In this document: in pieces, positions 1-64,000 of the stretch
Layout of the letters: every line of letters begins with the position of its first letter
Numbering within the stretch: position 1 is the stretch's first letter
Assembly (NCBI GenBank): GCA_004124385.1
Contig: SCKN01000002.1
Span: forward strand, 124,001-188,000
DNA from: Fidelibacterota bacterium
Lineage (GTDB): Bacteria > Fidelibacterota > Marinisomatia > Marinisomatales > TCS55
Length of the DNA stretch: 64,000 bases
Reading direction: 5' to 3'
Position numbers and translations under genes: made by a program
Notes under the pieces: generated by a model
Database searches by the model: none
Seen by the model: the letters and a program-made list of their open reading frames with translations, nothing else
Told to the model about the DNA's origin: nothing

Positions 1-227
1 AAAAAAGCGACCAGAATACCGATATTAAATTCCAGTAATGTGACCCAAATAAAATCTTTCGATGCCAGAGCACGAATGAGAAAATCCGGGAAGCCGGCAA
101 TACCTTCCCCCAAGAGTAACACACCCACAAAGCACGCCACCAACAAGCTCACAACTGCATCCCGGGTGATAAATGCTAAAGCAACTGCCAGCAACGGCGG
201 AATGACTGATATCCAGGTTAATTCCAC
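1..227 (-). CDS. Partial NhaC-family Na+/H+ antiporter-like membrane protein (N-terminus only)
   Basis: The minus strand reads open from a GTG at 225-227 to the window edge, about 75 codons. The start begins ELTWISVIPPLLAVALAF and continues with a second hydrophobic stretch (VVSLLVACFVGVLLLGEG) and a third beginning WVTLLEFNIGIL. The 'W-x-S-x-x-PPLLA' opening followed by alternating membrane helices is what I know of NhaC-type antiporter N-termini, so exchange of Na+ and H+ at the inner membrane is the likely role. An in-frame stop lies seven codons before the GTG, which fixes the start. It begins 13 bases after the multihaem cytochrome gene, so co-transcription is likely. The rest of the protein is outside the window, so the family call is moderate. 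Confidence 0.6.
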   Translation of the reverse strand, partial: MELTWISVIPPLLAVALAFITRDAVVSLLVACFVGVLLLGEGIAGFPDFLIRALASKDFIWVTLLEFNIGILVAF

Positions 228-240
228 TTGCTTTCCCTTT

Positions 241-2700
241 TCAATCTAATCCGATTGTATTCAATTTATGGGAATGAACCGGTTGCGCTTCATTATTTGC
301 ATGAGGATATTTCAATCGGGCAATCTGGCTGATACTGCGTGCCTGTTCGTCCGGTTTATATTTTAAATATTTTTCACTATGATACTTGGCTTGCCCCAGG
401 TCACCCAATTTACGGTTAATCAGCATTAGGTTATAATGTGCATCCGCATCTTCAGGATCAATGCGCAATACATCATTATATATTGAATGGGCATGGGTCC
501 AGTTCTCCGCAAAATAGTGTGTTTGGCCAAAATGTTTCAACATAACCCTATCATTCGGATTGGTTTTCCGCACAGATTCAAACATGGACACAGCTTCATC
601 ATAATGACCTTCCGTTTTGGCTATAAGTGCTTTAAAAAATTTAGCTTTTGACCAGTCAGGCTTTAGTTCCAATGCTGTTTCTAATTGATCTTTGGCTTTT
701 TCAAATTCCCCTTCTTTAATCAGGACCCGGGCCACATTCACAAAACCATCTGCATAACCGGGAATGAGTTTTGTCACTTTTTCAAACGCGGTTCGGGACG
801 CTGCCAGATTTTTCTGCCGCAGCATGGCGATACCATAATCATTATAACGCATACCGGCATTTTCAGCTAATTCTGTATTTTTTGAACTGGATAATGAAAT
901 TTGATCTTCTGCCATGGTGATGATGGGCAGATCGATTGGATCATCTAATGAATGAACCGTAATGGAACGATTGAATTTTCGGTAATTCAACTTGGCTGTC
1001 AGGTTTATTGTACCAGTAAAATTATCAGGGACTGTCCAAGTAAAATGAATAACGTCAGCAGAGCCTGGTGGAATGGAATTATTATACAAGGTGGTGCGCC
1101 ACTCGTGTGGATTGCGTTTAAGGATGAATTCACCTTGACCATCTAAAAGGACACCACGAAAGAAATGCGCTTTGGGATCCACTTCTTTACTTTGCTCAAG
1201 AGTACCACTGCTGAAAACGATTTTCCCAGCTTCATTTTGTCCGATTATTTCCAGCCAAGGTTCGTTGGAATCAGCCGTTCCGCCAGGAAAAACGTGACCA
1301 ATTTTTTTTGTCGCCACGACCACTTCAAAGCGAATATCCTGTCCCGGTTTTACCTGCAGGTGGTCTCCCAATGGTGCCATAAGTTTTCCATAGATTATTA
1401 CACCAAAAATATCCACAACTGCCCGCCCATCCTGCAAAAAAGCGGATGTTCTTTTTAACCATTCTTCATTGGCTGATTTTGGTAAGACAGGTAATGCTGT
1501 ATTGGCTGCGGGGAAAAAATGGCTTTTTACCTGTCCCCGATTATTGCCCTTATCCGATGAAGCAACTTTTTTCATATGACAATTCCGACAATCCAATGGT
1601 TTAGGCGGATTATAAAATGACGCCACTGCATTATAACTGACACCGCTGGCCTGCCAAGCGTCATATTCATCCTGCCCGCGGAGCCATTTGTATTGATTAA
1701 TCTCTACATCCAGACTCACCTTGTGGCAGGTTGCACAGAATTTTTCACCCGTATGAATAGGATTCAGCATTCCCTTGCTATGGGCTTCGGGTTTCAGTTT
1801 AATCATCATTTTATTCATAGCAGCTAACATACCGGTGGAATGTGAAAAGGGATATTCAACAGGTGTATCCAAAATATAATTGGCATTCCCGGTTATATCC
1901 GGGATATCCACCATGCCATGACATACTTCACAGGTAATTCCTGCGGCTGCTTCAGGCAATTCGGTATCAGGATTCTCCAGCATCAGACCGGTATATAGCA
2001 TCACCGGATCATGACAACTGCCGCACCAGCGGACGGTGGTGGAATCACTGGTAGAAAGCAGGTATTCTACCGAGGCCGCATAAAAAGGATTAGTGAAAGA
2101 TGAGTTCCGGTGAGCAGACTGGGACCATTGCGCATAAATATCTGGGTGGCATCCAGACGTTCCGCAACGGGCAGAACGGTTGATGGATTCTGCCGTAATA
2201 TAACTACCGGTAACTGTGGTCCCGGGAGATGGGACAAAAGATGCTTGCTCTATATTCACATTTTCTGCATCCAAACTCTTTACTGTATAGCCTACAAAAA
2301 CAATAATAAATAATATAAAAATTGTTTGGATTATTTGTGGATTTAATGACCAAGATTCATCCACATTCAATAAACTGAAGATAAAAACGGTCAAAAATAA
2401 TACAGCGGTAATAATATGAAAAAAGAGGAGAACGCTACCAAAACCCGTTGTTCCAATGAAGAGCAACCCAATTGAGGCTATAGAGGTTAAACAAAATAAT
2501 AATGCGGATAATCTTTCGTATGGGAATTCACCTGTGATCGCAATCTTTTTTTGCATGAAGTGAATAAAAATAACGCCCACCAGCACTAACCCAATAATGG
2601 TATGTATAAGAGCAAGATAAATAGAAAATGTGTTGGCTGAATCTGTAAGCTGGAGAAACAGAGCGCTGGCAATTAGGAATGAAAAAAGAAAGCGGATCAT
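241..2700 (-). CDS. Membrane-anchored multihaem c-type cytochrome with C-terminal TPR repeats
   Basis: The 819-residue protein has about four hydrophobic helices in residues 1-140. Five c-type haem attachment motifs follow: CGTSGCH at 179-185 (a CX4CH variant), then CxxCH at 226-230, 257-261, 322-326 and 371-375. A beta-rich stretch leads to TPR repeats from roughly residue 620 to 790. This is the architecture of cytochrome c554-like/TPR proteins that occur near ASPIC/UnbV proteins in FCB bacteria. I infer a periplasmic electron-transfer or redox-enzyme role anchored in the inner membrane, with the TPR part docking partners. It follows the TPR gene by five bases and precedes the NhaC-like gene by 13. 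The electron donor and acceptor cannot be read from sequence. Confidence 0.8.
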   Translation of the reverse strand: MIRFLFSFLIASALFLQLTDSANTFSIYLALIHTIIGLVLVGVIFIHFMQKKIAITGEFPYERLSALLFCLTSIASIGLLFIGTTGFGSVLLFFHIITAVLFLTVFIFSLLNVDESWSLNPQIIQTIFILFIIVFVGYTVKSLDAENVNIEQASFVPSPGTTVTGSYITAESINRSARCGTSGCHPDIYAQWSQSAHRNSSFTNPFYAASVEYLLSTSDSTTVRWCGSCHDPVMLYTGLMLENPDTELPEAAAGITCEVCHGMVDIPDITGNANYILDTPVEYPFSHSTGMLAAMNKMMIKLKPEAHSKGMLNPIHTGEKFCATCHKVSLDVEINQYKWLRGQDEYDAWQASGVSYNAVASFYNPPKPLDCRNCHMKKVASSDKGNNRGQVKSHFFPAANTALPVLPKSANEEWLKRTSAFLQDGRAVVDIFGVIIYGKLMAPLGDHLQVKPGQDIRFEVVVATKKIGHVFPGGTADSNEPWLEIIGQNEAGKIVFSSGTLEQSKEVDPKAHFFRGVLLDGQGEFILKRNPHEWRTTLYNNSIPPGSADVIHFTWTVPDNFTGTINLTAKLNYRKFNRSITVHSLDDPIDLPIITMAEDQISLSSSKNTELAENAGMRYNDYGIAMLRQKNLAASRTAFEKVTKLIPGYADGFVNVARVLIKEGEFEKAKDQLETALELKPDWSKAKFFKALIAKTEGHYDEAVSMFESVRKTNPNDRVMLKHFGQTHYFAENWTHAHSIYNDVLRIDPEDADAHYNLMLINRKLGDLGQAKYHSEKYLKYKPDEQARSISQIARLKYPHANNEAQPVHSHKLNTIGLD

Positions 2701-2705
2701 ATTTA

Positions 2706-4316
2706 TTAATTCAAATTATTTAAAATGTTTTTAATTCTTCTTTCTGCTTCAGCGTTACCAATATAAGCTGCCTGCCTATATACCATCAATGCTCTTTCCC
2801 TTTGGCCGCTTTGCTCATAAAGTTCTGCAAGTTGTAAGCGCAGAGTTGAGTTTTTCGGCTGCATATGTATTTTTGTTGATAATCTTTCTACTTTTTCTTC
2901 AATATCAGACATATTCTTAAACTTCTTTAAAAACTCTCTGGACTTTAAAGGCTCTTTTAATTTTTTATAGACTTGCCCTAAACTATACAATGTTTCAGAA
3001 TTATACGAATTTAATTCTAATGATATTAATAAATACTTTTCCGCGGCTTCATATTCTTCAAGTCGTAAAAATGTTTGACCGTAATGAAACCATACATCTG
3101 CATTTTTATAATCATATTCTGATGCTTTTTGTAACATTGCCTCTGCAGTCTCCAAATCATTTTCTGCAAGAGCTACCAGTCCTATAAAATGAAATACAGC
3201 TCCATTTTCTGATGACAATTCTTGTGCTTTTGTTAATGCTTCTTTAGCCTCTTTCATCCTGCTCAAATAATATAGTACAACACCTTTTTTATAATATCCC
3301 TGCCATTCTTCCGGAGCAACCAGTGCGGCTAGTTCATATTGGTTTAGTGCTTCTTCAAAGCGACTGGCAGACTTATGGATATTCCCACGTTCGATATATA
3401 TTGCCGTCGAATTCCGGTCAAGGGCCAGCGCATCCTGCAGTATAGCTAGAGCAGCAGATTCTTGCTGAATGTGGGCATAAATTTTGCTCAATGATATGTA
3501 AAATGGAATAACAGCCGGATTTTTTTCCATGGCCAACCGTACATGGTGGATGGCGTTATTATAGTCACGTATTTCAAAATAGGCTTTTCCTAAGTGATGA
3601 TGAACTTGAGGTAAATCCGGTTTTTGAGCTAATACCTTTAAATAATTTTGTATCCCTTTTTGGATATCTCTATTTTGAACATAAGCCCGCCCCAGCCAGA
3701 ACCAGCCGTATAAGCTTCCCGGTTCTGTTTGTGTAGCACGTTCAAGCCAGTATATCGCTTTTTCAGAATTGCCTCTATTTAGATATATATCCCCAATATT
3801 ACGCATCGCACGGCTATAGCCGGTATCATTCTCAACTGCTTTTTCGAAATGCACGATAGCCAGATCAATTTCACCTGATTCTTTAAATAATGTAGCCAGA
3901 TTATTATGTCCTTTTGCAAAATTTGGTCTGTGCTTAATAGCGTTTTTATATGCATAAACTGCAGCTGGAATATTTTCATCATGATAATAAATATTGCCAA
4001 GAGACAACCATGTATCGGGCTGGTTTTCTTTAATATTCAAACTTTTATTATAAAAGTGAATGATTAACGGAATATTGCCCAGTTTATTATACACGCCAGC
4101 TAATTCATTCATTGCACTTATATTTACGTGATCATTTTCAAGAATTTCTTCAAATACTTTAATTGCTTTGGTGTATTGTTTACTGGCTAAAAATGATTGT
4201 CCCTGTTCGAGTAATTCCTGTGAGAAAATAGTTTGAACAAATAAGATAAAAACTAATATTTTAGATTTGATGATGATTCTCCTTAAATGATTTAGAGATT
4301 TTTCTATACGCTTCAC
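2706..4316 (-). CDS. Secreted TPR-repeat protein
   Basis: The protein consists of about a dozen consecutive 34-residue TPR units (for example WLSLGNIYYHDENIPAAVYA) after a hydrophobic signal segment, KSKILVFILFVQTIFSQ, that looks like a Sec leader cut before ELLEQG. TPRs build a protein-binding solenoid, so a periplasmic scaffold is likely. The start is problematic. I give the in-frame GTG at 4314-4316, which leaves a long basic n-region. A strong AAGGAG at 4279-4284 instead sits just before three ATC codons (4269-4277) with no ATG, so initiation at a non-standard ATC or a lost ATG is possible. The start region overlaps an argH remnant in another frame. It lies five bases before the multihaem cytochrome gene. 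Confidence 0.8.
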   Translation of the reverse strand: MKRIEKSLNHLRRIIIKSKILVFILFVQTIFSQELLEQGQSFLASKQYTKAIKVFEEILENDHVNISAMNELAGVYNKLGNIPLIIHFYNKSLNIKENQPDTWLSLGNIYYHDENIPAAVYAYKNAIKHRPNFAKGHNNLATLFKESGEIDLAIVHFEKAVENDTGYSRAMRNIGDIYLNRGNSEKAIYWLERATQTEPGSLYGWFWLGRAYVQNRDIQKGIQNYLKVLAQKPDLPQVHHHLGKAYFEIRDYNNAIHHVRLAMEKNPAVIPFYISLSKIYAHIQQESAALAILQDALALDRNSTAIYIERGNIHKSASRFEEALNQYELAALVAPEEWQGYYKKGVVLYYLSRMKEAKEALTKAQELSSENGAVFHFIGLVALAENDLETAEAMLQKASEYDYKNADVWFHYGQTFLRLEEYEAAEKYLLISLELNSYNSETLYSLGQVYKKLKEPLKSREFLKKFKNMSDIEEKVERLSTKIHMQPKNSTLRLQLAELYEQSGQRERALMVYRQAAYIGNAEAERRIKNILNNLN

Positions 4317-4413
4317 GAAATGGAGTACCCTGTTTAACCAGATTATATACTTGTTCTGTAGCAAAAAGATTTTCCTTCATGGCATCTTGACATTTTTTCT
4401 TGTTGACAGATAA
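4261..4413 (-). pseudogene. argH: Remnant of argH (argininosuccinate lyase C-terminus)
   Basis: Fifty open codons between the UnbV and TPR genes read LSVNKKKCQDAMKENLFATE, followed by QVYNLVKQGTPFREAYRKIS and a short tail. This matches the C-terminal end of argininosuccinate lyase, where 'VN', 'ATe', 'LV..G.PFReAy..i' are conserved. The rest of the roughly 460-residue enzyme is absent: homology begins right after the stop of the UnbV gene. I interpret it as the 3' stump of a deleted argH, not an expressed gene. Its last codons contain the AAGGAG that seems to serve the TPR gene, so it may have been kept as the ribosome-binding context. The identification rests on family memory only. Confidence 0.55.
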
Positions 4414-4414
4414 A

Positions 4415-6067
4415 TTAATACTTCCGCTCTGATAAACCTGTCCCCTCAACAATTTTATAATATTGATTCACATTTTTTAGTGAGAATATTTCTTCATTCC
4501 CTCCTGGCCAACTTACTTTAATTGCATCAACCATTTCAGTATCATTTAAACCAAAAACAATTCGTTTATCATTCGATGCCAAATAACTAGCCGCTGGATT
4601 GACATAAGCAATTTGCTTTCCATTTGCTGTTTCAATCGTCACCTTTCCGCCTATAGCATCACGGTTACTGGATCTGCCTTCAAGTTCAAACCCAATCCAA
4701 TTATTCTCTGGGGAATCTTTTTTTATTAACAGGTTCGCAGGTTGATTATTGTTGGAGATAACAATATCCAGATCACCATCGTTATCGATATCACCAAACG
4801 CTGCGCCCCTCCCAACTGAAGGAACAGCAGCTGCACCAATCAATTTCTGATCAATTTCTCTAAAAGTACCATTTTTATTATTAATAAAAACCTGTTTGCG
4901 CTGGGCGTAAGTATAAGCGCTGTTAAAATGGGATATATTATCAATTACATGACCATTGACTACAAAAAGATCCAGCCAGCCATCCAAATCTATATCTAAT
5001 AACTTTGTACCAAAGCCAAGGACATCTAAACTGGGTTGTCCTAAACCTGCTGTAAATGTTATATCCGTAAAATTGCCAGCACCATCATTCAGGTATAATG
5101 TATTTGATTCTCCGCTGAAATTGGTTACGAATAGATCCAAGCGTCCGTTATGGTTTATATCACCGAAATCGACACCCATACCCGCTTCGGCTTTGCCGTT
5201 CTCATTAAAGCCGACACCATTGAACAGTGCACTCTCTTCAAAATGGGCGCTGCCATCATTGATGTACATGAGATTCATCACCTTATCGTTGGCAACATAT
5301 ATATCCATATCACCATCATTATCGATGTCTCCCAATACCACACCCAGCCCTTTGCCGCGATCATTAGCTATTCCCGCTTTGTCTGTCCAATTTGAAAATG
5401 TTCCATCTCCATTATTGTGGTAAAAATCATCTGTAATTCCTTCAAATACATCCGGATCACAATAGGCTCGCAGACCGCTGATACTTTCACCGCACCAGGG
5501 ATTTTTATCCACCGAAAATTCGACGTAATTGGCCACATACAGGTCTAACCAACCATCATTATCCCCATCGAAGAAAGCGGCGCTAGAACCCCATTTTGGG
5601 CTGTTTATACCCATTTCTGCTGTCTGATCAGTAAATGTACCATTTCCATTGTTTATATAAAGGATATCATCTCCAAAATTCGTCACATAGAGGTCCGTAT
5701 CACCATCATTGTCCACATCGCCGCAAGTACAGCCAATACTGTAGGATTCATCACCCACTCCTGCTTTTTCAGTCACATCGGTCCATTGACCATTGTCATT
5801 TCTAAACAATGTATTAAACAATGAACTATTCTTATTCCAGCCGGGGAGAGGCGCACCTTGGCAAAAATAAATATCCAAATCACCATCATTATCATAGTCT
5901 AGCAAGCACACGCCAGACCCCATTGTTTCAACATAAAATTTTTCACCACTGCCACCATTATCATGGATAAAATCCAGACCTTGTTCATACGCCACATCAT
6001 TATAAACATATGATTGGGCCTCCAGAGTAATTTGGAAAAATAGTATTATAAATATGAGCAGTTTCAT
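4415..6067 (-). CDS. Secreted FG-GAP/VCBS-repeat protein with C-terminal ASPIC/UnbV domain
   Basis: A signal peptide (MKLLIFIILFFQITLEAQS) is followed by a series of calcium-binding FG-GAP/VCBS blades, each with D-x-D-N-D-G-D-x-D motifs (DYDNDGDLDIYF, DVDNDGDTDLYV, DIDNDGDMDIYV, DIDNDGDLDIVI). The last 90 or so residues (NWIGFELEGRSSNRDAIGGK onward) match the ASPIC/UnbV domain. The fold should be a beta-propeller, secreted to the periplasm or surface. Proteins of this type are common in marine FCB bacteria with TPR and multihaem partners, as here, but their substrate is unknown. No good ribosome-binding site precedes the ATG. The gene starts 21 bases beyond a terminator that closes the PorV unit. 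Confidence 0.85.
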   Translation of the reverse strand: MKLLIFIILFFQITLEAQSYVYNDVAYEQGLDFIHDNGGSGEKFYVETMGSGVCLLDYDNDGDLDIYFCQGAPLPGWNKNSSLFNTLFRNDNGQWTDVTEKAGVGDESYSIGCTCGDVDNDGDTDLYVTNFGDDILYINNGNGTFTDQTAEMGINSPKWGSSAAFFDGDNDGWLDLYVANYVEFSVDKNPWCGESISGLRAYCDPDVFEGITDDFYHNNGDGTFSNWTDKAGIANDRGKGLGVVLGDIDNDGDMDIYVANDKVMNLMYINDGSAHFEESALFNGVGFNENGKAEAGMGVDFGDINHNGRLDLFVTNFSGESNTLYLNDGAGNFTDITFTAGLGQPSLDVLGFGTKLLDIDLDGWLDLFVVNGHVIDNISHFNSAYTYAQRKQVFINNKNGTFREIDQKLIGAAAVPSVGRGAAFGDIDNDGDLDIVISNNNQPANLLIKKDSPENNWIGFELEGRSSNRDAIGGKVTIETANGKQIAYVNPAASYLASNDKRIVFGLNDTEMVDAIKVSWPGGNEEIFSLKNVNQYYKIVEGTGLSERKY

Positions 6068-6087
6068 AGGGGACTTTAATATACTAA

Positions 6088-6115
6088 AAAAGCCGCTCCC
6101 GAAGGAACGGCTTTT
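6088..6115 (-). terminator. Intrinsic terminator after the porV-like gene
   Basis: A 12-bp stem with one mismatch (aaaagccgctcc / ggaacggctttt) and a CGAA loop is flanked by A and T runs, so it can act in minus-strand transcription. It separates the receptor/sorting-domain/PorV unit from the downstream UnbV-TPR-cytochrome genes. Confidence 0.75.
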
Positions 6116-6145
6116 CCATTATATTAGTTAACGAATTAAAATCCG

Positions 6146-7138
6146 TTAGAACGAATACCCTAGCGTAATGCGCGTTGCACTTCCCAAAACATTATGACTG
6201 CTCATAGCTAATCCAACATCAATACCAGCTAAACTTATGCCGGCACCAAATGAGACGGGAAATTGGGGATTGTTCAGATTGTAACTACCACGAATTTTAG
6301 CTAGTCCGGCAACAGAAAATTCACCATTTAATGTGATTTCCTGGGCCATATCAGCGTATTTCGCTACGTTCAATCCGGCAACAAGTCCCATATTGTCATC
6401 ACCAAATGCTTGGGCAACAATACCAAAATTGAATGTCATAGGTAATGACATACTGGGAAATTCCTCGTAACTGGATCCATCGGGTATATCTACAGGTTGA
6501 ACATCAGGGCCAAAATTGGATATGGTTGCACCCATACGAATTCCATTATAACCTGTGTTAAACTGCATACCAACATCATATGCTGTTCCGCTAATTGATT
6601 CACCATCAATATCCTGTGTTATCATTTTAACAGTTCCACCGATGGAAAACTTATCAGACATGCCTACAGCATAACTTAACTGCAAAGACGTGTCAGATGC
6701 TTTCCAAGCGTCACCTAAATTAGGAAACAAATTCATAGTTCCCTGATCGGCATCACCAGACCAGCCAGACCTCATGGTTTCGCCATAGTCTACACTGACC
6801 AGTGACAATCCAACTGTTCCGCCAGCCATTGGCATAACAAAGCCGATATTGGTAATGTTAGTTTCAACTAACCACTGATTTACACCAGCAGAAATACCCA
6901 TGGATGATCCTGCAATTCCAGCTGGATTGCTGAAAAGTGCTGAAGCACCTGCTCCCTGCGCGGAAAGTCCACCCAAGGCTGCGGTGCGGGCATCACTTTG
7001 AATATTTAAAAATTTAAAAGCGACAGAACCAACTTTGTCCGCATCGCCTTCTGCAACTACTAAAGCGGGAAATGAGACAACCAGACATAAGGTCGCTGCC
7101 CATTTAACAGCTTTCTTTGAGATGAGAGTTTTCATCAT
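6146..7138 (-). CDS. PorV/PorQ-family outer membrane beta-barrel protein
   Basis: The 330-residue protein has a Sec signal ending ALVVAEG and then the family opening VGSVAFKFLNIQSDARTAAL with GGLSAQGAGASALFSNPAG. Alternating amphipathic beta strands run to a C-terminal aromatic residue (ITLGYSF), typical of an outer membrane barrel. PorV-type proteins shuttle or anchor type IX secretion cargo in Bacteroidota, and related barrels occur in other FCB phyla. The gene directly upstream encodes a protein with a sorting-type C-terminus, which supports a secretion role. I chose the ATG at 7138 because AAGGAG lies eight bases before it. A TTG two codons upstream is too close to that site. It is the last gene before the terminator at 6088-6115. 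Confidence 0.8.
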   Translation of the reverse strand: MMKTLISKKAVKWAATLCLVVSFPALVVAEGDADKVGSVAFKFLNIQSDARTAALGGLSAQGAGASALFSNPAGIAGSSMGISAGVNQWLVETNITNIGFVMPMAGGTVGLSLVSVDYGETMRSGWSGDADQGTMNLFPNLGDAWKASDTSLQLSYAVGMSDKFSIGGTVKMITQDIDGESISGTAYDVGMQFNTGYNGIRMGATISNFGPDVQPVDIPDGSSYEEFPSMSLPMTFNFGIVAQAFGDDNMGLVAGLNVAKYADMAQEITLNGEFSVAGLAKIRGSYNLNNPQFPVSFGAGISLAGIDVGLAMSSHNVLGSATRITLGYSF

Positions 7139-7158
7139 TTTCAATTCTCCTTTTCCAG

Positions 7159-9195
7159 TTATCTTATGACTGCAAGTTTGCCATTTTCGTCACCTACGCG
7201 CCAGTAATAAATACCGGTAGAAATTTGGATATCTGTTCTAGATATCAAATTCCAATCGTAAGAACCTTTTTCAGCAACTGCATCAGATTCAAATACCAAG
7301 TTACCTGCAACATCATAAACTTCAACAATGTCACCAATAACCACATTATAAAATCGAATGAAATATCCGGTAGCTGTAGCGGCACCATGATACGCTTCTA
7401 AATCAGCAGCGCGCCACGGATTAGGTGTTACAAATACACTGGCCGCCGTATTGCCAGCTAAGTCAGTATATTCCAATTCTTCCGGTTTTACTGTATACAT
7501 GGGCGGCGCAGTTGGAATCATTTCCACTCCATATGGGTCCGAAACCAATGGATAACACATGGTGTAAAAGCTTTCCAAAGAGGGCAGCGTCCCATGAGTT
7601 GCAGATTCACCGCCAGCATCATAAGCAGCGACGTAATACCAGTAGTTTACACCAATGGCGACGTTTTCATCGGTGAACATGTACATTTCACCCATTTTCA
7701 TGAATCCGTTTACCATGGAGAAACTTCCACCGCTATATGGAATATCTGCAATTTCAGTATACGGTCCGCTGGCACTAGGACTAAATGCTCCTCCTTGGCT
7801 TACATCGCCAACCATAGAACCACCATCGTCCAAGTTATCTGCAGCCAAACCAAGATCAGCTGAAGAAACTCTCGGCACAGGTGAAGAACGATACACTCTA
7901 AAACCAGCAAAATCAGCTGCGCCAATATCGGGATCTACAGCTGCTATTTGAGCGTCACTGTAAGACCACGTTACTACAGCGTGACCACTTGAATTTGTAG
8001 CAATACCATCTGAAGCAATTTGAGGCGCTGCGGGTGGCTTGGGTAAATCAAATCCCCAATCATATGCTTGTCTGACGTTTGCAGCAGCCTTTTGTGTATT
8101 GGCTAATCCGGCTCCAGCCAGAACAGCAATCACAAAGGTTGTTGACTCACCAGCGGCTAATGCGCCCACAGAGTAGGATTGCAAATATCGCATATCCATT
8201 GCCGGTGGATTGGCATTTTTTTTGTCACCACCTGATGAAACCCTGGTTGCCATGTTATAACGGGCAGCGGCTGTTTGGGGATCTTCATCCCCAGTCCACC
8301 ACATATGATTTACATCGGCAGCTGTCATACTGCTATATGCAGTACCACCGATTTCCAAGGGTGTTTGAGAAACACGGACACCGCGATATTCCCGTTCTGG
8401 ATCATCTATACCAAAATCATTTACTGCAGAACCCTGATCATCGCCATCTAATTCCATGGTTAACATATAATCATGGTCATAATCAACAATGTCATCTGTC
8501 CAGAAAGGGAAATCCCAATCAGGGAAAGGTACATTCCAAGTACAATCATGGTCTGCCTTTGAACCTAAAACGAGTTCATCAATGTCCGTTCCACCTGTAT
8601 TGGTGATTGTTATTTCTTCTACAACAAATTCATTGTAGTCAAAATCACCCACAGTATAATATTGATTTGCTGTTCCGGGGAAACTCCATGATTTACGTAC
8701 AGCGTTCACTGTTAAACCAGCTGAGGGTATATACCATGTTGAATTACTGACCCATGGCTCTTTATTATAATCACCTCCGGCCCAGCCCTGGCTTGTTGCT
8801 CCAGGTTCTGTTCCGCGGGTTAAAACATATTCACCCGTCGTTCCTTCAAAAAATTCACTACCTACTTTGGCAATGATCCAATATCCGGCACGGCAGTTGT
8901 AATTGAGGTAACCATGTCCCCCAAGGCTGAATGAACCGGGGTAAACCCAGCCCGGAATTATAGCACTGCAGGTTTGGTCACCGGTATTCCCATAGGAATC
9001 CCAGCCCATCCACAAGTTACCATTGGTGTGGTAAACATACGTCTGATCAAGGGCAGGTGCCATCATTTTACCGGCTCTTTTATCCATATTCATAATATCC
9101 AACTTGTCTTTAGCCACAAGTCCGGACATTAAGGATAGAGCAACAGTAAATGTCAGCAAAGCCCCTGTAACGGTTTTGCAATTCATCCACTTCAT
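7159..9195 (-). CDS. Large secreted protein with FlgD-like/type IX C-terminal sorting domain
   Basis: The 678-residue protein begins MKWMNCKTVTGALLTFTVAL, a Sec signal, preceded by AAAGGAG eight bases upstream. That rules out the earlier in-frame ATG at 9237. The middle resembles a fibronectin-like region (AVVTWSYSDAQ, GFRVYRSSP, NYWYYVAAYD). The last 95 residues (VTPNPWRAADL ... FYNVVIGDIVEVYDVAGNLV ... TGIYYWRVGDENGKLAVIR) match the secretion/anchoring C-terminal domain of type IX cargo, close to FlgD Ig-like. No enzymatic motif was recognised, so the function is unknown. It sits between a TonB receptor and a PorV-like barrel, with gaps of 41 and 20 bases. Confidence 0.75.
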   Translation of the reverse strand: MKWMNCKTVTGALLTFTVALSLMSGLVAKDKLDIMNMDKRAGKMMAPALDQTYVYHTNGNLWMGWDSYGNTGDQTCSAIIPGWVYPGSFSLGGHGYLNYNCRAGYWIIAKVGSEFFEGTTGEYVLTRGTEPGATSQGWAGGDYNKEPWVSNSTWYIPSAGLTVNAVRKSWSFPGTANQYYTVGDFDYNEFVVEEITITNTGGTDIDELVLGSKADHDCTWNVPFPDWDFPFWTDDIVDYDHDYMLTMELDGDDQGSAVNDFGIDDPEREYRGVRVSQTPLEIGGTAYSSMTAADVNHMWWTGDEDPQTAAARYNMATRVSSGGDKKNANPPAMDMRYLQSYSVGALAAGESTTFVIAVLAGAGLANTQKAAANVRQAYDWGFDLPKPPAAPQIASDGIATNSSGHAVVTWSYSDAQIAAVDPDIGAADFAGFRVYRSSPVPRVSSADLGLAADNLDDGGSMVGDVSQGGAFSPSASGPYTEIADIPYSGGSFSMVNGFMKMGEMYMFTDENVAIGVNYWYYVAAYDAGGESATHGTLPSLESFYTMCYPLVSDPYGVEMIPTAPPMYTVKPEELEYTDLAGNTAASVFVTPNPWRAADLEAYHGAATATGYFIRFYNVVIGDIVEVYDVAGNLVFESDAVAEKGSYDWNLISRTDIQISTGIYYWRVGDENGKLAVIR

Positions 9196-9236
9196 AATTT
9201 TTATCTCCTTTATTCTAATCATTCTATGACCGGACA

Positions 9237-12065
9237 TTAGTAATCAATTGACACACCAAAATGAATTGTCATCGGTGCGCCATAGGCCATAAGGTTATTG
9301 GTTGGACCAGCTGCTACTTCAGAGTAATCAGATGCGCCATCGAAATAAGAGCCCGGGTCTGCAATCGCAACTACGTTGCGGACGTCCAATACATTTTCAA
9401 CCAGCAGATAAACTGTGGGACGAACAATGCCCAAATCCAATTTAGCATCAATACGCAAGTTTACATCCATCGTAGACGGTGCTCGCTCTTTTAACGATGC
9501 CCCGCCTTGACCGGAACGCGCGGATACAGGTAATCCACTTTGGGCGTTAAACGTAATATTGCCGCCCACACGACTGAACATACCGCTCATATTGGTATGG
9601 TAATCAATATATCCGTTTAAAATATGAGGCCTGTGCCAATCAAGTGTTGTCATGGAAAAAATGCCTCCTAGGACTGTACCGTTTTCCTGACGGACAGCGC
9701 CGGCAGAAAATTTATCCGAAGATGTACCCCGGGCAATTGAGTAAGTGTAGGACACGCGACCACTCAAGCCTTCAGCTGCACTTTTGGAAACACTCACTTC
9801 AATACCGCGAACATTACCAAAATGCTCACTGGTTTTGTAAATATAGTGCGTTGCCTGAAAAGGGTCATCTGCAGTCCATGCAGTACCATCATAATTACCG
9901 GTGGAGTCTACAAATGCTCTATTTGTGACCGCTTTTGCGGAAATCAGATTAGCAATATCCTTGTAATAACCGGATACATCCACTTTCATTCCATTGGATA
10001 AACTATACTGCATGCCCATTTCATAAATGGTGGTTTCCTGGGGATCCAGATTGGGATTGCCCATATAGACAAAATAACCAGATTCCGTACCGCCATCCAT
10101 TTGCGCCCGGTAGTTTTCCAGAAGGTCATAGAAAGTCGGCCTTTGGAAAAAGGAGCCATAGGCATAACGGAAAGCCATATTATCACCCACGGGGAATGAA
10201 ACACCCAACCGAGGACTTAATTTTGATTTGGTTTCCGTTGCACGACGCAGCGCAGGGTTAAAAGGATTAATATCACGATTCTCTAACATATCTTTTCCGT
10301 CTTTATCTATATCCCATAAACCATCATCAGCATTTACATTAAATGCATCATATCTAAAACCTACATTCACGATCATGTCGTTGAATTCCATTTGATCCTG
10401 GATAAAGGCAACCATTTCGGATGGGGAAGCATCACTAATCCCCTGATTTTGAATTCTATTTTTAGAGGGATCTGCTACAACTTCTGCTCCAACGGTTCTA
10501 CCAAACCAAACATCACGACCTAAACGGTCAATGCTGTAAGTCCGGGATTCAAAACCAGCTTTCACTAAATGACGGTTATTTAACTGGCTGGTCACATACG
10601 CGCTGATTGTAGTATGACTTTCTTCAGAATTGAAGTAGTGACCATATACATTCGCCAGACTAAACCACGCATTGCTATTGTCCAAGTCTTCCATTTCTCG
10701 TGTATGATTTGGACCATCTACAACACTATACTGACCGCCATCATTGGTAACGGTTGCTACATCGACAAAATCAATGAACTCGCCATCGCCGCCTACTTTA
10801 GCACCGTCTGTCTGTGTTTTGCTTAAATTATCAAAACGAACTGTAATATTCGTATTGGCAGACATAACATAATTAGCACTTACACCAAACTGTGTGGTTT
10901 CTTCTTTTGTCCGGGGATATTGATCCAACGCATAAATCCAATCCCACACACTTAATTGACCTATAGCACCCGATGCTTTTTCAGCATCATAACTGGGATC
11001 ATAAAATCCATTACGGGTATAAGACATAAATTCAGCACCCAGTTTTAAATTTCCACCAACCTGATAGGTTAGTTTACCTTGGATACTGGTGAAATCTTCT
11101 GCCATACCAGGCAAACGACCTGGATCATTTAATTGTCGCATGGAAGCAACAAGGCCTATTGCGCCAGATCCAAAACTAACGGAAGCATCTAACACAGATC
11201 CTGCGTCGCCAAAACCACCTTCGCTATAATCTGTTCCTTCTACCGCTGCAGCATACGTTGTATCGCTATCAGGCATTTGCATCAATTCACTATATACATT
11301 CGCATCCTTGAACGCACCTTGGGTTTCTCTATAATAACCACTACTAAGTTGTGTTCGATAACTGACATTCATATGAACACCATCATCTGCTTCTCTCAGA
11401 ACAGTATTAAAAAGACCAGACATAGCTTGTCCGTACTCAGCATTAAATGTTCCTGTAATCAATTGCAATTCCCCCACAATGTTCGGATTAACAGGAATGG
11501 CTTCTCCACCCATAATTGGGTTTACAACTGATGCGCCATCGACCAGATACATTTCTTCACCAGAACGTCCGCCGCGAAGATGCAATTTTCCGTCTTTTTC
11601 CGTTACACCGGGAAGTGTCTTAACAACATCTTTCAATGTTGTCACGCCGAGACTTGTAGCCAAGTCACCGGAAATGATATGTTTGCTGGATGTTAGTGTA
11701 TTTTCAATAGCGGGACGTTCAGCTGTAACAGAAATACCGGACATTTGCAGTGCTTCAGTTACCAGCGCTGCGCTTACTGGTGTTGTTACATCAATACTGA
11801 CGCGTACACCCGCAGCCGCATAGGATGCATAACCGATCATGGAAAATTCCAAATCGTAGGATCCCGGGCTTAAATTGATTATGAAGTATTCACCATTCAC
11901 ATCAGTAGCCGCTCCCATTGACGTTCCTTGGACAAGTACATTACAACCTGCCAGGCCTTCGCCGGTTTGGCTATCTGTTACTCGACCAGAAATCTTCCCC
12001 GTTTGACCGGCGAAGAGCATTCCAGCGAGTACACACAGAATGATAATTGGTTTTAGGATGCGCAT
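9237..12065 (-). CDS. TonB-dependent outer membrane receptor with N-terminal carboxypeptidase-regulatory-like domain
   Basis: The 942-residue protein has a signal peptide (MRILKPIIILCVLAGMLFAG). A CarboxypepD_reg-like beta sandwich follows (GKISGRVTDSQTGEGLAGCN). The TonB plug is seen in GVTTLKDVVKTLPGVTEKDG, LRGGRSGEEMYLVDG and the test-finger-like FNAEYGQAMSG. A long 22-strand-type barrel ends in MTIHFGVSIDY. Such receptors take up large substrates with energy from TonB-ExbBD. I chose the ATG at 12065 because AAGGGGG lies just before it. An earlier ATG at 12089 has no such site. The first residues MRILK match the SusC gene at 18157, and both genes have the same 84-86 bp element about 120 bases upstream. 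The substrate is unknown. Confidence 0.9.
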   Translation of the reverse strand: MRILKPIIILCVLAGMLFAGQTGKISGRVTDSQTGEGLAGCNVLVQGTSMGAATDVNGEYFIINLSPGSYDLEFSMIGYASYAAAGVRVSIDVTTPVSAALVTEALQMSGISVTAERPAIENTLTSSKHIISGDLATSLGVTTLKDVVKTLPGVTEKDGKLHLRGGRSGEEMYLVDGASVVNPIMGGEAIPVNPNIVGELQLITGTFNAEYGQAMSGLFNTVLREADDGVHMNVSYRTQLSSGYYRETQGAFKDANVYSELMQMPDSDTTYAAAVEGTDYSEGGFGDAGSVLDASVSFGSGAIGLVASMRQLNDPGRLPGMAEDFTSIQGKLTYQVGGNLKLGAEFMSYTRNGFYDPSYDAEKASGAIGQLSVWDWIYALDQYPRTKEETTQFGVSANYVMSANTNITVRFDNLSKTQTDGAKVGGDGEFIDFVDVATVTNDGGQYSVVDGPNHTREMEDLDNSNAWFSLANVYGHYFNSEESHTTISAYVTSQLNNRHLVKAGFESRTYSIDRLGRDVWFGRTVGAEVVADPSKNRIQNQGISDASPSEMVAFIQDQMEFNDMIVNVGFRYDAFNVNADDGLWDIDKDGKDMLENRDINPFNPALRRATETKSKLSPRLGVSFPVGDNMAFRYAYGSFFQRPTFYDLLENYRAQMDGGTESGYFVYMGNPNLDPQETTIYEMGMQYSLSNGMKVDVSGYYKDIANLISAKAVTNRAFVDSTGNYDGTAWTADDPFQATHYIYKTSEHFGNVRGIEVSVSKSAAEGLSGRVSYTYSIARGTSSDKFSAGAVRQENGTVLGGIFSMTTLDWHRPHILNGYIDYHTNMSGMFSRVGGNITFNAQSGLPVSARSGQGGASLKERAPSTMDVNLRIDAKLDLGIVRPTVYLLVENVLDVRNVVAIADPGSYFDGASDYSEVAAGPTNNLMAYGAPMTIHFGVSIDY

Positions 12066-12185
12066 ATAGCCCCCTTGGTTAGTTATCATTTATTTAATTT
12101 TTTTAGATGTAATATGAGGAGAATTATCAGAAGTGTTTAACTATTGACGCTCTCTCCTTGGCTACATCCCCTTGATGAATCGCGT

Positions 12186-12269
12186 GGAACTTCACTCATA
12201 CTAATAAAAAATGCAAGAATTATTTAAAATAGTAATTTTGGGGTTTTTGGGTTCAAAATACTCTATAAT
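12186..12269 (-). promoter_or_regulatory. Shared upstream element, copy 1 (before the TonB receptor gene)
   Basis: This 84-bp stretch is nearly identical to 18276-18361 in the same orientation. The copies differ only by a few bases near one end (CATA versus ATATA) and one inserted G. It lies 120 bases upstream of the receptor ATG at 12065 and starts ten bases after the M28 peptidase stop. On the minus strand it reads TTTTGAACCCAAAAACCCC, then AT-rich TATTTTAAATAATTCTTGCA and TTTTTTATTAGTATGAG, so it could hold a promoter and operator. I cannot assign the -35 and -10 boxes firmly. Confidence 0.65.
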
Positions 12270-12278
12270 ATTGTAGCT

Positions 12279-13733
12279 TTATCTTCCTCTTTTCCCTTCT
12301 ATCCACTGATACCATATACCCATCATGGATTTCATTTGTTGCTCAAGGTCTGTAGATTCAACAAGTTTTTCAATATCTTGTCTTGACTGACGCGGAATAT
12401 CAATATTGAGATCGTTGGCATATATAAGGGTAACTGCTGCTACTATGGCCGAATTGTGCTTTAATGCCTGCAAGTTGACTTTATCATAAGTGTCAGATTC
12501 AGCATGATAGTTTGGCGCATAATTTGCTGGCTCATGATTTGCAATGAGATTTCCAACTCCATGCATCATGAAATCAAAATTATCTGTTCCTACAAGAGGA
12601 ATATCAATATTTGTAAACATCCCTAGATCCGTTAAAGAATTCATAATCTTGTTTGTAGCATCTAATACATCTGGGCGACCACCAGTAAAAAAACCAGTAA
12701 TTGGGCCACTCCCAATATCTACTGACATTGCCATAACATGATTATCAAGCTGTGATTCATATTTTTCGGTGTAAGCCATGGATCCATACAATCCAAGTTC
12801 TTCACCATTCCAAAGAGCGAATCTAATCGTTCTCTTTGGTTTTATGTCCAGCTTTATCATTTGTCGGGCTATATCAATCATCATTGCAACATTACAACCA
12901 TTATCGTTTGCACCCGTTCCAAGACCCCAAGAATCCAAATGTGCTCCAATTATAACTACTTCATCAGGTCGTTCAGAGCCTTTGATTTCTCCTATAACAT
13001 TATAAGATTTGTAAGGACCGCCTTCTCTTATGTTTATTTTTACCAAAAGAGACAGTGATTTATCATTACGTAATATTCTCAGGCAGCGCTTAGCATCTTC
13101 TCTGGCCATAACAACCATGGGTAAAGAATTCTCGAAGCTTCTTGATGCATTATGACGATAAAGCAGCCGCATGGGACGAGAAGACATATAAACCAATCCT
13201 TTTACACCTGCTTTATATGCTAAATCTTCTATCAGTACTGCATCGGCATATTCTTTAAAAAGACCGTCTATATCAAGTAATTCATCAGTTTCAACAAGCA
13301 CAAAATTCCCTTTTGCATTCTCACCCAGTCTTGCAAAATCATCCATCGTACCATGTCCACCATCTACAAGATTTCCTCTTAAACCCGTGCGGTGGGTTCC
13401 TTTAGAAAAGGTTAGGGCTACAACTCTTGGATCAAATTCTGCAGCACCGCTAATTTTGGCGGACGACTCATTTTCAAGCCAAAGGCCCGGCATCGTAAAG
13501 GCCTCTTTGCTAACGCTAACTCCTGCCTTTTGGAATTTTTCTAATCCCCAGTCTATGGACAGAATATTAGCTATAGACCCTGTTGGCCGACCACCGATAA
13601 TATCACAAAGTTCTTTTAAATCTTCTTCTATTGGAGTATCACCCAACAACCCTTTTACCAATTTATCTATCTCACTGTTTTGAGCTGAAAGCACCCATAT
13701 GAAGGTGAAAGAAATAAGAATAAATTTCCTCAT
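12279..13733 (-). CDS. Secreted M28-family zinc aminopeptidase/carboxypeptidase
   Basis: The 484-residue protein has a signal peptide (MRKFILISFTFIWVLSAQ), a PA-type insert in the middle and an M28 catalytic domain. The expected di-zinc ligands and acid/base are visible: H265 (AHLDSWG), D277 (GANDNG), E311-E312 (NGEELG), D339 (SVDIG) and H410 (NYHAESDTYD). It should cleave amino-terminal or C-terminal residues from peptides in the periplasm or outside. I chose the ATG at 13733 because AAAGGAG precedes it by seven bases. It follows the SusCD pair, separated by a strong palindrome, so peptides imported by that pair are a plausible substrate. That link is inference. Confidence 0.88.
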   Translation of the reverse strand: MRKFILISFTFIWVLSAQNSEIDKLVKGLLGDTPIEEDLKELCDIIGGRPTGSIANILSIDWGLEKFQKAGVSVSKEAFTMPGLWLENESSAKISGAAEFDPRVVALTFSKGTHRTGLRGNLVDGGHGTMDDFARLGENAKGNFVLVETDELLDIDGLFKEYADAVLIEDLAYKAGVKGLVYMSSRPMRLLYRHNASRSFENSLPMVVMAREDAKRCLRILRNDKSLSLLVKINIREGGPYKSYNVIGEIKGSERPDEVVIIGAHLDSWGLGTGANDNGCNVAMMIDIARQMIKLDIKPKRTIRFALWNGEELGLYGSMAYTEKYESQLDNHVMAMSVDIGSGPITGFFTGGRPDVLDATNKIMNSLTDLGMFTNIDIPLVGTDNFDFMMHGVGNLIANHEPANYAPNYHAESDTYDKVNLQALKHNSAIVAAVTLIYANDLNIDIPRQSRQDIEKLVESTDLEQQMKSMMGIWYQWIEGKRGR

Positions 13734-13753
13734 TGTATTCTCCTTTTCTCTAT

Positions 13754-13791
13754 AAAACACCAAAGGCCTCAATTGAGGCCTTTGGTGTTTT
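13754..13791 (-). terminator. 38-bp perfect palindrome between susD and the M28 peptidase gene
   Basis: Both halves of the sequence are exact reverse complements (aaaacaccaaaggcctcaa and its mirror), giving a 19-bp stem with A/T ends. It lies 17 bases after the SusD stop and ends only 20 bases before the peptidase ATG. It should terminate, or partly terminate, the SusCD transcript and set peptidase expression by readthrough. Confidence 0.8.
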
Positions 13792-13808
13792 AATTAATTA
13801 ATAATGAC

Positions 13809-15080
13809 TTAACCAGGTGTTTCCGTTTCCGGAATCGGGAATGTTACTATAGTATCCCCGCGATCTGGCCGATCAATGGGCAGCTCATCTGTTTTCCCAT
13901 AATGCCTCATATCTGCCAATCTATGACCTTCAAGAAAAAGCGAATAGCGTTTTTCATGAAGCACACGATTAACGGCATTGCTGGCATCTGTTCCAGAATA
14001 CGAAGCTACTCCTGCTGCGGTACGAATGGTATTCATAATTGTTTCAGCAGATGAATAATCACTATTACCGATATGAACTTCAGCCTGAAGCAGCTGCAGT
14101 TCTACGGCTCTCATTATCGGAACCGGATCGTAGGAGCTGCTATACAGCGTTGGTGCTATAAAGCTTTCCAATTCATCATAAGTAATCACTTCGCTTCGGA
14201 TGTAAGTGTTGTCGGTTACACGAGAATCACCACTCTCTGCATCCGCTATGTGAGATGGGTGTATCATAAGCTTAACATAGTCTCCATCTGCCGCTTCAAA
14301 CATTTCATTACCCTGATCATTGGCACCAGTACTGAATACATGATACACGCCATCATCCGCATCACCAGACGCCCAATCTGAACATGCGTCTAAGGCATCC
14401 TGTGCAGCATCCCAATCGTCTTGGTGAACTGCAACACGGGCCCTTAAACCACGATTGAACTGAGAAAAAGTGGCGGGTGTATCAAAACCGTCAAATCCAC
14501 CTGAAAGTGAAAATGAGAAAGCGCTTCCTGCTGATTGTAGATCGCTATTTCCGCCATCCAACAGGCTTTCGATTTCAGCCAGCACTTGTGCTTTTGTAGC
14601 CACATCAGCATTAATATCACCATCATAGTTTAAGCGGGCGCCGCTTTCATCCCACAGGTAAACCAGGCGCATTAGGCTGTAAGCTTCCAATGTTTTTGCT
14701 ACTCCTGTAGCTCCAGCGTCTGCATCACTGCTCGCCAATATTGTTTCACAATTGGCGATTACCTTATAAGCAGTCTGCCAAGGGCGATAGCACAAGAAAC
14801 CTCCCGGATCAATAGGACCAGGTAACAATTCACCTGTATACCTTGGGTCAGCAGGTTCAAGGTAGTAGGCTTCACGGCCAATCACTAAAAGGTCCCTAAG
14901 ATATACTCCTAGATCAATGCGCATTGATGCTTCAGCACCTGTTACTAGTGATTGAATTGTCGCTGTCTCATCTGTGGGGTTATTTGGATCCGGAAAATCC
15001 AGATCTTCACATCCAGCCCAAAAAAGAACTGCTATCATGGGGAGGCTCTTCAATGTTTTATTTGTTCTAATCGTTTTCAT
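13809..15080 (-). CDS. SusD/RagB-family outer membrane lipoprotein
   Basis: The 423-residue protein has a lipoprotein signal with the lipobox FWAGC near residue 25. The helical TPR-like body contains typical SusD elements: QTAYKVIANCETILAS, AKTLEAYSLMRLVYLWDE and the C-terminal EKRYSLFLEGHRLADMRHYG. SusD proteins cap the SusC channel and bind the nutrient at the cell surface. It follows the SusC gene by 17 bases, the usual arrangement. It is on the short side for the family, and the substrate is not evident because no glycosidase lies nearby. The neighbouring secreted peptidase suggests peptides more than sugars, but this is inference. Confidence 0.85.
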   Translation of the reverse strand: MKTIRTNKTLKSLPMIAVLFWAGCEDLDFPDPNNPTDETATIQSLVTGAEASMRIDLGVYLRDLLVIGREAYYLEPADPRYTGELLPGPIDPGGFLCYRPWQTAYKVIANCETILASSDADAGATGVAKTLEAYSLMRLVYLWDESGARLNYDGDINADVATKAQVLAEIESLLDGGNSDLQSAGSAFSFSLSGGFDGFDTPATFSQFNRGLRARVAVHQDDWDAAQDALDACSDWASGDADDGVYHVFSTGANDQGNEMFEAADGDYVKLMIHPSHIADAESGDSRVTDNTYIRSEVITYDELESFIAPTLYSSSYDPVPIMRAVELQLLQAEVHIGNSDYSSAETIMNTIRTAAGVASYSGTDASNAVNRVLHEKRYSLFLEGHRLADMRHYGKTDELPIDRPDRGDTIVTFPIPETETPG

Positions 15081-15097
15081 AATTATTTCCTCCTGGA

Positions 15098-18000
15098 TTA
15101 TAATCCGAGTGAAAGTGTGAAATACATACTCTTAGAAAGCGGATAAGGATTCGTATCAACTGAACCGCCAACTGCTTCATTACCAAACTGACTCACTTCA
15201 GGGCTCAACCCCGTATAATCAGTGTCTAACCATAGGTTGCGGCCGGAAAATCCAACCTTCAAATAACCAAGCCCAAGTCGATCAGATACGCTGCTGGGCA
15301 AAGTGTAGTTCAAGCTGATATCCCGTAAAGCAGTATAGGTAGTCGATTCGATATAGGGCTGTGTTACCGTTCCCAAACCACCAAGTCGGTCGCCGCCATT
15401 CTCTACATAGTCGGCTGTCGTACCGCCAAGGTCATAAATCAGGTTAGCCAAGTTAATAGCGTGGCCACCTTCTTTATGATCGATCAAGAAAGAAAGTTCA
15501 ACTGGCCCAAAACGGAATGAATTACGAAATGAAATACGGTAATCAGGATTTTCATCACCCAGTTTTTTAAAACTTCCATCTGCCTTTGTTTCTGATCCCA
15601 CAATAGCTGTAGGTGACCATCCTTCTTCAATGCGGTACGTGCCCAAAAATGTGGCAAAACCGCCAAAATTGTAGGGATCAACATTCAGCTTTGTAACCTT
15701 AGATTCTGATGTATAATAATTCATTCGGAAATTCCAGTCCAATCCACCCGGGCTGACAAGTTGTGTTGGGTTCAGCCCTAGCGTAAGCTCAGTCCCTTTC
15801 GTTTCCATTTCTCCACCGTTTTCCCAGCCGTAGAGCGAGCCAGATGAAGCAGGCAGGTCTACCAGAAGAATAAGGTCTGTGATTTTCTGTGTATACATGG
15901 TTGCCTCCACAGTCGCCAAGCCTCCCATTACAGAGAAATCTACACCAAATTCTATTTCTGCGGTGCGTTCCGGTTTAATACCAGAATTACCTCTTGTTGA
16001 CGCAGGAATAAGTCCGTTGATACCACCTATATTAGAAGATGACAAGGTGGTAAACTTTGCTTTTGGTTGGGGCATGTTTCCCGTTTCCCCACTGGCAAAA
16101 CGAAGCTTTAAGTTGTCGAATATTCCTGCAAATTCACCAAATTGATACGAAGCGGCCAATTTGGGATACCATTGGTATTCTTCAGTATTACCCATGGTGC
16201 TGGACACATCACCGCGCACACCGAAAGCCAGATAGATATTGTCACCAACAGTGATTTCTTCCTGGAAGAATCGTCCACGATCCTGACGCTTGGATCTGTC
16301 ATGATACACAGATTGAGAGCTGGCTTTATCCACGTTGGTCTGGGTCGGAATCATGCCTGTAGCATGAACAAAAACTGAATTCCAGTCATAGGTCTCATAT
16401 TGCAGACCTGCGGTGGTATTGAAATTCATGCCAGACATCTTCAGTTTATGAACGAGGTTCAATGACAGGTTTGTGTTCAAGTTATCTGTCGTGGTCATCA
16501 CAGCTTGACCCGGTTCATCATTGGATTCTTCGATCTGCAGGAATGGTGGTATAAATACTTCATTTTCCTGGTTGTAAAAATCCGCACCGCCAACACCTAA
16601 AAAGCTAAGGCTTTGGTTTGCCTGTTTAAAAAGGTTGTAATCGAACGTCAGCGAACCCAGTGCTCTGTGCGTCAATTCATTGTTCACAAAATATTCAGCA
16701 GTTTCCAGCGGGTTGGACGGATTAAAGGTATTCGTTGGGTACACCCCATCACCGTCTGTATCTCTTATGTCGGCGAAACTGGGTGTAAAACCAATGGAAA
16801 ACCCATAGGTCATATTGGTATTATCATTTCCGGTAACACCGCGATCTGCTTCCGAACGAATAAAATTTGTAGATACAGAAAGTTTTGCTTTTTCGCTGAA
16901 ACGGTGACTAAGGTTGACACGGCCTGACATTTTCTTATAACCGGTATTTACAATGATACCCTCTTCGTCCATATATTGGCCGCTAATATAGAATTGGGTT
17001 CTTTCATTACCACCAACAGCACTCAAAGTCGTTTCTCTAAGTTGTCCAATTTGACCATATAGTTCTTGTTCATAGTCAATATCACGACCTATCCAATTTT
17101 GATCAAACGTGGAGAAAAAATCGGTATCAAAGGCACCGATGGAAGCAAGATTTGCAGGTGGTGTAAAAGAACTATCCGGGTAGTCGACAATAAATAATGA
17201 ATCGGCGAGAGAATATGCAGCATTGTATGCATCTACGGCCGCTTTCATCTCATCAACGCCTCCATTCATTCCATATTGTGAGCCAGTACCAAATTGTTCA
17301 AATGCTTCTTTAAAATCTTCGAATTTACGGTGTCCCATTTTCTTTAACAGTGTAGAAGAACCCGTTCGAGTTGAAAAATTGAATTTTGTTTTTCCACCCT
17401 TGCCACGCTTTGTGGTAATGATAATAACACCATTGGACGCTTTAGCACCATATATGGCTGCAGCACTGGCACCCTTTAACACTTCAATGCTTTCAATATC
17501 ATTGGGGTTGATGTCACCAATACGATTGGTGGGTTGGCCCTGGGGCCTTTCACTACCCGCACCAGTGGATCTTGTGATTACATCAATACCTGATTGGTTG
17601 GCATCGTTGTTAATAATTACTCCATCAATCACGTATAATGGTTGTGTGCCTCCTGTGAGTGTTGATGTACCGCGGAGATTGACATTAACACCACCACCGG
17701 GAGCTCCAGTATTGCGGCGAACGTTTACACCGGCAAACTGTCCGCTCAAGGCTTGATCGAGTGTTTGGATCGGTGCATTAACTAAATCAGCGCCCGAAAC
17801 GACAGCAACAGCATTGGCGGCATTTCGGCGTTTTACCGTGGTTGCCAGACCAGTAACAATAACTTCGTCTTGTCTTAAAACGTCTGTTTCAAGAGCAATA
17901 TCAAATACGCCTTCGCCGACAACGATTTCCTGTGTTTTATAGCCAATATAAGCCACCACAAGAACGTCACCCGGTGAAGCATCTAATGAATATGTTCCTC

Positions 18001-18157
18001 TATCATCTGTAGTGGTACCCACAAAAGTACCTTTTACAAACACAGACGTACCTACAAGGGGTTCACCTGTTTTTGCATCAGAAACCGTTCCTGAAACAGC
18101 TGCAAAAGCTGAAGCAACGAATAACGATGCGATTAATATTGATTTAAGGATTCTCAT
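15098..18157 (-). CDS. SusC/RagA-family TonB-linked outer membrane transporter
   Basis: The 1019-residue protein has a signal peptide (MRILKSILIASLFVASAFA) and a carboxypeptidase-regulatory-like domain (AVSGTVSDAKTGEPLVGTSV). The plug domain carries the SusC-type motifs LDQALSGQFAGVNVRRNTGA, VNLRGTSTLTGG, PLYVIDGVIIN and IESIEVLKGASAAAIYGAKA with NGVIIITTKRGK. The barrel ends YFTLSLGL. It forms the channel of a SusCD importer with the next gene. AAGGAG lies a few bases before the ATG. The conserved upstream element at 18276-18361 is 118 bases before the start, matching the spacing at the other receptor gene. Confidence 0.93.
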   Translation of the reverse strand: MRILKSILIASLFVASAFAAVSGTVSDAKTGEPLVGTSVFVKGTFVGTTTDDRGTYSLDASPGDVLVVAYIGYKTQEIVVGEGVFDIALETDVLRQDEVIVTGLATTVKRRNAANAVAVVSGADLVNAPIQTLDQALSGQFAGVNVRRNTGAPGGGVNVNLRGTSTLTGGTQPLYVIDGVIINNDANQSGIDVITRSTGAGSERPQGQPTNRIGDINPNDIESIEVLKGASAAAIYGAKASNGVIIITTKRGKGGKTKFNFSTRTGSSTLLKKMGHRKFEDFKEAFEQFGTGSQYGMNGGVDEMKAAVDAYNAAYSLADSLFIVDYPDSSFTPPANLASIGAFDTDFFSTFDQNWIGRDIDYEQELYGQIGQLRETTLSAVGGNERTQFYISGQYMDEEGIIVNTGYKKMSGRVNLSHRFSEKAKLSVSTNFIRSEADRGVTGNDNTNMTYGFSIGFTPSFADIRDTDGDGVYPTNTFNPSNPLETAEYFVNNELTHRALGSLTFDYNLFKQANQSLSFLGVGGADFYNQENEVFIPPFLQIEESNDEPGQAVMTTTDNLNTNLSLNLVHKLKMSGMNFNTTAGLQYETYDWNSVFVHATGMIPTQTNVDKASSQSVYHDRSKRQDRGRFFQEEITVGDNIYLAFGVRGDVSSTMGNTEEYQWYPKLAASYQFGEFAGIFDNLKLRFASGETGNMPQPKAKFTTLSSSNIGGINGLIPASTRGNSGIKPERTAEIEFGVDFSVMGGLATVEATMYTQKITDLILLVDLPASSGSLYGWENGGEMETKGTELTLGLNPTQLVSPGGLDWNFRMNYYTSESKVTKLNVDPYNFGGFATFLGTYRIEEGWSPTAIVGSETKADGSFKKLGDENPDYRISFRNSFRFGPVELSFLIDHKEGGHAINLANLIYDLGGTTADYVENGGDRLGGLGTVTQPYIESTTYTALRDISLNYTLPSSVSDRLGLGYLKVGFSGRNLWLDTDYTGLSPEVSQFGNEAVGGSVDTNPYPLSKSMYFTLSLGL

Positions 18158-18275
18158 TCCTGTCTCCTTATTAGTTAGCGTTGAATTTATTTCTTACCTC
18201 AATATCGATAAGGGTTTTATTTTTTAAAGCAATAAACACTCTAGACCTTAGCTATAAATCCCTACTGGATTGTAC

Positions 18276-18361
18276 GGAACTTCACTATATACTAATAAAA
18301 AATGCAAGAATTATTTAAAATAGGTAATTTTGGGGTTTTTGGGTTCAAAATACTCTATAAT
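18276..18361 (-). promoter_or_regulatory. Shared upstream element, copy 2 (before susC)
   Basis: This is the 86-bp counterpart of 12186-12269 in the same orientation and at almost the same distance (118 versus 120 bases) from a TonB receptor start. The conserved block runs from GGAACTTCACT to CTCTATAAT on the plus strand. It also lies in the divergent gap before gcvP, so it could affect that gene too. Confidence 0.65.
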
Positions 18362-18442
18362 TTTTAAACATTATCTTTTCGAATGTTTAAAATAAATCAC
18401 CCTAAATTACACGCAAGATTTACGTATATAAGTATAGTATCC

Positions 18443-21271
18443 ATGTTTAAAAATACACCTCCAGCAGACGCATTCATTGACCGCCACATCGGTCCCATTA
18501 GCGATGAAATAAACGCAATGCTAAAAACCCTTGGGTTAACGAATCTTGAAGAATTGATCCAAAAAACAATCCCCGCAGAAATATTGGATGATGGTTCTCT
18601 GAATATTGACAAAGCAGTTGATGAACTGAATACCATCAAATCTCTGCGCTCCATCGCTGCGAAAAATACTGTAACACGATCTTATATAGGTATGGGATAT
18701 ACGGGCACAATCACGCCTCCTGTCATTTTACGTAATATCCTGGAAAATCCGGGTTGGTATACTCAATACACTCCATACCAGGCAGAGATTAGCCAGGGAC
18801 GGCTGGAAGCACTTTTGAATTTCCAGACTATGGTGTGTGATATGACCGGGATGGAGATTGCCAATGCCTCTCTTTTAGACGAAGCAACAGCTGCTGCAGA
18901 AGCTATGGCTATGATGGCTCGATTGATCCCAAAACGCAATGTTTTTTATGTATCGCTTGATTGTTATCCCCAAACAATAGATGTACTCAAAACTCGAGCT
19001 AAACCTATAGGTATTGAACTGGTTGTTACTCATGAAAGAGATTTTGAGTTTAATGGAGATACATTGGGCATTCTTATCCAATATCCTGCATCTGATGGCC
19101 GCATTGGTGATTATTCCGAAATGAGTAAAAATGCTCATGAAAATGGAAGTTTGGTCGCTGCTGCTGCAGATATTTTAAGTTTAGCTATGATAAAACCTCC
19201 GGGTGAATGGGGCGCAGATATTGTTGTGGGAAGTGCCCAGCGGTTTGGTGTGCCCATGGGTTATGGCGGACCCCACGCTGCGTTTTTTGCCACTCATAAA
19301 AAATACGAGCGCAAGATACCCGGTAGGATTATAGGCCTATCTCAAGATGTGTACGGAAATCCAGCTTTACGAATGGCGCTGCAAACACGTGAGCAGCATA
19401 TTCGTCGAGACAAAGCCACGTCTAATATATGCACAGCACAAGTTTTGCTGGCAATCATGTCCAGCATGTACGCTGTTTATCACGGTCCTCATGGAATTAG
19501 CCGCATTGCCAAACGAGTCAATTATTTGACTGCTATACTTGCCGGTTCACTGGAAAAAGCTGGCTTTGATCTTGTTCATAATCATTTTTTTGATACAATT
19601 CGATTTAAGGCTGATTCTCATTTTGCTAAAAAAGCGTTTGGTGCTGGAATGTTATTTTGGGATTATGGTGATGGCACATTAGGAATTACCATTGATGAAA
19701 CGTCAAGTATTGAAGACATTCAAGATATTTTTGATATTTTTGAAACCAAAGCCATGGAACCGAGTGGGCAAACAATTCAAAAAAATATAATTCGGGCATC
19801 ACCATTTTTAGAACATCCCGTTTTTAATACACACCATTCAGAAACGGAAATGCTCCGTTATATATATAAGCTCCAGCAAAAAGACCTTTCTTTGGCTACT
19901 AGTATGATTCCGCTGGGTTCATGCACTATGAAATTGAATGCCACCACAGAAATGATGGGTATTATCTGGCCGGAGTTTGCAAACCTCCATCCCTTTGCGC
20001 CACAGAAACATGTGCAAGGCTATGAAGAAATTATTGCAGAACTTGGGAACTGGCTGTGTGAGATGACCGGTTTTACAGGATATTCATTCCAACCAAATTC
20101 CGGCGCACAGGGAGAATATGCCGGATTAATGGTTATTTCAGCTTTTCATAAATCCAATGGCGATGAGCATCGCAATGTATGTCTGATCCCCGCTTCAGCC
20201 CACGGCACTAACCCGGCAAGCGCTGTGATGAATGGCATGAAAGTGATTGTTGTAAAATGCGATGATGGTGGAAACATTGATATGGAAGATCTCAAAATAA
20301 AAGCTGAAGCGCACAGTTATCAATTGGCGGCATTTATGGTCACCTATCCGTCTACACACGGCGTTTTTGAAGCCCACATCAAGGATGTGTGCAACGTTAT
20401 TCACGATCATGGCGGACAGGTCTATTTAGACGGCGCCAACTTAAACGCAATGGTCGGATTGTGTAAACCGGCAAATTTTGGCGCCGATGTATGCCATATT
20501 AATTTGCATAAAACCTTTTGTATTCCTCATGGTGGCGGTGGTCCGGGTATGGGGCCTATTTTTACGCAAGATCATTTAACAAAATTTCTCCCCGGCCACC
20601 CGATTGTCAGTACAAGCGGCGGAGAAGGAGTTAAAGCTGTCTCCGCAGCGCCATTTGGCAGTGCCAGCATTTTGCCCATATCCTGGGCTTATATAAAAAT
20701 GTTGGGAGGCGAAGGTTTGAAAAAAGCAACTCAAGTGGCGATTCTTAATGCAAATTATATGGCTAAAATATTGAGTGAACATTTTGACATTTTATACACA
20801 GGACAAAATGGAATGGTGGGTCATGAATTTATTGTGGACATGCGTCCCTTCAGAAAATCCAGCGGTATTACTGATGAAGATGTGGCAAAGCGCTTAATGG
20901 ATTATGGATTCCACGCACCGACCATGTCATTTCCCGTTCCAGGTACGCTGATGATTGAACCTACAGAAAGTGAAGCAAAATCAGAACTGGATCGCTTTTG
21001 CCGGGCGTTGATTCAGATTAAAGAAGAGATTTTAGCCATCGAAAACGGGGAAGCTGATAAAGACGATAATGTTTTAAAAAATGCGCCTCATACGGCCCGC
21101 CATGTTACGTCTGATAATTGGTCACATCCCTATTCAAGAGAAGAGGCTGCTTATCCGACTCCCTGTACGAAAGAAAATAAATTCTGGCCCGCGGTAGGCA
21201 GAGTGGATAATGCTTTTGGCGACCGCAACCTGGTGTGTTCGTGTCCGCCCATTGAGGATTATGAAACATAA
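18443..21271 (+). CDS. gcvP: Glycine dehydrogenase (decarboxylating), single-chain P-protein
   Basis: This is the P-protein of the glycine cleavage system: it decarboxylates glycine using PLP and passes the aminomethyl group to the lipoyl H-protein. The 942 residues match the usual length of the fused alpha2 form. The start region [18 protein letters not shown] is typical, so I prefer the ATG at 18443 over an in-frame ATG at 18383. The first half carries [20 protein letters not shown] and [20 protein letters not shown]. The second half carries [18 protein letters not shown] and the PLP lysine in [20 protein letters not shown]. No gcvT or gcvH is adjacent and I see no glycine riboswitch. It overlaps nothing and is followed four bases later by a DUF3147-like gene. 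Confidence 0.95.
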
Positions 21272-21274
21272 ATC

Positions 21275-21625
21275 ATGCTTTATACAGTTATAAAAATATT
21301 AATTACATCCGGCTTGGTGGTGGCTATTTCAGAGATTGCCAAACGAAGTTCCATGATGGCCGGGATATTGGCTTCAATTCCATTGATTTCTGTTTTGGGA
21401 TTTATCTGGCTTTATCTGGATACAAAAGAAGTTGAAAAGATTTCCAATCTCTCCACCAGTATTTTCTGGCTGGTGATTCCGTCCCTGGCTTTGTTTGTAA
21501 CGCTACCAATTTTATTGAAAAAAGGAATCGGCTTTTACCCGGGCCTTGGAATCGCTACATCTGTGACGGTTGTTTGCTACTATTTGATGATTGTTGTTTT
21601 GGGGAAATTTGGAATAAAACTATAA
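21275..21625 (+). CDS. DUF3147-like small inner membrane protein
   Basis: The 116-residue protein has four predicted helices: ILITSGLVVAISEIA, MMAGILASIPLISVLGFIWL, IFWLVIPSLALFVTLPIL and GIATSVTVVCYYLMIVV. The motifs 'SEIAKRSSMMAGILASIPL' and 'WLYLDTKEVEKI' match what I know of DUF3147 proteins. Function is unknown. It starts three bases after gcvP, so the two are probably co-transcribed, and it converges on the isoaspartyl peptidase gene with only 16 bases between stops. Confidence 0.75.
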   Translation: MLYTVIKILITSGLVVAISEIAKRSSMMAGILASIPLISVLGFIWLYLDTKEVEKISNLSTSIFWLVIPSLALFVTLPILLKKGIGFYPGLGIATSVTVVCYYLMIVVLGKFGIKL

Positions 21626-21641
21626 CCTCTGAATTTCTAAC

Positions 21642-22601
21642 TTAATCTTTATAGATTTTAACAGTCAGTTCGCTATCACTGAAATAATAGCCCCTGTACA
21701 TGCCTTCTGTATTGAAAGGCATGGCAAAACTCCCTTTACCATCCATGGCAATTACACCACCGGTTCCACCACGGTCGGTTAATTTATCTACGACAGCCTG
21801 GGCTGCATCTTGAACAGATTTCTTTTCATAGTCCATTTGGGCGGCGATATCATAAGCCACACTCCCGCGAATAAAATATTCCCCTTGCCCCGTTCCTGAT
21901 ACAGCGCATGTTTCGTTACTGGCATACGTACCGGCGCCAATAATCGGGGAATCTCCCACGCGGCCCCAGCGCTTATTCGTCAGTCCTCCGGTAGATGTCC
22001 CGGCAGCGAGATTGCCTTTTTTATCCAACGCTACGCAACCCACAGTGCCATGTTTTTCAATTTCTTTTTCTTTAGCTTTCATCAACGATTTGAATCTGCG
22101 TTCGGTATGGAAATAACTATTAGGAACAATTTCCAATCCTTGCTCATTGGCAAATACATCTGCTCCATCGCCGGCTAAAAGTACATGCTGCGTTTCTTCC
22201 ATCACTTTTCTGGCGGCGGTTATGGGGTTTTTCACTGTTTTAACTCCAGCGACAGCTCCCGCTTGGTGAGTTTCGCCGTCCATAATGGAAGCATCGAGTT
22301 CATTGGTGCCCTCCCCGGTAAAAACAGCACCTTTCCCGGCATTGAATAGAGGGGAATCTTCCATTACCCGAATAGTCGCTTCTACAGCATCCAGACTAGA
22401 GCCGCCTTTTTCTAATATTTCATAACCCGTTTTCAGTGCCGCAGACAATTTAGAAATATATTCAGCTTCTTTTTCAGCACTCATATTTTCTCGTGTAATC
22501 GTTCCGGCTCCGCCATGGATGACCAATCCAAAATGTTCATCAGAGAAGTTGCTACAAGAAATGTAAAATAATACTGAAAATATAATAAAAGATTGTTTCA
22601 T
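21642..22601 (-). CDS. Isoaspartyl peptidase/L-asparaginase (plant-type, Ntn hydrolase), probable lipoprotein
   Basis: The 319-residue precursor should self-cleave before the catalytic threonine in HGTVGCVALDKKG. Other family motifs are VIHGGAGTI, AGKGAVFTGEGTNELDASIM and the substrate loop RVGDSPIIGAGTYA with SGTGQGEYFIR. It hydrolyses asparagine and isoaspartyl dipeptides. The N-terminus MKQSFIIFSVLFYISCSN has a lipobox-like cysteine, so a periplasmic lipoprotein is likely. The start overlaps the end of the deoxynucleoside kinase gene by four bases (ATGA), which indicates coupled translation. Confidence 0.9.
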   Translation of the reverse strand: MKQSFIIFSVLFYISCSNFSDEHFGLVIHGGAGTITRENMSAEKEAEYISKLSAALKTGYEILEKGGSSLDAVEATIRVMEDSPLFNAGKGAVFTGEGTNELDASIMDGETHQAGAVAGVKTVKNPITAARKVMEETQHVLLAGDGADVFANEQGLEIVPNSYFHTERRFKSLMKAKEKEIEKHGTVGCVALDKKGNLAAGTSTGGLTNKRWGRVGDSPIIGAGTYASNETCAVSGTGQGEYFIRGSVAYDIAAQMDYEKKSVQDAAQAVVDKLTDRGGTGGVIAMDGKGSFAMPFNTEGMYRGYYFSDSELTVKIYKD

Positions 22602-23215
22602 GCTAACCGCTGCTGCGTTTCATCCAATATTTTGGTTAATTTTTCTTTATCATCAAAAATATTAAATCCATCCGTCTCAATTACAAGAACAGGAATATTC
22701 TTTATATTATTGATCCATTTATTATAGGCCACATTCAACGTGTGTAAATATTCAGGATCGATCGTTTTTTCATAATCCCTGGAACGATTTTTGATTCTGG
22801 AAAGGAGCGTATCAGTTGATGCTTTAAGGTAAATAATCAGATCCGGTTGCCGCAGATATGATGTCATAATAGAGAATAAACCACGATAATTTTCCCAATC
22901 TCTCTTATCCATAAAATTCATTTCCTGGAGATTGCGTGCAAATATCTCCACATCCTCATAAATCGTTCGGTCCTGGATCACGCCGCCATTAGACATACTC
23001 ATTTCGTGGTGGGTCTTAAACCGCTTATGTAAAAAATAAACTTGCAGATTGAAACTCCAGCGAGACATATCTCTATAAAAATCTATGAGATAAGGATTAT
23101 CAGCCACCGATTCATAATAGGGGATCCAGTCCATTTTTTTTGAAACTATTTCTGTAAAAGTAGTTTTTCCAACACCAATATTTCCGGCTAATCCAACAAA
23201 TGGATGATTTTTCAA
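22598..23215 (-). CDS. Deoxynucleoside kinase (deoxyadenosine/deoxyguanosine kinase family)
   Basis: The 205-residue enzyme phosphorylates deoxynucleosides with ATP for salvage. The P-loop GNIGVGKTTF is at residues 11-20, the substrate-binding segment YYESVADNPYLIDFY follows, and the DRT/S-type motif is IQDRTIYEDVEIFA. A lid arginine region RIKNRSRDYE is near residue 140. The start is TTG at 23215, supported by AAAGGA eight bases upstream. The ATG nearer that site is out of frame and leads to an immediate stop. It overlaps the downstream asparaginase gene by four bases. Confidence 0.9.
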   Translation of the reverse strand: MKNHPFVGLAGNIGVGKTTFTEIVSKKMDWIPYYESVADNPYLIDFYRDMSRWSFNLQVYFLHKRFKTHHEMSMSNGGVIQDRTIYEDVEIFARNLQEMNFMDKRDWENYRGLFSIMTSYLRQPDLIIYLKASTDTLLSRIKNRSRDYEKTIDPEYLHTLNVAYNKWINNIKNIPVLVIETDGFNIFDDKEKLTKILDETQQRLA

Positions 23216-23256
23216 GTCATTTTTCCTTTCATTTCATTACGTTTTTGATAATCAAT

Positions 23257-25143
23257 TTATAACGAAGTAAGCAGATGATTAGAATGAAGAATCTCCTGCT
23301 CTTCCATCAAATCCAAATATTCTTGTTCTAATGTATTCATATTTTTTAGTGCACGTTCAAGGATTTCATAATCATCAACATGATCAGGGTTTTTAGTTAA
23401 TGCACGTTCTATTTCGATCTCCTTTTCAATAGTTGTAAATCGTTTTTCAATCCAAGTTAAACGATTCCTAACCTTTTTACGTTCTTTATAATCGGATTTT
23501 CCTTTTGGTTCAACCTTAACTTTTGGTCTTTCAGATTTACTTTGGTTTTCTTCCTGTTTTTTCCACTCGTAATATTCGTAATTCCCTTCAAATAATCGGA
23601 TGCCACCATTCCCAACTTCGCAGGTAAGATTGGTTACATTATTTAAAAAGTGACGATCATGTGAAATACAAACAATGGAGCCGGAGAATTGGACTAATGC
23701 GCGTTCTACAACATTTCGAGTCATCATATCCAAATGGTTTGTAGGCTCATCTAACAAGAGTAAATGAGATGGCTGAACCAACATTCTTGCCAAGGCGACT
23801 CGTGCTATTTCACCACCAGAAAGCACTTTTACATATTTTTCTATCTCATCTCCGGAAAACATGAAACTGCCCAGGTAAGTTCTCATTTCAGTTTCACTCC
23901 ACCCTTGGCTTACTTTTTGGATTGATTCAAAAACTGTTTCATTGGGATTTAATATTTCCAATTGATGCTGGGCATAGTAAGCACTAACCACACTGGAGCC
24001 TATTCGGACAGCACCGGATGTTACAGATTCCACACCTGCCAGCATTTTCAATAAAGTTGATTTACCGACACCATTATGGCCAACTAGCCCAATTTTTTGT
24101 CCCCGTTCTACCACCATATCTAAATTGTTAAAAACTTCAATATCGCCATAGTGCTTGGTCACATTCCTGCAAGATGCCACATTCAACGGCGATCGGCTCG
24201 GCTGGGGCAATCTCAAATTCATGGAATGATTTTGTTCTGTGGGTGCTTCAATCTTTTCCAATTTATCCAGCATTTTTATCCGGCTTTGAACTTGGGTTGC
24301 TTTGGTATTTTTTGATCGAAACCGTTCTATAAACCGTTCCGTATCTTTAATTTGTTTTTGCTGATTTCGAAAGGCATTCCTATGCTGTTCAATACGTAAT
24401 GCTTTTTCTTCAGTGTATTTTGTATAGTTGCCATGGTACAGTGTAATTTTTTTAAGATCAATTTCAAGGATATTATTTATGGATCGGTCTAAAAATGCCC
24501 GGTCATGGCTAATCATAACCATCCCGCCTTTCCAATTGGCTAAAAAAGATTCCAACCAGATGGTTGCTTCCAAATCTAAATGGTTTGTAGGCTCATCGAG
24601 AAAAAGAATATCCGGTTGCTGTAAGAGAATGGATGCCAAAGCTACGCGCATTCGCCAACCACCACTAAAGACATCCATGGGTTCAGTAAATTTTTCATCG
24701 GCAAACCCAAGTCCACTTAAAATCTTTTTTGCCTTATCTTCAAGGTTCCAACCGCCCAACGCTTCAAAACGATGTTGAGCATCGCCTAATTTATTCACCA
24801 ATTCCATATTATCATGGTCTTTGGAAATAGCTTCGGATAAAGCAAGCATCTTTCCTTCCAAATCTCGTACTTCCGGGAAGGCAACCAACACTTCTTCTAA
24901 TATGGATCGGCCAGTACCGGCCACAATATCCTGTGCCAGATATCCGATGGTGGTCGATTTATCAACCTGTACATTTCCAGAATCAGGCGAATCTTTCCCC
25001 AACATAATTCGAAGCAATGTGGTTTTTCCGGATCCATTCGGCCCAACAAGTCCAATACGCATCCCACGTTTGATAGATACATTTACATTATTAAACAGAT
25101 CTCCATCCGGGAAAGATTTGGATAGGTTTTCAAGACGAATCAT
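23257..25143 (-). CDS. ABC-F family ATP-binding protein (Uup/YdiF-like)
   Basis: The 628-residue cytosolic protein has two ABC ATPase domains and no membrane segments. Walker A motifs are GPNGSGKTT and GHNGVGKST. Signature motifs are VFSGGWRMRVALA and LSGGEIARVALA. Walker B motifs are DILFLDEPTNHLD and HLLLLDEPTNHLD. The linker between domains is charged (KQIKDTERFIERFRSKNTKA), and a coiled coil near the C-terminus (residues about 545-625) is typical of Uup/YdiF types. ABC-F proteins act on the ribosome to relieve stalling or resist antibiotics. The exact subfamily cannot be fixed here. It lies 42 bases upstream of the kinase gene and after an inverted repeat. Confidence 0.92.
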   Translation of the reverse strand: MIRLENLSKSFPDGDLFNNVNVSIKRGMRIGLVGPNGSGKTTLLRIMLGKDSPDSGNVQVDKSTTIGYLAQDIVAGTGRSILEEVLVAFPEVRDLEGKMLALSEAISKDHDNMELVNKLGDAQHRFEALGGWNLEDKAKKILSGLGFADEKFTEPMDVFSGGWRMRVALASILLQQPDILFLDEPTNHLDLEATIWLESFLANWKGGMVMISHDRAFLDRSINNILEIDLKKITLYHGNYTKYTEEKALRIEQHRNAFRNQQKQIKDTERFIERFRSKNTKATQVQSRIKMLDKLEKIEAPTEQNHSMNLRLPQPSRSPLNVASCRNVTKHYGDIEVFNNLDMVVERGQKIGLVGHNGVGKSTLLKMLAGVESVTSGAVRIGSSVVSAYYAQHQLEILNPNETVFESIQKVSQGWSETEMRTYLGSFMFSGDEIEKYVKVLSGGEIARVALARMLVQPSHLLLLDEPTNHLDMMTRNVVERALVQFSGSIVCISHDRHFLNNVTNLTCEVGNGGIRLFEGNYEYYEWKKQEENQSKSERPKVKVEPKGKSDYKERKKVRNRLTWIEKRFTTIEKEIEIERALTKNPDHVDDYEILERALKNMNTLEQEYLDLMEEQEILHSNHLLTSL

Positions 25144-25154
25144 GATAATAAAAC

Positions 25155-25222
25155 GTAATTATTTAAAGCGTAATTAAATAAAGGTCCATATCGAATTACA
25201 TAATTACGTTTTAAATAATTAC
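25155..25222. repeat. 22-bp imperfect inverted repeat between mtaB and the ABC-F gene
   Basis: The arms gtaattatttaaagcgtaat(ta) at 25155-25176 and its complement at 25201-25222 differ at one base, with a 24-base spacer. The right arm covers the mtaB stop codon. An AT-rich stem this long may end or slow mtaB transcription, or mark a small mobile element. Confidence 0.6.
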
Positions 25223-26511
25223 AATTGTCCATCAATGAAACTGCCTTGATTTTTTATAAGTGAAACGGGGTGAATAGTATTTATTAGGTTTGTATCTCCA
25301 TCAACTTGTACTTGAATATAATTATCTGTATGCCCTTGAATTTTTCCATTTTTCATCGTCTCAAAAAGAACCGGACGATCCTTACCAATGAATTGATCAT
25401 TGAAATAACGCCGTTTTTTATCTGACAGAATATGGAGCATTTTGCTTCGTTCTGCTCGTGTTTCTTTTGGCACAACTTCACCCATTTCAACAGCATCTGT
25501 ATTGGGCCGTTCCGAATAGGTAAATACATGGAGATAGGAAATATCCAACTCATTTAGAAAATTGTACGTATCAAGAAAATCGTCATCCGTTTCTCCAGGA
25601 AAACCCACGATTACGTCCACACCGATACAGGCATGGGGAATAATCGATTTGATCTTGGCCACTCGTTCTTCGTACAAATCCCGTTTATATCTTCGGCGCA
25701 TTGCACTTAAAATTTTGTCCGAACCCGATTGCAAAGGAATGTGAAAATGGGGCATAAATTTTTGTGACGATGCACAAAATTCAATAATCTCATTGGTAAG
25801 CAGATTCGGTTCAATAGATGAAATCCTGATTCGGTCAATTCCATCCAACTGTTCTAATTGCTGAATTAAATCAAAAAATGTCTCATCCGACCCTTTGCCA
25901 AAATCGCCGATATTCACTCCTGTGAGAACGATTTCTCGCGCATCTGTTTCTGCCACTTCTTTTGCGACTTGCAACGTTTTATCAATAGTATCACTTCGAC
26001 TCTCACCCCGAGCCATTGGAATGGTACAAAATGAACAAGTATAATCACACCCATCTTGGATTTTTAAAAAGGAACGTGTTCGTTCCCCGGAAGAATAAGA
26101 TGGCGTGAATGTATGAACATGATCAATCTCGGATTGAATCACCTTTGCCCCACCATTCAAATCAATAGAATCTAAATAGTTCAATAAATTAAATTTTTCT
26201 CCCGCACCTAAAACAATGTCGACACCATCAATAGCAGCAATATCATTTGGTTTAAGTTGAGCGTAGCACCCAATGACTGCAATGGCTGATTCTGGATTGC
26301 GCCGCTTGGCTTGGCGAATGAGCTTCCGAGCTTCTTTGTCAGCATTCTCCGTCACTGAACACGTATTTAGAACATAAATGTCCGCCGTATCCCTGTAGTC
26401 AACTTTCTCAAATCCATGACGCAGAAAATCACGGGAGATTGTAGCCGTCTCCGAGAAATTTAATTTGCAACCCAATGTATGGAATGCTACGCGTTTGGTT
26501 GGTGTACTCAT
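25219..26511 (-). CDS. mtaB: tRNA t6A37 methylthiotransferase MtaB
   Basis: The 430-residue radical-SAM enzyme adds a methylthio group to N6-threonylcarbamoyladenosine-37 of tRNA. The N-terminal UPF0004 domain has the cluster cysteines in TLGCKLNFSE, NTCSVTENADKEARK and VIGCYAQ. The radical-SAM cluster is CDYTCSFCTIP at about residue 150. A C-terminal TRAM region ends the protein. The GCKLN motif and the t6A-type spacing favour MtaB over MiaB or RimO. No strong ribosome-binding site precedes the ATG. Confidence 0.9.
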   Translation of the reverse strand: MSTPTKRVAFHTLGCKLNFSETATISRDFLRHGFEKVDYRDTADIYVLNTCSVTENADKEARKLIRQAKRRNPESAIAVIGCYAQLKPNDIAAIDGVDIVLGAGEKFNLLNYLDSIDLNGGAKVIQSEIDHVHTFTPSYSSGERTRSFLKIQDGCDYTCSFCTIPMARGESRSDTIDKTLQVAKEVAETDAREIVLTGVNIGDFGKGSDETFFDLIQQLEQLDGIDRIRISSIEPNLLTNEIIEFCASSQKFMPHFHIPLQSGSDKILSAMRRRYKRDLYEERVAKIKSIIPHACIGVDVIVGFPGETDDDFLDTYNFLNELDISYLHVFTYSERPNTDAVEMGEVVPKETRAERSKMLHILSDKKRRYFNDQFIGKDRPVLFETMKNGKIQGHTDNYIQVQVDGDTNLINTIHPVSLIKNQGSFIDGQL

Positions 26512-26520
26512 AATTAAATT

Positions 26521-26590
26521 GCCGCAGAGTCGCAGAGGTCGCAGAGTATCTTTAAGATTTCTTCTTTAGTGTTCTCTGCGTTTTTGCGGC
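26521..26590. repeat. CGCAGAG-type dispersed inverted element, copy 1
   Basis: The left part gccgcagagtcgcagag holds tandem CGCAGAG units, with a third at 26540-26546. The right part ctctgcgtttttgcggc at 26574-26590 is its imperfect reverse complement. It fills the gap between mtaB and the end of the branched-chain operon. A related element occurs at 47656-47745. It may end the cimA transcript. Confidence 0.5.
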
Positions 26591-26652
26591 TAAAAATCGG
26601 AGTGGAAATTAAGACTTAAAAAAGAAATAGTACTTTATAGAAAAGAAAAAAC

Positions 26653-28263
26653 TTATACGTCAATTAATGATAATTCTTTTTTAGAATTTTGAATTTTAAA
26701 TAACCGATAATTAAAACTATCTCCCAATGCTTCCCAACTCGCTTCGATGATATTTTCAGACACGCCGATGGTTGACCAACTTTCATTTCCATCCGAACTT
26801 TCTATTAAAACGCGAACTTTTGCGCTGGTGCCGTCCTGCTCATTCAATACACGCACTTTATAATCGGTGAGTTTTACTTGTTCAAGCTCTGGAAAAAATC
26901 GAACCAATGCTTTCTTGATTGCATTATTCAGCGCATTTACAGGACCATTTCCATCTGCCGCAGTATGCTCAATTTCTCCATCCACTTTTACTTTCAGCAT
27001 GGCATCGGCGCTGCTGTTCCCCTGTTTATCATAATGAACATTAACACGAGATTCCAAAACTTCAAAAAAGGGTTTATACGCACCCTTTCTTTTTTGCAAT
27101 ATGAGCTCAAAAGATGCTTCGGCACTTTCAAATTGATAGCCTTCATGTTCCAAAGATTTAATCTGATTTACCAGATCCTTGGTTAATTGTTTATCGCCAT
27201 TCAATTCAACATTAAGTTCATCTGCTTTAAACCTGATATTGCTTTGTCCCGAGAGATCCGAAACAAGAACACGTTGATAGCTCCCCACTTTTTTGGGGTC
27301 AATATGCTCATACATTCGACTATCTTTCATAACGGCACTTACATGAATTCCACCTTTGTGAGCAAAGGCAGATTTCCCCACATAAGGCGCCTGATCATCG
27401 GGATGTAAATTCATGAGCTCATAAACAAAATGCGTTAACGGTGTTAATTTTTTTAAATCGATTTTGGATTGCATTTGTTGATTCATTTTTAAGATCAAAT
27501 TGGGAATAATCGTCCCCAAGTTTGCATTCCCACAGCGTTCGCCCACGCCATTAATTGTCCCTTGAACATGTGTTGCGCCGGCCATAACCGCTGCCAATGT
27601 ATTGGCTGTTGCAAGTCCACCATCATTATGAACATGAACTCCAATTCGTGATTCAAACTTTTGAACCACTGCACGTGTAGCTTCCTGAATAAACTCCGGC
27701 AATGAGCCACCATTCGTATCACATAATACGAGAGTATCCGCACCACCTTTTTCAGCCGCTTCCAACATCTTCAATGCAAAAGATGAGGATGTTTTGTAGC
27801 CATCATAAAAATGCTCTGCATCAAAAATAACGCGCTTCCCTTCCTTGACTAAAAATGCGACTGATTTCTCAATGAGTTCTGCATTTTCATCTTCTTCTAA
27901 ACCGAGTCCTTTCTCCGAATGAAGTTGCCAAGATTTACCGAAAATTGTTATAACAGACGTTTCGGCTTGAAGAAGGGCATTTAAATTGGGATCTGATTCA
28001 ATTTTATTAGGCCACCGTGCCGTAGATCCAAAAGAACAAATTTTTGCCTGTTTCAATTTTAATTCATGGCATCTTTGGAAGAATTCCTGATCTCGCGGAT
28101 TGCTGCCGGGCCAACCGCCTTCCAAAATATTGATTCCAAAATCGTCTAATTTTTCTGCAATACGAAGTTTATCATCAACGGATAAAGTGACACCTTCACC
28201 TTGTGTCCCATCTCGAAGTGTTGTGTCAAATAATTCAATCTTTTTTAAGAATTCTTTCATCAT
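26653..28263 (-). CDS. cimA: (R)-citramalate synthase
   Basis: The 536-residue enzyme condenses pyruvate and acetyl-CoA to citramalate, the first step of the threonine-independent route to isoleucine. The catalytic domain starts [20 protein letters not shown] and has the metal-binding [14 protein letters not shown] and [15 protein letters not shown]. The LeuA-type allosteric domain occupies the last 150 residues. The opening 'GTQGEGV' and '[13 protein letters not shown]' distinguish this family from LeuA, also present nearby. Its ATG overlaps the leuD stop (ATGA). It is the last gene of the ilv-leu unit and shares LeuBCD, which process citramalate. Confidence 0.9.
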
Positions 28264-28901
28264 GTTCTAAATAACCAAGGGTGTTTTTGCAAATGGCTAG
28301 TTTCAAAAATTTTTATTTCTTCAGCATGGGATAAAGTCAGACCAATTTCTTCCAACCCATTTAATAAAGCATCTTTTCGAAATGATTCAATTTCAAAAAA
28401 AGTCATATTTCCAAATGAATCAGTCAGTGTTTGATTCTCCAAATCAACCTTTAAACTAAACCCTATATTGGATTCGGTTTTTTCGATTAGATGTTGAATT
28501 TTTTCTGTAGATAACGTGATGGGTAGAATTCCATTTTTGAAACAATTATTGTAAAAGATGTCCGCAAAACTTTCTGAAATAATAGCCTTAAAACCATAAT
28601 CTGCCAAAGCCCAAGGCGCATGTTCACGACTGGAACCACATCCAAAATTTTCACGAGTTAATAAAACAGATGAATTTTTATAGCGATCCTGGTTTAAAAC
28701 AAAATTTTGATTTAGTGGCCGATTAGTGCAATCCTGGCCCGGTTCTCCATGGTCCAAGTATCGCCATTCATCAAATAGGTTTGGGCCAAAACCAGTTCGA
28801 TGGATCGATTTTAAAAATTGCTTCGGAATAATGGCATCGGTGTCAATATTAGCACGATCTAATGGTGCAACAATTCCCGTAAATGTTTGGAATTTTTCCA
28901 T
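28260..28901 (-). CDS. leuD: 3-isopropylmalate dehydratase small subunit
   Basis: The 213-residue protein is the swivelling small subunit of isopropylmalate isomerase. Typical motifs are [47 protein letters not shown] and [20 protein letters not shown]-like sequence (here [19 protein letters not shown]). It works with LeuC, whose gene is one base upstream. It probably also isomerises citramalate for the CimA route. The length is normal. Confidence 0.95.
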
Positions 28902-28902
28902 C

Positions 28903-30297
28903 CTAGTTTTCCCAACCCACAGTGGTCACATTCACAAAATGACCTTTTATTGCGGCTGCGGCAGCCATAGCTGGACTCACCAAATGTGTCCGCCCACCCT
29001 GACCTTGACGACCTTCAAAATTGCGATTCGATGTGGATGCGCAACGCTCACCCGATTCTAAACGATCCGCATTCATGGCCAGACACATGGAGCAGCCCGG
29101 TTCGCGCCATTCAAATCCTGCATCCAGAAATATCTTGTCCAACCCTTCCTGTTCTGCTTGAGCCTTTACAGGGCCTGATCCAGGAACAACCATAGCCAAT
29201 TTGATTGAATCAGATACTTTTTTCCCATCCACAACTTTAGCAGCTTCCCTTAAGTCTTCAATCCTGGAATTTGTGCAGGATCCAATAAAAATCTTATCCA
29301 AATCAATATTTTTGATAGCGGTGCCTTGAGCCAAGCCCATATAATCCAATGCCGGTTGAAATTTTCCATTGGTTGTAAAAGGAATCATTCCATCCACATC
29401 GGTAACCATTTCCGGTGATGTTCCCCAAGTCACCATTGGGTTTATATCACCGGCATCAATCTCTATGGTTTTATCAAATACAGCATCTTGATCACTTTGC
29501 AATGTTTTCCAATATTCACTAGCTTGATCCCATAATTCACCTTTTGGAGCAAACGGTTTTCCATTTACATAGTCCAAGGTTGTTTGATCCACAGCAATTA
29601 AACCCGCTCTGGCGCCAGCTTCAATAGTCATATTGCAAACGGTCATTCGTCCTTCCATGGATAATGCTTTAATCGCATCACCACCGAATTCAATAGCATA
29701 TCCTGTCCCGCCGGCTGTACCAATTTTACCAATAATAAATAAAATTAAATCTTTCGCAGTGATGCCTTGTTTCAATTCGCCATTCATTTTGATAAGCATA
29801 TTTTTTGATTTTTGCTGAATCAGACATTGAGTCGATAATACATGCTCAACTTCTGATGTACCGATTCCAAACGCCAATGCGCCCAAGGCTCCGTGAGTTG
29901 ATGTATGAGAATCTCCACAAACAATGGTCATGCCAGGAAGAGTCAATCCTTGCTCCGGACCAATAACATGAACAATGCCTTGATTCGGGTCAGACATTTT
30001 AAATTCTTTGATTTGGAAGGAATCACAATTTTCGTCTAAAGTATCTACTTGCAATTTTGAAAAGGGATCTTCGATTCCTTTATCACGATCTTTGGTGGGA
30101 ATATTATGATCTGGAACCGCCACATTTGCTTCCGTACGCCACAAGGAACGATTTGCTAAACGCATTCCTTCAAAAGCTTGGGGTGATGTCACTTCATGAA
30201 TAAGTTGCCGATCAATATACAGAAGACTTGTTCCTTCTTCATTTTCACGGACAAGGTGACTATCCCATAATTTATCGTATAATGTTTTTCCGCTCAT
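28903..30297 (-). CDS. leuC: 3-isopropylmalate dehydratase large subunit
   Basis: The 464-residue aconitase-fold protein carries the 4Fe-4S cysteines in IGSCTNSR and GCSMCLAMN, plus the family motifs [20 protein letters not shown] and [10 protein letters not shown]. It interconverts 2- and 3-isopropylmalate with LeuD. Its ATG overlaps the leuA stop by one base (TAATG), so translation is coupled. Confidence 0.96.
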
Positions 30298-31874
30298 TAA
30301 ACAGTTTCAGTGATTTTTTCAAAAACATTTTCCATATTTTTCAAGGATTCATAATGATTGAGCGCTTGTAAATATGCTTTTGCACTGGCACGAATTGTAT
30401 CCGTGGAGACGCCTTTTCCTGAATAAGCACTGTCCTGAATTTTTATTCGTACAGTCACTTCACCTTGTGCACCTTTACCCGCAGTAACGGAACGAACTTG
30501 ATAATGCTCTAGCTTTGCTTTTTCCTGAAAATCGATTGCGCGATTAATGGCGCGGAAACAAGCGTCAACCGGACCATCACCAGTCGCAGATTCTTCATGT
30601 GTTTTTTCTGCAGTTTTGATTCGAACCGTTGCTGTGGCAATTGTAGTGGTTCCCAAATTGACATGGAGATAATCCAAAGTATAAAATCCAATTTTACTTT
30701 CTGCTTCATCTCCCATTAAGACTCTTAAATCTTCATCAAATATTTCTTTTTTCTTATCCGCCAATACGACAAAACGTTCATAGATATTTCCCATTAATTC
30801 GTCGCTAATTTCATATCCCAATGTTTTCAACCTGGATGATAAACCATGGCGACCGGAATGACGTCCCAAGACTATTTTATTATTCATGATCCCCACAGAT
30901 TCTGGCGTCATAATTTCATATGTATCTCTATTTTTCAACATCCCATCCTGATGGATGCCAGACTCATGTGCAAATGCATTTTCACCCACAATTGCTTTGT
31001 TTGGCTGAACCAGCATTCCAGTAAAACCGGAAACCATTCTGCTGGCATTGTAGATTTCTTCTGTATTGATATCTGTGTGAAAATCCCAAAAATTGGAGCG
31101 AACATTTAATGCCATTACAAATTCTTCCATGCTGGCATTACCGGCACGTTCTCCAATTCCATTAATGGTGCATTCCACCTGACGGGCACCATTGGCCACA
31201 GCAAAAAGCGAATTCGCAACAGCCAACCCAAGATCATTATGACAATGAACACTAATCACCGCTTGGTCGATATTGCTTACACGAGATTTTAATTCTGCAA
31301 TCTTTGCCCCATATTCTGCCGGCATGGCATATCCGGTTGTATCAGGAATGTTGACTGTGGTGGCACCTGCAGCAATCACCGCTTCAATAATTTCACATAA
31401 ATAACCAATATCTGTCCGGCCAGCATCTTCAGCCGAAAATTCCACATCATCTGTAAATGTTTTAGCATACTGAACAGCGTCACTTGCCATTTTCATAATA
31501 GTAACTTGTTTTTCCGGTAGGGATTTCCCATAACGATCCGAGCCAAACTTCCCATTAATATGAATATCTGACGTCCCGACAAACGTATGGATTCGAGATC
31601 GGTCAGCACCTTTTAGAGATTTATAACATGCATCAATATCGCCATCAATCGTCCGGGCCAATCCGGTAATAATTGCATCCACAGAATCTGCAATTCGTTG
31701 AACCGCTTCAAATTGGCCTTGAGATGAAACAGGGAATCCCGCTTCAATCACATCCACATTCAACCGTTCAAGCTGTTTAGCAATTTCAACTTTTTCAAAC
31801 ACATTCAAAGATGCACCCGGCGCTTGTTCACCATCGCGTAATGTGGTATCAAAAATGATTACTTTTTCACTCAT
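30297..31874 (-). CDS. leuA: 2-isopropylmalate synthase
   Basis: The 525-residue enzyme condenses acetyl-CoA with 2-oxoisovalerate, the first leucine-specific step. Motifs are [36 protein letters not shown] and [20 protein letters not shown]. The C-terminal allosteric domain, which senses leucine, is intact (residues about 390-515). It sits three bases after leuB and overlaps leuC by one base. Confidence 0.96.
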
Positions 31875-31877
31875 ACT

Positions 31878-32984
31878 TTATTCCTTTACCAGTTCTCGGG
31901 AATTTGAAATAGCTTTATTTGTTTGTTGAAACGCACGAATTATTTCATCTCTCATTCCATCCGTTGTTACAATCATTGAATCAGAAGAAGCAATGTCAAT
32001 CGTCCTAATCCCATTTTCTAAAACAGTTTCAATCGCATCATTTAATCGATGGGCGGCTTCCGGTTGGTTCAATGTGATTTCAAGCATCATAGCTATAGAC
32101 CCAATCATGGCAATGGGGTTTGCTTTATTTTGTCCGGCAATTTCCGGGGCTGTCCCATGGACTGGTTCATACATAGCATGATTTTCACCAATACTGGCTG
32201 ATGGCAACATGCCCATACTTCCTGTAATCATGGCTGTTATATCACTTAAAATATCTCCAAATAAATTTTGGGTAAGAATCACATCAAATTGCTTGGGATC
32301 TCGAACCAACTGCATTGCAGCATTGTCCACATACATATCTGATAGGGGGACATCTTGATAATCTTGATGAACTTCATGAACTACATCCCGCCAGAATTGG
32401 GAACTATCTAACACGTTGGCTTTGTCCACAGATGTAACATGTCCATTCCGTTTTCGCGCAAATTCAAATGCAACTTTTGCAATGCGTTCAACTTCATATT
32501 TTTTATATCGTAATGTATTAAATCCTTCCTGTTCATTGTGACCCCGGGGTTCGCCGAAATAGATTCCACCTGTCAATTCTCGAATAACCATCACATCCGA
32601 TCCAACAATGACATCTTTTTTCAAGGATGATGCATTTGCAAGGGATGCAAATATTTTTGCAGGACGAAGATTTGAAAAAAGCCCCAAAACTTCACGCAAC
32701 TTCAATAATCCCTTTTCAGGTTTTTTCTCTTGGGGAAGGTTTTCCCATTTCGGACCACCCACAGCACCTAAAAGTACGGCATCGGACTCCAAACATGATT
32801 GAAGTGCAGATTCTGTTATGGGTTCATTATACTGATCAAAAGATGCACCTCCAGCCAATTCTGTGATGATTTTAAAATTCAAGTCATATTCATTACCAAC
32901 TACATCCAATACTGCCAAAGCAGCATTCATGACTTCAGGACCAATTCCATCTCCAGGGAGTGTGGTTATTTTGAAAGATTTCAT
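31878..32984 (-). CDS. leuB: 3-isopropylmalate dehydrogenase
   Basis: The 368-residue enzyme oxidises and decarboxylates 3-isopropylmalate with NAD. It begins MKSFKITTLPGDGIGPEVM, with LRPAKIFASLANASSLKKD, RELTGGIYFGEPRG and the substrate-binding YVDNAAMQLVRDPKQFDVIL. The C-terminal NAD site is EPVHGTAPEIAGQNKANPIA. I chose the ATG at 32984. An in-frame TTG five codons upstream is less likely. Confidence 0.95.
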   Translation of the reverse strand: MKSFKITTLPGDGIGPEVMNAALAVLDVVGNEYDLNFKIITELAGGASFDQYNEPITESALQSCLESDAVLLGAVGGPKWENLPQEKKPEKGLLKLREVLGLFSNLRPAKIFASLANASSLKKDVIVGSDVMVIRELTGGIYFGEPRGHNEQEGFNTLRYKKYEVERIAKVAFEFARKRNGHVTSVDKANVLDSSQFWRDVVHEVHQDYQDVPLSDMYVDNAAMQLVRDPKQFDVILTQNLFGDILSDITAMITGSMGMLPSASIGENHAMYEPVHGTAPEIAGQNKANPIAMIGSIAMMLEITLNQPEAAHRLNDAIETVLENGIRTIDIASSDSMIVTTDGMRDEIIRAFQQTNKAISNSRELVKE

Positions 32985-33002
32985 TTCAATTATTCCCAAA
33001 TC

Positions 33003-34046
33003 TTATAAATTTTCGGGACGAAGTTGACGAAGTTGTTTCCCGGCAATCCACATTTCCTGATTATTAATTTCATCCAATTCTTTTTCCAGCTCAGCTCGGT
33101 AATCAGATTTAGAATTGGATTCAATGGAGCGCCGCGCTTCCTCGCCACTTAATACTTTTTGATAACATTCTTCAATCACGGGTTTTAAAGTATCTCGGAA
33201 TTTTGGTGCCCAGTCTAAAGCGCCCCGTTGTGCAGTTGTGGAACAATTGGCATACATCCAATCCATTCCATTTTCTGCCACCAATGGATATAGACTTTGT
33301 AACGCTTCTTCAATGGTTTCATTATAGGCTTCGGATGGAGAATGACCATGTTCTCGCAATACTTCATATTGTGCTAAAAATGCACCCTGTAGAAGTCCCA
33401 TTAAAACACACCGTTCACCGGTTAAATCACTATGAACCTCTTTGGCAAAAGTTGTTTCAAATAAATGTCCAGAGCCGATAGCAAATGCAGTTGCAATACA
33501 TCGTTCTTTTGCTCTTCCCGTGAAATCTTGGTGAATTGCGAATGAAGAATTAATCCCCCGTCCTGCTTTGAAATGTGTACGTACTGTAAGTCCACTTCCC
33601 TTGGGCGCAACGAGAATAACATCTACATTATCTGGTGGAATAATCCCTGTGTCTTCATGAAATACAATGCCAAATCCATGTGAGAAATAAAGGGCATCAC
33701 CTTCATTCAAGTTCTCTTTTACTGTAGACCAAGCTTGAATTTGTCCCGCATCGGATAGCAAAAATTGAATGATAGTTCCACGTTGAACTGCTTCAGCAAT
33801 TTCAAAAAGATTTTCGCCTTCAACCCATCCGTCTTTCACTGCTTTTTCCCAACTGGATCCACGACGTAAACCGAGTATGACGTTAAATCCTTGATCTCGC
33901 ATATTCATACCTTGACCATAACCTTGAGGACCATAACCGAGAATTGCTGTCACTTCATTATCTAAAATGGCTTTGCATTTCTCTTGTGGATAATCTGACC
34001 GTTCAATAATCGTTTCAGTATATCCGTTTATATTTAATTCTTTCAT
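33003..34046 (-). CDS. ilvC: Ketol-acid reductoisomerase (Bacteroidota-like)
   Basis: The 347-residue enzyme carries out the isomerisation and NADPH reduction common to valine and isoleucine synthesis. The Rossmann motif is GYGPQGYGQGMNMRDQGF, followed by the cofactor loop LRRGSSWEKA whose arginine and serines fit NADPH. The second half has FHEDTGIIPPDNVDVILVAP and the metal site DLTGERCVLMG with ENGMDWMYANCSTTAQRGAL. The sequence is of the Bacteroidota/eukaryote-like class I form. GGAG lies six bases before the ATG. Confidence 0.95.
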   Translation of the reverse strand: MKELNINGYTETIIERSDYPQEKCKAILDNEVTAILGYGPQGYGQGMNMRDQGFNVILGLRRGSSWEKAVKDGWVEGENLFEIAEAVQRGTIIQFLLSDAGQIQAWSTVKENLNEGDALYFSHGFGIVFHEDTGIIPPDNVDVILVAPKGSGLTVRTHFKAGRGINSSFAIHQDFTGRAKERCIATAFAIGSGHLFETTFAKEVHSDLTGERCVLMGLLQGAFLAQYEVLREHGHSPSEAYNETIEEALQSLYPLVAENGMDWMYANCSTTAQRGALDWAPKFRDTLKPVIEECYQKVLSGEEARRSIESNSKSDYRAELEKELDEINNQEMWIAGKQLRQLRPENL

Positions 34047-34070
34047 TTTTTCTCCGTGAATTACATTTGA

Positions 34071-34631
34071 TTATGAGAGGGCATCGCTTATTTGCTGCGT
34101 TGCCCATCCCTTTTTCTTATCAATTTCTTCTATTTCGATGCGATGTTCATCTTGGTCAACTCTAACCATGGCCATATTTCCGGAACGCATTATTTCAAGG
34201 ATCTTGAATTGCTTAATTGATTTTATGAGCGATTCTACTTCTTCCATTTCCCCTGTTGTTTCGATAATGCTAATTAACTCACCGCTATCAATTATTTTTG
34301 CGCTGTAGTTTTTTATTAACTCACTCAATTTATCTTTCTCTTCCTTTTGAGTCTGAACTTTTATTAAAGCATATTCTCTAACAATACTGGGGACGCTTGT
34401 TATATCCTGTACATTCAAAACAGTATTCAACTCCTCAAGTTGAGTTTTTATAAGAGACTGGTTGTATTGATCTGAATGATTACAAACAATTGTAATTCTG
34501 GTTACCCCCATAGCTTCACTTCTTCCGGCTGTAATACTTTCAATATTATAGTTTAATCTATAAAAATGACGGGAAATTCGGTTTAATACGCCTGGCTCAT
34601 CCTGCACAAATACTATAATTGTTTGTTTCAT
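34071..34631 (-). CDS. Second acetolactate synthase small-subunit paralogue (ACT domain)
   Basis: The 186-residue protein starts MKQTIIVFVQDEPGVLNRIS, an ACT domain, and continues with the IlvN C-terminal domain (SGELISIIETTGEMEEVESL, FKILEIMRSGNMAM). It is a diverged copy of the gene immediately upstream (34675-35238), which has the more usual sequence. Small subunits bind valine and regulate or stabilise the catalytic subunit. Two tandem copies suggest a two-module regulator or separate effectors. It follows an 18-bp tandem duplication and lies 24 bases before ilvC. Confidence 0.88.
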   Translation of the reverse strand: MKQTIIVFVQDEPGVLNRISRHFYRLNYNIESITAGRSEAMGVTRITIVCNHSDQYNQSLIKTQLEELNTVLNVQDITSVPSIVREYALIKVQTQKEEKDKLSELIKNYSAKIIDSGELISIIETTGEMEEVESLIKSIKQFKILEIMRSGNMAMVRVDQDEHRIEIEEIDKKKGWATQQISDALS

Positions 34632-34642
34632 GATTTTTGTCC

Positions 34643-34678
34643 TTTTTTATATCTCATTAATTTTTTATATCTCATTAA
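34643..34678. repeat. Perfect 18-bp tandem duplication between the two ilvN-like genes
   Basis: The unit ttttttatatctcattaa occurs twice without a gap. The second copy includes the stop codon of the upstream ilvN. The duplication simply lengthens the spacer before the second ilvN-like gene. Confidence 0.85.
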
Positions 34679-35238
34679 TATTGATAAGAACTAACCTGTT
34701 CTGGTTTCCATCTAATTTCACCTTCTTTTTCGTTTATTTTTTCAAAATTGACTTTGAGTGTTTTGCCAAGACGCATTGCAATTTTACCCGTTCGTACAAT
34801 TTCAGTAATATCAAACGGTTGTAAATCAGATACTAAATTATTTATGACTAATTCTTCATCAGCTGCTTCAACAATCACTGTTTCTGCTCCCATATCAACA
34901 ATTCTTGCACTATGTTGTTTTACAACAGTATTTACTTCATTAAGTTGATTAGGATCAATATTGATTTTAATTAATATGAATTCGCGCGAAACACATGGAA
35001 GTTTCGATACATCTTTCACGGCAATCACATTTACCAATTTTAAAAGATTAAAATAAATATTCCCTCTTTTTCTTGCCTCTGGTTCATTGGCAACAATGGT
35101 CATTCGACTTACGCCTGGCGTTTCACTTTTCCCAACAACAAGACTTTCAATATTAAAATTTCTCCGCCTAAATAAACTGGAAATACGATTTAAAACGCCA
35201 GGTTTATCTTCTACTAACGTGATGAGAGTTTGCTTCAT
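34675..35238 (-). CDS. ilvN: Acetolactate synthase small subunit
   Basis: The 187-residue regulatory subunit begins MKQTLITLVEDKPGVLNRIS with an ACT domain and then VVGKSETPGVSRMTIVANEP, the usual valine-binding region. The C-terminal domain has RIVDMGAETVIVEAADEEL and FDITEIVRTGKIAM. Its ATG overlaps the ilvB stop by four bases, as expected for a partner of the catalytic subunit. Confidence 0.93.
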   Translation of the reverse strand: MKQTLITLVEDKPGVLNRISSLFRRRNFNIESLVVGKSETPGVSRMTIVANEPEARKRGNIYFNLLKLVNVIAVKDVSKLPCVSREFILIKINIDPNQLNEVNTVVKQHSARIVDMGAETVIVEAADEELVINNLVSDLQPFDITEIVRTGKIAMRLGKTLKVNFEKINEKEGEIRWKPEQVSSYQY

Positions 35239-36983
35239 AGAACTTTTTCCTTTTTCTTGTATTGACCATTCTCATTAAAAAGCGGCCTTTGAATCATATC
35301 ATTAAGATTGGCTCCAGCTGGAACCATTGGATAAACCATGTCATGTTCTTCAACTATAAACTCAATAAGAGTTGGTCCTGTAATTTTATTTGCTTTATTC
35401 ATAGCAGGTATAATTTCATCTAACGATTTCACACGATAACCATTAATACCATATGCTTCAGCAAGCTTTAAAAAATCAGGACTGGATATGGGTGTTTCTG
35501 CATATCTTGCATCATAAAACATTTGCTGCCATTGTCGAACCATTCCTAAATAGCCATTATTGATTATAGCTATATTTATATTTACACCTTCCTGCACAGC
35601 AGTCGCTAATTCCATTAGCATCATTTGAAAACTGCCATCACCGACTATGACCCAAATATCACGATCCTTTTCATAAAAACTGGCGCCAATTGCTGCAGGC
35701 AGACTAAATCCCATTGTACCAAGTCCGCCAGAAGTGAGCAATGTTCTTGGGTCATCGTGTTCATAATATTGAGCTTCAAGCATTTGATGTTGTCCAACGT
35801 CTGTAATAATTAATGCATTCCCCTTAGTCCCTTCCCATATTTTGCGAATCGCTTGGGCACCTAATAAAGCATCTGTTTTAATATTCAATACATCACGTTG
35901 TTGAGATTCTTTATTCCAACCGGAAATAATATTGAACCACTCTGTTTTTTTAGCACTATTTATGAATGGATTAACATGTCGAAGCACATTACCTAAATCA
36001 CCTTGAATTGCTAAATCAACTTTTATGTTTTTATTGATTTCTGATGGATCAATATCAATATGAATTTTTTTAGAATTTGGCGAATACGTTTTTAAATTAC
36101 CTGTAACTCGATCATCAAATCGCATTCCACAAGCTATGAGGAGGTCTGCGTTTTGGATGGCGTTATTAACCCATGTTTCACCATGCATACCCATCATACC
36201 CAAAACAAGCGGATGACTATCTGGTACTCCACCAATTCCCAGTAAGGTTGTAGCAATAGGGATTGATGCTTTTTCTGCTAATTCTAACGTTTCCTTACTC
36301 GCTTCTGATAATAAGATACCATGCCCAGCTAAAATGACTGGTTTTTTAGCTTCATTCACCATTTTAGCAAATTCTTTTATATCATCATCCTGAATATCTA
36401 CAGTAGGCTGATAACCTGGGAGATTTATTTCCTTTTCCGAATAAATGAATTCTGTTTCTGCATTCTGAATATCTTTTGGGATATCTACAAGAACAGGTCC
36501 TGGGCGTCCAGATCTAGCTACATAAAATGCTTCACGAATTGTATCAGCTAATTCTTCTACATCCATCACCAAATAACAGTGTTTTGTAACAGGAATTGCG
36601 ACTCCCGTAATATCAACTTCCTGAAATGCATCACTGCCAATGACTGCAGTAGGTACTTGACCGGTTATACAAACAATCGGAGATGAATCCATCATGGCAG
36701 TAGCTAATCCTGTAATCATGTTGGTTGCACCAGGCCCGGAAGTCGCCATAGCTACACCTACATTACCACTGACTCTAGCATATCCATCTGCCATATGAGT
36801 AGCTCCTTGCTCATGACGTACTAATACATGATGTATTTTTTCTCTATAATTATTTAGGGCATCATAAGTTGGTAATATTGCACCTCCAGGGTATCCAAAT
36901 ACTACATCCACGCCTTCCTTTATCAGGCATTCCCAAATGATTTCTGCACCAGTGAGTTTTTGTTTTTTCATATTCGTTTCCAT
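35235..36983 (-). CDS. ilvB: Acetolactate synthase catalytic subunit
   Basis: The 582-residue ThDP- and FAD-dependent enzyme makes acetolactate and acetohydroxybutyrate. The catalytic glutamate lies in VRHEQGATHMADGYARVSG. Other motifs are VCITGQVPTAVIGSDAFQE, CGMRFDDRVTG and the ThDP site VGDGSFQMMLMELATAVQEG with NNGYLGMVRQWQQMFYDARY. It starts one base after the ilvD stop. Either the first ATG (36983) or one four codons later, which has GGAA before it, may be used. Confidence 0.96.
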   Translation of the reverse strand: METNMKKQKLTGAEIIWECLIKEGVDVVFGYPGGAILPTYDALNNYREKIHHVLVRHEQGATHMADGYARVSGNVGVAMATSGPGATNMITGLATAMMDSSPIVCITGQVPTAVIGSDAFQEVDITGVAIPVTKHCYLVMDVEELADTIREAFYVARSGRPGPVLVDIPKDIQNAETEFIYSEKEINLPGYQPTVDIQDDDIKEFAKMVNEAKKPVILAGHGILLSEASKETLELAEKASIPIATTLLGIGGVPDSHPLVLGMMGMHGETWVNNAIQNADLLIACGMRFDDRVTGNLKTYSPNSKKIHIDIDPSEINKNIKVDLAIQGDLGNVLRHVNPFINSAKKTEWFNIISGWNKESQQRDVLNIKTDALLGAQAIRKIWEGTKGNALIITDVGQHQMLEAQYYEHDDPRTLLTSGGLGTMGFSLPAAIGASFYEKDRDIWVIVGDGSFQMMLMELATAVQEGVNINIAIINNGYLGMVRQWQQMFYDARYAETPISSPDFLKLAEAYGINGYRVKSLDEIIPAMNKANKITGPTLIEFIVEEHDMVYPMVPAGANLNDMIQRPLFNENGQYKKKEKVL

Positions 36984-36984
36984 T

Positions 36985-38655
36985 TTATTCTAAAATTGCG
37001 CCGGTATTTGCCGACGTAACCATCCGTGCGTACCGTCCAAGATACCCATGAGTGATTTTTGGTTCAAATTTTGGAAGAGCCTCCAATCTCAATCGGATCT
37101 CTTCATCAGTTAATTCTACGTTTAAACTTTTTTCAGGGATGTTTACATGAATTGTGTCTCCTTCCTGTAGTGCAGCAATCGGTCCACATACAGCTGCTTC
37201 AGGAGAAATATGACCAATACATGCGCCACGAGTTCCCCCAGAGAATCTTCCATCTGTAATTAGAGCAACTTTATCACCTAATCCCATGCCCATAATAGCG
37301 CTGGTGGGAGACAGCATTTCTGGCATACCGGGGCCACCTTTTGGTCCTTCATATCGTATAACGACAACATCTCCAGGTTGAACTTCTCTGTTCAAAATAC
37401 CAATGAGTGCTTCTTCCTGCGATTCATAAATCCGAGCCGGTCCTGAATGAACTAACATTATTGAATCTACAGCACCCGTTTTAACTACAGATCCATCGGG
37501 AGCTAAATTCCCAAATAACACTGCCAAGCTTCCTTCTTGTGAATAGGGATCATCAATCGTCCTTATAACCGATTTATCTTTGGAATATGCATCAGCAATA
37601 TTTTCACCTAGGCTTTGGCCCGTTATTGTCGGAAGATCTAATTGTAATACATTTTCTTTTTTGGATAATTCATTTAATATAGCAGATACGCCACCAGCCC
37701 GCTCTACATCTTCCATGTGGACATCAGGAGTAGCAGGACTCACTTTACATATATAGGGTGTTTGCTTTGAAATTTCATTTAATTCTTTAAGGTCAAAATC
37801 AATTCCCGCTTCATGGGCAATTGCTAATACATGCAAAACTGTATTTGTACTCCCGCCCATCGCTACATCCAAAGCAAATGCATTTCGGATAGAATCTTTA
37901 GTAATGATATCTCGCGGTTTTACATCATTATTTACCATTTTTAATACTTTTTCTCCTGCTTGCTTCACAAGTTTCAAACGTCCTTCATCAACTGCCAATA
38001 TGGAACCATTCCCAGGTAATGCGATACCCAAGGCTTCCATTAAACAATTCATAGAATTGGCGGTGAACATTCCCGAACATGATCCGCAGGTAGGGCACGC
38101 CTCTTTCTCCAATTCAAGGAGAGACTCTTCTGTAATTTTTCCAGTCTTGACTTGTCCGACCCCTTCAAATACTGAAATCAAATCAACCTTTTTCCCATCT
38201 ATCTCTCCCGCTTTCATTGGACCACCAGAAACAAAAACAGTTGGGATATTTACCCGAACAGCTGCCATGAGCATCCCCGGGACAATTTTATCACAATTGG
38301 TAATGCACATTAGCCCGTCGAGACGATGAGCTTCTACCACAGTTTCTACACAGTCTGCAATTAGCTCCCGACTCGCAAGAGAGTATCGCATTCCAATATG
38401 TCCCATTGCAATTCCATCATCCACTCCAATAGTATTGAATTCGAAGGGGACACCACCTGCTTCACGGATAGCTTTTTTGGCCACCTTACCAAACTCCTGA
38501 AGGTGGACATGGCCGGGAATCAAATCTGTATAGGAATTAGCCACCCCAATAAAGGGTCGCTCAAAATCTGCTTCAGATTGAATAACGCCTGTTGCTCGCA
38601 ATAAACTTCTGTGAGGAGCGTGCTCAAATCCTTTTTTAATTGTATCTGATCTCAT
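36985..38655 (-). CDS. ilvD: Dihydroxy-acid dehydratase
   Basis: The 556-residue Fe-S enzyme dehydrates dihydroxy acids to the 2-keto acids of valine and isoleucine. Cluster and catalytic motifs are [30 protein letters not shown] and [20 protein letters not shown]. The start [20 protein letters not shown] is typical. It is the first structural gene of the ten-gene branched-chain unit and lies 135 bases downstream of a Leu/Ile/Val-rich leader ORF. Confidence 0.96.
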
Positions 38656-38747
38656 TTAAACTTCCATTATTTTTACAAACTCCATGGACGCACGCATACC
38701 ACATTAGACTAAACACATATCTAGGTAGGTTTAAAGATTTGGGGGAG

Positions 38748-38814
38748 GGTCTCCGCCGCCTTCATCACCTACTGTTATCTAAATATTCAGTCAGGCTGCT
38801 AGGACGGCGAGTCC
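38748..38814 (-). promoter_or_regulatory. Candidate attenuator pairing region before ilvD
   Basis: In the minus-strand RNA, GGACTCGCCGTCC (38802-38814, the last leader codons) can pair with GGCGGCGGAGACC (38748-38760), giving about eleven pairs with one mismatch and one bulge. The second segment can alternatively fold locally with CCTCC just after it. No U-tract follows, so a classical intrinsic terminator is not evident; Rho or translation control is possible. Confidence 0.4.
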
Positions 38815-38946
38815 AATAAGCGCTAGAATAAGCAAATCAATAATTAACACATTCAGCCGTAAGGTATCTTTATCAATACCTAAAGCAATTACGCCAGTCC
38901 GGCTTCTTTTGTTTTGTTTTGCTGATAGTGTTTTTTTCATACTCAT
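38791..38946 (-). CDS. Putative branched-chain amino acid leader peptide of the ilv-leu operon (51 aa)
   Basis: An ATG at 38944-38946 opens a 51-codon frame ending in TGA at 38791-38793, 135 bases before ilvD. The N-terminal half is basic (MSMKKTLSAKQNKRSRTGVI). The C-terminal half (residues 29-51) is LRLNVLIIDLLILALIGLAV followed by LAA: 15 of 23 residues are Leu, Ile or Val. The placement before the Leu/Ile/Val operon and the matching composition argue for a ribosome-stalling leader. The ribosome-binding site is weak. A small single-span membrane protein is the main alternative. Confidence 0.6.
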   Translation of the reverse strand: MSMKKTLSAKQNKRSRTGVIALGIDKDTLRLNVLIIDLLILALIGLAVLAA

Positions 38947-39060
38947 TCTAGTTTAACACATAATCTATCACTAGAAAATGTGACGATGACATTACGTGAG
39001 GAAAACTACCAGACACAACACTTTTTTCTCTTTTTGAAAAAAATGTTTATACTGTTTATT

Positions 39061-40650
39061 TTATTCTTGATAACCAGATAATTCCCTAGCGGAAGGATCT
39101 AACACGTCTGTCCAGTTAGGCATCCAGAAATGTGGGATTAATTTTTCATTTTTACCAAAATAAGACTCAAATACTTTACGATAATAATAACTCTCTTTTA
39201 AAACCGGTGTACAATGAGTAATCTTTCCGCTTTCTTGTAGGAATTCACTATCACTAATTTTTTTATTAACAAATGATTGAATAATATGATGCCAGGATTT
39301 CTTTTTTGCACTGACACCATCAGAGAAAGCGCACTTCCTTCGCCACAATACTTCTTCCGGTAAAATATTTTGACCATCAAATGCTTTCCGTAATAAATAT
39401 TTTTCCAATCTATTGATACCATCAAATTGTTTTAATTCTGGAGGAATAGACAGATAATATTTCACGAAAGCTTTATCTAAAAAAGGCGTTCGGGCTTCCA
39501 GGCCGTTAGAACTGATACTCCGATCGGAGCGCAAGACATCAAAATAGTAAATTTCTTTTATGAGGCGTTCGCTCTCTATTTGTAAAGCTGACGACGAAGG
39601 CGCATTCTTTAAATAAATATATCCGCAACAGACTTCATCAGCGCCATCGCCATTAAAGATGACCTTGCAATCAGAATTTTCTGAAATGTATTTAGAAATG
39701 AGATAATTGCCCACACTGGCTCTGACGGTGGTTGTATCATACGATTCAATATTGTAAATCACAGTCTCAATTGCATCCAAAAACTCATTTTCAGGCACTT
39801 CAATCTGGTGGTGCTTTGTTTCCAAATGATCTGCAACAGTTTGGGCATATTCAAGATCAATGCTTCCCGGGAGTCCAATGGAAAATGTATTGAGTTTTGG
39901 TCCATCGTAATATTGATTCACCAAAGCGGAAATTAAACTTGAGTCCAATCCGCCGGATAAAAGACACCCAATTTCCCGTTCTGCCATAAGCCGTTTCTTA
40001 ACTGCATTTGTTAACAAGAAATGGATTTTATCACATATATCTTCTTCTGTTTTCTCCTGGATTTGAATTCCATTATATTGGAAATATGAATTAAACTGCT
40101 TTGGGTTTTCAGAATGCCACCAGTTCCCGGGAGGGAAGGGAGAAATTTCCTTGCAATATTTTATTAAAGGCTTTGCTTCTGAAGCTATCATGATTTCATT
40201 ACCATCACTGCCTATAAATCCAGGGCGAACACCCATGGGGTCCCTACCTGCAAAAAGTTGACCCGCCTTTTCATCCAGGATCACAAACATGAATACCCCA
40301 TCCAGTTCTTTGACTGTTTGTTCAATACCAAATTCTTTAAACATGAGTAATATTATTTCACAATCCGAACCTGTTACCAAATTTAAGCTATACTTTTCAG
40401 CCAGATCTTTATAATTATAAATTTCGCCATTACAGATCAAAGTGAGTGAATCATCATCGGGGTGCTTCATGGGTTGGTCGCCCATTTCTGTGGTGCCCAT
40501 AATTGCTAATCGATGGAACGCAAACAATACATCATCCCCAATCATTTCATGGTGTGTATTATCGGGGCCACGATACTCAATTGATTTTATATCGTCTTCA
40601 AGAGTCTCCCATGAATATTTTGTTCCTTTATAAAAATAGATACCGCACAT
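39061..40650 (-). CDS. asnB: Asparagine synthetase (glutamine-hydrolysing)
   Basis: The 529-residue enzyme makes asparagine from aspartate, ATP and glutamine. The N-terminal Ntn amidotransferase domain starts at the catalytic Cys2 (MCGIYFYKG), with EYRGPDN, FHRLAIM and CNGEIYNY. The synthetase domain has the PP-loop LLSGGLDSSLISAL and FNGDGADEVCCGY, plus LEARTPFLDKAF. AAGGAAG precedes the ATG by eight bases. An intrinsic terminator and an Asn-rich leader ORF lie immediately upstream. It ends about 115 bases before the ilv leader, with only an A/T hairpin as possible terminator. Confidence 0.93.
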   Translation of the reverse strand: MCGIYFYKGTKYSWETLEDDIKSIEYRGPDNTHHEMIGDDVLFAFHRLAIMGTTEMGDQPMKHPDDDSLTLICNGEIYNYKDLAEKYSLNLVTGSDCEIILLMFKEFGIEQTVKELDGVFMFVILDEKAGQLFAGRDPMGVRPGFIGSDGNEIMIASEAKPLIKYCKEISPFPPGNWWHSENPKQFNSYFQYNGIQIQEKTEEDICDKIHFLLTNAVKKRLMAEREIGCLLSGGLDSSLISALVNQYYDGPKLNTFSIGLPGSIDLEYAQTVADHLETKHHQIEVPENEFLDAIETVIYNIESYDTTTVRASVGNYLISKYISENSDCKVIFNGDGADEVCCGYIYLKNAPSSSALQIESERLIKEIYYFDVLRSDRSISSNGLEARTPFLDKAFVKYYLSIPPELKQFDGINRLEKYLLRKAFDGQNILPEEVLWRRKCAFSDGVSAKKKSWHHIIQSFVNKKISDSEFLQESGKITHCTPVLKESYYYRKVFESYFGKNEKLIPHFWMPNWTDVLDPSARELSGYQE

Positions 40651-40675
40651 TTTATTGTTCTTCCTTTTTTTATGT

Positions 40676-40708
40676 AAAAAAAAACCCCCAACATATTATT
40701 TTGGGGGT
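40676..40708 (-). terminator. Attenuator terminator before asnB
   Basis: In the minus-strand RNA, ACCCCCAA and TTGGGGGT form an 8-bp stem with a 9-base loop, followed by nine U residues (40676-40684). It ends 25 bases before the asnB ATG. Because it lies inside the asnB leader region rather than after proC, it is likely an attenuator. The 5' arm C-tract can pair with GGGGG at 40746-40750 in the leader ORF. Confidence 0.8.
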
Positions 40709-40732
40709 CTGTTTTAAAGCTTTAGTTAGTGG

Positions 40733-40834
40733 CTATAAAGCTTCTCCCCCGCTCATATTATTATTATTAAACAAAGAGTTAAACTGATTCACTTTGTTGG
40801 TGGGCTTCCGCCAAAAGATATTTTGTAATTCCAT
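40733..40834 (-). CDS. Putative asparagine-sensing leader peptide of asnB (33 aa)
   Basis: An ATG at 40832-40834 opens a 33-codon frame ending TAG at 40733-40735. It contains eight Asn residues at positions 5, 13, 16, 19 and 23-26, the last four as consecutive AAT codons (LFNNNNMSGGEAL). GGG-GGA codons just after the Asn run give the GGGGG that can pair with the terminator's C-tract. The stop region overlaps a hairpin (AAGCTTTA ... TAAAGCTT). This fits ribosome-mediated attenuation of asnB by asparagine supply. No strong ribosome-binding site is seen. Confidence 0.7.
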   Translation of the reverse strand: MELQNIFWRKPTNKVNQFNSLFNNNNMSGGEAL

Positions 40835-40895
40835 GGTTAATCTTATGAATAAATCTAACTGAAATCAATACCCAACATCTACCTTTTACGTTTAT

Positions 40896-41717
40896 TTATG
40901 ATTCATTAATTATTTCATCAATTTTATCAGCTGACCTGACAATCGCTCTAATCATCGCTGAACTGAATCCCTGATGTTCCATTTCATTCAAACCGGAAAT
41001 GGTAATTCCTTTTGGGGTAGTTACTTTATCTATTTCCGATTCTGGATGTAACTCCGAATCAATAGTAAGTGATGCTGCACCGCGGGCTGTTTGAGCTGCC
41101 AGCAGTATCGCTTCATCTGCATGAAATCCGATTTCCGTCCCTCCTTGGGATGCTGCCCGTATTGATCGTAAAAAAAAAGCTAGACCTGATCCGCACAAAG
41201 CTGTGGCGGGAGCCATCAAGCTCTCTTTAACCATTAATGTCTTGCCCAATTGATCAAATACCTTTTTTACAATTTCCAATGATTCATAATCACTATCTAA
41301 TGCTGCGAGACACGTCATGGATTCACAAATTGCCACAGCTGTATTGGGCATAATCCTGACAATTGGAATTTGTTGACCAACTGTATTATGTATAGCATCT
41401 ATGGAAACACCCGTCATAGTGGAAATAATTATATGCTTATCAGAATTTATAACATCTTTAAAAGAATTCAATACTTGTTCAGCATTTTGTGGGCCGACGG
41501 ATATAATAATTAGTTCACTCTCTTGTACTGCAGATGAATTGTTATCAGTTACGCGAAATCCACTTTCTTCGAAAGAAGTTATTTCTGAAAGAGTCCTTCT
41601 AGTTAAGGTAATATCCTCTGGTAAAAATTTACCAGACTTCAATAATCCTTTCGCAATGGCTTGCCCAAGGTTTCCAGCCCCTATAATTGCAATTTTTTTC
41701 ATTTCTTCAGTGTCCAT
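40896..41717 (-). CDS. proC: Pyrroline-5-carboxylate reductase
   Basis: The 273-residue enzyme makes the last step of proline synthesis with NAD(P)H. The Rossmann motif is IAIIGAGNLGQAIAKGLLKS. Other motifs are IISTMTGVSIDAIH, IVRIMPNTAVAICESMTCLA and the C-terminal site LCGSGLAFFLRSIRAASQGG with TTPKGITISGLNEME. The start may be the ATG at 41717 or one five codons later. It diverges from thrA across 197 bases and is separated from asnB by the attenuator region. Confidence 0.92.
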   Translation of the reverse strand: MDTEEMKKIAIIGAGNLGQAIAKGLLKSGKFLPEDITLTRRTLSEITSFEESGFRVTDNNSSAVQESELIIISVGPQNAEQVLNSFKDVINSDKHIIISTMTGVSIDAIHNTVGQQIPIVRIMPNTAVAICESMTCLAALDSDYESLEIVKKVFDQLGKTLMVKESLMAPATALCGSGLAFFLRSIRAASQGGTEIGFHADEAILLAAQTARGAASLTIDSELHPESEIDKVTTPKGITISGLNEMEHQGFSSAMIRAIVRSADKIDEIINES

Positions 41718-41799
41718 TTTTAATCCATTTCAATTTTGATAAAAATTAAGATACAATTTAGCAACACAAACGATAAATATTAAATAAACATCTTACATC

Positions 41800-41829
41800 T
41801 TGACATGGTTTAAAATCACAGCGTAAGCT
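41800..41829 (+). promoter_or_regulatory. Possible promoter for the threonine operon
   Basis: A perfect TTGACA at 41800-41805 is followed 18 bases later by TAAGCT (41824-41829), a weak -10. It lies about 85 bases before thrA. I see no leader peptide in the 197-base gap: short ATG frames there contain no Thr or Ile enrichment. Confidence 0.3.
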
Positions 41830-41914
41830 TTTTGTGAACATACATTACTATTTGATAATTCATGGCAATTTTTGTCTAGAATATTTGATATGAAGGAACA
41901 TCTTAAAAAAATAA

Positions 41915-44317
41915 ATGGATAAGAAAACAAAAATACTAAAATTTGGCGGAACATCCATAAAAACGCCTGAACGAGTAGAACAAGTCATTCGTCTCATACT
42001 ATCCGAACCTCCTACAGGCGTGGTGGTTTCTGCAATTGGTGGAGTTACAGATTTATTAATAGAATTAACTCAAATGGCAGCATCCGGGAAAAAGTATTCA
42101 AATGAACTGAAATCTTTTATGAATTTCCATATTCAATTTCTTCACGGATTAAATATTCAACAAAATTTGAAAAAAGGTGCCGAAGCAATTCAAAATATTG
42201 AAATAGAATTGACCAAAAATTTAAATACTATTGTTAGTGCTCAACGTATTTCCCCAGAATTAAATGATGCTGTATTAAGTGTTGGGGAAAGAATGTCAGC
42301 CAATATTATTGCAACTGCATGTCTCGAAAACGGATTAGACGTAGAATATTTAGATGCCCGAAATGTCATTTTAACCGATAATCATTTTGGAAGTGCTTTT
42401 GTCCATTATCAAACATCTTATGATCGCATTCGCGCAGTATGGGATAAAAAATCCACCACTCGAATTATAACCGGATTTATCGGCTCAACAGAAAACGGTG
42501 AAACAACCACTTTTGGACGGAGTGGTTCAGATTATACAGCTTCAATTTTTGGCGCTGCACTAAATGTAAATGAGATTGAAATTTGGACAGATGTAAATGG
42601 GATTCTTTCAGCAGATCCATCTGTAGTTCCAGAAGCAAAAACAATTTCTCATATCACCTATGAAGAAGCCATGGAATTAGCCCATGCAGGTGCAAAGGTC
42701 ATTTTTCCCCCAACCATGATTCCTGCTCTTTATAAATCAATACCTATTCGAATCAAAAATACGTTTGAGCCGGATAATCCAGGGACTGTCATTACAAAAG
42801 AGCGTCGGGCAGACGGCCATTTTGCTATAGGGATTTCTTCACTTTATAATATAACGCTCATTCGGTTTCAAGGGGCTGGAATGGTGGGTCGTCATGGTGT
42901 AATTGGACGTGTGTTTGATGCGCTGGCACAAAAGAAAATTAATATTATTTTGGTTTCACAAGTATTTAGTGAACATTCAATCTGCTTTGCTATTCAGCCG
43001 GAGGAGGTTGCATTGGCCCAATCACTATTGAATAAGGAGTTTGAGTTTGAACTGGAAAATCATTTCATTGATTCCATAAAAATTGAAGTAAATTTATCCC
43101 TCATTGCTGTGGTGGGTGAAGGTATGCGCCATACACCAGGAATTTCCGGAAAATTATTCAGTGTATTAGGCGATCAAAATGTAAACATTATAGCAATTGC
43201 TCAAGGTTCATCCGAAAGAAACATATCCTTTATAATTAAAAATGAAGAAGTAAAACCAGCCATCCGCGCATTGCATTCTTTTATATTTTCTAATCAAAAA
43301 ATGCAAAATATATTTTTATTGGGGATAGGATTAGTCGGAACTGAATTAATCAATCTTATGAGAAAAAATGATTCATTGAAAGTATGCGGAATTTCAAATA
43401 GTCAAAATATGATTATAGATAATAATGGTTTAAAATTAGACGATGTAAAAAACAATTTAAGTACAGGCGAAAAAGCAGATTTAGATACATTTATTTCCAT
43501 GGCATCCCAAACCCATAAGTCTGTTTTAGTTGATGTAACCTCCTCATCAATTATTGCTGAAAAAACAGCATCCATTATTGAGAAAGGCATTTCCGTTGTT
43601 ACCGCCAGTAAACTAGCCAATTCCATGAATCAGGATTATTATGATTCAATTCGAGAAAATTTAAAAATAAGTGGAGGTCAATTTAAATACGAAACCAATG
43701 TGGGTGCAGGACTCCCCATCATTGAAACATTACAAACTCTCATCAACACGGGAGATAAGATTGAAAAAATAGAAGGGATTATGTCTGGAACATTAAGTTA
43801 TTTATTTAGTCAATTTGATGGATCTGTTCCTTTTAGTGAATTGGTGAAAAATGCCCAAGAAAGTGGGTTTACAGAACCAGATCCAAGAGACGACTTAAAT
43901 GGAATGGACGTAGCACGAAAAATTCTTATTTTAGCTAGAGAAACAGGCACACAATTAGAACTAGAAGATGTGACTGTGGAAAATTTAATTCCATCCGAAA
44001 TGAGCCCTGATTTATCTGTCAATGATTTTTTAACCCAATTCTCCAGATATGATTCAAAATTTATGAATCTTTTTGAATTGGCCAAAAAGGAATCTAAAGT
44101 GTTAAGATATATTGCAAGCTGGGATGGACAAAAAGCCACCGTTAAGCTAAATTCTGTGGGCAGTGATAATCCATTTTATCATCAAAATGGACGTGAAAAT
44201 TTTATTATTTTCACCACAAAAAGATATAAGGATAGCCCTATGGTTATCAAGGGACATGGCGCCGGAGCAGAAGTCACAGCTGCCGGTGTTTTAGGGGATA
44301 TTTTAAAATGTCATTAG
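41915..44317 (+). CDS. thrA: Bifunctional aspartokinase/homoserine dehydrogenase
   Basis: The 800-residue protein catalyses the first and third steps from aspartate to threonine. The kinase domain (about 1-290) starts ILKFGGTSIKTPERVEQVIR and has TTFGRSGSDYTASI and IWTDVNGILSADP. Two ACT domains (about 305-450) should bind the end product. The homoserine dehydrogenase domain (about 455-800) has IFLLGIGLVGTELINLM, YETNVGAGLPIIETLQTL and DPRDDLNGMDVARKILILAR. It overlaps asd by ten bases and heads a four-gene threonine unit. Confidence 0.95.
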   Translation: MDKKTKILKFGGTSIKTPERVEQVIRLILSEPPTGVVVSAIGGVTDLLIELTQMAASGKKYSNELKSFMNFHIQFLHGLNIQQNLKKGAEAIQNIEIELTKNLNTIVSAQRISPELNDAVLSVGERMSANIIATACLENGLDVEYLDARNVILTDNHFGSAFVHYQTSYDRIRAVWDKKSTTRIITGFIGSTENGETTTFGRSGSDYTASIFGAALNVNEIEIWTDVNGILSADPSVVPEAKTISHITYEEAMELAHAGAKVIFPPTMIPALYKSIPIRIKNTFEPDNPGTVITKERRADGHFAIGISSLYNITLIRFQGAGMVGRHGVIGRVFDALAQKKINIILVSQVFSEHSICFAIQPEEVALAQSLLNKEFEFELENHFIDSIKIEVNLSLIAVVGEGMRHTPGISGKLFSVLGDQNVNIIAIAQGSSERNISFIIKNEEVKPAIRALHSFIFSNQKMQNIFLLGIGLVGTELINLMRKNDSLKVCGISNSQNMIIDNNGLKLDDVKNNLSTGEKADLDTFISMASQTHKSVLVDVTSSSIIAEKTASIIEKGISVVTASKLANSMNQDYYDSIRENLKISGGQFKYETNVGAGLPIIETLQTLINTGDKIEKIEGIMSGTLSYLFSQFDGSVPFSELVKNAQESGFTEPDPRDDLNGMDVARKILILARETGTQLELEDVTVENLIPSEMSPDLSVNDFLTQFSRYDSKFMNLFELAKKESKVLRYIASWDGQKATVKLNSVGSDNPFYHQNGRENFIIFTTKRYKDSPMVIKGHGAGAEVTAAGVLGDILKCH

Positions 44318-45408
44318 AAAAAAATATTAAAGTCAGTGTTTTGGGCGCCACCGGAATAGTGGGGCAAAATTGCTTACGATTATTAGAAAATCATCCATGG
44401 TTTCATGTGGTAGATGTGGCCGCATCTTCTCGATCGGCAGGGAAAACATATGCTGATGCGGTGGATGGGAAATGGTATATGGAATCAGATATTCCTGATG
44501 CCGTTTCCGAATTAACCATCAGAAATGTACATGATTTTGAATCAATTCCCGAAGGTGTAACCTGCGTATTTTCTGCTTTAGATTTACCTGAAAAACAAGA
44601 GACCCGGGATTTTGAATTTGGGTATGCGAAAAAAGGATATGGTGTTATTTCAACCAGTTCCGCAAATCGGCAGACGGAAGATGTGCCAATGATTATTCCG
44701 GAAATAAATCCACAGCATTCGGATGTAATACCCATCCAACAAAAAAACCGAAACTTGCCAAAATCAGGGTTCGTTTCTGTAAAGCCAAATTGTTCAATCC
44801 AATCTTATATTGTTGTTTTAGAAGCATTAAAACAAGCAGGGTTTATGGTGGATCGCGTACAAGTGACAACGCTTCAAGCATTGTCAGGTGCCGGCTATAA
44901 AGCATTAACCAACCCAGATTTAAAAGAAAACGTAGTGCCCTATATTGGTGGAGAAGAAGAAAAAACAGAAAAAGAACCCCTAAAAATATTTGGTCAAGTC
45001 ACAGGAGATGGCATTGTTCAATCAACAGAATTGATTGTTAATGCAGTATGTACACGTGTACCAGTTGTGGATGGGCATACAGCCGTTGTGCATATTGGAT
45101 TTTTGGATGAAGTGCCATCATTGGATGAATTAAAATCCATTTTATCTTCATTTACTGCAGAACCACAATCTTTGAGTTTGCCTTCAGCGCCAGAAACGCC
45201 CATCATTGTTTTGAACGAGATAGACCGTCCTCAGCCTAAATTAGATCGAGATACTGAAAATGGAATGGCTGTGACTGTTGGCAGAATTGCTGAAGATACA
45301 TTTTTTGATATTCGTTTTATTGGATTATCTCATAATACAGTTCGTGGTGCATCCGGTGGCGCCATTTTATTGGCTGAATTATTGGTTCAGAAAGGATTTA
45401 TTTCATGA
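44308..45408 (+). CDS. asd: Aspartate-semialdehyde dehydrogenase (archaeal/fungal type)
   Basis: The 366-residue enzyme reduces aspartyl phosphate to the semialdehyde. The NADP motif is VSVLGATGIVGQNCLRLLEN. The catalytic cysteine lies in VSVKPNCSIQSYIVVLEAL. The substrate histidine region is RVPVVDGHTAVVHIGF. The 'PNCSIQ' context and length match the archaeal/fungal branch rather than the E. coli type. It overlaps thrA and thrB (four bases). Confidence 0.92.
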   Translation: MSLEKNIKVSVLGATGIVGQNCLRLLENHPWFHVVDVAASSRSAGKTYADAVDGKWYMESDIPDAVSELTIRNVHDFESIPEGVTCVFSALDLPEKQETRDFEFGYAKKGYGVISTSSANRQTEDVPMIIPEINPQHSDVIPIQQKNRNLPKSGFVSVKPNCSIQSYIVVLEALKQAGFMVDRVQVTTLQALSGAGYKALTNPDLKENVVPYIGGEEEKTEKEPLKIFGQVTGDGIVQSTELIVNAVCTRVPVVDGHTAVVHIGFLDEVPSLDELKSILSSFTAEPQSLSLPSAPETPIIVLNEIDRPQPKLDRDTENGMAVTVGRIAEDTFFDIRFIGLSHNTVRGASGGAILLAELLVQKGFIS

Positions 45409-46337
45409 GTAAATCCATACGAGTAAAGGGAAATGCATCCGTAGCCAATGTCTCCTGTGGATTTGATTGTATCGGTTATGCCATTTCTAATCCGGGTGAC
45501 ATCATAACATTGACCAAAAAGGGGACACCCGGCATAAACATTTCTATGTCAGGCCTTGGATCCGATTCTATTTCATGTGATCCAGAAAATAATACGGGTA
45601 GTAAGGCGATTATATCTTTGCTTGAAGCTTTAAAGAGCGACCAAGGGTTCAATCTCCATATAGAAAAAGGCATTCCACCGGGAAGCGGAATTGGTTCCAG
45701 TTCTGCCAGCGCGGCGGCAGCGGTATTTGGCGCCAATGAACTATTGGACAACCCCTTATCATTAGATGAACTTTTGATTCATGGTATGGCTGGAGAAGAA
45801 GTAGCCTCTGGCGGGATTCATGCAGACAATATTGCACCGGCGCTTTTTGGGGGTATCATTTTAGTCCGGAGTTATGATCCGTTGGATATTTTGAATTTAC
45901 CGGTGCCAGAAAATTTATTCAGCACAGCCGTTTTACCAGAAATGACAATTAATACAAAAGATGCGCGACAGATTCTCCCTAAAGATGTTCCTTTAAGTTC
46001 TGCGGTAGAACAGGCAGGAAATCTCGCAGGATTTACTCTGGGTCTTCATAAATCAGATTTTGATTTGTTGGGGCGTTCCATGGTGGATCATTTCGCAGAA
46101 CCCCATCGAGCCAAGCTCATTCCCGGATATAATAAAGTACGGCAATCCGCTCTAGATGCTGGTGCAATTGGGTGCGGTATTTCAGGGTCGGGGCCATCTG
46201 TTTTTGCTTTATCGGATTCATTGGAAAAAGCAGAACAAATTGGAAATGCTATGGTGAATTCTTTTCAAAATTCAGGGTTAAACAGCAAAGCATATTGCTC
46301 TCCAATTCACAGAAAACCTCCGGAAATATTGGACTAA
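45405..46337 (+). CDS. thrB: Homoserine kinase
   Basis: The 310-residue GHMP kinase phosphorylates homoserine. The ATP loop is GIPPGSGIGSSSASAAAAVF. The N-terminal substrate region is KGNASVANVSCGFDCIGYAI. The C-terminal GHMP motif is GAIGCGISGSGPSVFALSDS. The ATG overlaps the asd stop by four bases. Confidence 0.94.
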   Translation: MSKSIRVKGNASVANVSCGFDCIGYAISNPGDIITLTKKGTPGINISMSGLGSDSISCDPENNTGSKAIISLLEALKSDQGFNLHIEKGIPPGSGIGSSSASAAAAVFGANELLDNPLSLDELLIHGMAGEEVASGGIHADNIAPALFGGIILVRSYDPLDILNLPVPENLFSTAVLPEMTINTKDARQILPKDVPLSSAVEQAGNLAGFTLGLHKSDFDLLGRSMVDHFAEPHRAKLIPGYNKVRQSALDAGAIGCGISGSGPSVFALSDSLEKAEQIGNAMVNSFQNSGLNSKAYCSPIHRKPPEILD

Positions 46338-46340
46338 ACC

Positions 46341-47633
46341 TTGCGCTTTTTTAGCATAAATAATAAAACTGATTCCGTGGGGTTCAAAGATGCACTTTTT
46401 CAAGGATTAGCTCCGGATGGTGGTCTTTATATGCCAGAGACTATCCCTCATTTAGGGACAGACTTTTTTCAATCTGAACTATCCTATCCCGAATTAGCTG
46501 TTGGTATGATTCATCCATTCACAAAAGACGATTTAACGCACGCTCAATTATCGGATATTTGTGAATCTGCTTTTGATTTTCCACTGTCAATTAAAGAATT
46601 AAATGAAAGCGATTCTGTGCTGGAATTATTCCACGGACCTACATTAGCCTTCAAAGATTTCGCAGCTCGGTTTATGGCACGAACCATGTCCCATTTTCTT
46701 GAAAATAAAAATAATGAAATAACCATTTTAGTGGCTACGTCTGGCGATACGGGCAGCGCTGTAGCAAATGGTTTTTTCAATATTGAAGGAATTAATGTAA
46801 TCATTCTTTATCCATCCAATCGCGTCAGCGCACTGCAGGAAAAACAACTCACCACTTTGGGCGAAAATATTATTGCTTTGGAAATTGATGGCTCCTTTGA
46901 TGATTGCCAGCGAATGGTTAAAGCTGCTTTTCAAGACGATGATTTGCAAAACCGCTACTCTTTAAGTTCAGCCAATTCCATTAATGTGGCGCGGCTTCTC
47001 CCCCAGTCTGTTTATTATGCCTGGGCATGGAAACAAAATCATGAAACTGGGCCAATAATTTTTAGTGTCCCCAGTGGGAATTTCGGAAATATTACTGGTG
47101 GACTATTAGCAAATCGAATGGGCATCCCAATGGAGAAAATCATAGCATCCACCAACTCAAATGATGTGTTCCCAAATTATTTAAAAACAGGAAATGTAGA
47201 AAAACGAGATGCGATTCATACAATATCCAATGCTATGGATGTAGGTGTTCCCAGTAATTTAGATCGAATTCAAAACCTATTTCATCAGGATGTAAACCAA
47301 GTAAAGACGGAAATTTCCAGTTGGAGTTTTTCAGATAAAGAGACTAAAGACTGTATTCGACATATCCAAAATGAGTTTGATTATTTGATTGACCCACATA
47401 CGGCAGTTGGTGTTTTGGGATTAAATGAATATAGAGAAAAAACAAATTCTAATTCAAAGGGTGTTGTTTTATCTACGGCGCATCCGGGTAAATTTTCAGA
47501 TGTAATTGAACCCATCATTGGGAAAAAGATAACACTACCAGAATCATTACAAATAGCCATGAAAAAAGACAAAAATTCCATTAAAATGTCCAAGCAATTT
47601 TCTGACCTAAAGGAATATTTGATCGCAGCCTGA
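46341..47633 (+). CDS. thrC: Threonine synthase
   Basis: The 430-residue PLP enzyme converts phosphohomoserine to threonine. The PLP lysine is in HGPTLAFKDFAARFMARTM, and the phosphate loop is VATSGDTGSAVANGF. The C-terminal half has VPSGNFGNITGGLLANRMGI. The start is TTG at 46341, three bases after thrB. GGA lies about seven bases before it, and the sequence RFFSINNKTDSVGFKDAL is the usual N-terminus. Confidence 0.94.
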   Translation: MRFFSINNKTDSVGFKDALFQGLAPDGGLYMPETIPHLGTDFFQSELSYPELAVGMIHPFTKDDLTHAQLSDICESAFDFPLSIKELNESDSVLELFHGPTLAFKDFAARFMARTMSHFLENKNNEITILVATSGDTGSAVANGFFNIEGINVIILYPSNRVSALQEKQLTTLGENIIALEIDGSFDDCQRMVKAAFQDDDLQNRYSLSSANSINVARLLPQSVYYAWAWKQNHETGPIIFSVPSGNFGNITGGLLANRMGIPMEKIIASTNSNDVFPNYLKTGNVEKRDAIHTISNAMDVGVPSNLDRIQNLFHQDVNQVKTEISSWSFSDKETKDCIRHIQNEFDYLIDPHTAVGVLGLNEYREKTNSNSKGVVLSTAHPGKFSDVIEPIIGKKITLPESLQIAMKKDKNSIKMSKQFSDLKEYLIAA

Positions 47634-47655
47634 TTGTAAACATGGAAAATGTATA

Positions 47656-47745
47656 AACGCAAAGGTGCCAAGACGCAGAGAAATGCCGAACAAAGAAGTA
47701 AGTATGAAAAGCTTACAGGAATTAAACACTTTGCATCTCTGCGTT
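47656..47745. repeat. CGCAGAG-type dispersed inverted element, copy 2
   Basis: The gap between thrC and metB holds aacgcaaaggtgccaagacg followed by cagagaaa, and at 47727-47745 the opposing cactttgcatctctgcgtt. The complementary cores are ACGCAGAG and CTCTGCGT. It resembles the element at 26521-26590 and may act as a terminator or be a remnant of a small dispersed repeat. Confidence 0.45.
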
Positions 47746-47766
47746 AAAAACAATTAAGGAGTTAGT

Positions 47767-48909
47767 ATGAAATTTGATACAAAAGTTGTCCAATCGGGAA
47801 TGACACCCGACCCCACCACAGGCGCTATTGTACCGCCCATTTACCAAACAGCCACCTACGTTCTGGAAGAAGTTGGGAAAGATAAAGGATTTGACTATAC
47901 CCGTTCGTCAAATCCCACGCGACAAGTGATGGAAGAAATATTAGCCGATCTCGATGGTGGAAAATTCGGTGTGGCTTTTGCCAGCGGAATGTCTGCCGTG
48001 GATAGTTGTATGAAACTGTTGAAAGCCGGCGATCATGTGATTTGCTCTGATGATGTTTATGGGGGTGTATCTCGGCATTTCAACCAGATACTTGTAAATT
48101 ATGATCTTCATTTCACTTATGTGGATTCATCTGATCCTGCTAATATAGAAAATGCAATCCAAGCAAATACAAAATTAATTTGGGTGGAAACACCCACGAA
48201 TCCGCTCTTGAAGATCACCGATCTGGAAGCTGTGGGTAAGATTGCAAAAAAACACAATATCTTGTTTGGGGTAGATTCCACCTTTGCAACACCGGTTTTT
48301 TTACGTCCATTGGAATTTGGCGCAGACTTGGTGATGCACAGCACGACTAAATATTTGAGCGGACATAACCAACTCATTGGCGGTGTTGTCATTACCAATC
48401 GGGAAGACCTGTTTGACTCATTAAAATTCGTTCAGAAAACCATTGGCGCAGTACCTGGCCCCTTCGATTGCTGGCTAACAATCATGGGAGTAAAAACTCT
48501 GGATTTGCGTATGAAAAAACACACGGAAAATGCACAAGCTGTTGCGGAATTCCTGGAAGCTCATCCTAAAGTTTCATCGGTTACTTATCCGGGATTATCA
48601 TCCCACCCATCCCATGAAATTGCAAAAAAACAAATGTCAGGATTCAGTGGCATGATTTCATTTGAATTAACGGGCGGTATCACAGCAGGAAAAACAGTCA
48701 TGAATTCAGTAAAACTTGCAAAATTAGCGGAAAGCCTGGGGGCTGTGGAAACCATGATCACCCACCCGGCCACCATGACCCATTCGGATGTTCCCAAAGA
48801 AGAACGGGAAGCCCGAGGACTCACCGATGGATTGGTGAGAATATCGGTGGGAATTGAAAACCCTGATGATATAATTGCAGATTTGAAGCAGGCGCTAAAT
48901 CAAGTATAA
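47767..48909 (+). CDS. metB: Cystathionine gamma-synthase/beta-lyase family PLP enzyme
   Basis: The 380-residue enzyme belongs to the Cys/Met metabolism PLP family. Motifs are PIYQTATYVLEEVG, YTRSSNPTRQVMEEILADLD, FASGMSAVDSCMKLL and the PLP lysine in VMHSTTKYLSGHNQLIGGVV. The position after the threonine genes suggests a role in methionine synthesis from phosphohomoserine or acyl-homoserine. Synthase versus lyase activity cannot be separated from sequence alone. AAGGAG lies before the ATG. Confidence 0.85.
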   Translation: MKFDTKVVQSGMTPDPTTGAIVPPIYQTATYVLEEVGKDKGFDYTRSSNPTRQVMEEILADLDGGKFGVAFASGMSAVDSCMKLLKAGDHVICSDDVYGGVSRHFNQILVNYDLHFTYVDSSDPANIENAIQANTKLIWVETPTNPLLKITDLEAVGKIAKKHNILFGVDSTFATPVFLRPLEFGADLVMHSTTKYLSGHNQLIGGVVITNREDLFDSLKFVQKTIGAVPGPFDCWLTIMGVKTLDLRMKKHTENAQAVAEFLEAHPKVSSVTYPGLSSHPSHEIAKKQMSGFSGMISFELTGGITAGKTVMNSVKLAKLAESLGAVETMITHPATMTHSDVPKEEREARGLTDGLVRISVGIENPDDIIADLKQALNQV

Positions 48910-48934
48910 GTAATTAAAGTTTGTAAATTCCATC

Positions 48935-49204
48935 ATGCATTCAAAAGAAAAAATTATCGAATTGCGGCAAATTATTGATTTCCTTGATGACCAAATGCTG
49001 GATTTATTGGTACAGCGATTTGCTGTATCTATAGAAATTGGAGAAATTAAAGCATCATCTGGCATCAATATTGGTGATCCTAATCGAGAACGGGAGATCA
49101 TAAACCGCCTTGCAAATAAGTTAGAAGGGAAACTGGATAGAGATGACATTGCTGCTATTTTTGGACCCATTTACCACATTTCAAAAAAATTGCAGAAAAC
49201 GTAA
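48935..49204 (+). CDS. aroQ: Chorismate mutase (AroQ class)
   Basis: The 89-residue all-helical protein converts chorismate to prephenate, the shared precursor of Phe and Tyr. AroQ features are the start EKIIELRQIIDFLDDQMLDL, the active-site LVQRFAVSIEIGEIK and PNREREIINRLANK. It is a stand-alone mutase, matching the separate pheA and tyrA downstream. It lies 25 bases after metB and upstream of the trp attenuator. Confidence 0.88.
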   Translation: MHSKEKIIELRQIIDFLDDQMLDLLVQRFAVSIEIGEIKASSGINIGDPNREREIINRLANKLEGKLDRDDIAAIFGPIYHISKKLQKT

Positions 49205-49211
49205 AATAAGG

Positions 49212-49241
49212 TTGGTTCTGGTTCTTTCCAGTCCTTAATAT
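49212..49241 (+). promoter_or_regulatory. Possible promoter of the aromatic operon
   Basis: TTGGTT (49212-49217) and TAATAT (49236-49241) are spaced by 18 bases just after aroQ. Transcription from here would start close to the leader ATG at 49250 or at 49259, leaving almost no 5' untranslated region, so an upstream promoter is equally possible. Confidence 0.3.
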
Positions 49242-49249
49242 CCTCAGTC

Positions 49250-49318
49250 ATGAATAACATGAATACAAAAATTTATTATAGCTGGTATTGGTTTTTTAGC
49301 CGCGAAGGGGTTTTGTAG
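49250..49318 (+). CDS. Putative aromatic amino acid leader peptide of the trp-phe-tyr operon (22 aa)
   Basis: A 22-codon frame from ATG at 49250 to TAG at 49316 contains the block YYSWYWFF (residues 9-16): two Trp, three Tyr and two Phe in eight residues. A second ATG at 49259 could also start it. The last codons GAA-GGG-GTT-TTG supply GGGGTTT (49307-49313), an exact complement of AAACCCC in the terminator's 5' arm. The operon downstream encodes enzymes for all three aromatic amino acids, matching the mixed composition. No clear ribosome-binding site is present. Confidence 0.72.
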   Translation: MNNMNTKIYYSWYWFFSREGVL

Positions 49319-49352
49319 TCCCAGGGAATACCTGTACATGCTGACTGCTCTT

Positions 49353-49381
49353 AAACCCCGAGATAATCGGGGTTTTTTTTT
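49353..49381 (+). terminator. Attenuator terminator before trpE
   Basis: AAACCCCGA and TCGGGGTTT form a perfect 9-bp stem with the five-base loop GATAA, followed by a run of T to 49381. It ends seven bases before the trpE ATG at 49389. The 5' arm is also complementary to the end of the leader ORF, the classic arrangement for attenuation. Confidence 0.85.
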
Positions 49382-49388
49382 GCTCAAA

Positions 49389-50870
49389 ATGGATAAAACA
49401 CAACTCACATTCGACGAATTTCAGGATCTTGCCAAGGGATGCGCAACCATACCTGTGTATAAACGCATCCTGGCAGATTTGCTTACACCGGTAGCGGCGT
49501 GGGTGCACCTTTCCAAAAAGGCGGAATATGCATTTTTACTGGAGTCTGTTGAAAAAGGGAATCAATATTCACGGTTTTCTTATGTGGGAATCAATCCACA
49601 GAAAATTCTTATGCATAAAGATGGACTATCCACTATCACCGAAAATGGGGAAACCAATAACGTAGATATGCCTTTTCTAGATATACTCCGAGAAATGCAA
49701 TCCCAATATAATATGGTGAAATTGCCGGGAATCCCTTCTTTCACAGGCGGGTTAGTTGGCTACCTTGGATATGAAACAATCGCCTGGGTGGAAGATATTC
49801 CCATTCATCATAGTTCTGTCTTGGATGTTCCTGATGCAATTTTTATGCTTTTTGAAGATATGATTGCATTTGACCATTTGAAGGGGTCGGCACTAGTCAT
49901 TTCCAATGTAAAGGTGAATCCTAATCAAGAGTTAAAGGAGCAGTTTGATAATGCTCACGCAAGAATTGATGTCATTGGTGAAATGCTTCACTCTGATGTG
50001 GATTATCAGACCCTGATCCGAGTGAAAAAAAGCCAAGTGTCTTCCAATTTTGATCAAGAATCCTTTGAATCTGCAGTCCTAAAAGCAAAAGAACACATAG
50101 TAGATGGAGATATCTTTCAGTTGGTATTGAGTCAGAGATTTGAACGCCAAACTTCCGTAGAACCCACGACTCTTTATCGTGCATTGCGAAATATCAATCC
50201 ATCTCCCTATATGTTTCATTTGAAAATAAAAGATTTTGATATTATTGGCGCATCTCCGGAGTTATTAGTCAAAGTAGAAGATGGTGTTGTCGAAATTCGT
50301 CCTATTGCAGGTACACGCCAACGGGGTAAAACGGAAGCAGAAGATCAAGCACTTGCACAAGATTTAATCAATGATGAAAAGGAATGCGCCGAGCATTTGA
50401 TGCTTTTGGATTTGGGGAGAAATGATGTAGGCCGTGTATCTGAATATGGTTCCGTAACTATTCCTGAAAATATGGTGATCGAAAATTATTCCCATGTGAT
50501 GCATATCGTTTCTGATGTGAAAGGAAAATTGGCGAAAAATAAAGATCCCTTTGATGCACTTATGAGCGGCTTTCCTGCAGGAACAGTTACGGGCGCACCT
50601 AAAATCAGAGCCATGGAAATAATTCATGAGCTTGAACCGAATCGCAGAGATATCTATTCTGGGGCTGTGGGATTCTTTGATTTTACAGGGAATGTGAATA
50701 CTTGCATAACGATTCGAACTATGATCATGAAAAATGGCACGGTACATTTTCAATCCGGCGCTGGCATTGTGCACGATTCTGATCCAACAAAAGAATTTGA
50801 GGAGACAGTGAATAAGGCAAAGGCCATCATGGCGGCTATTGATTTTGCAGAAAACGGGTTGGTTTCATGA
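49389..50870 (+). CDS. trpE: Anthranilate synthase component I
   Basis: The 493-residue enzyme converts chorismate to anthranilate with TrpG. The chorismate-binding domain has DGDIFQLVLSQRFE, IGASPELLVKVEDG, IRPIAGTRQRGKTEAED, LLDLGRNDVGRV and FPAGTVTGAPKIRAMEIIHE. I chose the ATG at 49389 (MDKTQLTFDEF). A longer frame from 49338 would translate through the terminator hairpin. It overlaps trpG by four bases. Confidence 0.95.
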   Translation: MDKTQLTFDEFQDLAKGCATIPVYKRILADLLTPVAAWVHLSKKAEYAFLLESVEKGNQYSRFSYVGINPQKILMHKDGLSTITENGETNNVDMPFLDILREMQSQYNMVKLPGIPSFTGGLVGYLGYETIAWVEDIPIHHSSVLDVPDAIFMLFEDMIAFDHLKGSALVISNVKVNPNQELKEQFDNAHARIDVIGEMLHSDVDYQTLIRVKKSQVSSNFDQESFESAVLKAKEHIVDGDIFQLVLSQRFERQTSVEPTTLYRALRNINPSPYMFHLKIKDFDIIGASPELLVKVEDGVVEIRPIAGTRQRGKTEAEDQALAQDLINDEKECAEHLMLLDLGRNDVGRVSEYGSVTIPENMVIENYSHVMHIVSDVKGKLAKNKDPFDALMSGFPAGTVTGAPKIRAMEIIHELEPNRRDIYSGAVGFFDFTGNVNTCITIRTMIMKNGTVHFQSGAGIVHDSDPTKEFEETVNKAKAIMAAIDFAENGLVS

Positions 50871-51436
50871 TCCTTGTTATCGACAATTACGATTCATTCA
50901 CCTTCAATCTTGTGCAATACATTGGGGAAATTAATCCTGATGTTAAAGTCGTGCGGAATGACCAGTTTGAACTGGATAATATTGAAAAATGGAACCCATC
51001 TCATATTGTGATTTCTCCAGGACCGGGACGACCCGAAAATGCAGGAAATTTGATTGAAGTGATACAAAAATATGGGGCATCCATTCCAATTTTGGGTGTT
51101 TGTCTCGGGCATCAAGCCATTACCGTGGCTTATGGTGGGAATGTGGTTCATTCATCAGAAATTGTCCATGGGAAAACCGCCACCATTCAGCATAACGGAT
51201 TGACTTTATTTAATGGGTTAGATCGCTCTTTCACAGCAACTCGATATCACTCTTTGGTTGCAGAGCGCGCCAGTTTACCCGAAGAATTAAAAATAACCGC
51301 CGAATTAGATAATGGACTCATTATGGGAATCGAACATGAAATTCATCCGGTATATGGAGTACAATTCCACCCTGAATCCATCGCAACAGAAAATGGAATG
51401 CAAATAATTCAAAACTTTTTAGAGATTAAATCATGA
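50867..51436 (+). CDS. trpG: Anthranilate synthase component II (glutamine amidotransferase)
   Basis: The 189-residue class I amidotransferase supplies ammonia to TrpE. The catalytic Cys is in LGVCLGHQAI, the oxyanion region in ISPGPGRPENAG, and the His/Glu pair in YGVQFHPESIATENG. The start LVIDNYDSFTFNLVQYIGE is canonical. It overlaps both neighbours by four bases. Confidence 0.95.
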   Translation: MILVIDNYDSFTFNLVQYIGEINPDVKVVRNDQFELDNIEKWNPSHIVISPGPGRPENAGNLIEVIQKYGASIPILGVCLGHQAITVAYGGNVVHSSEIVHGKTATIQHNGLTLFNGLDRSFTATRYHSLVAERASLPEELKITAELDNGLIMGIEHEIHPVYGVQFHPESIATENGMQIIQNFLEIKS

Positions 51437-52428
51437 AAAACATTTTAGAACAATTACTTGATCGCCAAAATCTCACGCGTGACGAAGCATTCAATGTCAT
51501 GCTCTCAATCATGTCCGGTGCATATGACGATACACAGATTGCAGGATTCCTTATGGCGCTTCGTGCAAAAGGTGAAACGGTGGATGAGATTACGGGCTTC
51601 GCCCAAGCCATGCGGAAAAAGATGGTAACAGTTTCCTTGGATTCGCCTGCCATCGATATGTGCGGAACCGGCGGCGATGCACTTGGCACATTCAATATAT
51701 CTACTGCTGCAACTTTTGTTGTTGCCGGTTCGGGCGTACATGTGGCAAAGCACGGAAATCGATCCATGACATCCAAATCCGGGTCTGCCGATGTGCTACA
51801 AGCTTTAGGAATTTCCATTGAGAAATCGGTAGAAGAGTCCGTGGGAGATATTGAAGAAATTTGTTTGGGTTTCATGTTTGCTCCTGCATATCACCCTGCC
51901 ATGAAATACGCTATCGGCGCTCGGAAAGCATTGGCTACCCGAACCGTGTTTAACATTTTAGGACCGCTTTGTAACCCCGCAGAAGTCAAGGCCCAAGCTA
52001 TGGGAATTTTTCATCCGGACTTAACAGAAATTCAAGCCAATGTTTTAAAAGCATTAGGCTCCACTGATGTAATGGTTTTTCATGGCCGAGATGGATTAGA
52101 TGAAATTTCTACCACCACCACAACCAAGATTAGTCAAATGCAAAATGGAAATGATGTGAATACGTTTGAATTTGATTCATCCGAATTGGGATTGAGTCGC
52201 GTTTCATTGAATGGTCTTCAAGGAGGCGAACCAAAAGAAAATGCTGACATAATAAAATCCATTCTGAAGGGTGAAAAAGGACCAAAGCGGGATATTGTTT
52301 TACTCAATGCCGCTGCTGGCATAGTGGTCGGCGGAAAAGCACAAAACCTAAAAGAAGGATTGTTGAAAGCGTACGAATCTGTGGATTCAGGCGCGGCACT
52401 CAATATATTAACTCAATTGGCTGAATGA
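51433..52428 (+). CDS. trpD: Anthranilate phosphoribosyltransferase
   Basis: The 331-residue enzyme transfers phosphoribose to anthranilate. PRPP-binding motifs are DMCGTGGDALGTFNISTAA and VAKHGNRSMTSKSGSADVLQ. Others are FMFAPAYHPAMKYA and RTVFNILGPLCNPA. It is a stand-alone enzyme, not fused to trpG, and overlaps trpC by four bases. Confidence 0.95.
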   Translation: MKNILEQLLDRQNLTRDEAFNVMLSIMSGAYDDTQIAGFLMALRAKGETVDEITGFAQAMRKKMVTVSLDSPAIDMCGTGGDALGTFNISTAATFVVAGSGVHVAKHGNRSMTSKSGSADVLQALGISIEKSVEESVGDIEEICLGFMFAPAYHPAMKYAIGARKALATRTVFNILGPLCNPAEVKAQAMGIFHPDLTEIQANVLKALGSTDVMVFHGRDGLDEISTTTTTKISQMQNGNDVNTFEFDSSELGLSRVSLNGLQGGEPKENADIIKSILKGEKGPKRDIVLLNAAAGIVVGGKAQNLKEGLLKAYESVDSGAALNILTQLAE

Positions 52429-53186
52429 ATATTTTAGATCAAATATTAGATTTAAAACGTCAAGAAGTTGACCAAATTCAAGATACAGAATTTGGGGATT
52501 TAGTGGGACAAATACGCAGTCTAAAAGAAGCTCTTTCGTCTCCCGGAATTTCTATCATTGCAGAAATTAAAATGAAATCCCCTAGCGAAGGTGAAATTCT
52601 GCCCAACGCCGATCCTGTTCAAATCGCAAAAGAGTATGAATCAGCTGGTGCTGCAGCTATTTCTGTATTGACGGATCAATCATTTTTTGGTGGCAGTTTG
52701 GATATATTGAAATCAGTTCGCGATGCGGTTTCAATTCCGGTTATTCGTAAAGATTTTATTATTGATGAAAAACAAATACCGGAAACAGTTCATTATCATG
52801 GGGATGCATTTTTGCTCATCGCGGATGCGCTGGATCAAGATACATTACAACAATTAATGAATGATGGAAAAAAGGCGGGATTGGAATTTCTTGTGGAATA
52901 TCACGATGAAAAACATGCTGAATTTATTTTTGTATTAAATCCGGAAATTGTGGGTATTAATTGTCGAAATCTCAAAACCATGACAACAGATATTTCCTAT
53001 TTTAAAAAAATGTTTCAATCACTGCCTTCAACTTCTATCAAAGTTGCTGAAAGCGGGATTTACACACCTAAAGATTTAAAAACTGTTTCTGATTTGGGTT
53101 ATGATGCAGCGCTCATTGGCACATCACTTATGAAGACTCGCAATCCGGGGAAAGCATTAGAAGCATTGCTTGGGGCAACATCATGA
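52425..53186 (+). CDS. trpC: Indole-3-glycerol-phosphate synthase
   Basis: The 253-residue TIM-barrel enzyme closes the indole ring. Motifs are IIAEIKMKSPSEGEI (first catalytic lysine), AISVLTDQSFFGGSLD, VIRKDFIIDEKQI, DAFLLIADAL, GINCRNLKTM and VAESGIYTPKDL. It is not fused to trpF, which overlaps its end by four bases. Confidence 0.94.
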   Translation: MNILDQILDLKRQEVDQIQDTEFGDLVGQIRSLKEALSSPGISIIAEIKMKSPSEGEILPNADPVQIAKEYESAGAAAISVLTDQSFFGGSLDILKSVRDAVSIPVIRKDFIIDEKQIPETVHYHGDAFLLIADALDQDTLQQLMNDGKKAGLEFLVEYHDEKHAEFIFVLNPEIVGINCRNLKTMTTDISYFKKMFQSLPSTSIKVAESGIYTPKDLKTVSDLGYDAALIGTSLMKTRNPGKALEALLGATS

Positions 53187-53815
53187 TTCCAACCAAAATC
53201 TGTGGAATTACCAATTTGAAAGATGCAAAAGTATCAGTAGAAAATGGTGCATCTGCACTTGGATTTATTTTTTATGAAAAAAGCCCCCGTGCTATTTCTA
53301 TCGAAAAAGCCAAATCTATTTCTGAACAATTATCTGAATCAGTTTCTCGAGTTGGTGTATTTGTGAATCATGAAAAAGAATTTATTGATGAAGCTATTGC
53401 AGAAATTCCATTGGGCATGATTCAACTTCATGGCGATGAATCGCCTAACTTTTGTAATCAATTTGACTTGCCCGTTTTGAAAGCATTACGCATTAAAAAT
53501 AAAGAAAGTTTATCAGCCATGAATGATTATAATGTGGCTGGGTTTCTGTTGGACACCTTTTCAAATAATCAATATGGCGGAACGGGAGAAACATTTGATT
53601 GGTCAATATTGAATGGAAAATCAGAAAACCCCTTTATTCTTTCCGGTGGGCTCAACCCTAATAATATTTTGGATGCGATTGATTCTGTAAATCCTGTCGC
53701 AGTGGATGTAAATAGTGGTGTGGAATCATCTCCTGGAATAAAAGACCTCGAAAAAATTAAATCACTCTTTAAAAATCTCAAGAACATTAAATCAACGGGA
53801 TTCCATTTTGGATAA
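53183..53815 (+). CDS. trpF: Phosphoribosylanthranilate isomerase
   Basis: The 210-residue TIM barrel isomerises phosphoribosylanthranilate. The catalytic Cys lies in [20 protein letters not shown]. Other motifs are [36 protein letters not shown], and the C-terminal [14 protein letters not shown] with [15 protein letters not shown]. The catalytic Asp is in [20 protein letters not shown]. Confidence 0.93.
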
Positions 53816-55016
53816 TAAATTTAAAGATTACAACTTACCTGATGAGCGGGGACATTTTGAAAAATTCGGTGGAAAATTCGTGCCTGAATCGCTTATTCCC
53901 GCTTTGGATGAACTGGAGCAGTATTATGCAGAAGCAAAACTCGATGAATCATTTCAGGATGAATTAAATGGCCTACTGAAGCATTATTCCGGACGAGAAA
54001 CAGCTCTTTATTTTGCTTTACAAATATCGGAAGAATTGGGCTTCAAGGTCTGGCTCAAACGGGAAGATTTGAATCACACCGGTGCTCATAAAATCAACAA
54101 TGCCTTGGGTCAAATTTTGTTAGCAAGACGCATGGGGAAAAAGCGAATTATTGCTGAAACAGGTGCGGGACAGCATGGCGTGGCCACAGCAACTGTCGCC
54201 GCTTTGTTTGGGCTAGAATGTATCGTTTACATGGGTAAAGAAGACATTCGCCGTCAAAAGTTAAATGTATTTCGAATGAATTTGTTGGGTGCTGAAGTTC
54301 GCCCTGTTTCATCTGGAAGTATGACTTTGAAAGATGCTACTAATGAAGCGATTCGCGATTGGGTTACGAATGTGGAATCTACATATTATCTTATTGGTTC
54401 CACGGTTGGTCCACATCCTTATCCTATGTTGGTACGGGATTTTCAATCGGTAATTGGCAAGGAAGCAAAAGCGCAATTCGCAAATCAATCCGGACAAAAC
54501 TTACCCGATCGATTGGTGGCATGTGTCGGCGGCGGCTCCAATGCCATGGGTTTATTTTATCCCTTTATTAAGGATGATGTGAAAATTGTGGGCGTAGAAG
54601 CAGCTGGAAAAGGATTGGAAAGTGGTGAACATGCAGCCACATTAACCAAAGGTGATTTTGGCGTTTTGCATGGGGCGGCATCAACTCTTCTCCAGAATGA
54701 CGATGGGCAAATTACGCTCCCCCATTCTATTTCGGCAGGACTGGATTATCCGGGGATTGGACCGGAGCACAGCTATCTTAACGAATCTGGACGGGTGCAA
54801 TATTTTTCTGCCACGGACACAGAAGCGCTGGATGCATTCCAATGGCTTTCGAAAAAAGAAGGTATTTTACCTGCCCTTGAAACAGCTCATGCGTTGGCGT
54901 ATTTACGACAGAAAAATAATGGAATTGAATCAGGAGAAAATATTATTGTATGTCTTTCGGGAAGGGGCGACAAGGATGTCCACACCGTGGCAGAAGCATT
55001 GGGGATTGACTTATGA
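53808..55016 (+). CDS. trpB: Tryptophan synthase beta subunit
   Basis: The 402-residue PLP enzyme joins indole and serine. The PLP lysine is in [20 protein letters not shown], and the catalytic [15 protein letters not shown] and [15 protein letters not shown] are present. The start is TTG at 53808, eight bases inside trpF, in keeping with the coupled arrangement. Length and motifs indicate the standard TrpB1 type. Confidence 0.95.
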
Positions 55017-55783
55017 ACCGCATCGAAAAATTATTCAAAGAACCCAAAGAAAAGCTTATTCCATTTTTGACAGCTGGTTATCCAGCCTTGGATTCCACTG
55101 TAGATTTAGTTTGTGCAGCTGCAGATGCGGGAGCAGATATGATTGAAATTGGTATCCCATTTTCTGATCCACAAGCGGATGGGCCCGTGATCCAAGCTTC
55201 AAGCCAACAAGCATTGGATAATGGTATGACACTGAAAATAATTTTTGAACAAGTCGTTAAAATTCGGAAGCAAACAGATGTCCCCATTGCACTCATGGGA
55301 TACTATAATCCCATCCTTAAAATGGGTCATGAAACATTTCTGAACCATTGTGTATCTTCCGGGGTTGATGGACTTATTTTACCCGATTTACCTTTAGAAG
55401 AAGCGGTGCCATTTTGTGAATCAGCAAAAGCAAAAGGTATTGCGCCTATTTTATTGGTGGCACCCAATACGCCCAATGAGCGCATCAAAAAAATATCAAA
55501 ATTGGCCGGTGATTTGATTTATGCTGTTAGCATTTTAGGTATTACCGGAAATGATTTGGCATCGAAAGATGCATTGGGAAAATATCTAAATCGTGTTCAA
55601 AAAAATAGTGTAACCCCATTTGTAGTGGGTTTCGGAATCAGCTCACGAGAAGATGTGATTTGGTTCAATAAACATTCAGATGGGGCTGTTGTGGGATCGG
55701 CCATTATTAAGAATATAGATGGGAGTTCGAATCCAGTGGAAACAACAAAAAGCTTAATTCAAGAATTGAAAGGAACAAAATAA
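55013..55783 (+). CDS. trpA: Tryptophan synthase alpha subunit
   Basis: The 256-residue TIM barrel cleaves indole-glycerol phosphate. Motifs are [12 protein letters not shown], the catalytic Glu in [19 protein letters not shown], and [12 protein letters not shown] with the catalytic Asp in [10 protein letters not shown]. The phosphate loop is [11 protein letters not shown]. It overlaps trpB by four bases and shares a base with pheA (TAATG). Confidence 0.95.
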
Positions 55784-56352
55784 TGACAATAGGAATCCAA
55801 GGCGGAAAAGGGAGTTTTTCCGAACAGGCCGCTCACGAATTTGCCAATAACCATGGACTTGAAGGAGTGGAAATCGTGTATCAAATTTCATCGGAACACG
55901 TTTTAGCTGGCGTTGAAAATAGCGAAACGGAATACGGCATCTTTGCCATGGAGAATGCTCAAGGGGGTGTAGTAATTGAAAGTGTGGAAGCGCTGGCAAA
56001 ATACCGATGTGAGATCATTGAAATGTTTCATATCCCTATTACCCAAAATTTATTGGGATTAGCTGGAACACATGTGGGTGATGTAACTGAAATCCATTCT
56101 CATCAGCAAGCGCTTCGCCAATGTAAGGATTATTTGAGTGAACATTTTTGGACTCGGCCATTGGTTGAAGAAGACGATACGGCGGAAGCGGCTCGAAGAT
56201 TATCTGAAGGTAAACTTCCACCCACCGCCGGTGTAATCGCCAATAAAGCATGTGCCGATTTATATGGATTAGAAATTCTTCAGGAAAGCATTCACGATTT
56301 AAAACATAATCTTACTTTGTTTTTGGGAATAAAAAAATTGGGGGACGCGTGA
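55783..56352 (+). CDS. pheA: Prephenate dehydratase-like protein lacking an ACT domain
   Basis: The 189-residue protein matches only the catalytic part of prephenate dehydratase, which makes phenylpyruvate: IGIQGGKGSFSEQAAHEF, YGIFAMENAQGGVV and AGVIANKACADLYGLEIL. The regulatory ACT domain (about 90 residues in usual PheA) is missing. The TRF catalytic motif reads NLTLFLGI, so the Thr and Phe remain but Arg is Leu. ENS is changed to ENA. It may prefer arogenate or have altered control. The adjacent tyrA starts within its stop. Confidence 0.78.
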   Translation: MTIGIQGGKGSFSEQAAHEFANNHGLEGVEIVYQISSEHVLAGVENSETEYGIFAMENAQGGVVIESVEALAKYRCEIIEMFHIPITQNLLGLAGTHVGDVTEIHSHQQALRQCKDYLSEHFWTRPLVEEDDTAEAARRLSEGKLPPTAGVIANKACADLYGLEILQESIHDLKHNLTLFLGIKKLGDA

Positions 56353-57077
56353 ACAGTATCGGCATTATTGGATTTGGCCGATTCGGAAAAGTGTTGGCCA
56401 ATATTCTTCAAAAAGGGTTTTCCATCAAAGCTTATGACCCAAAACAATCATCCCCTTTTTCTGGTGTTGAATTTGTATCATTAGATGAATTATTAAAAGA
56501 AAAAACAATCTTTGTTGCTGTCCCAATTCGTCATTTCGAATCAGTCATTTCAGACATATCGTCTCGAATATCAGACGGAACAACCATTATTGATGTTTGT
56601 TCTGTAAAGAAACATCCTGTAGAAATGATGGGAAAATCCCTTCCCGAAAATGTGGGTATTATTGCAACCCATCCCATGTTTGGGCCCGATTCATTTATGT
56701 CGAATAATCGCCTGAAAATGATGATGAATAATACGAGAGATTCCCATAATCAATTTAAATTCTGGAAAGGATATTTCATGGATCAGGGTATTCAAATACT
56801 TGAAATGACTCCCGACGAGCACGATCGTATGGCAGCACAAACCCAAGGTGTAACCCATTTTCTCGGACGAATGCTTAAAGAGTTTGGCATAAAAAAGACA
56901 TCTATTGATACACAAGGATTTCGAGATCTTTTAGACTTGGTTGACCAGACGTGTAATGATACTTGGGAGCTTTACACCGATTTACAATTATACAACCCCT
57001 ATACAAAAGACATAATCAAAAATTTGAAAAAATCAACAGACACATTGGATAATCGCTTAAAGGAATTGCAATCATGA
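56349..57077 (+). CDS. tyrA: Short prephenate/arogenate dehydrogenase
   Basis: The 242-residue protein has the NAD(P) motif [20 protein letters not shown] and TyrA signatures [25 protein letters not shown] and [18 protein letters not shown]. It oxidises prephenate or arogenate on the way to tyrosine. It is shorter than many TyrA proteins, without an ACT domain, and resembles the plant-type arogenate branch. The start is GTG at 56349, overlapping the pheA stop (GTGA). Confidence 0.85.
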
Positions 57078-58423
57078 CGCAGTGGCAAACAGATAGTTGG
57101 AAAAATTTTACCATAAAACATTTACCCGATTATCCGGATCAAAATCATTTGGAAGAAGTTGAAAAAACCCTAAATAATTTTCCACCTTTGGTTTTTGCAG
57201 GTGAAGTCCGCTCGTTGAAAAGAGCATTGGCGGATGTCACAGAAGGGTATGCATTTTTACTTCAGGGTGGAGATTGTGCCGAAAGCTTTTCAGAATTCCA
57301 TGCAGATAATATTCGAGATACATTCCGTGTCATTCTTCAAATGGCAGTGGTTTTAACATCCGGCGCAAATATGCCTGTTGTGAAAGTTGGACGTATAGCG
57401 GGTCAATTTGCCAAACCCCGATCCAGCCCTACTGAAACAATCGATGGTGTGGAACTTCCCAGTTATACTGGCGATATTATTAACGACATTCGATTTGAAA
57501 AAGATAAACGAATCCCGGATCCGGATCGCATGCTGAAAGCCTATTCACAAGCAGCGTCCACATTAAACTTACTTCGCGCTTTTGCCGATGGTGGATATGC
57601 TGATCTTCGTCATGTCCAATCCTGGAATATGGGTTTTGTTAAAAGCGGTCCCCAAGGTGAGCGGTATCGACATTTAGCCGATCAGATCCAGGAAAGTTTA
57701 AACTTCATGGAAGCGTTGGGAATCAATTCAAATAATACGCCCCAACTCCGGCGAGTAAAATATTTTACAAGCCATGAAGCGCTTTTGCTCCCTTATGAAG
57801 AAGCCCTTACTCGAGTCGATTCTACATCGGGAGATATTTATAATACATCCGCTCATTTTGTTTGGATCGGAGATCGAACACGATTTTTGGATAGTGCTCA
57901 TGTAGAATTTTGTCGCGGGATTAAAAATCCTATCGGTATTAAATGCGGACCTTCTTTGGATCCGGATGTGCTTATTGAATTATTGGATGTTTTGAATCCT
58001 AGTGATGAAGCAGGACGAATCACGCTCATTGCTCGATTTGGGCATGATAAAGTGAAGTCCTATTTACCAAAATTAATTCGCAAAGTTCAACAAGAAGGAC
58101 GAACTGTGGTTTGGTCCTGTGACCCTATGCACGGGAATACGATAAAAAGTAGCAACGGGATTAAGACAAGACCTTTTGATCATATTATTGATGAAGTAAA
58201 ACAAAACATCCGGATTCACAAATCAGAAGGCTCTTTCATGGGTGGAATCCATTTAGAGATGACGGGTCAAAATGTAACCGAATGCACCGGCGGATTGGAT
58301 GATATTTCTGAAGCGGATTTATCAGATCGATATCGCACCCATTGCGACCCGCGCCTGAATGCGAATCAAGCTATTGAATTGGCGTTTTTGATTGCGGATG
58401 AATTAAAGAAAAATGGTCATTAA
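57074..58423 (+). CDS. Class II 3-deoxy-7-phosphoheptulonate (DAHP) synthase
   Basis: The 449-residue enzyme joins phosphoenolpyruvate and erythrose-4-phosphate, the entry to the shikimate pathway. Class II (plant/AroH-II) motifs are [99 protein letters not shown] and [18 protein letters not shown]. It begins four bases inside tyrA and overlaps aroA. Confidence 0.95.
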
Positions 58424-59660
58424 AGGCGAACTTACTTTCCCGGGAGATAAATCTATTTCCCATCGTTCGCTCATGTTTGCAGCTTTGGCAAATGGAGAAT
58501 CTAGGCTTTCGAATTCATCCACGGGCGTCGATGTGCAGTCCACTCGAAAATGTTTGGAAGCATGTGGCATTAAAATCTGGAATGATGGAAATGATGTGAT
58601 TGTAAAAGGTGGGACATTTTCAAATCCTTCCGAACCTTTGGACTGCGGAAATTCCGGCACCACAACACGCTTACTTTTAGGGCTGTTGGCAGGACAAGGC
58701 ATCAACGCCACATTTATTGGAGACGATTCACTTTCATCTCGTCCCATGAATCGAATTTTAGATCCACTTTCAAAAATGGGATTAATTTCAGAAAGTAATA
58801 ATGGGAAACTTCCCATCACTATTCACAAAAGTGAATTGTCAGGAATTAAATATGAATCACCTGTCGCCAGCGCCCAAGTGAAATCTGCTGTGCTGTTGGC
58901 CGGACTTGGGGCAAGTGGAAAAACATCCGTAACAGAACCTACCTTATCCCGAGATCATACAGAAAAAATGCTGACTGGACTTGGAGTAAATATAATTGTG
59001 GATGGATTAAGCACAACTATTTTAAAATCATCTTCTCCCCTTTCATCTTTTAAATTATCTGTACCAGGAGATCCTTCCACCGCGGCATTTTTTGCCACAG
59101 CTGCTGCATTGGTTCCAAAGTCTGAAATCAAATTAAATCACGTTTTGGCAAATCCAACCCGAACCGGTTTTTTCTCTGCATTAGAAAAAATGGGGGGCGG
59201 AATGGCGTGTATCAATCAATGGGAAGAAACGGGTGAACTTATTTGTGATTTAAAAATATTTCACCAACCCTTACAAAGCATTAATATTGATGAAAAAGAT
59301 GTGCCTGGACTCATTGACGAACTCCCTATCATTGCCATTCTTGCCACACAAGCCAAAGGAAAAACAGAAATCCGTGGCGCCAAAGAATTACGAGTGAAAG
59401 AATGTGATAGAATTCATGCGATTTGTAAAAACCTAAAAAAGATGGGCGCGGATATAGAAGAATTGGACGATGGATTTATTATTAATGGTCCCACAAATTT
59501 GAATGGCGCAGAAATTGAAACATTCCATGATCACCGCATTGCCATGGCTTTCAGCATTGCTGAATTGGTAGCGGATGGAGATGTTGAACTGGATAATCCT
59601 GAATGTGCCTCTATTTCTTATCCCGAATTTTACGATGTATTGGAGCGACTTAAACAATGA
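58413..59660 (+). CDS. aroA: 5-enolpyruvylshikimate-3-phosphate synthase
   Basis: The 415-residue enzyme makes EPSP. Motifs are [20 protein letters not shown] near the start, [48 protein letters not shown], and [20 protein letters not shown] with [12 protein letters not shown]. It overlaps the DAHP synthase gene by 11 bases and aroE by four. Confidence 0.95.
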
Positions 59661-60448
59661 AACGATTCGCTGTTATTGGAGATCCCATTGCCCAAAGTTT
59701 GAGTCCATTCCTTCATCAGGAAGTATATCATCAACTTGGATTGGATGCATCCTTTGAGAAGATTCATGTTAAAACCAATGAACTTCACACATTTATGAAT
59801 TCAAATGAATTGGATGGCTTCAATGTAACCATACCCCATAAGCAATCGGTTATTCCATTATTGGATAAATTAAATGAATCTGCAAAAATTATTGGAGCGG
59901 TCAATTGTGTAAAAAATGGGAAAGGATTTAACACAGATTGGATTGGCTTTTTGAAAGCACTAGAAATAAATGGATTAGATCTAAAAGGAAAAGATTGTGT
60001 AATTCTTGGTGCCGGCGGCGCGGCACGAGCAATCGCATTTGGGCTAATACAAGCCCATGTTAATTCTATTTCTATAAACAATCGTACACAAAATACGGCG
60101 AAACAATTGTTGGATTGGATTCATTCATTTTTCCCAAATAATGACCCAAGTGAAATTCCAGATGTTATTATAAACTGTACTCCTTTAGGCATGTGGCCCG
60201 AGACTGAATCTACTCCTATGACATTAAATGAAATCAAACCCAACTTAATATTGGTCGATACGATTTATAATCCGATTGAAACACAATGGCTCAAATTGGG
60301 GAAAGAAAAAGGCGCGAAAACCATCGGCGGATTAGATATGTTCATCGCCCAGGGATTAGCATCGGCGGAGATTTGGTTCGGCGGAAATATTACTGATAAA
60401 GTGGATATTTCAGCACTAAGGGCTGTACTGAAACAAAGATTAATTTAA
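59657..60448 (+). CDS. aroE: Shikimate dehydrogenase
   Basis: The 263-residue enzyme reduces dehydroshikimate with NADPH. Motifs are VIGDPIAQSLSPFLHQ, FNVTIPHKQSVIPLLD with the catalytic lysine, IGAVNCVKNGKGFNTDWIGF, the nucleotide loop ILGAGGAARAIAFGL, INNRTQN and GLDMFIAQGLASAEIW. It is the last gene of the aromatic unit, followed by a strong terminator. Confidence 0.95.
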   Translation: MKRFAVIGDPIAQSLSPFLHQEVYHQLGLDASFEKIHVKTNELHTFMNSNELDGFNVTIPHKQSVIPLLDKLNESAKIIGAVNCVKNGKGFNTDWIGFLKALEINGLDLKGKDCVILGAGGAARAIAFGLIQAHVNSISINNRTQNTAKQLLDWIHSFFPNNDPSEIPDVIINCTPLGMWPETESTPMTLNEIKPNLILVDTIYNPIETQWLKLGKEKGAKTIGGLDMFIAQGLASAEIWFGGNITDKVDISALRAVLKQRLI

Positions 60449-60491
60449 ATTGAATTAATTCCAATCAGAAAACTGAAAGGGTATTTGAAAT

Positions 60492-60521
60492 AAAAAAGGG
60501 CTGCCATTGCAGCCCTTTTTT
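60492..60521. terminator. Bidirectional terminator between aroE and the SHOCT-like gene
   Basis: A perfect 13-bp stem (aaaaaagggctgc and its complement) with a CATT loop is flanked by A and T runs. It can end both the plus-strand aromatic operon and the convergent minus-strand gene at 60543. Confidence 0.9.
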
Positions 60522-60542
60522 ACTATTTCAATCTCTCAATGA

Positions 60543-61001
60543 TTAGATCAATTTCAGGAGTTTACGTTTATTTTTGTTGAATTCTTTCTCGTTAATTACA
60601 CCATTCTTTTTCATGGCAGAGAGTTTTTCCAACTGCAAATAAATTTCCTGTTTATCTGCCAGTAAAATATTTTCCGGTAGCGGTTTACCAAACCGTTTGA
60701 CTAATTCCTTACGCTTCTTCTCAAATTCATTATCCGTAAGAATGGTTTTCTTCTGCAAAGATAATAGACTTTCAATATCCATTTCCAGCATTTCAGCATC
60801 GTATCGGGGAATATTGATATTGTGTGAATTTTTATTTTTCTTCACAATTGCATAAGTAATTCCAACTGCACTTACACCGATTACAAGTGGCATAATGGGA
60901 TTACCATGACGTCTTGGTTGTCCGGGATGTCCTTCAAATTGATGGGCGAATGTTACTGTGGGCATTAACATTGAAATCATCAACGGTTTGAGTATTTTCA
61001 T
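60543..61001 (-). CDS. Small secreted protein with duplicated SHOCT-like motifs
   Basis: The 152-residue protein has a signal peptide (MKILKPLMISMLMPTVTFAH), then a His/Pro/Gly-rich stretch and one hydrophobic helix (IMPLVIGVSAVGITYAIV). Two short helical repeats follow: IESLLSLQKKTILTDNEFEK and LEKLSAMKKNGVINEKEFNK. Each resembles the SHOCT motif 'L..L...G.It..EF...K..LL'. AGGAAA precedes the ATG at 61001. Function is unknown. It is divergently paired with a paralogue at 61133. Confidence 0.65.
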   Translation of the reverse strand: MKILKPLMISMLMPTVTFAHQFEGHPGQPRRHGNPIMPLVIGVSAVGITYAIVKKNKNSHNINIPRYDAEMLEMDIESLLSLQKKTILTDNEFEKKRKELVKRFGKPLPENILLADKQEIYLQLEKLSAMKKNGVINEKEFNKNKRKLLKLI

Positions 61002-61029
61002 TTTTAGTTTCCTTTCATTATTTTTTATC

Positions 61030-61099
61030 ATAGACACAAGGTTTTTAGAAAAGTTAAAAGATAGAAAATGTTTAACTTACTTGAAGTCGTCGTGTCTAT
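61030..61099. promoter_or_regulatory. Inverted repeat in the divergent promoter of the SHOCT-like pair
   Basis: ATAGACAC at 61030-61037 and its complement GTGTCTAT at 61092-61099 lie about 30 bases from the two start codons. The symmetrical placement suggests a common operator or duplicated transcript start signals. Confidence 0.35.
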
Positions 61100-61132
61100 T
61101 TTAATACTCAATAACAATAAAGGAGTCTCATC

Positions 61133-61636
61133 ATGAATAGAAAAATGATGGTTACAACAATCATCGGATTAATATTTACATCTGTATTATTCGCTAATCC
61201 GGGGAATAGAAAACATAAAAAACGCCATCTACACCACCGCTCTAATGTTATTACCACTTTTCATGTGGGTTTTGGATATCCCAGTTATCATAACCACCTC
61301 TGGTGCGATCCTTTTTTCAGGACCTATCCCACAGTTGTTTACCGGGAAGCGGCCCCTAACAGGGAATTGGAATTTGCCGACACTGAACAAATTCTAACAG
61401 ATATTGAACTTTTAAAAGCCATGATGGAAAAAGGGATGATAACTGAAAAAGAATTTCAGAAAGCCAAGAAAAAATTGTTGTCTCGAATCGGTGAACTTGT
61501 CCCTAATCAAAATGCAGAATCAAATGTTTCCGTATTGATGCAGCAATTAGTCTGGTTCAGAGAATTGGAACAGCGTGACATTCTTACCGAAGATGAATAT
61601 AACGAACAAAAGAAGGATATTTTAAAATTGATCTGA
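61133..61636 (+). CDS. Small secreted His-rich protein with duplicated SHOCT-like motifs
   Basis: The 167-residue protein has a signal peptide (MNRKMMVTTIIGLIFTSVLFAN), a basic His-rich region (KHKKRHLHHRSNVITTFHVG) and two SHOCT-like repeats: IELLKAMMEKGMITEKEFQK and WFRELEQRDILTEDEYNEQK. It shares its layout with the divergent gene at 60543-61001. AAAGGAG lies before the ATG. Histidines could bind metal, but function is unknown. Confidence 0.68.
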   Translation: MNRKMMVTTIIGLIFTSVLFANPGNRKHKKRHLHHRSNVITTFHVGFGYPSYHNHLWCDPFFRTYPTVVYREAAPNRELEFADTEQILTDIELLKAMMEKGMITEKEFQKAKKKLLSRIGELVPNQNAESNVSVLMQQLVWFRELEQRDILTEDEYNEQKKDILKLI

Positions 61637-61652
61637 TATTTCAAAACATAGA

Positions 61653-61800
61653 ATGATTTATGTTGAAGAATATTCGTTGTCTTCACATATGAGAGCCGGC
61701 GATGACATCATTGCAGCCACTGCTGCAGAGAATAATATCAACCCTTGCAACAAGTAATAAAAAACACTTTAAACCCATAAAAGAATTAATATTGAATGAT
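61653..61800 (+). pseudogene. Frameshifted remnant of a VapC-type PIN-domain toxin
   Basis: From 61653 one frame reads MIYVEEYSLSSHMRAGDDII then AATAAENNI, the C-terminal part of PIN-domain VapC toxins (compare 'YsLSh...DalIAATAie'). After ATC at 61737 one extra base shifts the frame. The next frame continues TLATSNKKHFKPIKELIL, the usual VapC end ('T.N.KHF.pI..L.l'). The first half of the protein, with the other catalytic acids, and any VapB antitoxin are absent. It overlaps the 3' end of the fused menaquinone gene on the other strand. Confidence 0.65.
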
Positions 61801-63726
61801 TTTAAGCGTTTCCCCTCTACGAATTTTTCCGGATTCTGTTTCTAAAAATTCTGATATAAAATATATTTCTTTCGGTTTTTCAAATTTTTCCAATGAATCA
61901 AAGGAAATTTCAATCACATTCCCTTCCACTACCAAAACAACTTTTTCGCCTAAAGATTCGTCCGACTCTCCATTGATAAAAAACCGATTATTTGGGATAA
62001 TTGATAAAAGTTTTGCTTCCACCAATTCGGGAATAATTTTCACTCCGCCGGAATTAATCACATTATCAAAGCGCCCCAACCAGCGGAAAGAATTTTCATC
62101 AATCAATTCAACCAAATCATTCGTTACAATTGGTACAGGATTAAGAGCAGATGCATGAATCGCCAAACAACCCCGATCATCCTTTTCAAAATGAATCCCG
62201 TCCAACGCTCGAAATAAATCAGATATATTTGGACCATTCAACGGTTTGATTGCAACATGGGTCAGGGTTTCTGTCATTCCATAGGTTTCATAAACCTGTG
62301 TCGATTCAATTTGAAGCTTTTCCACCAACTTTGGACTCACCTGTCCGCCGCCAATAATAAGCGTTTTTATTTTATTTAATTGATTTAAAGAGTTCTCCAA
62401 CTGGAATGGCACCATAGCACTAAAATCAACGATTTCTTTGATTCCATTCAAAGGATTTGATGACGGCTCAACTACTTTCAAATCCAACCCTAATTCCAAT
62501 GCACGAACCACCATCATTTTTCCCGCAATATATTTCATTGGTATACAAAGTAAAGCAGTATCACCTTCTTTTAAGTTAAAAGTTTTTCCTGTGAGTTGGG
62601 CAGAATTTCTCATACATTTTTTTTTGACGGATATTGATTTAGGCTTGCCCGTAGAACCGGAAGTCTGGACTATCATTTCATCATCAGAAGAATACCATTC
62701 TGAAATGAATTGATTTACATCTTTCCAAATTGGCATTTTATCTATGGATAATTTTCCTGATTTCACTTTTAGTGGCGAAGTAATATTATTTGTGAATAAT
62801 TGCCCCGTTCCCAACCCTTGAAATCCATTTGGGCTCATTTTTGCTGTCCATCGAGAAATAGCGTTTAGTCCAATGTTAGATTCCAAAGCTGATGTGACCC
62901 ACCAAGCAATGTTTCGCTCTTCCGCCAATTCAATCCATTTCTCCGATTCTGAAAATCCACCTAATAAACTGGGCTTCAATACCAAATATTTTGGCTTCAC
63001 TTTATCCAGCATTTTCATTCTATCTTCAGCGTTGACCAAGGGAATCAATTCTTCATCCAACGCAATGGGGATTGGGGATGATTCACATAATTCTGCCAAT
63101 AAATCCCACTGTCCTGGTTGAATGGGTTGCTCAATTGAATGAAGATCAAATTTAGCCAATCTGTTTAATTTTTCTCTAACATCATTTTCTGTAAAAGCAC
63201 CATTTACATCCACCCGAAGTTCTAATTCATCTTGCGAAAATCGTGAACGAATGGATCGAAGAATATCTAATTCAGAGTCAAAATCCAAGGCACCGATTTT
63301 TAGTTTAATACACGTCCATCCTTCATCCAACTTTTGTTCTACTTGACCCATCATAAAATCGGGATTACCCATCCATATTAACCCATTAATCTTAATAGAC
63401 TCAAAAGAACCAAAATAATTCTGGCCACCACCATTTTCTAAATCTAATAGTGCCATTTCTAATCCAAATCGGATGGATGGGAAATATGCTAATTGAGATA
63501 AATCATTTAAAAATGAATTCGGGTTATCACATATTTTATCAAGTTTAGATTCTATTTGATCAAAGTGATCCAGACTTAATTTCAGCAATGGAGCACATTC
63601 ACCTATGCCATTATTTCCATTTTTAGTCAGTGTAATAAACCAAACATCTCTGGATTTTATTACACCGCGAGATGTGCCTGCCGGTTGTTTCAAATTAAGG
63701 GTCCGCTTGGTCCAACTTGCTTTCAT
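61786..63726 (-). CDS. menC-menE: Fused o-succinylbenzoate synthase (MenC) and o-succinylbenzoate-CoA ligase (MenE)
   Basis: The 646-residue protein covers two consecutive menaquinone steps. Residues about 1-325 match MenC of the enolase superfamily: CIKLKIGALDFDSEL with the KxK acid/base, RVDVNGAF, SIEQPIQP, ALDEEL and LKPSLLGGFS. Residues about 345-646 match an acyl-CoA synthetase of MenE type: VQTSGSTGKPKSISVKKK (ATP loop), YETYGMTETLTHVAIKP, GRFDNVINSGGVKI and ESGKIRRGETLK. The MenE half is short, lacking much of the usual N-terminal domain start. A probable menA lies just upstream. Confidence 0.88.
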   Translation of the reverse strand: MKASWTKRTLNLKQPAGTSRGVIKSRDVWFITLTKNGNNGIGECAPLLKLSLDHFDQIESKLDKICDNPNSFLNDLSQLAYFPSIRFGLEMALLDLENGGGQNYFGSFESIKINGLIWMGNPDFMMGQVEQKLDEGWTCIKLKIGALDFDSELDILRSIRSRFSQDELELRVDVNGAFTENDVREKLNRLAKFDLHSIEQPIQPGQWDLLAELCESSPIPIALDEELIPLVNAEDRMKMLDKVKPKYLVLKPSLLGGFSESEKWIELAEERNIAWWVTSALESNIGLNAISRWTAKMSPNGFQGLGTGQLFTNNITSPLKVKSGKLSIDKMPIWKDVNQFISEWYSSDDEMIVQTSGSTGKPKSISVKKKCMRNSAQLTGKTFNLKEGDTALLCIPMKYIAGKMMVVRALELGLDLKVVEPSSNPLNGIKEIVDFSAMVPFQLENSLNQLNKIKTLIIGGGQVSPKLVEKLQIESTQVYETYGMTETLTHVAIKPLNGPNISDLFRALDGIHFEKDDRGCLAIHASALNPVPIVTNDLVELIDENSFRWLGRFDNVINSGGVKIIPELVEAKLLSIIPNNRFFINGESDESLGEKVVLVVEGNVIEISFDSLEKFEKPKEIYFISEFLETESGKIRRGETLKIIQY

Positions 63727-63819
63727 AATAAATAGTGTTCACGTGTTACTGTGCTCACGCATTCAATATTCATTGATTTATTAACTGAAACACTCAAATA
63801 CATCAACACTCAAACACTT

Positions 63820-64000
63820 TTAGAAATTTATCCCAATAACAAATAGAATTGAAAATATAAAAGTGGTTATGGCTTGTTTTTTTAAAAATGGGTCAAAATT
63901 CTCAAAATCATTTCTCTTTTGAATGGATTGAACAAAACCAACAAAGATTGGGATAGTGATAGCAAATATATAATGAAAATAATTGGGACTCGGAAATACA
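63820..64000 (-). CDS. menA: Partial UbiA-family prenyltransferase C-terminus (probable MenA)
   Basis: The minus strand is open from the window edge to a TAA at 63820-63822. The final residues read FHYIFAITIPIFVGFVQSIQ then NDFENFDPFLKKQAITTFIF and SILFVIGINF. The 'DP.LKK.A..TF.F..LF.IG' end with two hydrophobic helices is what I expect of MenA in FCB bacteria, which prenylates dihydroxynaphthoate. The position next to menC-menE supports it. Only about 59 residues are visible, so the call is moderate. Confidence 0.55.
   Translation of the reverse strand, partial: VFPSPNYFHYIFAITIPIFVGFVQSIQKRNDFENFDPFLKKQAITTFIFSILFVIGINF

Follow-up and report, generated by a model that had tools for sequence, protein, structure and literature searches.

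A predicted asparagine-sensing leader-peptide attenuator in front of asnB in Candidatus Neomarinimicrobiota

The window, that is, the whole stretch of 64,000 nucleotides analysed here, carries on its minus strand proC and, downstream of it, asnB, the gene of a glutamine-hydrolysing asparagine synthase. The two genes are separated by a promoter-like pair, a short leader ORF and an intrinsic terminator, in this order (Table 1). The leader ORF with its AAT run, the GGGGG located six bases 3' of this run, and the terminator with its tract of nine U are present exactly to the base as originally predicted. The 8-bp hairpin at the leader stop (H2) is present as well; its 5' arm adjoins the TAG codon and the predicted fold carries H2 on through the stop. 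The main element absent from the original prediction is the long-range helix H0, which joins the leader start to the stop region and encloses both the Asn run and the G-run. The window copy of H0 is degenerate.

Table 1. Features of the asnB and trpE leader regions in the window.
Feature	Position	Strand	Content	Basis
proC	40896-41717	-	gene upstream of the leader
Promoter-like pair	40840-40868	-	-35 TTGATT (40868-40863), 17 nt, -10 TAAGAT (40845-40840)	sequence; constant spacing in relatives
Leader peptide ORF	40733-40834	-	MELQNIFWRKPTNKVNQFNSLFNNNNMSGGEAL; 33 codons, 8 Asn; stop TAG at 40735-40733	read from sequence; conservation
H0, long-range helix	40730-40813	-	leader start UGGCGGAAGC (40813-40804) with stop region GCUUUAUAGCCA (40741-40730)	covariation in relatives
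Regulatory Asn run, putative stall site	40757-40768	-	AAT x4	sequence; Asn kept in relatives
G-run (region 2), antiterminator 5' arm	40746-40750	-	GGGGG	sequence, relatives, folds
H2, stop-codon hairpin, nested within the antiterminator	40717-40743	-	AAGCTTTA (40743-40736) / TAAAGCTT (40724-40717)	sequence; covariation
C-run (region 3), terminator 5' arm and antiterminator 3' arm	40703-40707	-		sequence; covariation analysis
Intrinsic terminator	40676-40708	-	ACCCCCAA...TTGGGGGT, then nine U (T tract 40684-40676)	sequence; C5/G5 stem, covarying in relatives
asnB, downstream gene	39061-40650	-	glutamine-hydrolysing asparagine synthase	NF006949 and TIGR01536 over curated NCBIfam cut-offs; PF00733, PF13537
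Trp-codon leader	ORF 49250-49318, cassette 49250-49381	+	MNNMNTKIYYSWYWFFSREGVL	GGGG before stop, C4/G4 terminator with T run
trpE	49389-50870	+	gene directly after the Trp-codon cassette	over TIGR00564 cut-off

The asnB leader stands out in the window. Among 1075 short ORFs (15-60 aa, both strands), it is the only one with NNNN. A detector for a short ORF with a G-run before the stop and a C-rich terminator gives two matches in the 64 kb, the asnB leader and a Trp-codon leader in front of trpE. The latter repeats the order of the asnB leader, namely regulatory codons, G-run, stop and C-rich terminator, and differs from it in having Trp codons (WYW) instead of Asn and another gene downstream. 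The Trp-codon cassette precedes trpE in 27 of the 30 fetched loci of this trpE family.

The search for asnB homologues covered 121 relatives at first and was then extended to 245 genomes of the phylum (Candidatus Neomarinimicrobiota, SAR406); it gave 33 orthologous asnB loci with readable upstream DNA. The complete module, consisting of the Asn-run leader ORF, the G-run, the stop hairpin and the C/G-U terminator, is present in 22 of them, belonging to two families, and is missing from the other 11 (genera g8, g23, g33, family f16). On the asnB tree its presence and absence require 3 changes, compared to 9.3 in shuffles. The leader peptides of the relatives, such as MRYTIALNNNNNNNANLFGVGAPV, MGYTINNNNNNNNNANNNGVGALV and MELQNILWRKQSNNLDQFNTLFNNNNNNISGGKAL, have 7-12 Asn codons in 22-35 residues, and in all leaders a G-run of 3-5 G is found at a near-constant distance from the stop. 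By sequence, the leaders form two groups: the 8 leaders of group A come from the window and close relatives of it, and group B takes in the others (13 aligned). In group B, Asn is kept at each codon of the run in 11-13 of the aligned sequences. Across the leaders, AAT and AAC exchange freely, and alignment gaps within the ORF come in multiples of three. The synonymous changes and the gaps in threes indicate that the leader ORF is under coding constraint and is translated, with Asn as the conserved feature. Conservation of the poly-Asn ORF among relatives, proposed earlier as a check of the attenuator idea, is thus borne out.

Alignment of the leaders also reveals compensatory changes in four helices: H0, H1 (arms flanking the Asn run), H2 and the terminator (T). 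In group B, 91.9% of the cells of H0, H1 and T taken together are paired and 11 pairs are changed on both sides; the covariation score is 0.361 versus 0.190 in shuffles (0/500). On four of the five measures, none of the 500 shuffles reaches the values of the three helices, and every slid version falls far short of them. Double changes occur in 3 of 7 pairs of H0 and in 4 of 5 pairs of H2 in this group, and the terminator helix has 5 doubly changed pairs in relatives. H0 exists in two unrelated sequence versions, GUUACAC:GUGUAAC in group B and CUUAUGG:CCAUAAG in group A.

A register-free test compared cognate arms with arms swapped between species; it ignores relatedness, so that its p-values are optimistic. 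With this reservation, in group B each of the four helices has p=0.0002 and the G-run:C-run pairing p=0.0006; H2 reaches 0.0002 also over both groups. In the 8 leaders of group A, under the same reservation, T gives p=0.022 and H0 a borderline p=0.058; in H1, H2 and the antiterminator the arms vary too little for the test to reach significance. No pair of the G-run:C-run helix is changed on both sides, because both arms are nearly invariant; the covariation here is one-sided.

We then folded the RNA of 21 leaders in the state in which transcription has reached the terminator loop, placing a ribosome on each codon, including each Asn codon. The computed probability of the antiterminator is 0.57-1.0 when the ribosome stalls on the first run codons; it falls at the codon or codons adjoining the G-run in most leaders and is 0 with the ribosome at the stop codon. 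With the ribosome stalled and the terminator 3' arm not yet made, the best fold of all 21 sequences is a G-run:C-run stem enclosing the stop hairpin. Hence, the stop hairpin is part of the antiterminator and joins the two runs. The proposals that GGGGG can pair with CCCCC, and that it is freed by a stall on the first Asn codons and hidden by a ribosome at the stop, are in this way reproduced by the calculation in 21 of 21 sequences.

The full-length leader at equilibrium always prefers the terminator, even with a stalled ribosome, and antitermination must therefore be kinetic, in line with the model of attenuation as a race (PMC1183508). Without a ribosome, before the terminator 3' arm is made, most leaders still favor the antiterminator; H0 and H1 clearly block it at equilibrium only in L010, L013 and L021. 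The putative blocking role of H0 and H1 is thus based on covariation and not on energy.

In the folding calculation any stall in the run exposes the G-run, as would be expected if the attenuator sensed a general slowing of translation, for example by ribosome-targeting drugs, and the Asn run were just a slow or unstructured stretch. We consider this very unlikely. In both leader types the regulatory codons fit the product of the gene that follows, Asn in the case of asnB and Trp, together with Tyr/Phe, in that of trpE. The Asn codons are moreover concentrated at positions at which a stall takes effect.

Alternatively, the hairpin could simply terminate transcripts of proC, or of any other gene located upstream, with the Asn ORF as a by-product of AT-rich DNA. 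The DNA is indeed AT-rich, and in the window as well as in L002, L005 and L006 asnB follows proC in the same orientation. In other loci, however, a gene for a PEP-utilising enzyme or a divergent gene takes the place of proC, and the ORF, the G-run, the stop hairpin and the terminator are kept there as well. The module therefore belongs to asnB, and the assignment of the terminator to proC transcripts only, named in the original prediction as the outcome that would speak against it, is refuted by these other gene neighbourhoods. Nor does the by-product idea agree with the rarity of NNNN among the short ORFs of the window and with the synonymous changes of the Asn codons. We give this explanation hardly any credence.

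The module also appears to have its own start. In 8 of 8 group-A leaders the -35 element, a spacer of 17-18 nt, the -10 element, 5 nt and the ATG follow each other with the same spacing, which again separates the terminator from proC transcripts. In the window the promoter-like pair has 8 of 12 consensus bases, under the threshold of a consensus promoter scan, and was missed by it; the case for a promoter is therefore built on the constant spacing in relatives. Group B, which is more distant, matches the promoter less well and with less regularity. As the -10 element ends 5 nt before the leader ATG, the transcript is expected to start at the AUG or within a few bases of it, so that the leader mRNA of group A would be leaderless or nearly so.

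Attenuator peptides may have roles in trans, as described for peTrpL of Sinorhizobium (PMC7298713), and the asnB leader peptide might similarly be a small functional protein with the RNA structure being secondary. This is highly improbable, given that beyond the Asn run and the Gly/Val of the G-run region the sequences of the two groups are unlike (MELQNIFWRKP... vs MRYTIAL...), the length varies from 22 to 35 residues and the Pfam search gives no match.

Asparagine genes of Firmicutes are controlled by an Asn-specific T-box, an RNA that recognises uncharged tRNA by direct binding, with no translated ORF being required. It shares with the asnB leader the coupling of asparagine genes to the charging of tRNA-Asn. 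A T-box, another metabolite- or tRNA-binding RNA, or a control of asnB translation, in each case with no translated leader, is nevertheless a scarcely tenable explanation here: Rfam gives no T-box (at gathering or at E<=5) or riboswitch match, an intrinsic terminator precedes asnB, and the ORF evolves under coding constraint.

Hence, we suggest that asnB is controlled by its leader through ribosome-mediated transcription attenuation, with charged tRNA-Asn being what the leader senses; judged on the comparative and folding evidence, the probability of this reading is roughly 0.9. Transcription would start almost at the leader AUG, with the ribosome trailing RNA polymerase across the Asn codons.

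When asparagine is scarce, the ribosome would stall on the Asn run and cover the upstream arms, leaving the G-run free. The G-run and the C-run would then pair around the stop hairpin to form the antiterminator, the C5/G5-U9 terminator would come too late, and asnB would be transcribed.

When asparagine is plentiful, the ribosome would proceed to the stop codon and cover the G-run together with the 5' arm of the stop hairpin, resulting in termination before asnB. H0 probably serves as an extra protector, shielding the G-run after release of the ribosome or when the leader is not translated.

The genome encodes AsnRS. A search for GatB gives no match in it but detects the protein in 12 of 14 control genomes; with the genome being 97% complete, the absence of GatB is likely but not certain. 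With AsnRS present and GatB undetected, charging of tRNA-Asn should depend on free asparagine, which would thus be the signal read by the leader.

Textbooks describe leader-peptide attenuation for Trp, His, Phe, Thr, Ile/Val and Leu. Like the trp, his, phe, thr, ilv and leu attenuators (Rfam Trp_leader RF00513, His_leader RF00514, Phe_leader RF01859), the asnB leader combines a short ORF, in which codons of the amino acid whose synthesis is encoded downstream form a run, with a mutually exclusive antiterminator and intrinsic terminator and a helix 5' of the antiterminator (model: PMC1183508). It has an Asn-enriched ORF, an intrinsic terminator, an antiterminator sharing the terminator 5' arm and, by computation, dependence on the ribosome position. 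Unlike the classical attenuators, it has Asn codons, precedes asnB, occurs in another phylum and lies on an mRNA that looks leaderless or nearly leaderless, and its antiterminator is a short G-run/C-run stem enclosing a second hairpin at the stop codon, an arrangement that appears typical of this phylum.

No Rfam family reaches its threshold for the asnB leader in gathering and relaxed scans. Among the best sub-threshold matches of the window leader are Phe_leader, with 23.4 of 55 bits, and His_leader, with 21.4 of 49; Trp_leader is not listed among its matches. Leader attenuators outside the classical set have been predicted computationally, as here, in the Bacteroid-trp motif (RF01692) and in uORFC-8-2, which has tandem Cys codons and a terminator before cysS (PMC8632094; PMC2864571); these differ from the asnB leader in amino acid, gene and clades, and do not match it in the Rfam scans. 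As far as the searched sources go, the kind of mechanism is known and its specificity for Asn is unreported: a non-exhaustive search of Rfam and the open-licence literature gave no earlier report of an asparagine leader, which agrees with the initial remark that none is commonly described.

We note several further candidate leaders in the phylum. A covariance model built from group B gives strong matches in the 245 genomes only before asnB, and weaker ones before lysW and trpE; one weak match, in L069, was discarded as an ordinary terminator after an unrelated gene. Upstream of lysW-lysX in L064 (468-632) there is a Lys/Arg-rich leader of the same build, MSKKNNRPLARNKNIARRAKMLSVGVTV, and in L067 and L104 leaders of this build without an evident regulatory codon stand upstream of lysW. 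Poly-Cys leaders with a C-rich terminator precede a TusA-family gene (CCCCCCC; L070, about 1217-1320) and a sulfite/nitrite reductase-like gene, named by eye (CCSCCCC; L088, about 852-945). In another family of the phylum, ilvD is preceded by the Ile/Leu-rich leader MIDMKTPRHILDIIIWIVLIILLIDRREGVI, which has GGGG and a C4/G4 terminator (L092, 888-1010). A His version of the cassette was sought at hisG loci, with one unconvincing match and otherwise none.

Ahead of ilvD in the window itself there is a 51-aa ORF ending in VLIIDLLILALIGLAVLAA (38791-38946, minus strand), with no clear C-rich terminator seen. It is matched in 11 of 121 genomes, its own included, with 39-57% identity in the others. 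We regard it as a candidate Ile/Leu/Val leader or small membrane protein.

With the trpE leader and the candidate Cys and Ile leaders sharing its build, the Asn leader is one example of an attenuation design that recurs in the group. We lean slightly towards a single attenuator design shared across Neomarinimicrobiota, made up of regulatory codons, a G-run translated immediately ahead of the stop, a stop hairpin and a C-rich terminator and adapted to Asn (asnB), Trp (trpE), Lys/Arg (lysW), Ile/Leu (ilvD) and poly-Cys (sulfur genes). Its asparagine version would be the first Asn-specific leader known, and the antiterminator built from G-run and stop hairpin would differ in design from the textbook 2:3 stem.

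If true, the proposed mechanism adds asparagine to the amino acids under leader-peptide attenuation and places this control in a deep-branching, almost uncultured marine phylum. The ratio of the short leader RNA to asnB mRNA would then also be a read-out of asparagine, and hence nitrogen, sufficiency in SAR406 metatranscriptomes. Other attenuators in the phylum could in addition be searched for with the asnB leader as a template.

Last but not least, two observations concern the history and variety of the asnB loci. The asnB genes and leaders of family f7 genus g28 (L002, L003, L005, L027) mix on the asnB tree with those of family f1 genus g1 (L001, L004, L006, L023), a hint that the proC-leader-asnB block may have been exchanged horizontally. 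Genus g23 loci that have no Asn leader (L018, L020, L022) share an AT-rich block upstream of asnB, AAATTAAAAATTAATTTTTTATACGCAAATAAATAATATTTTAAAG, which may be another control element.
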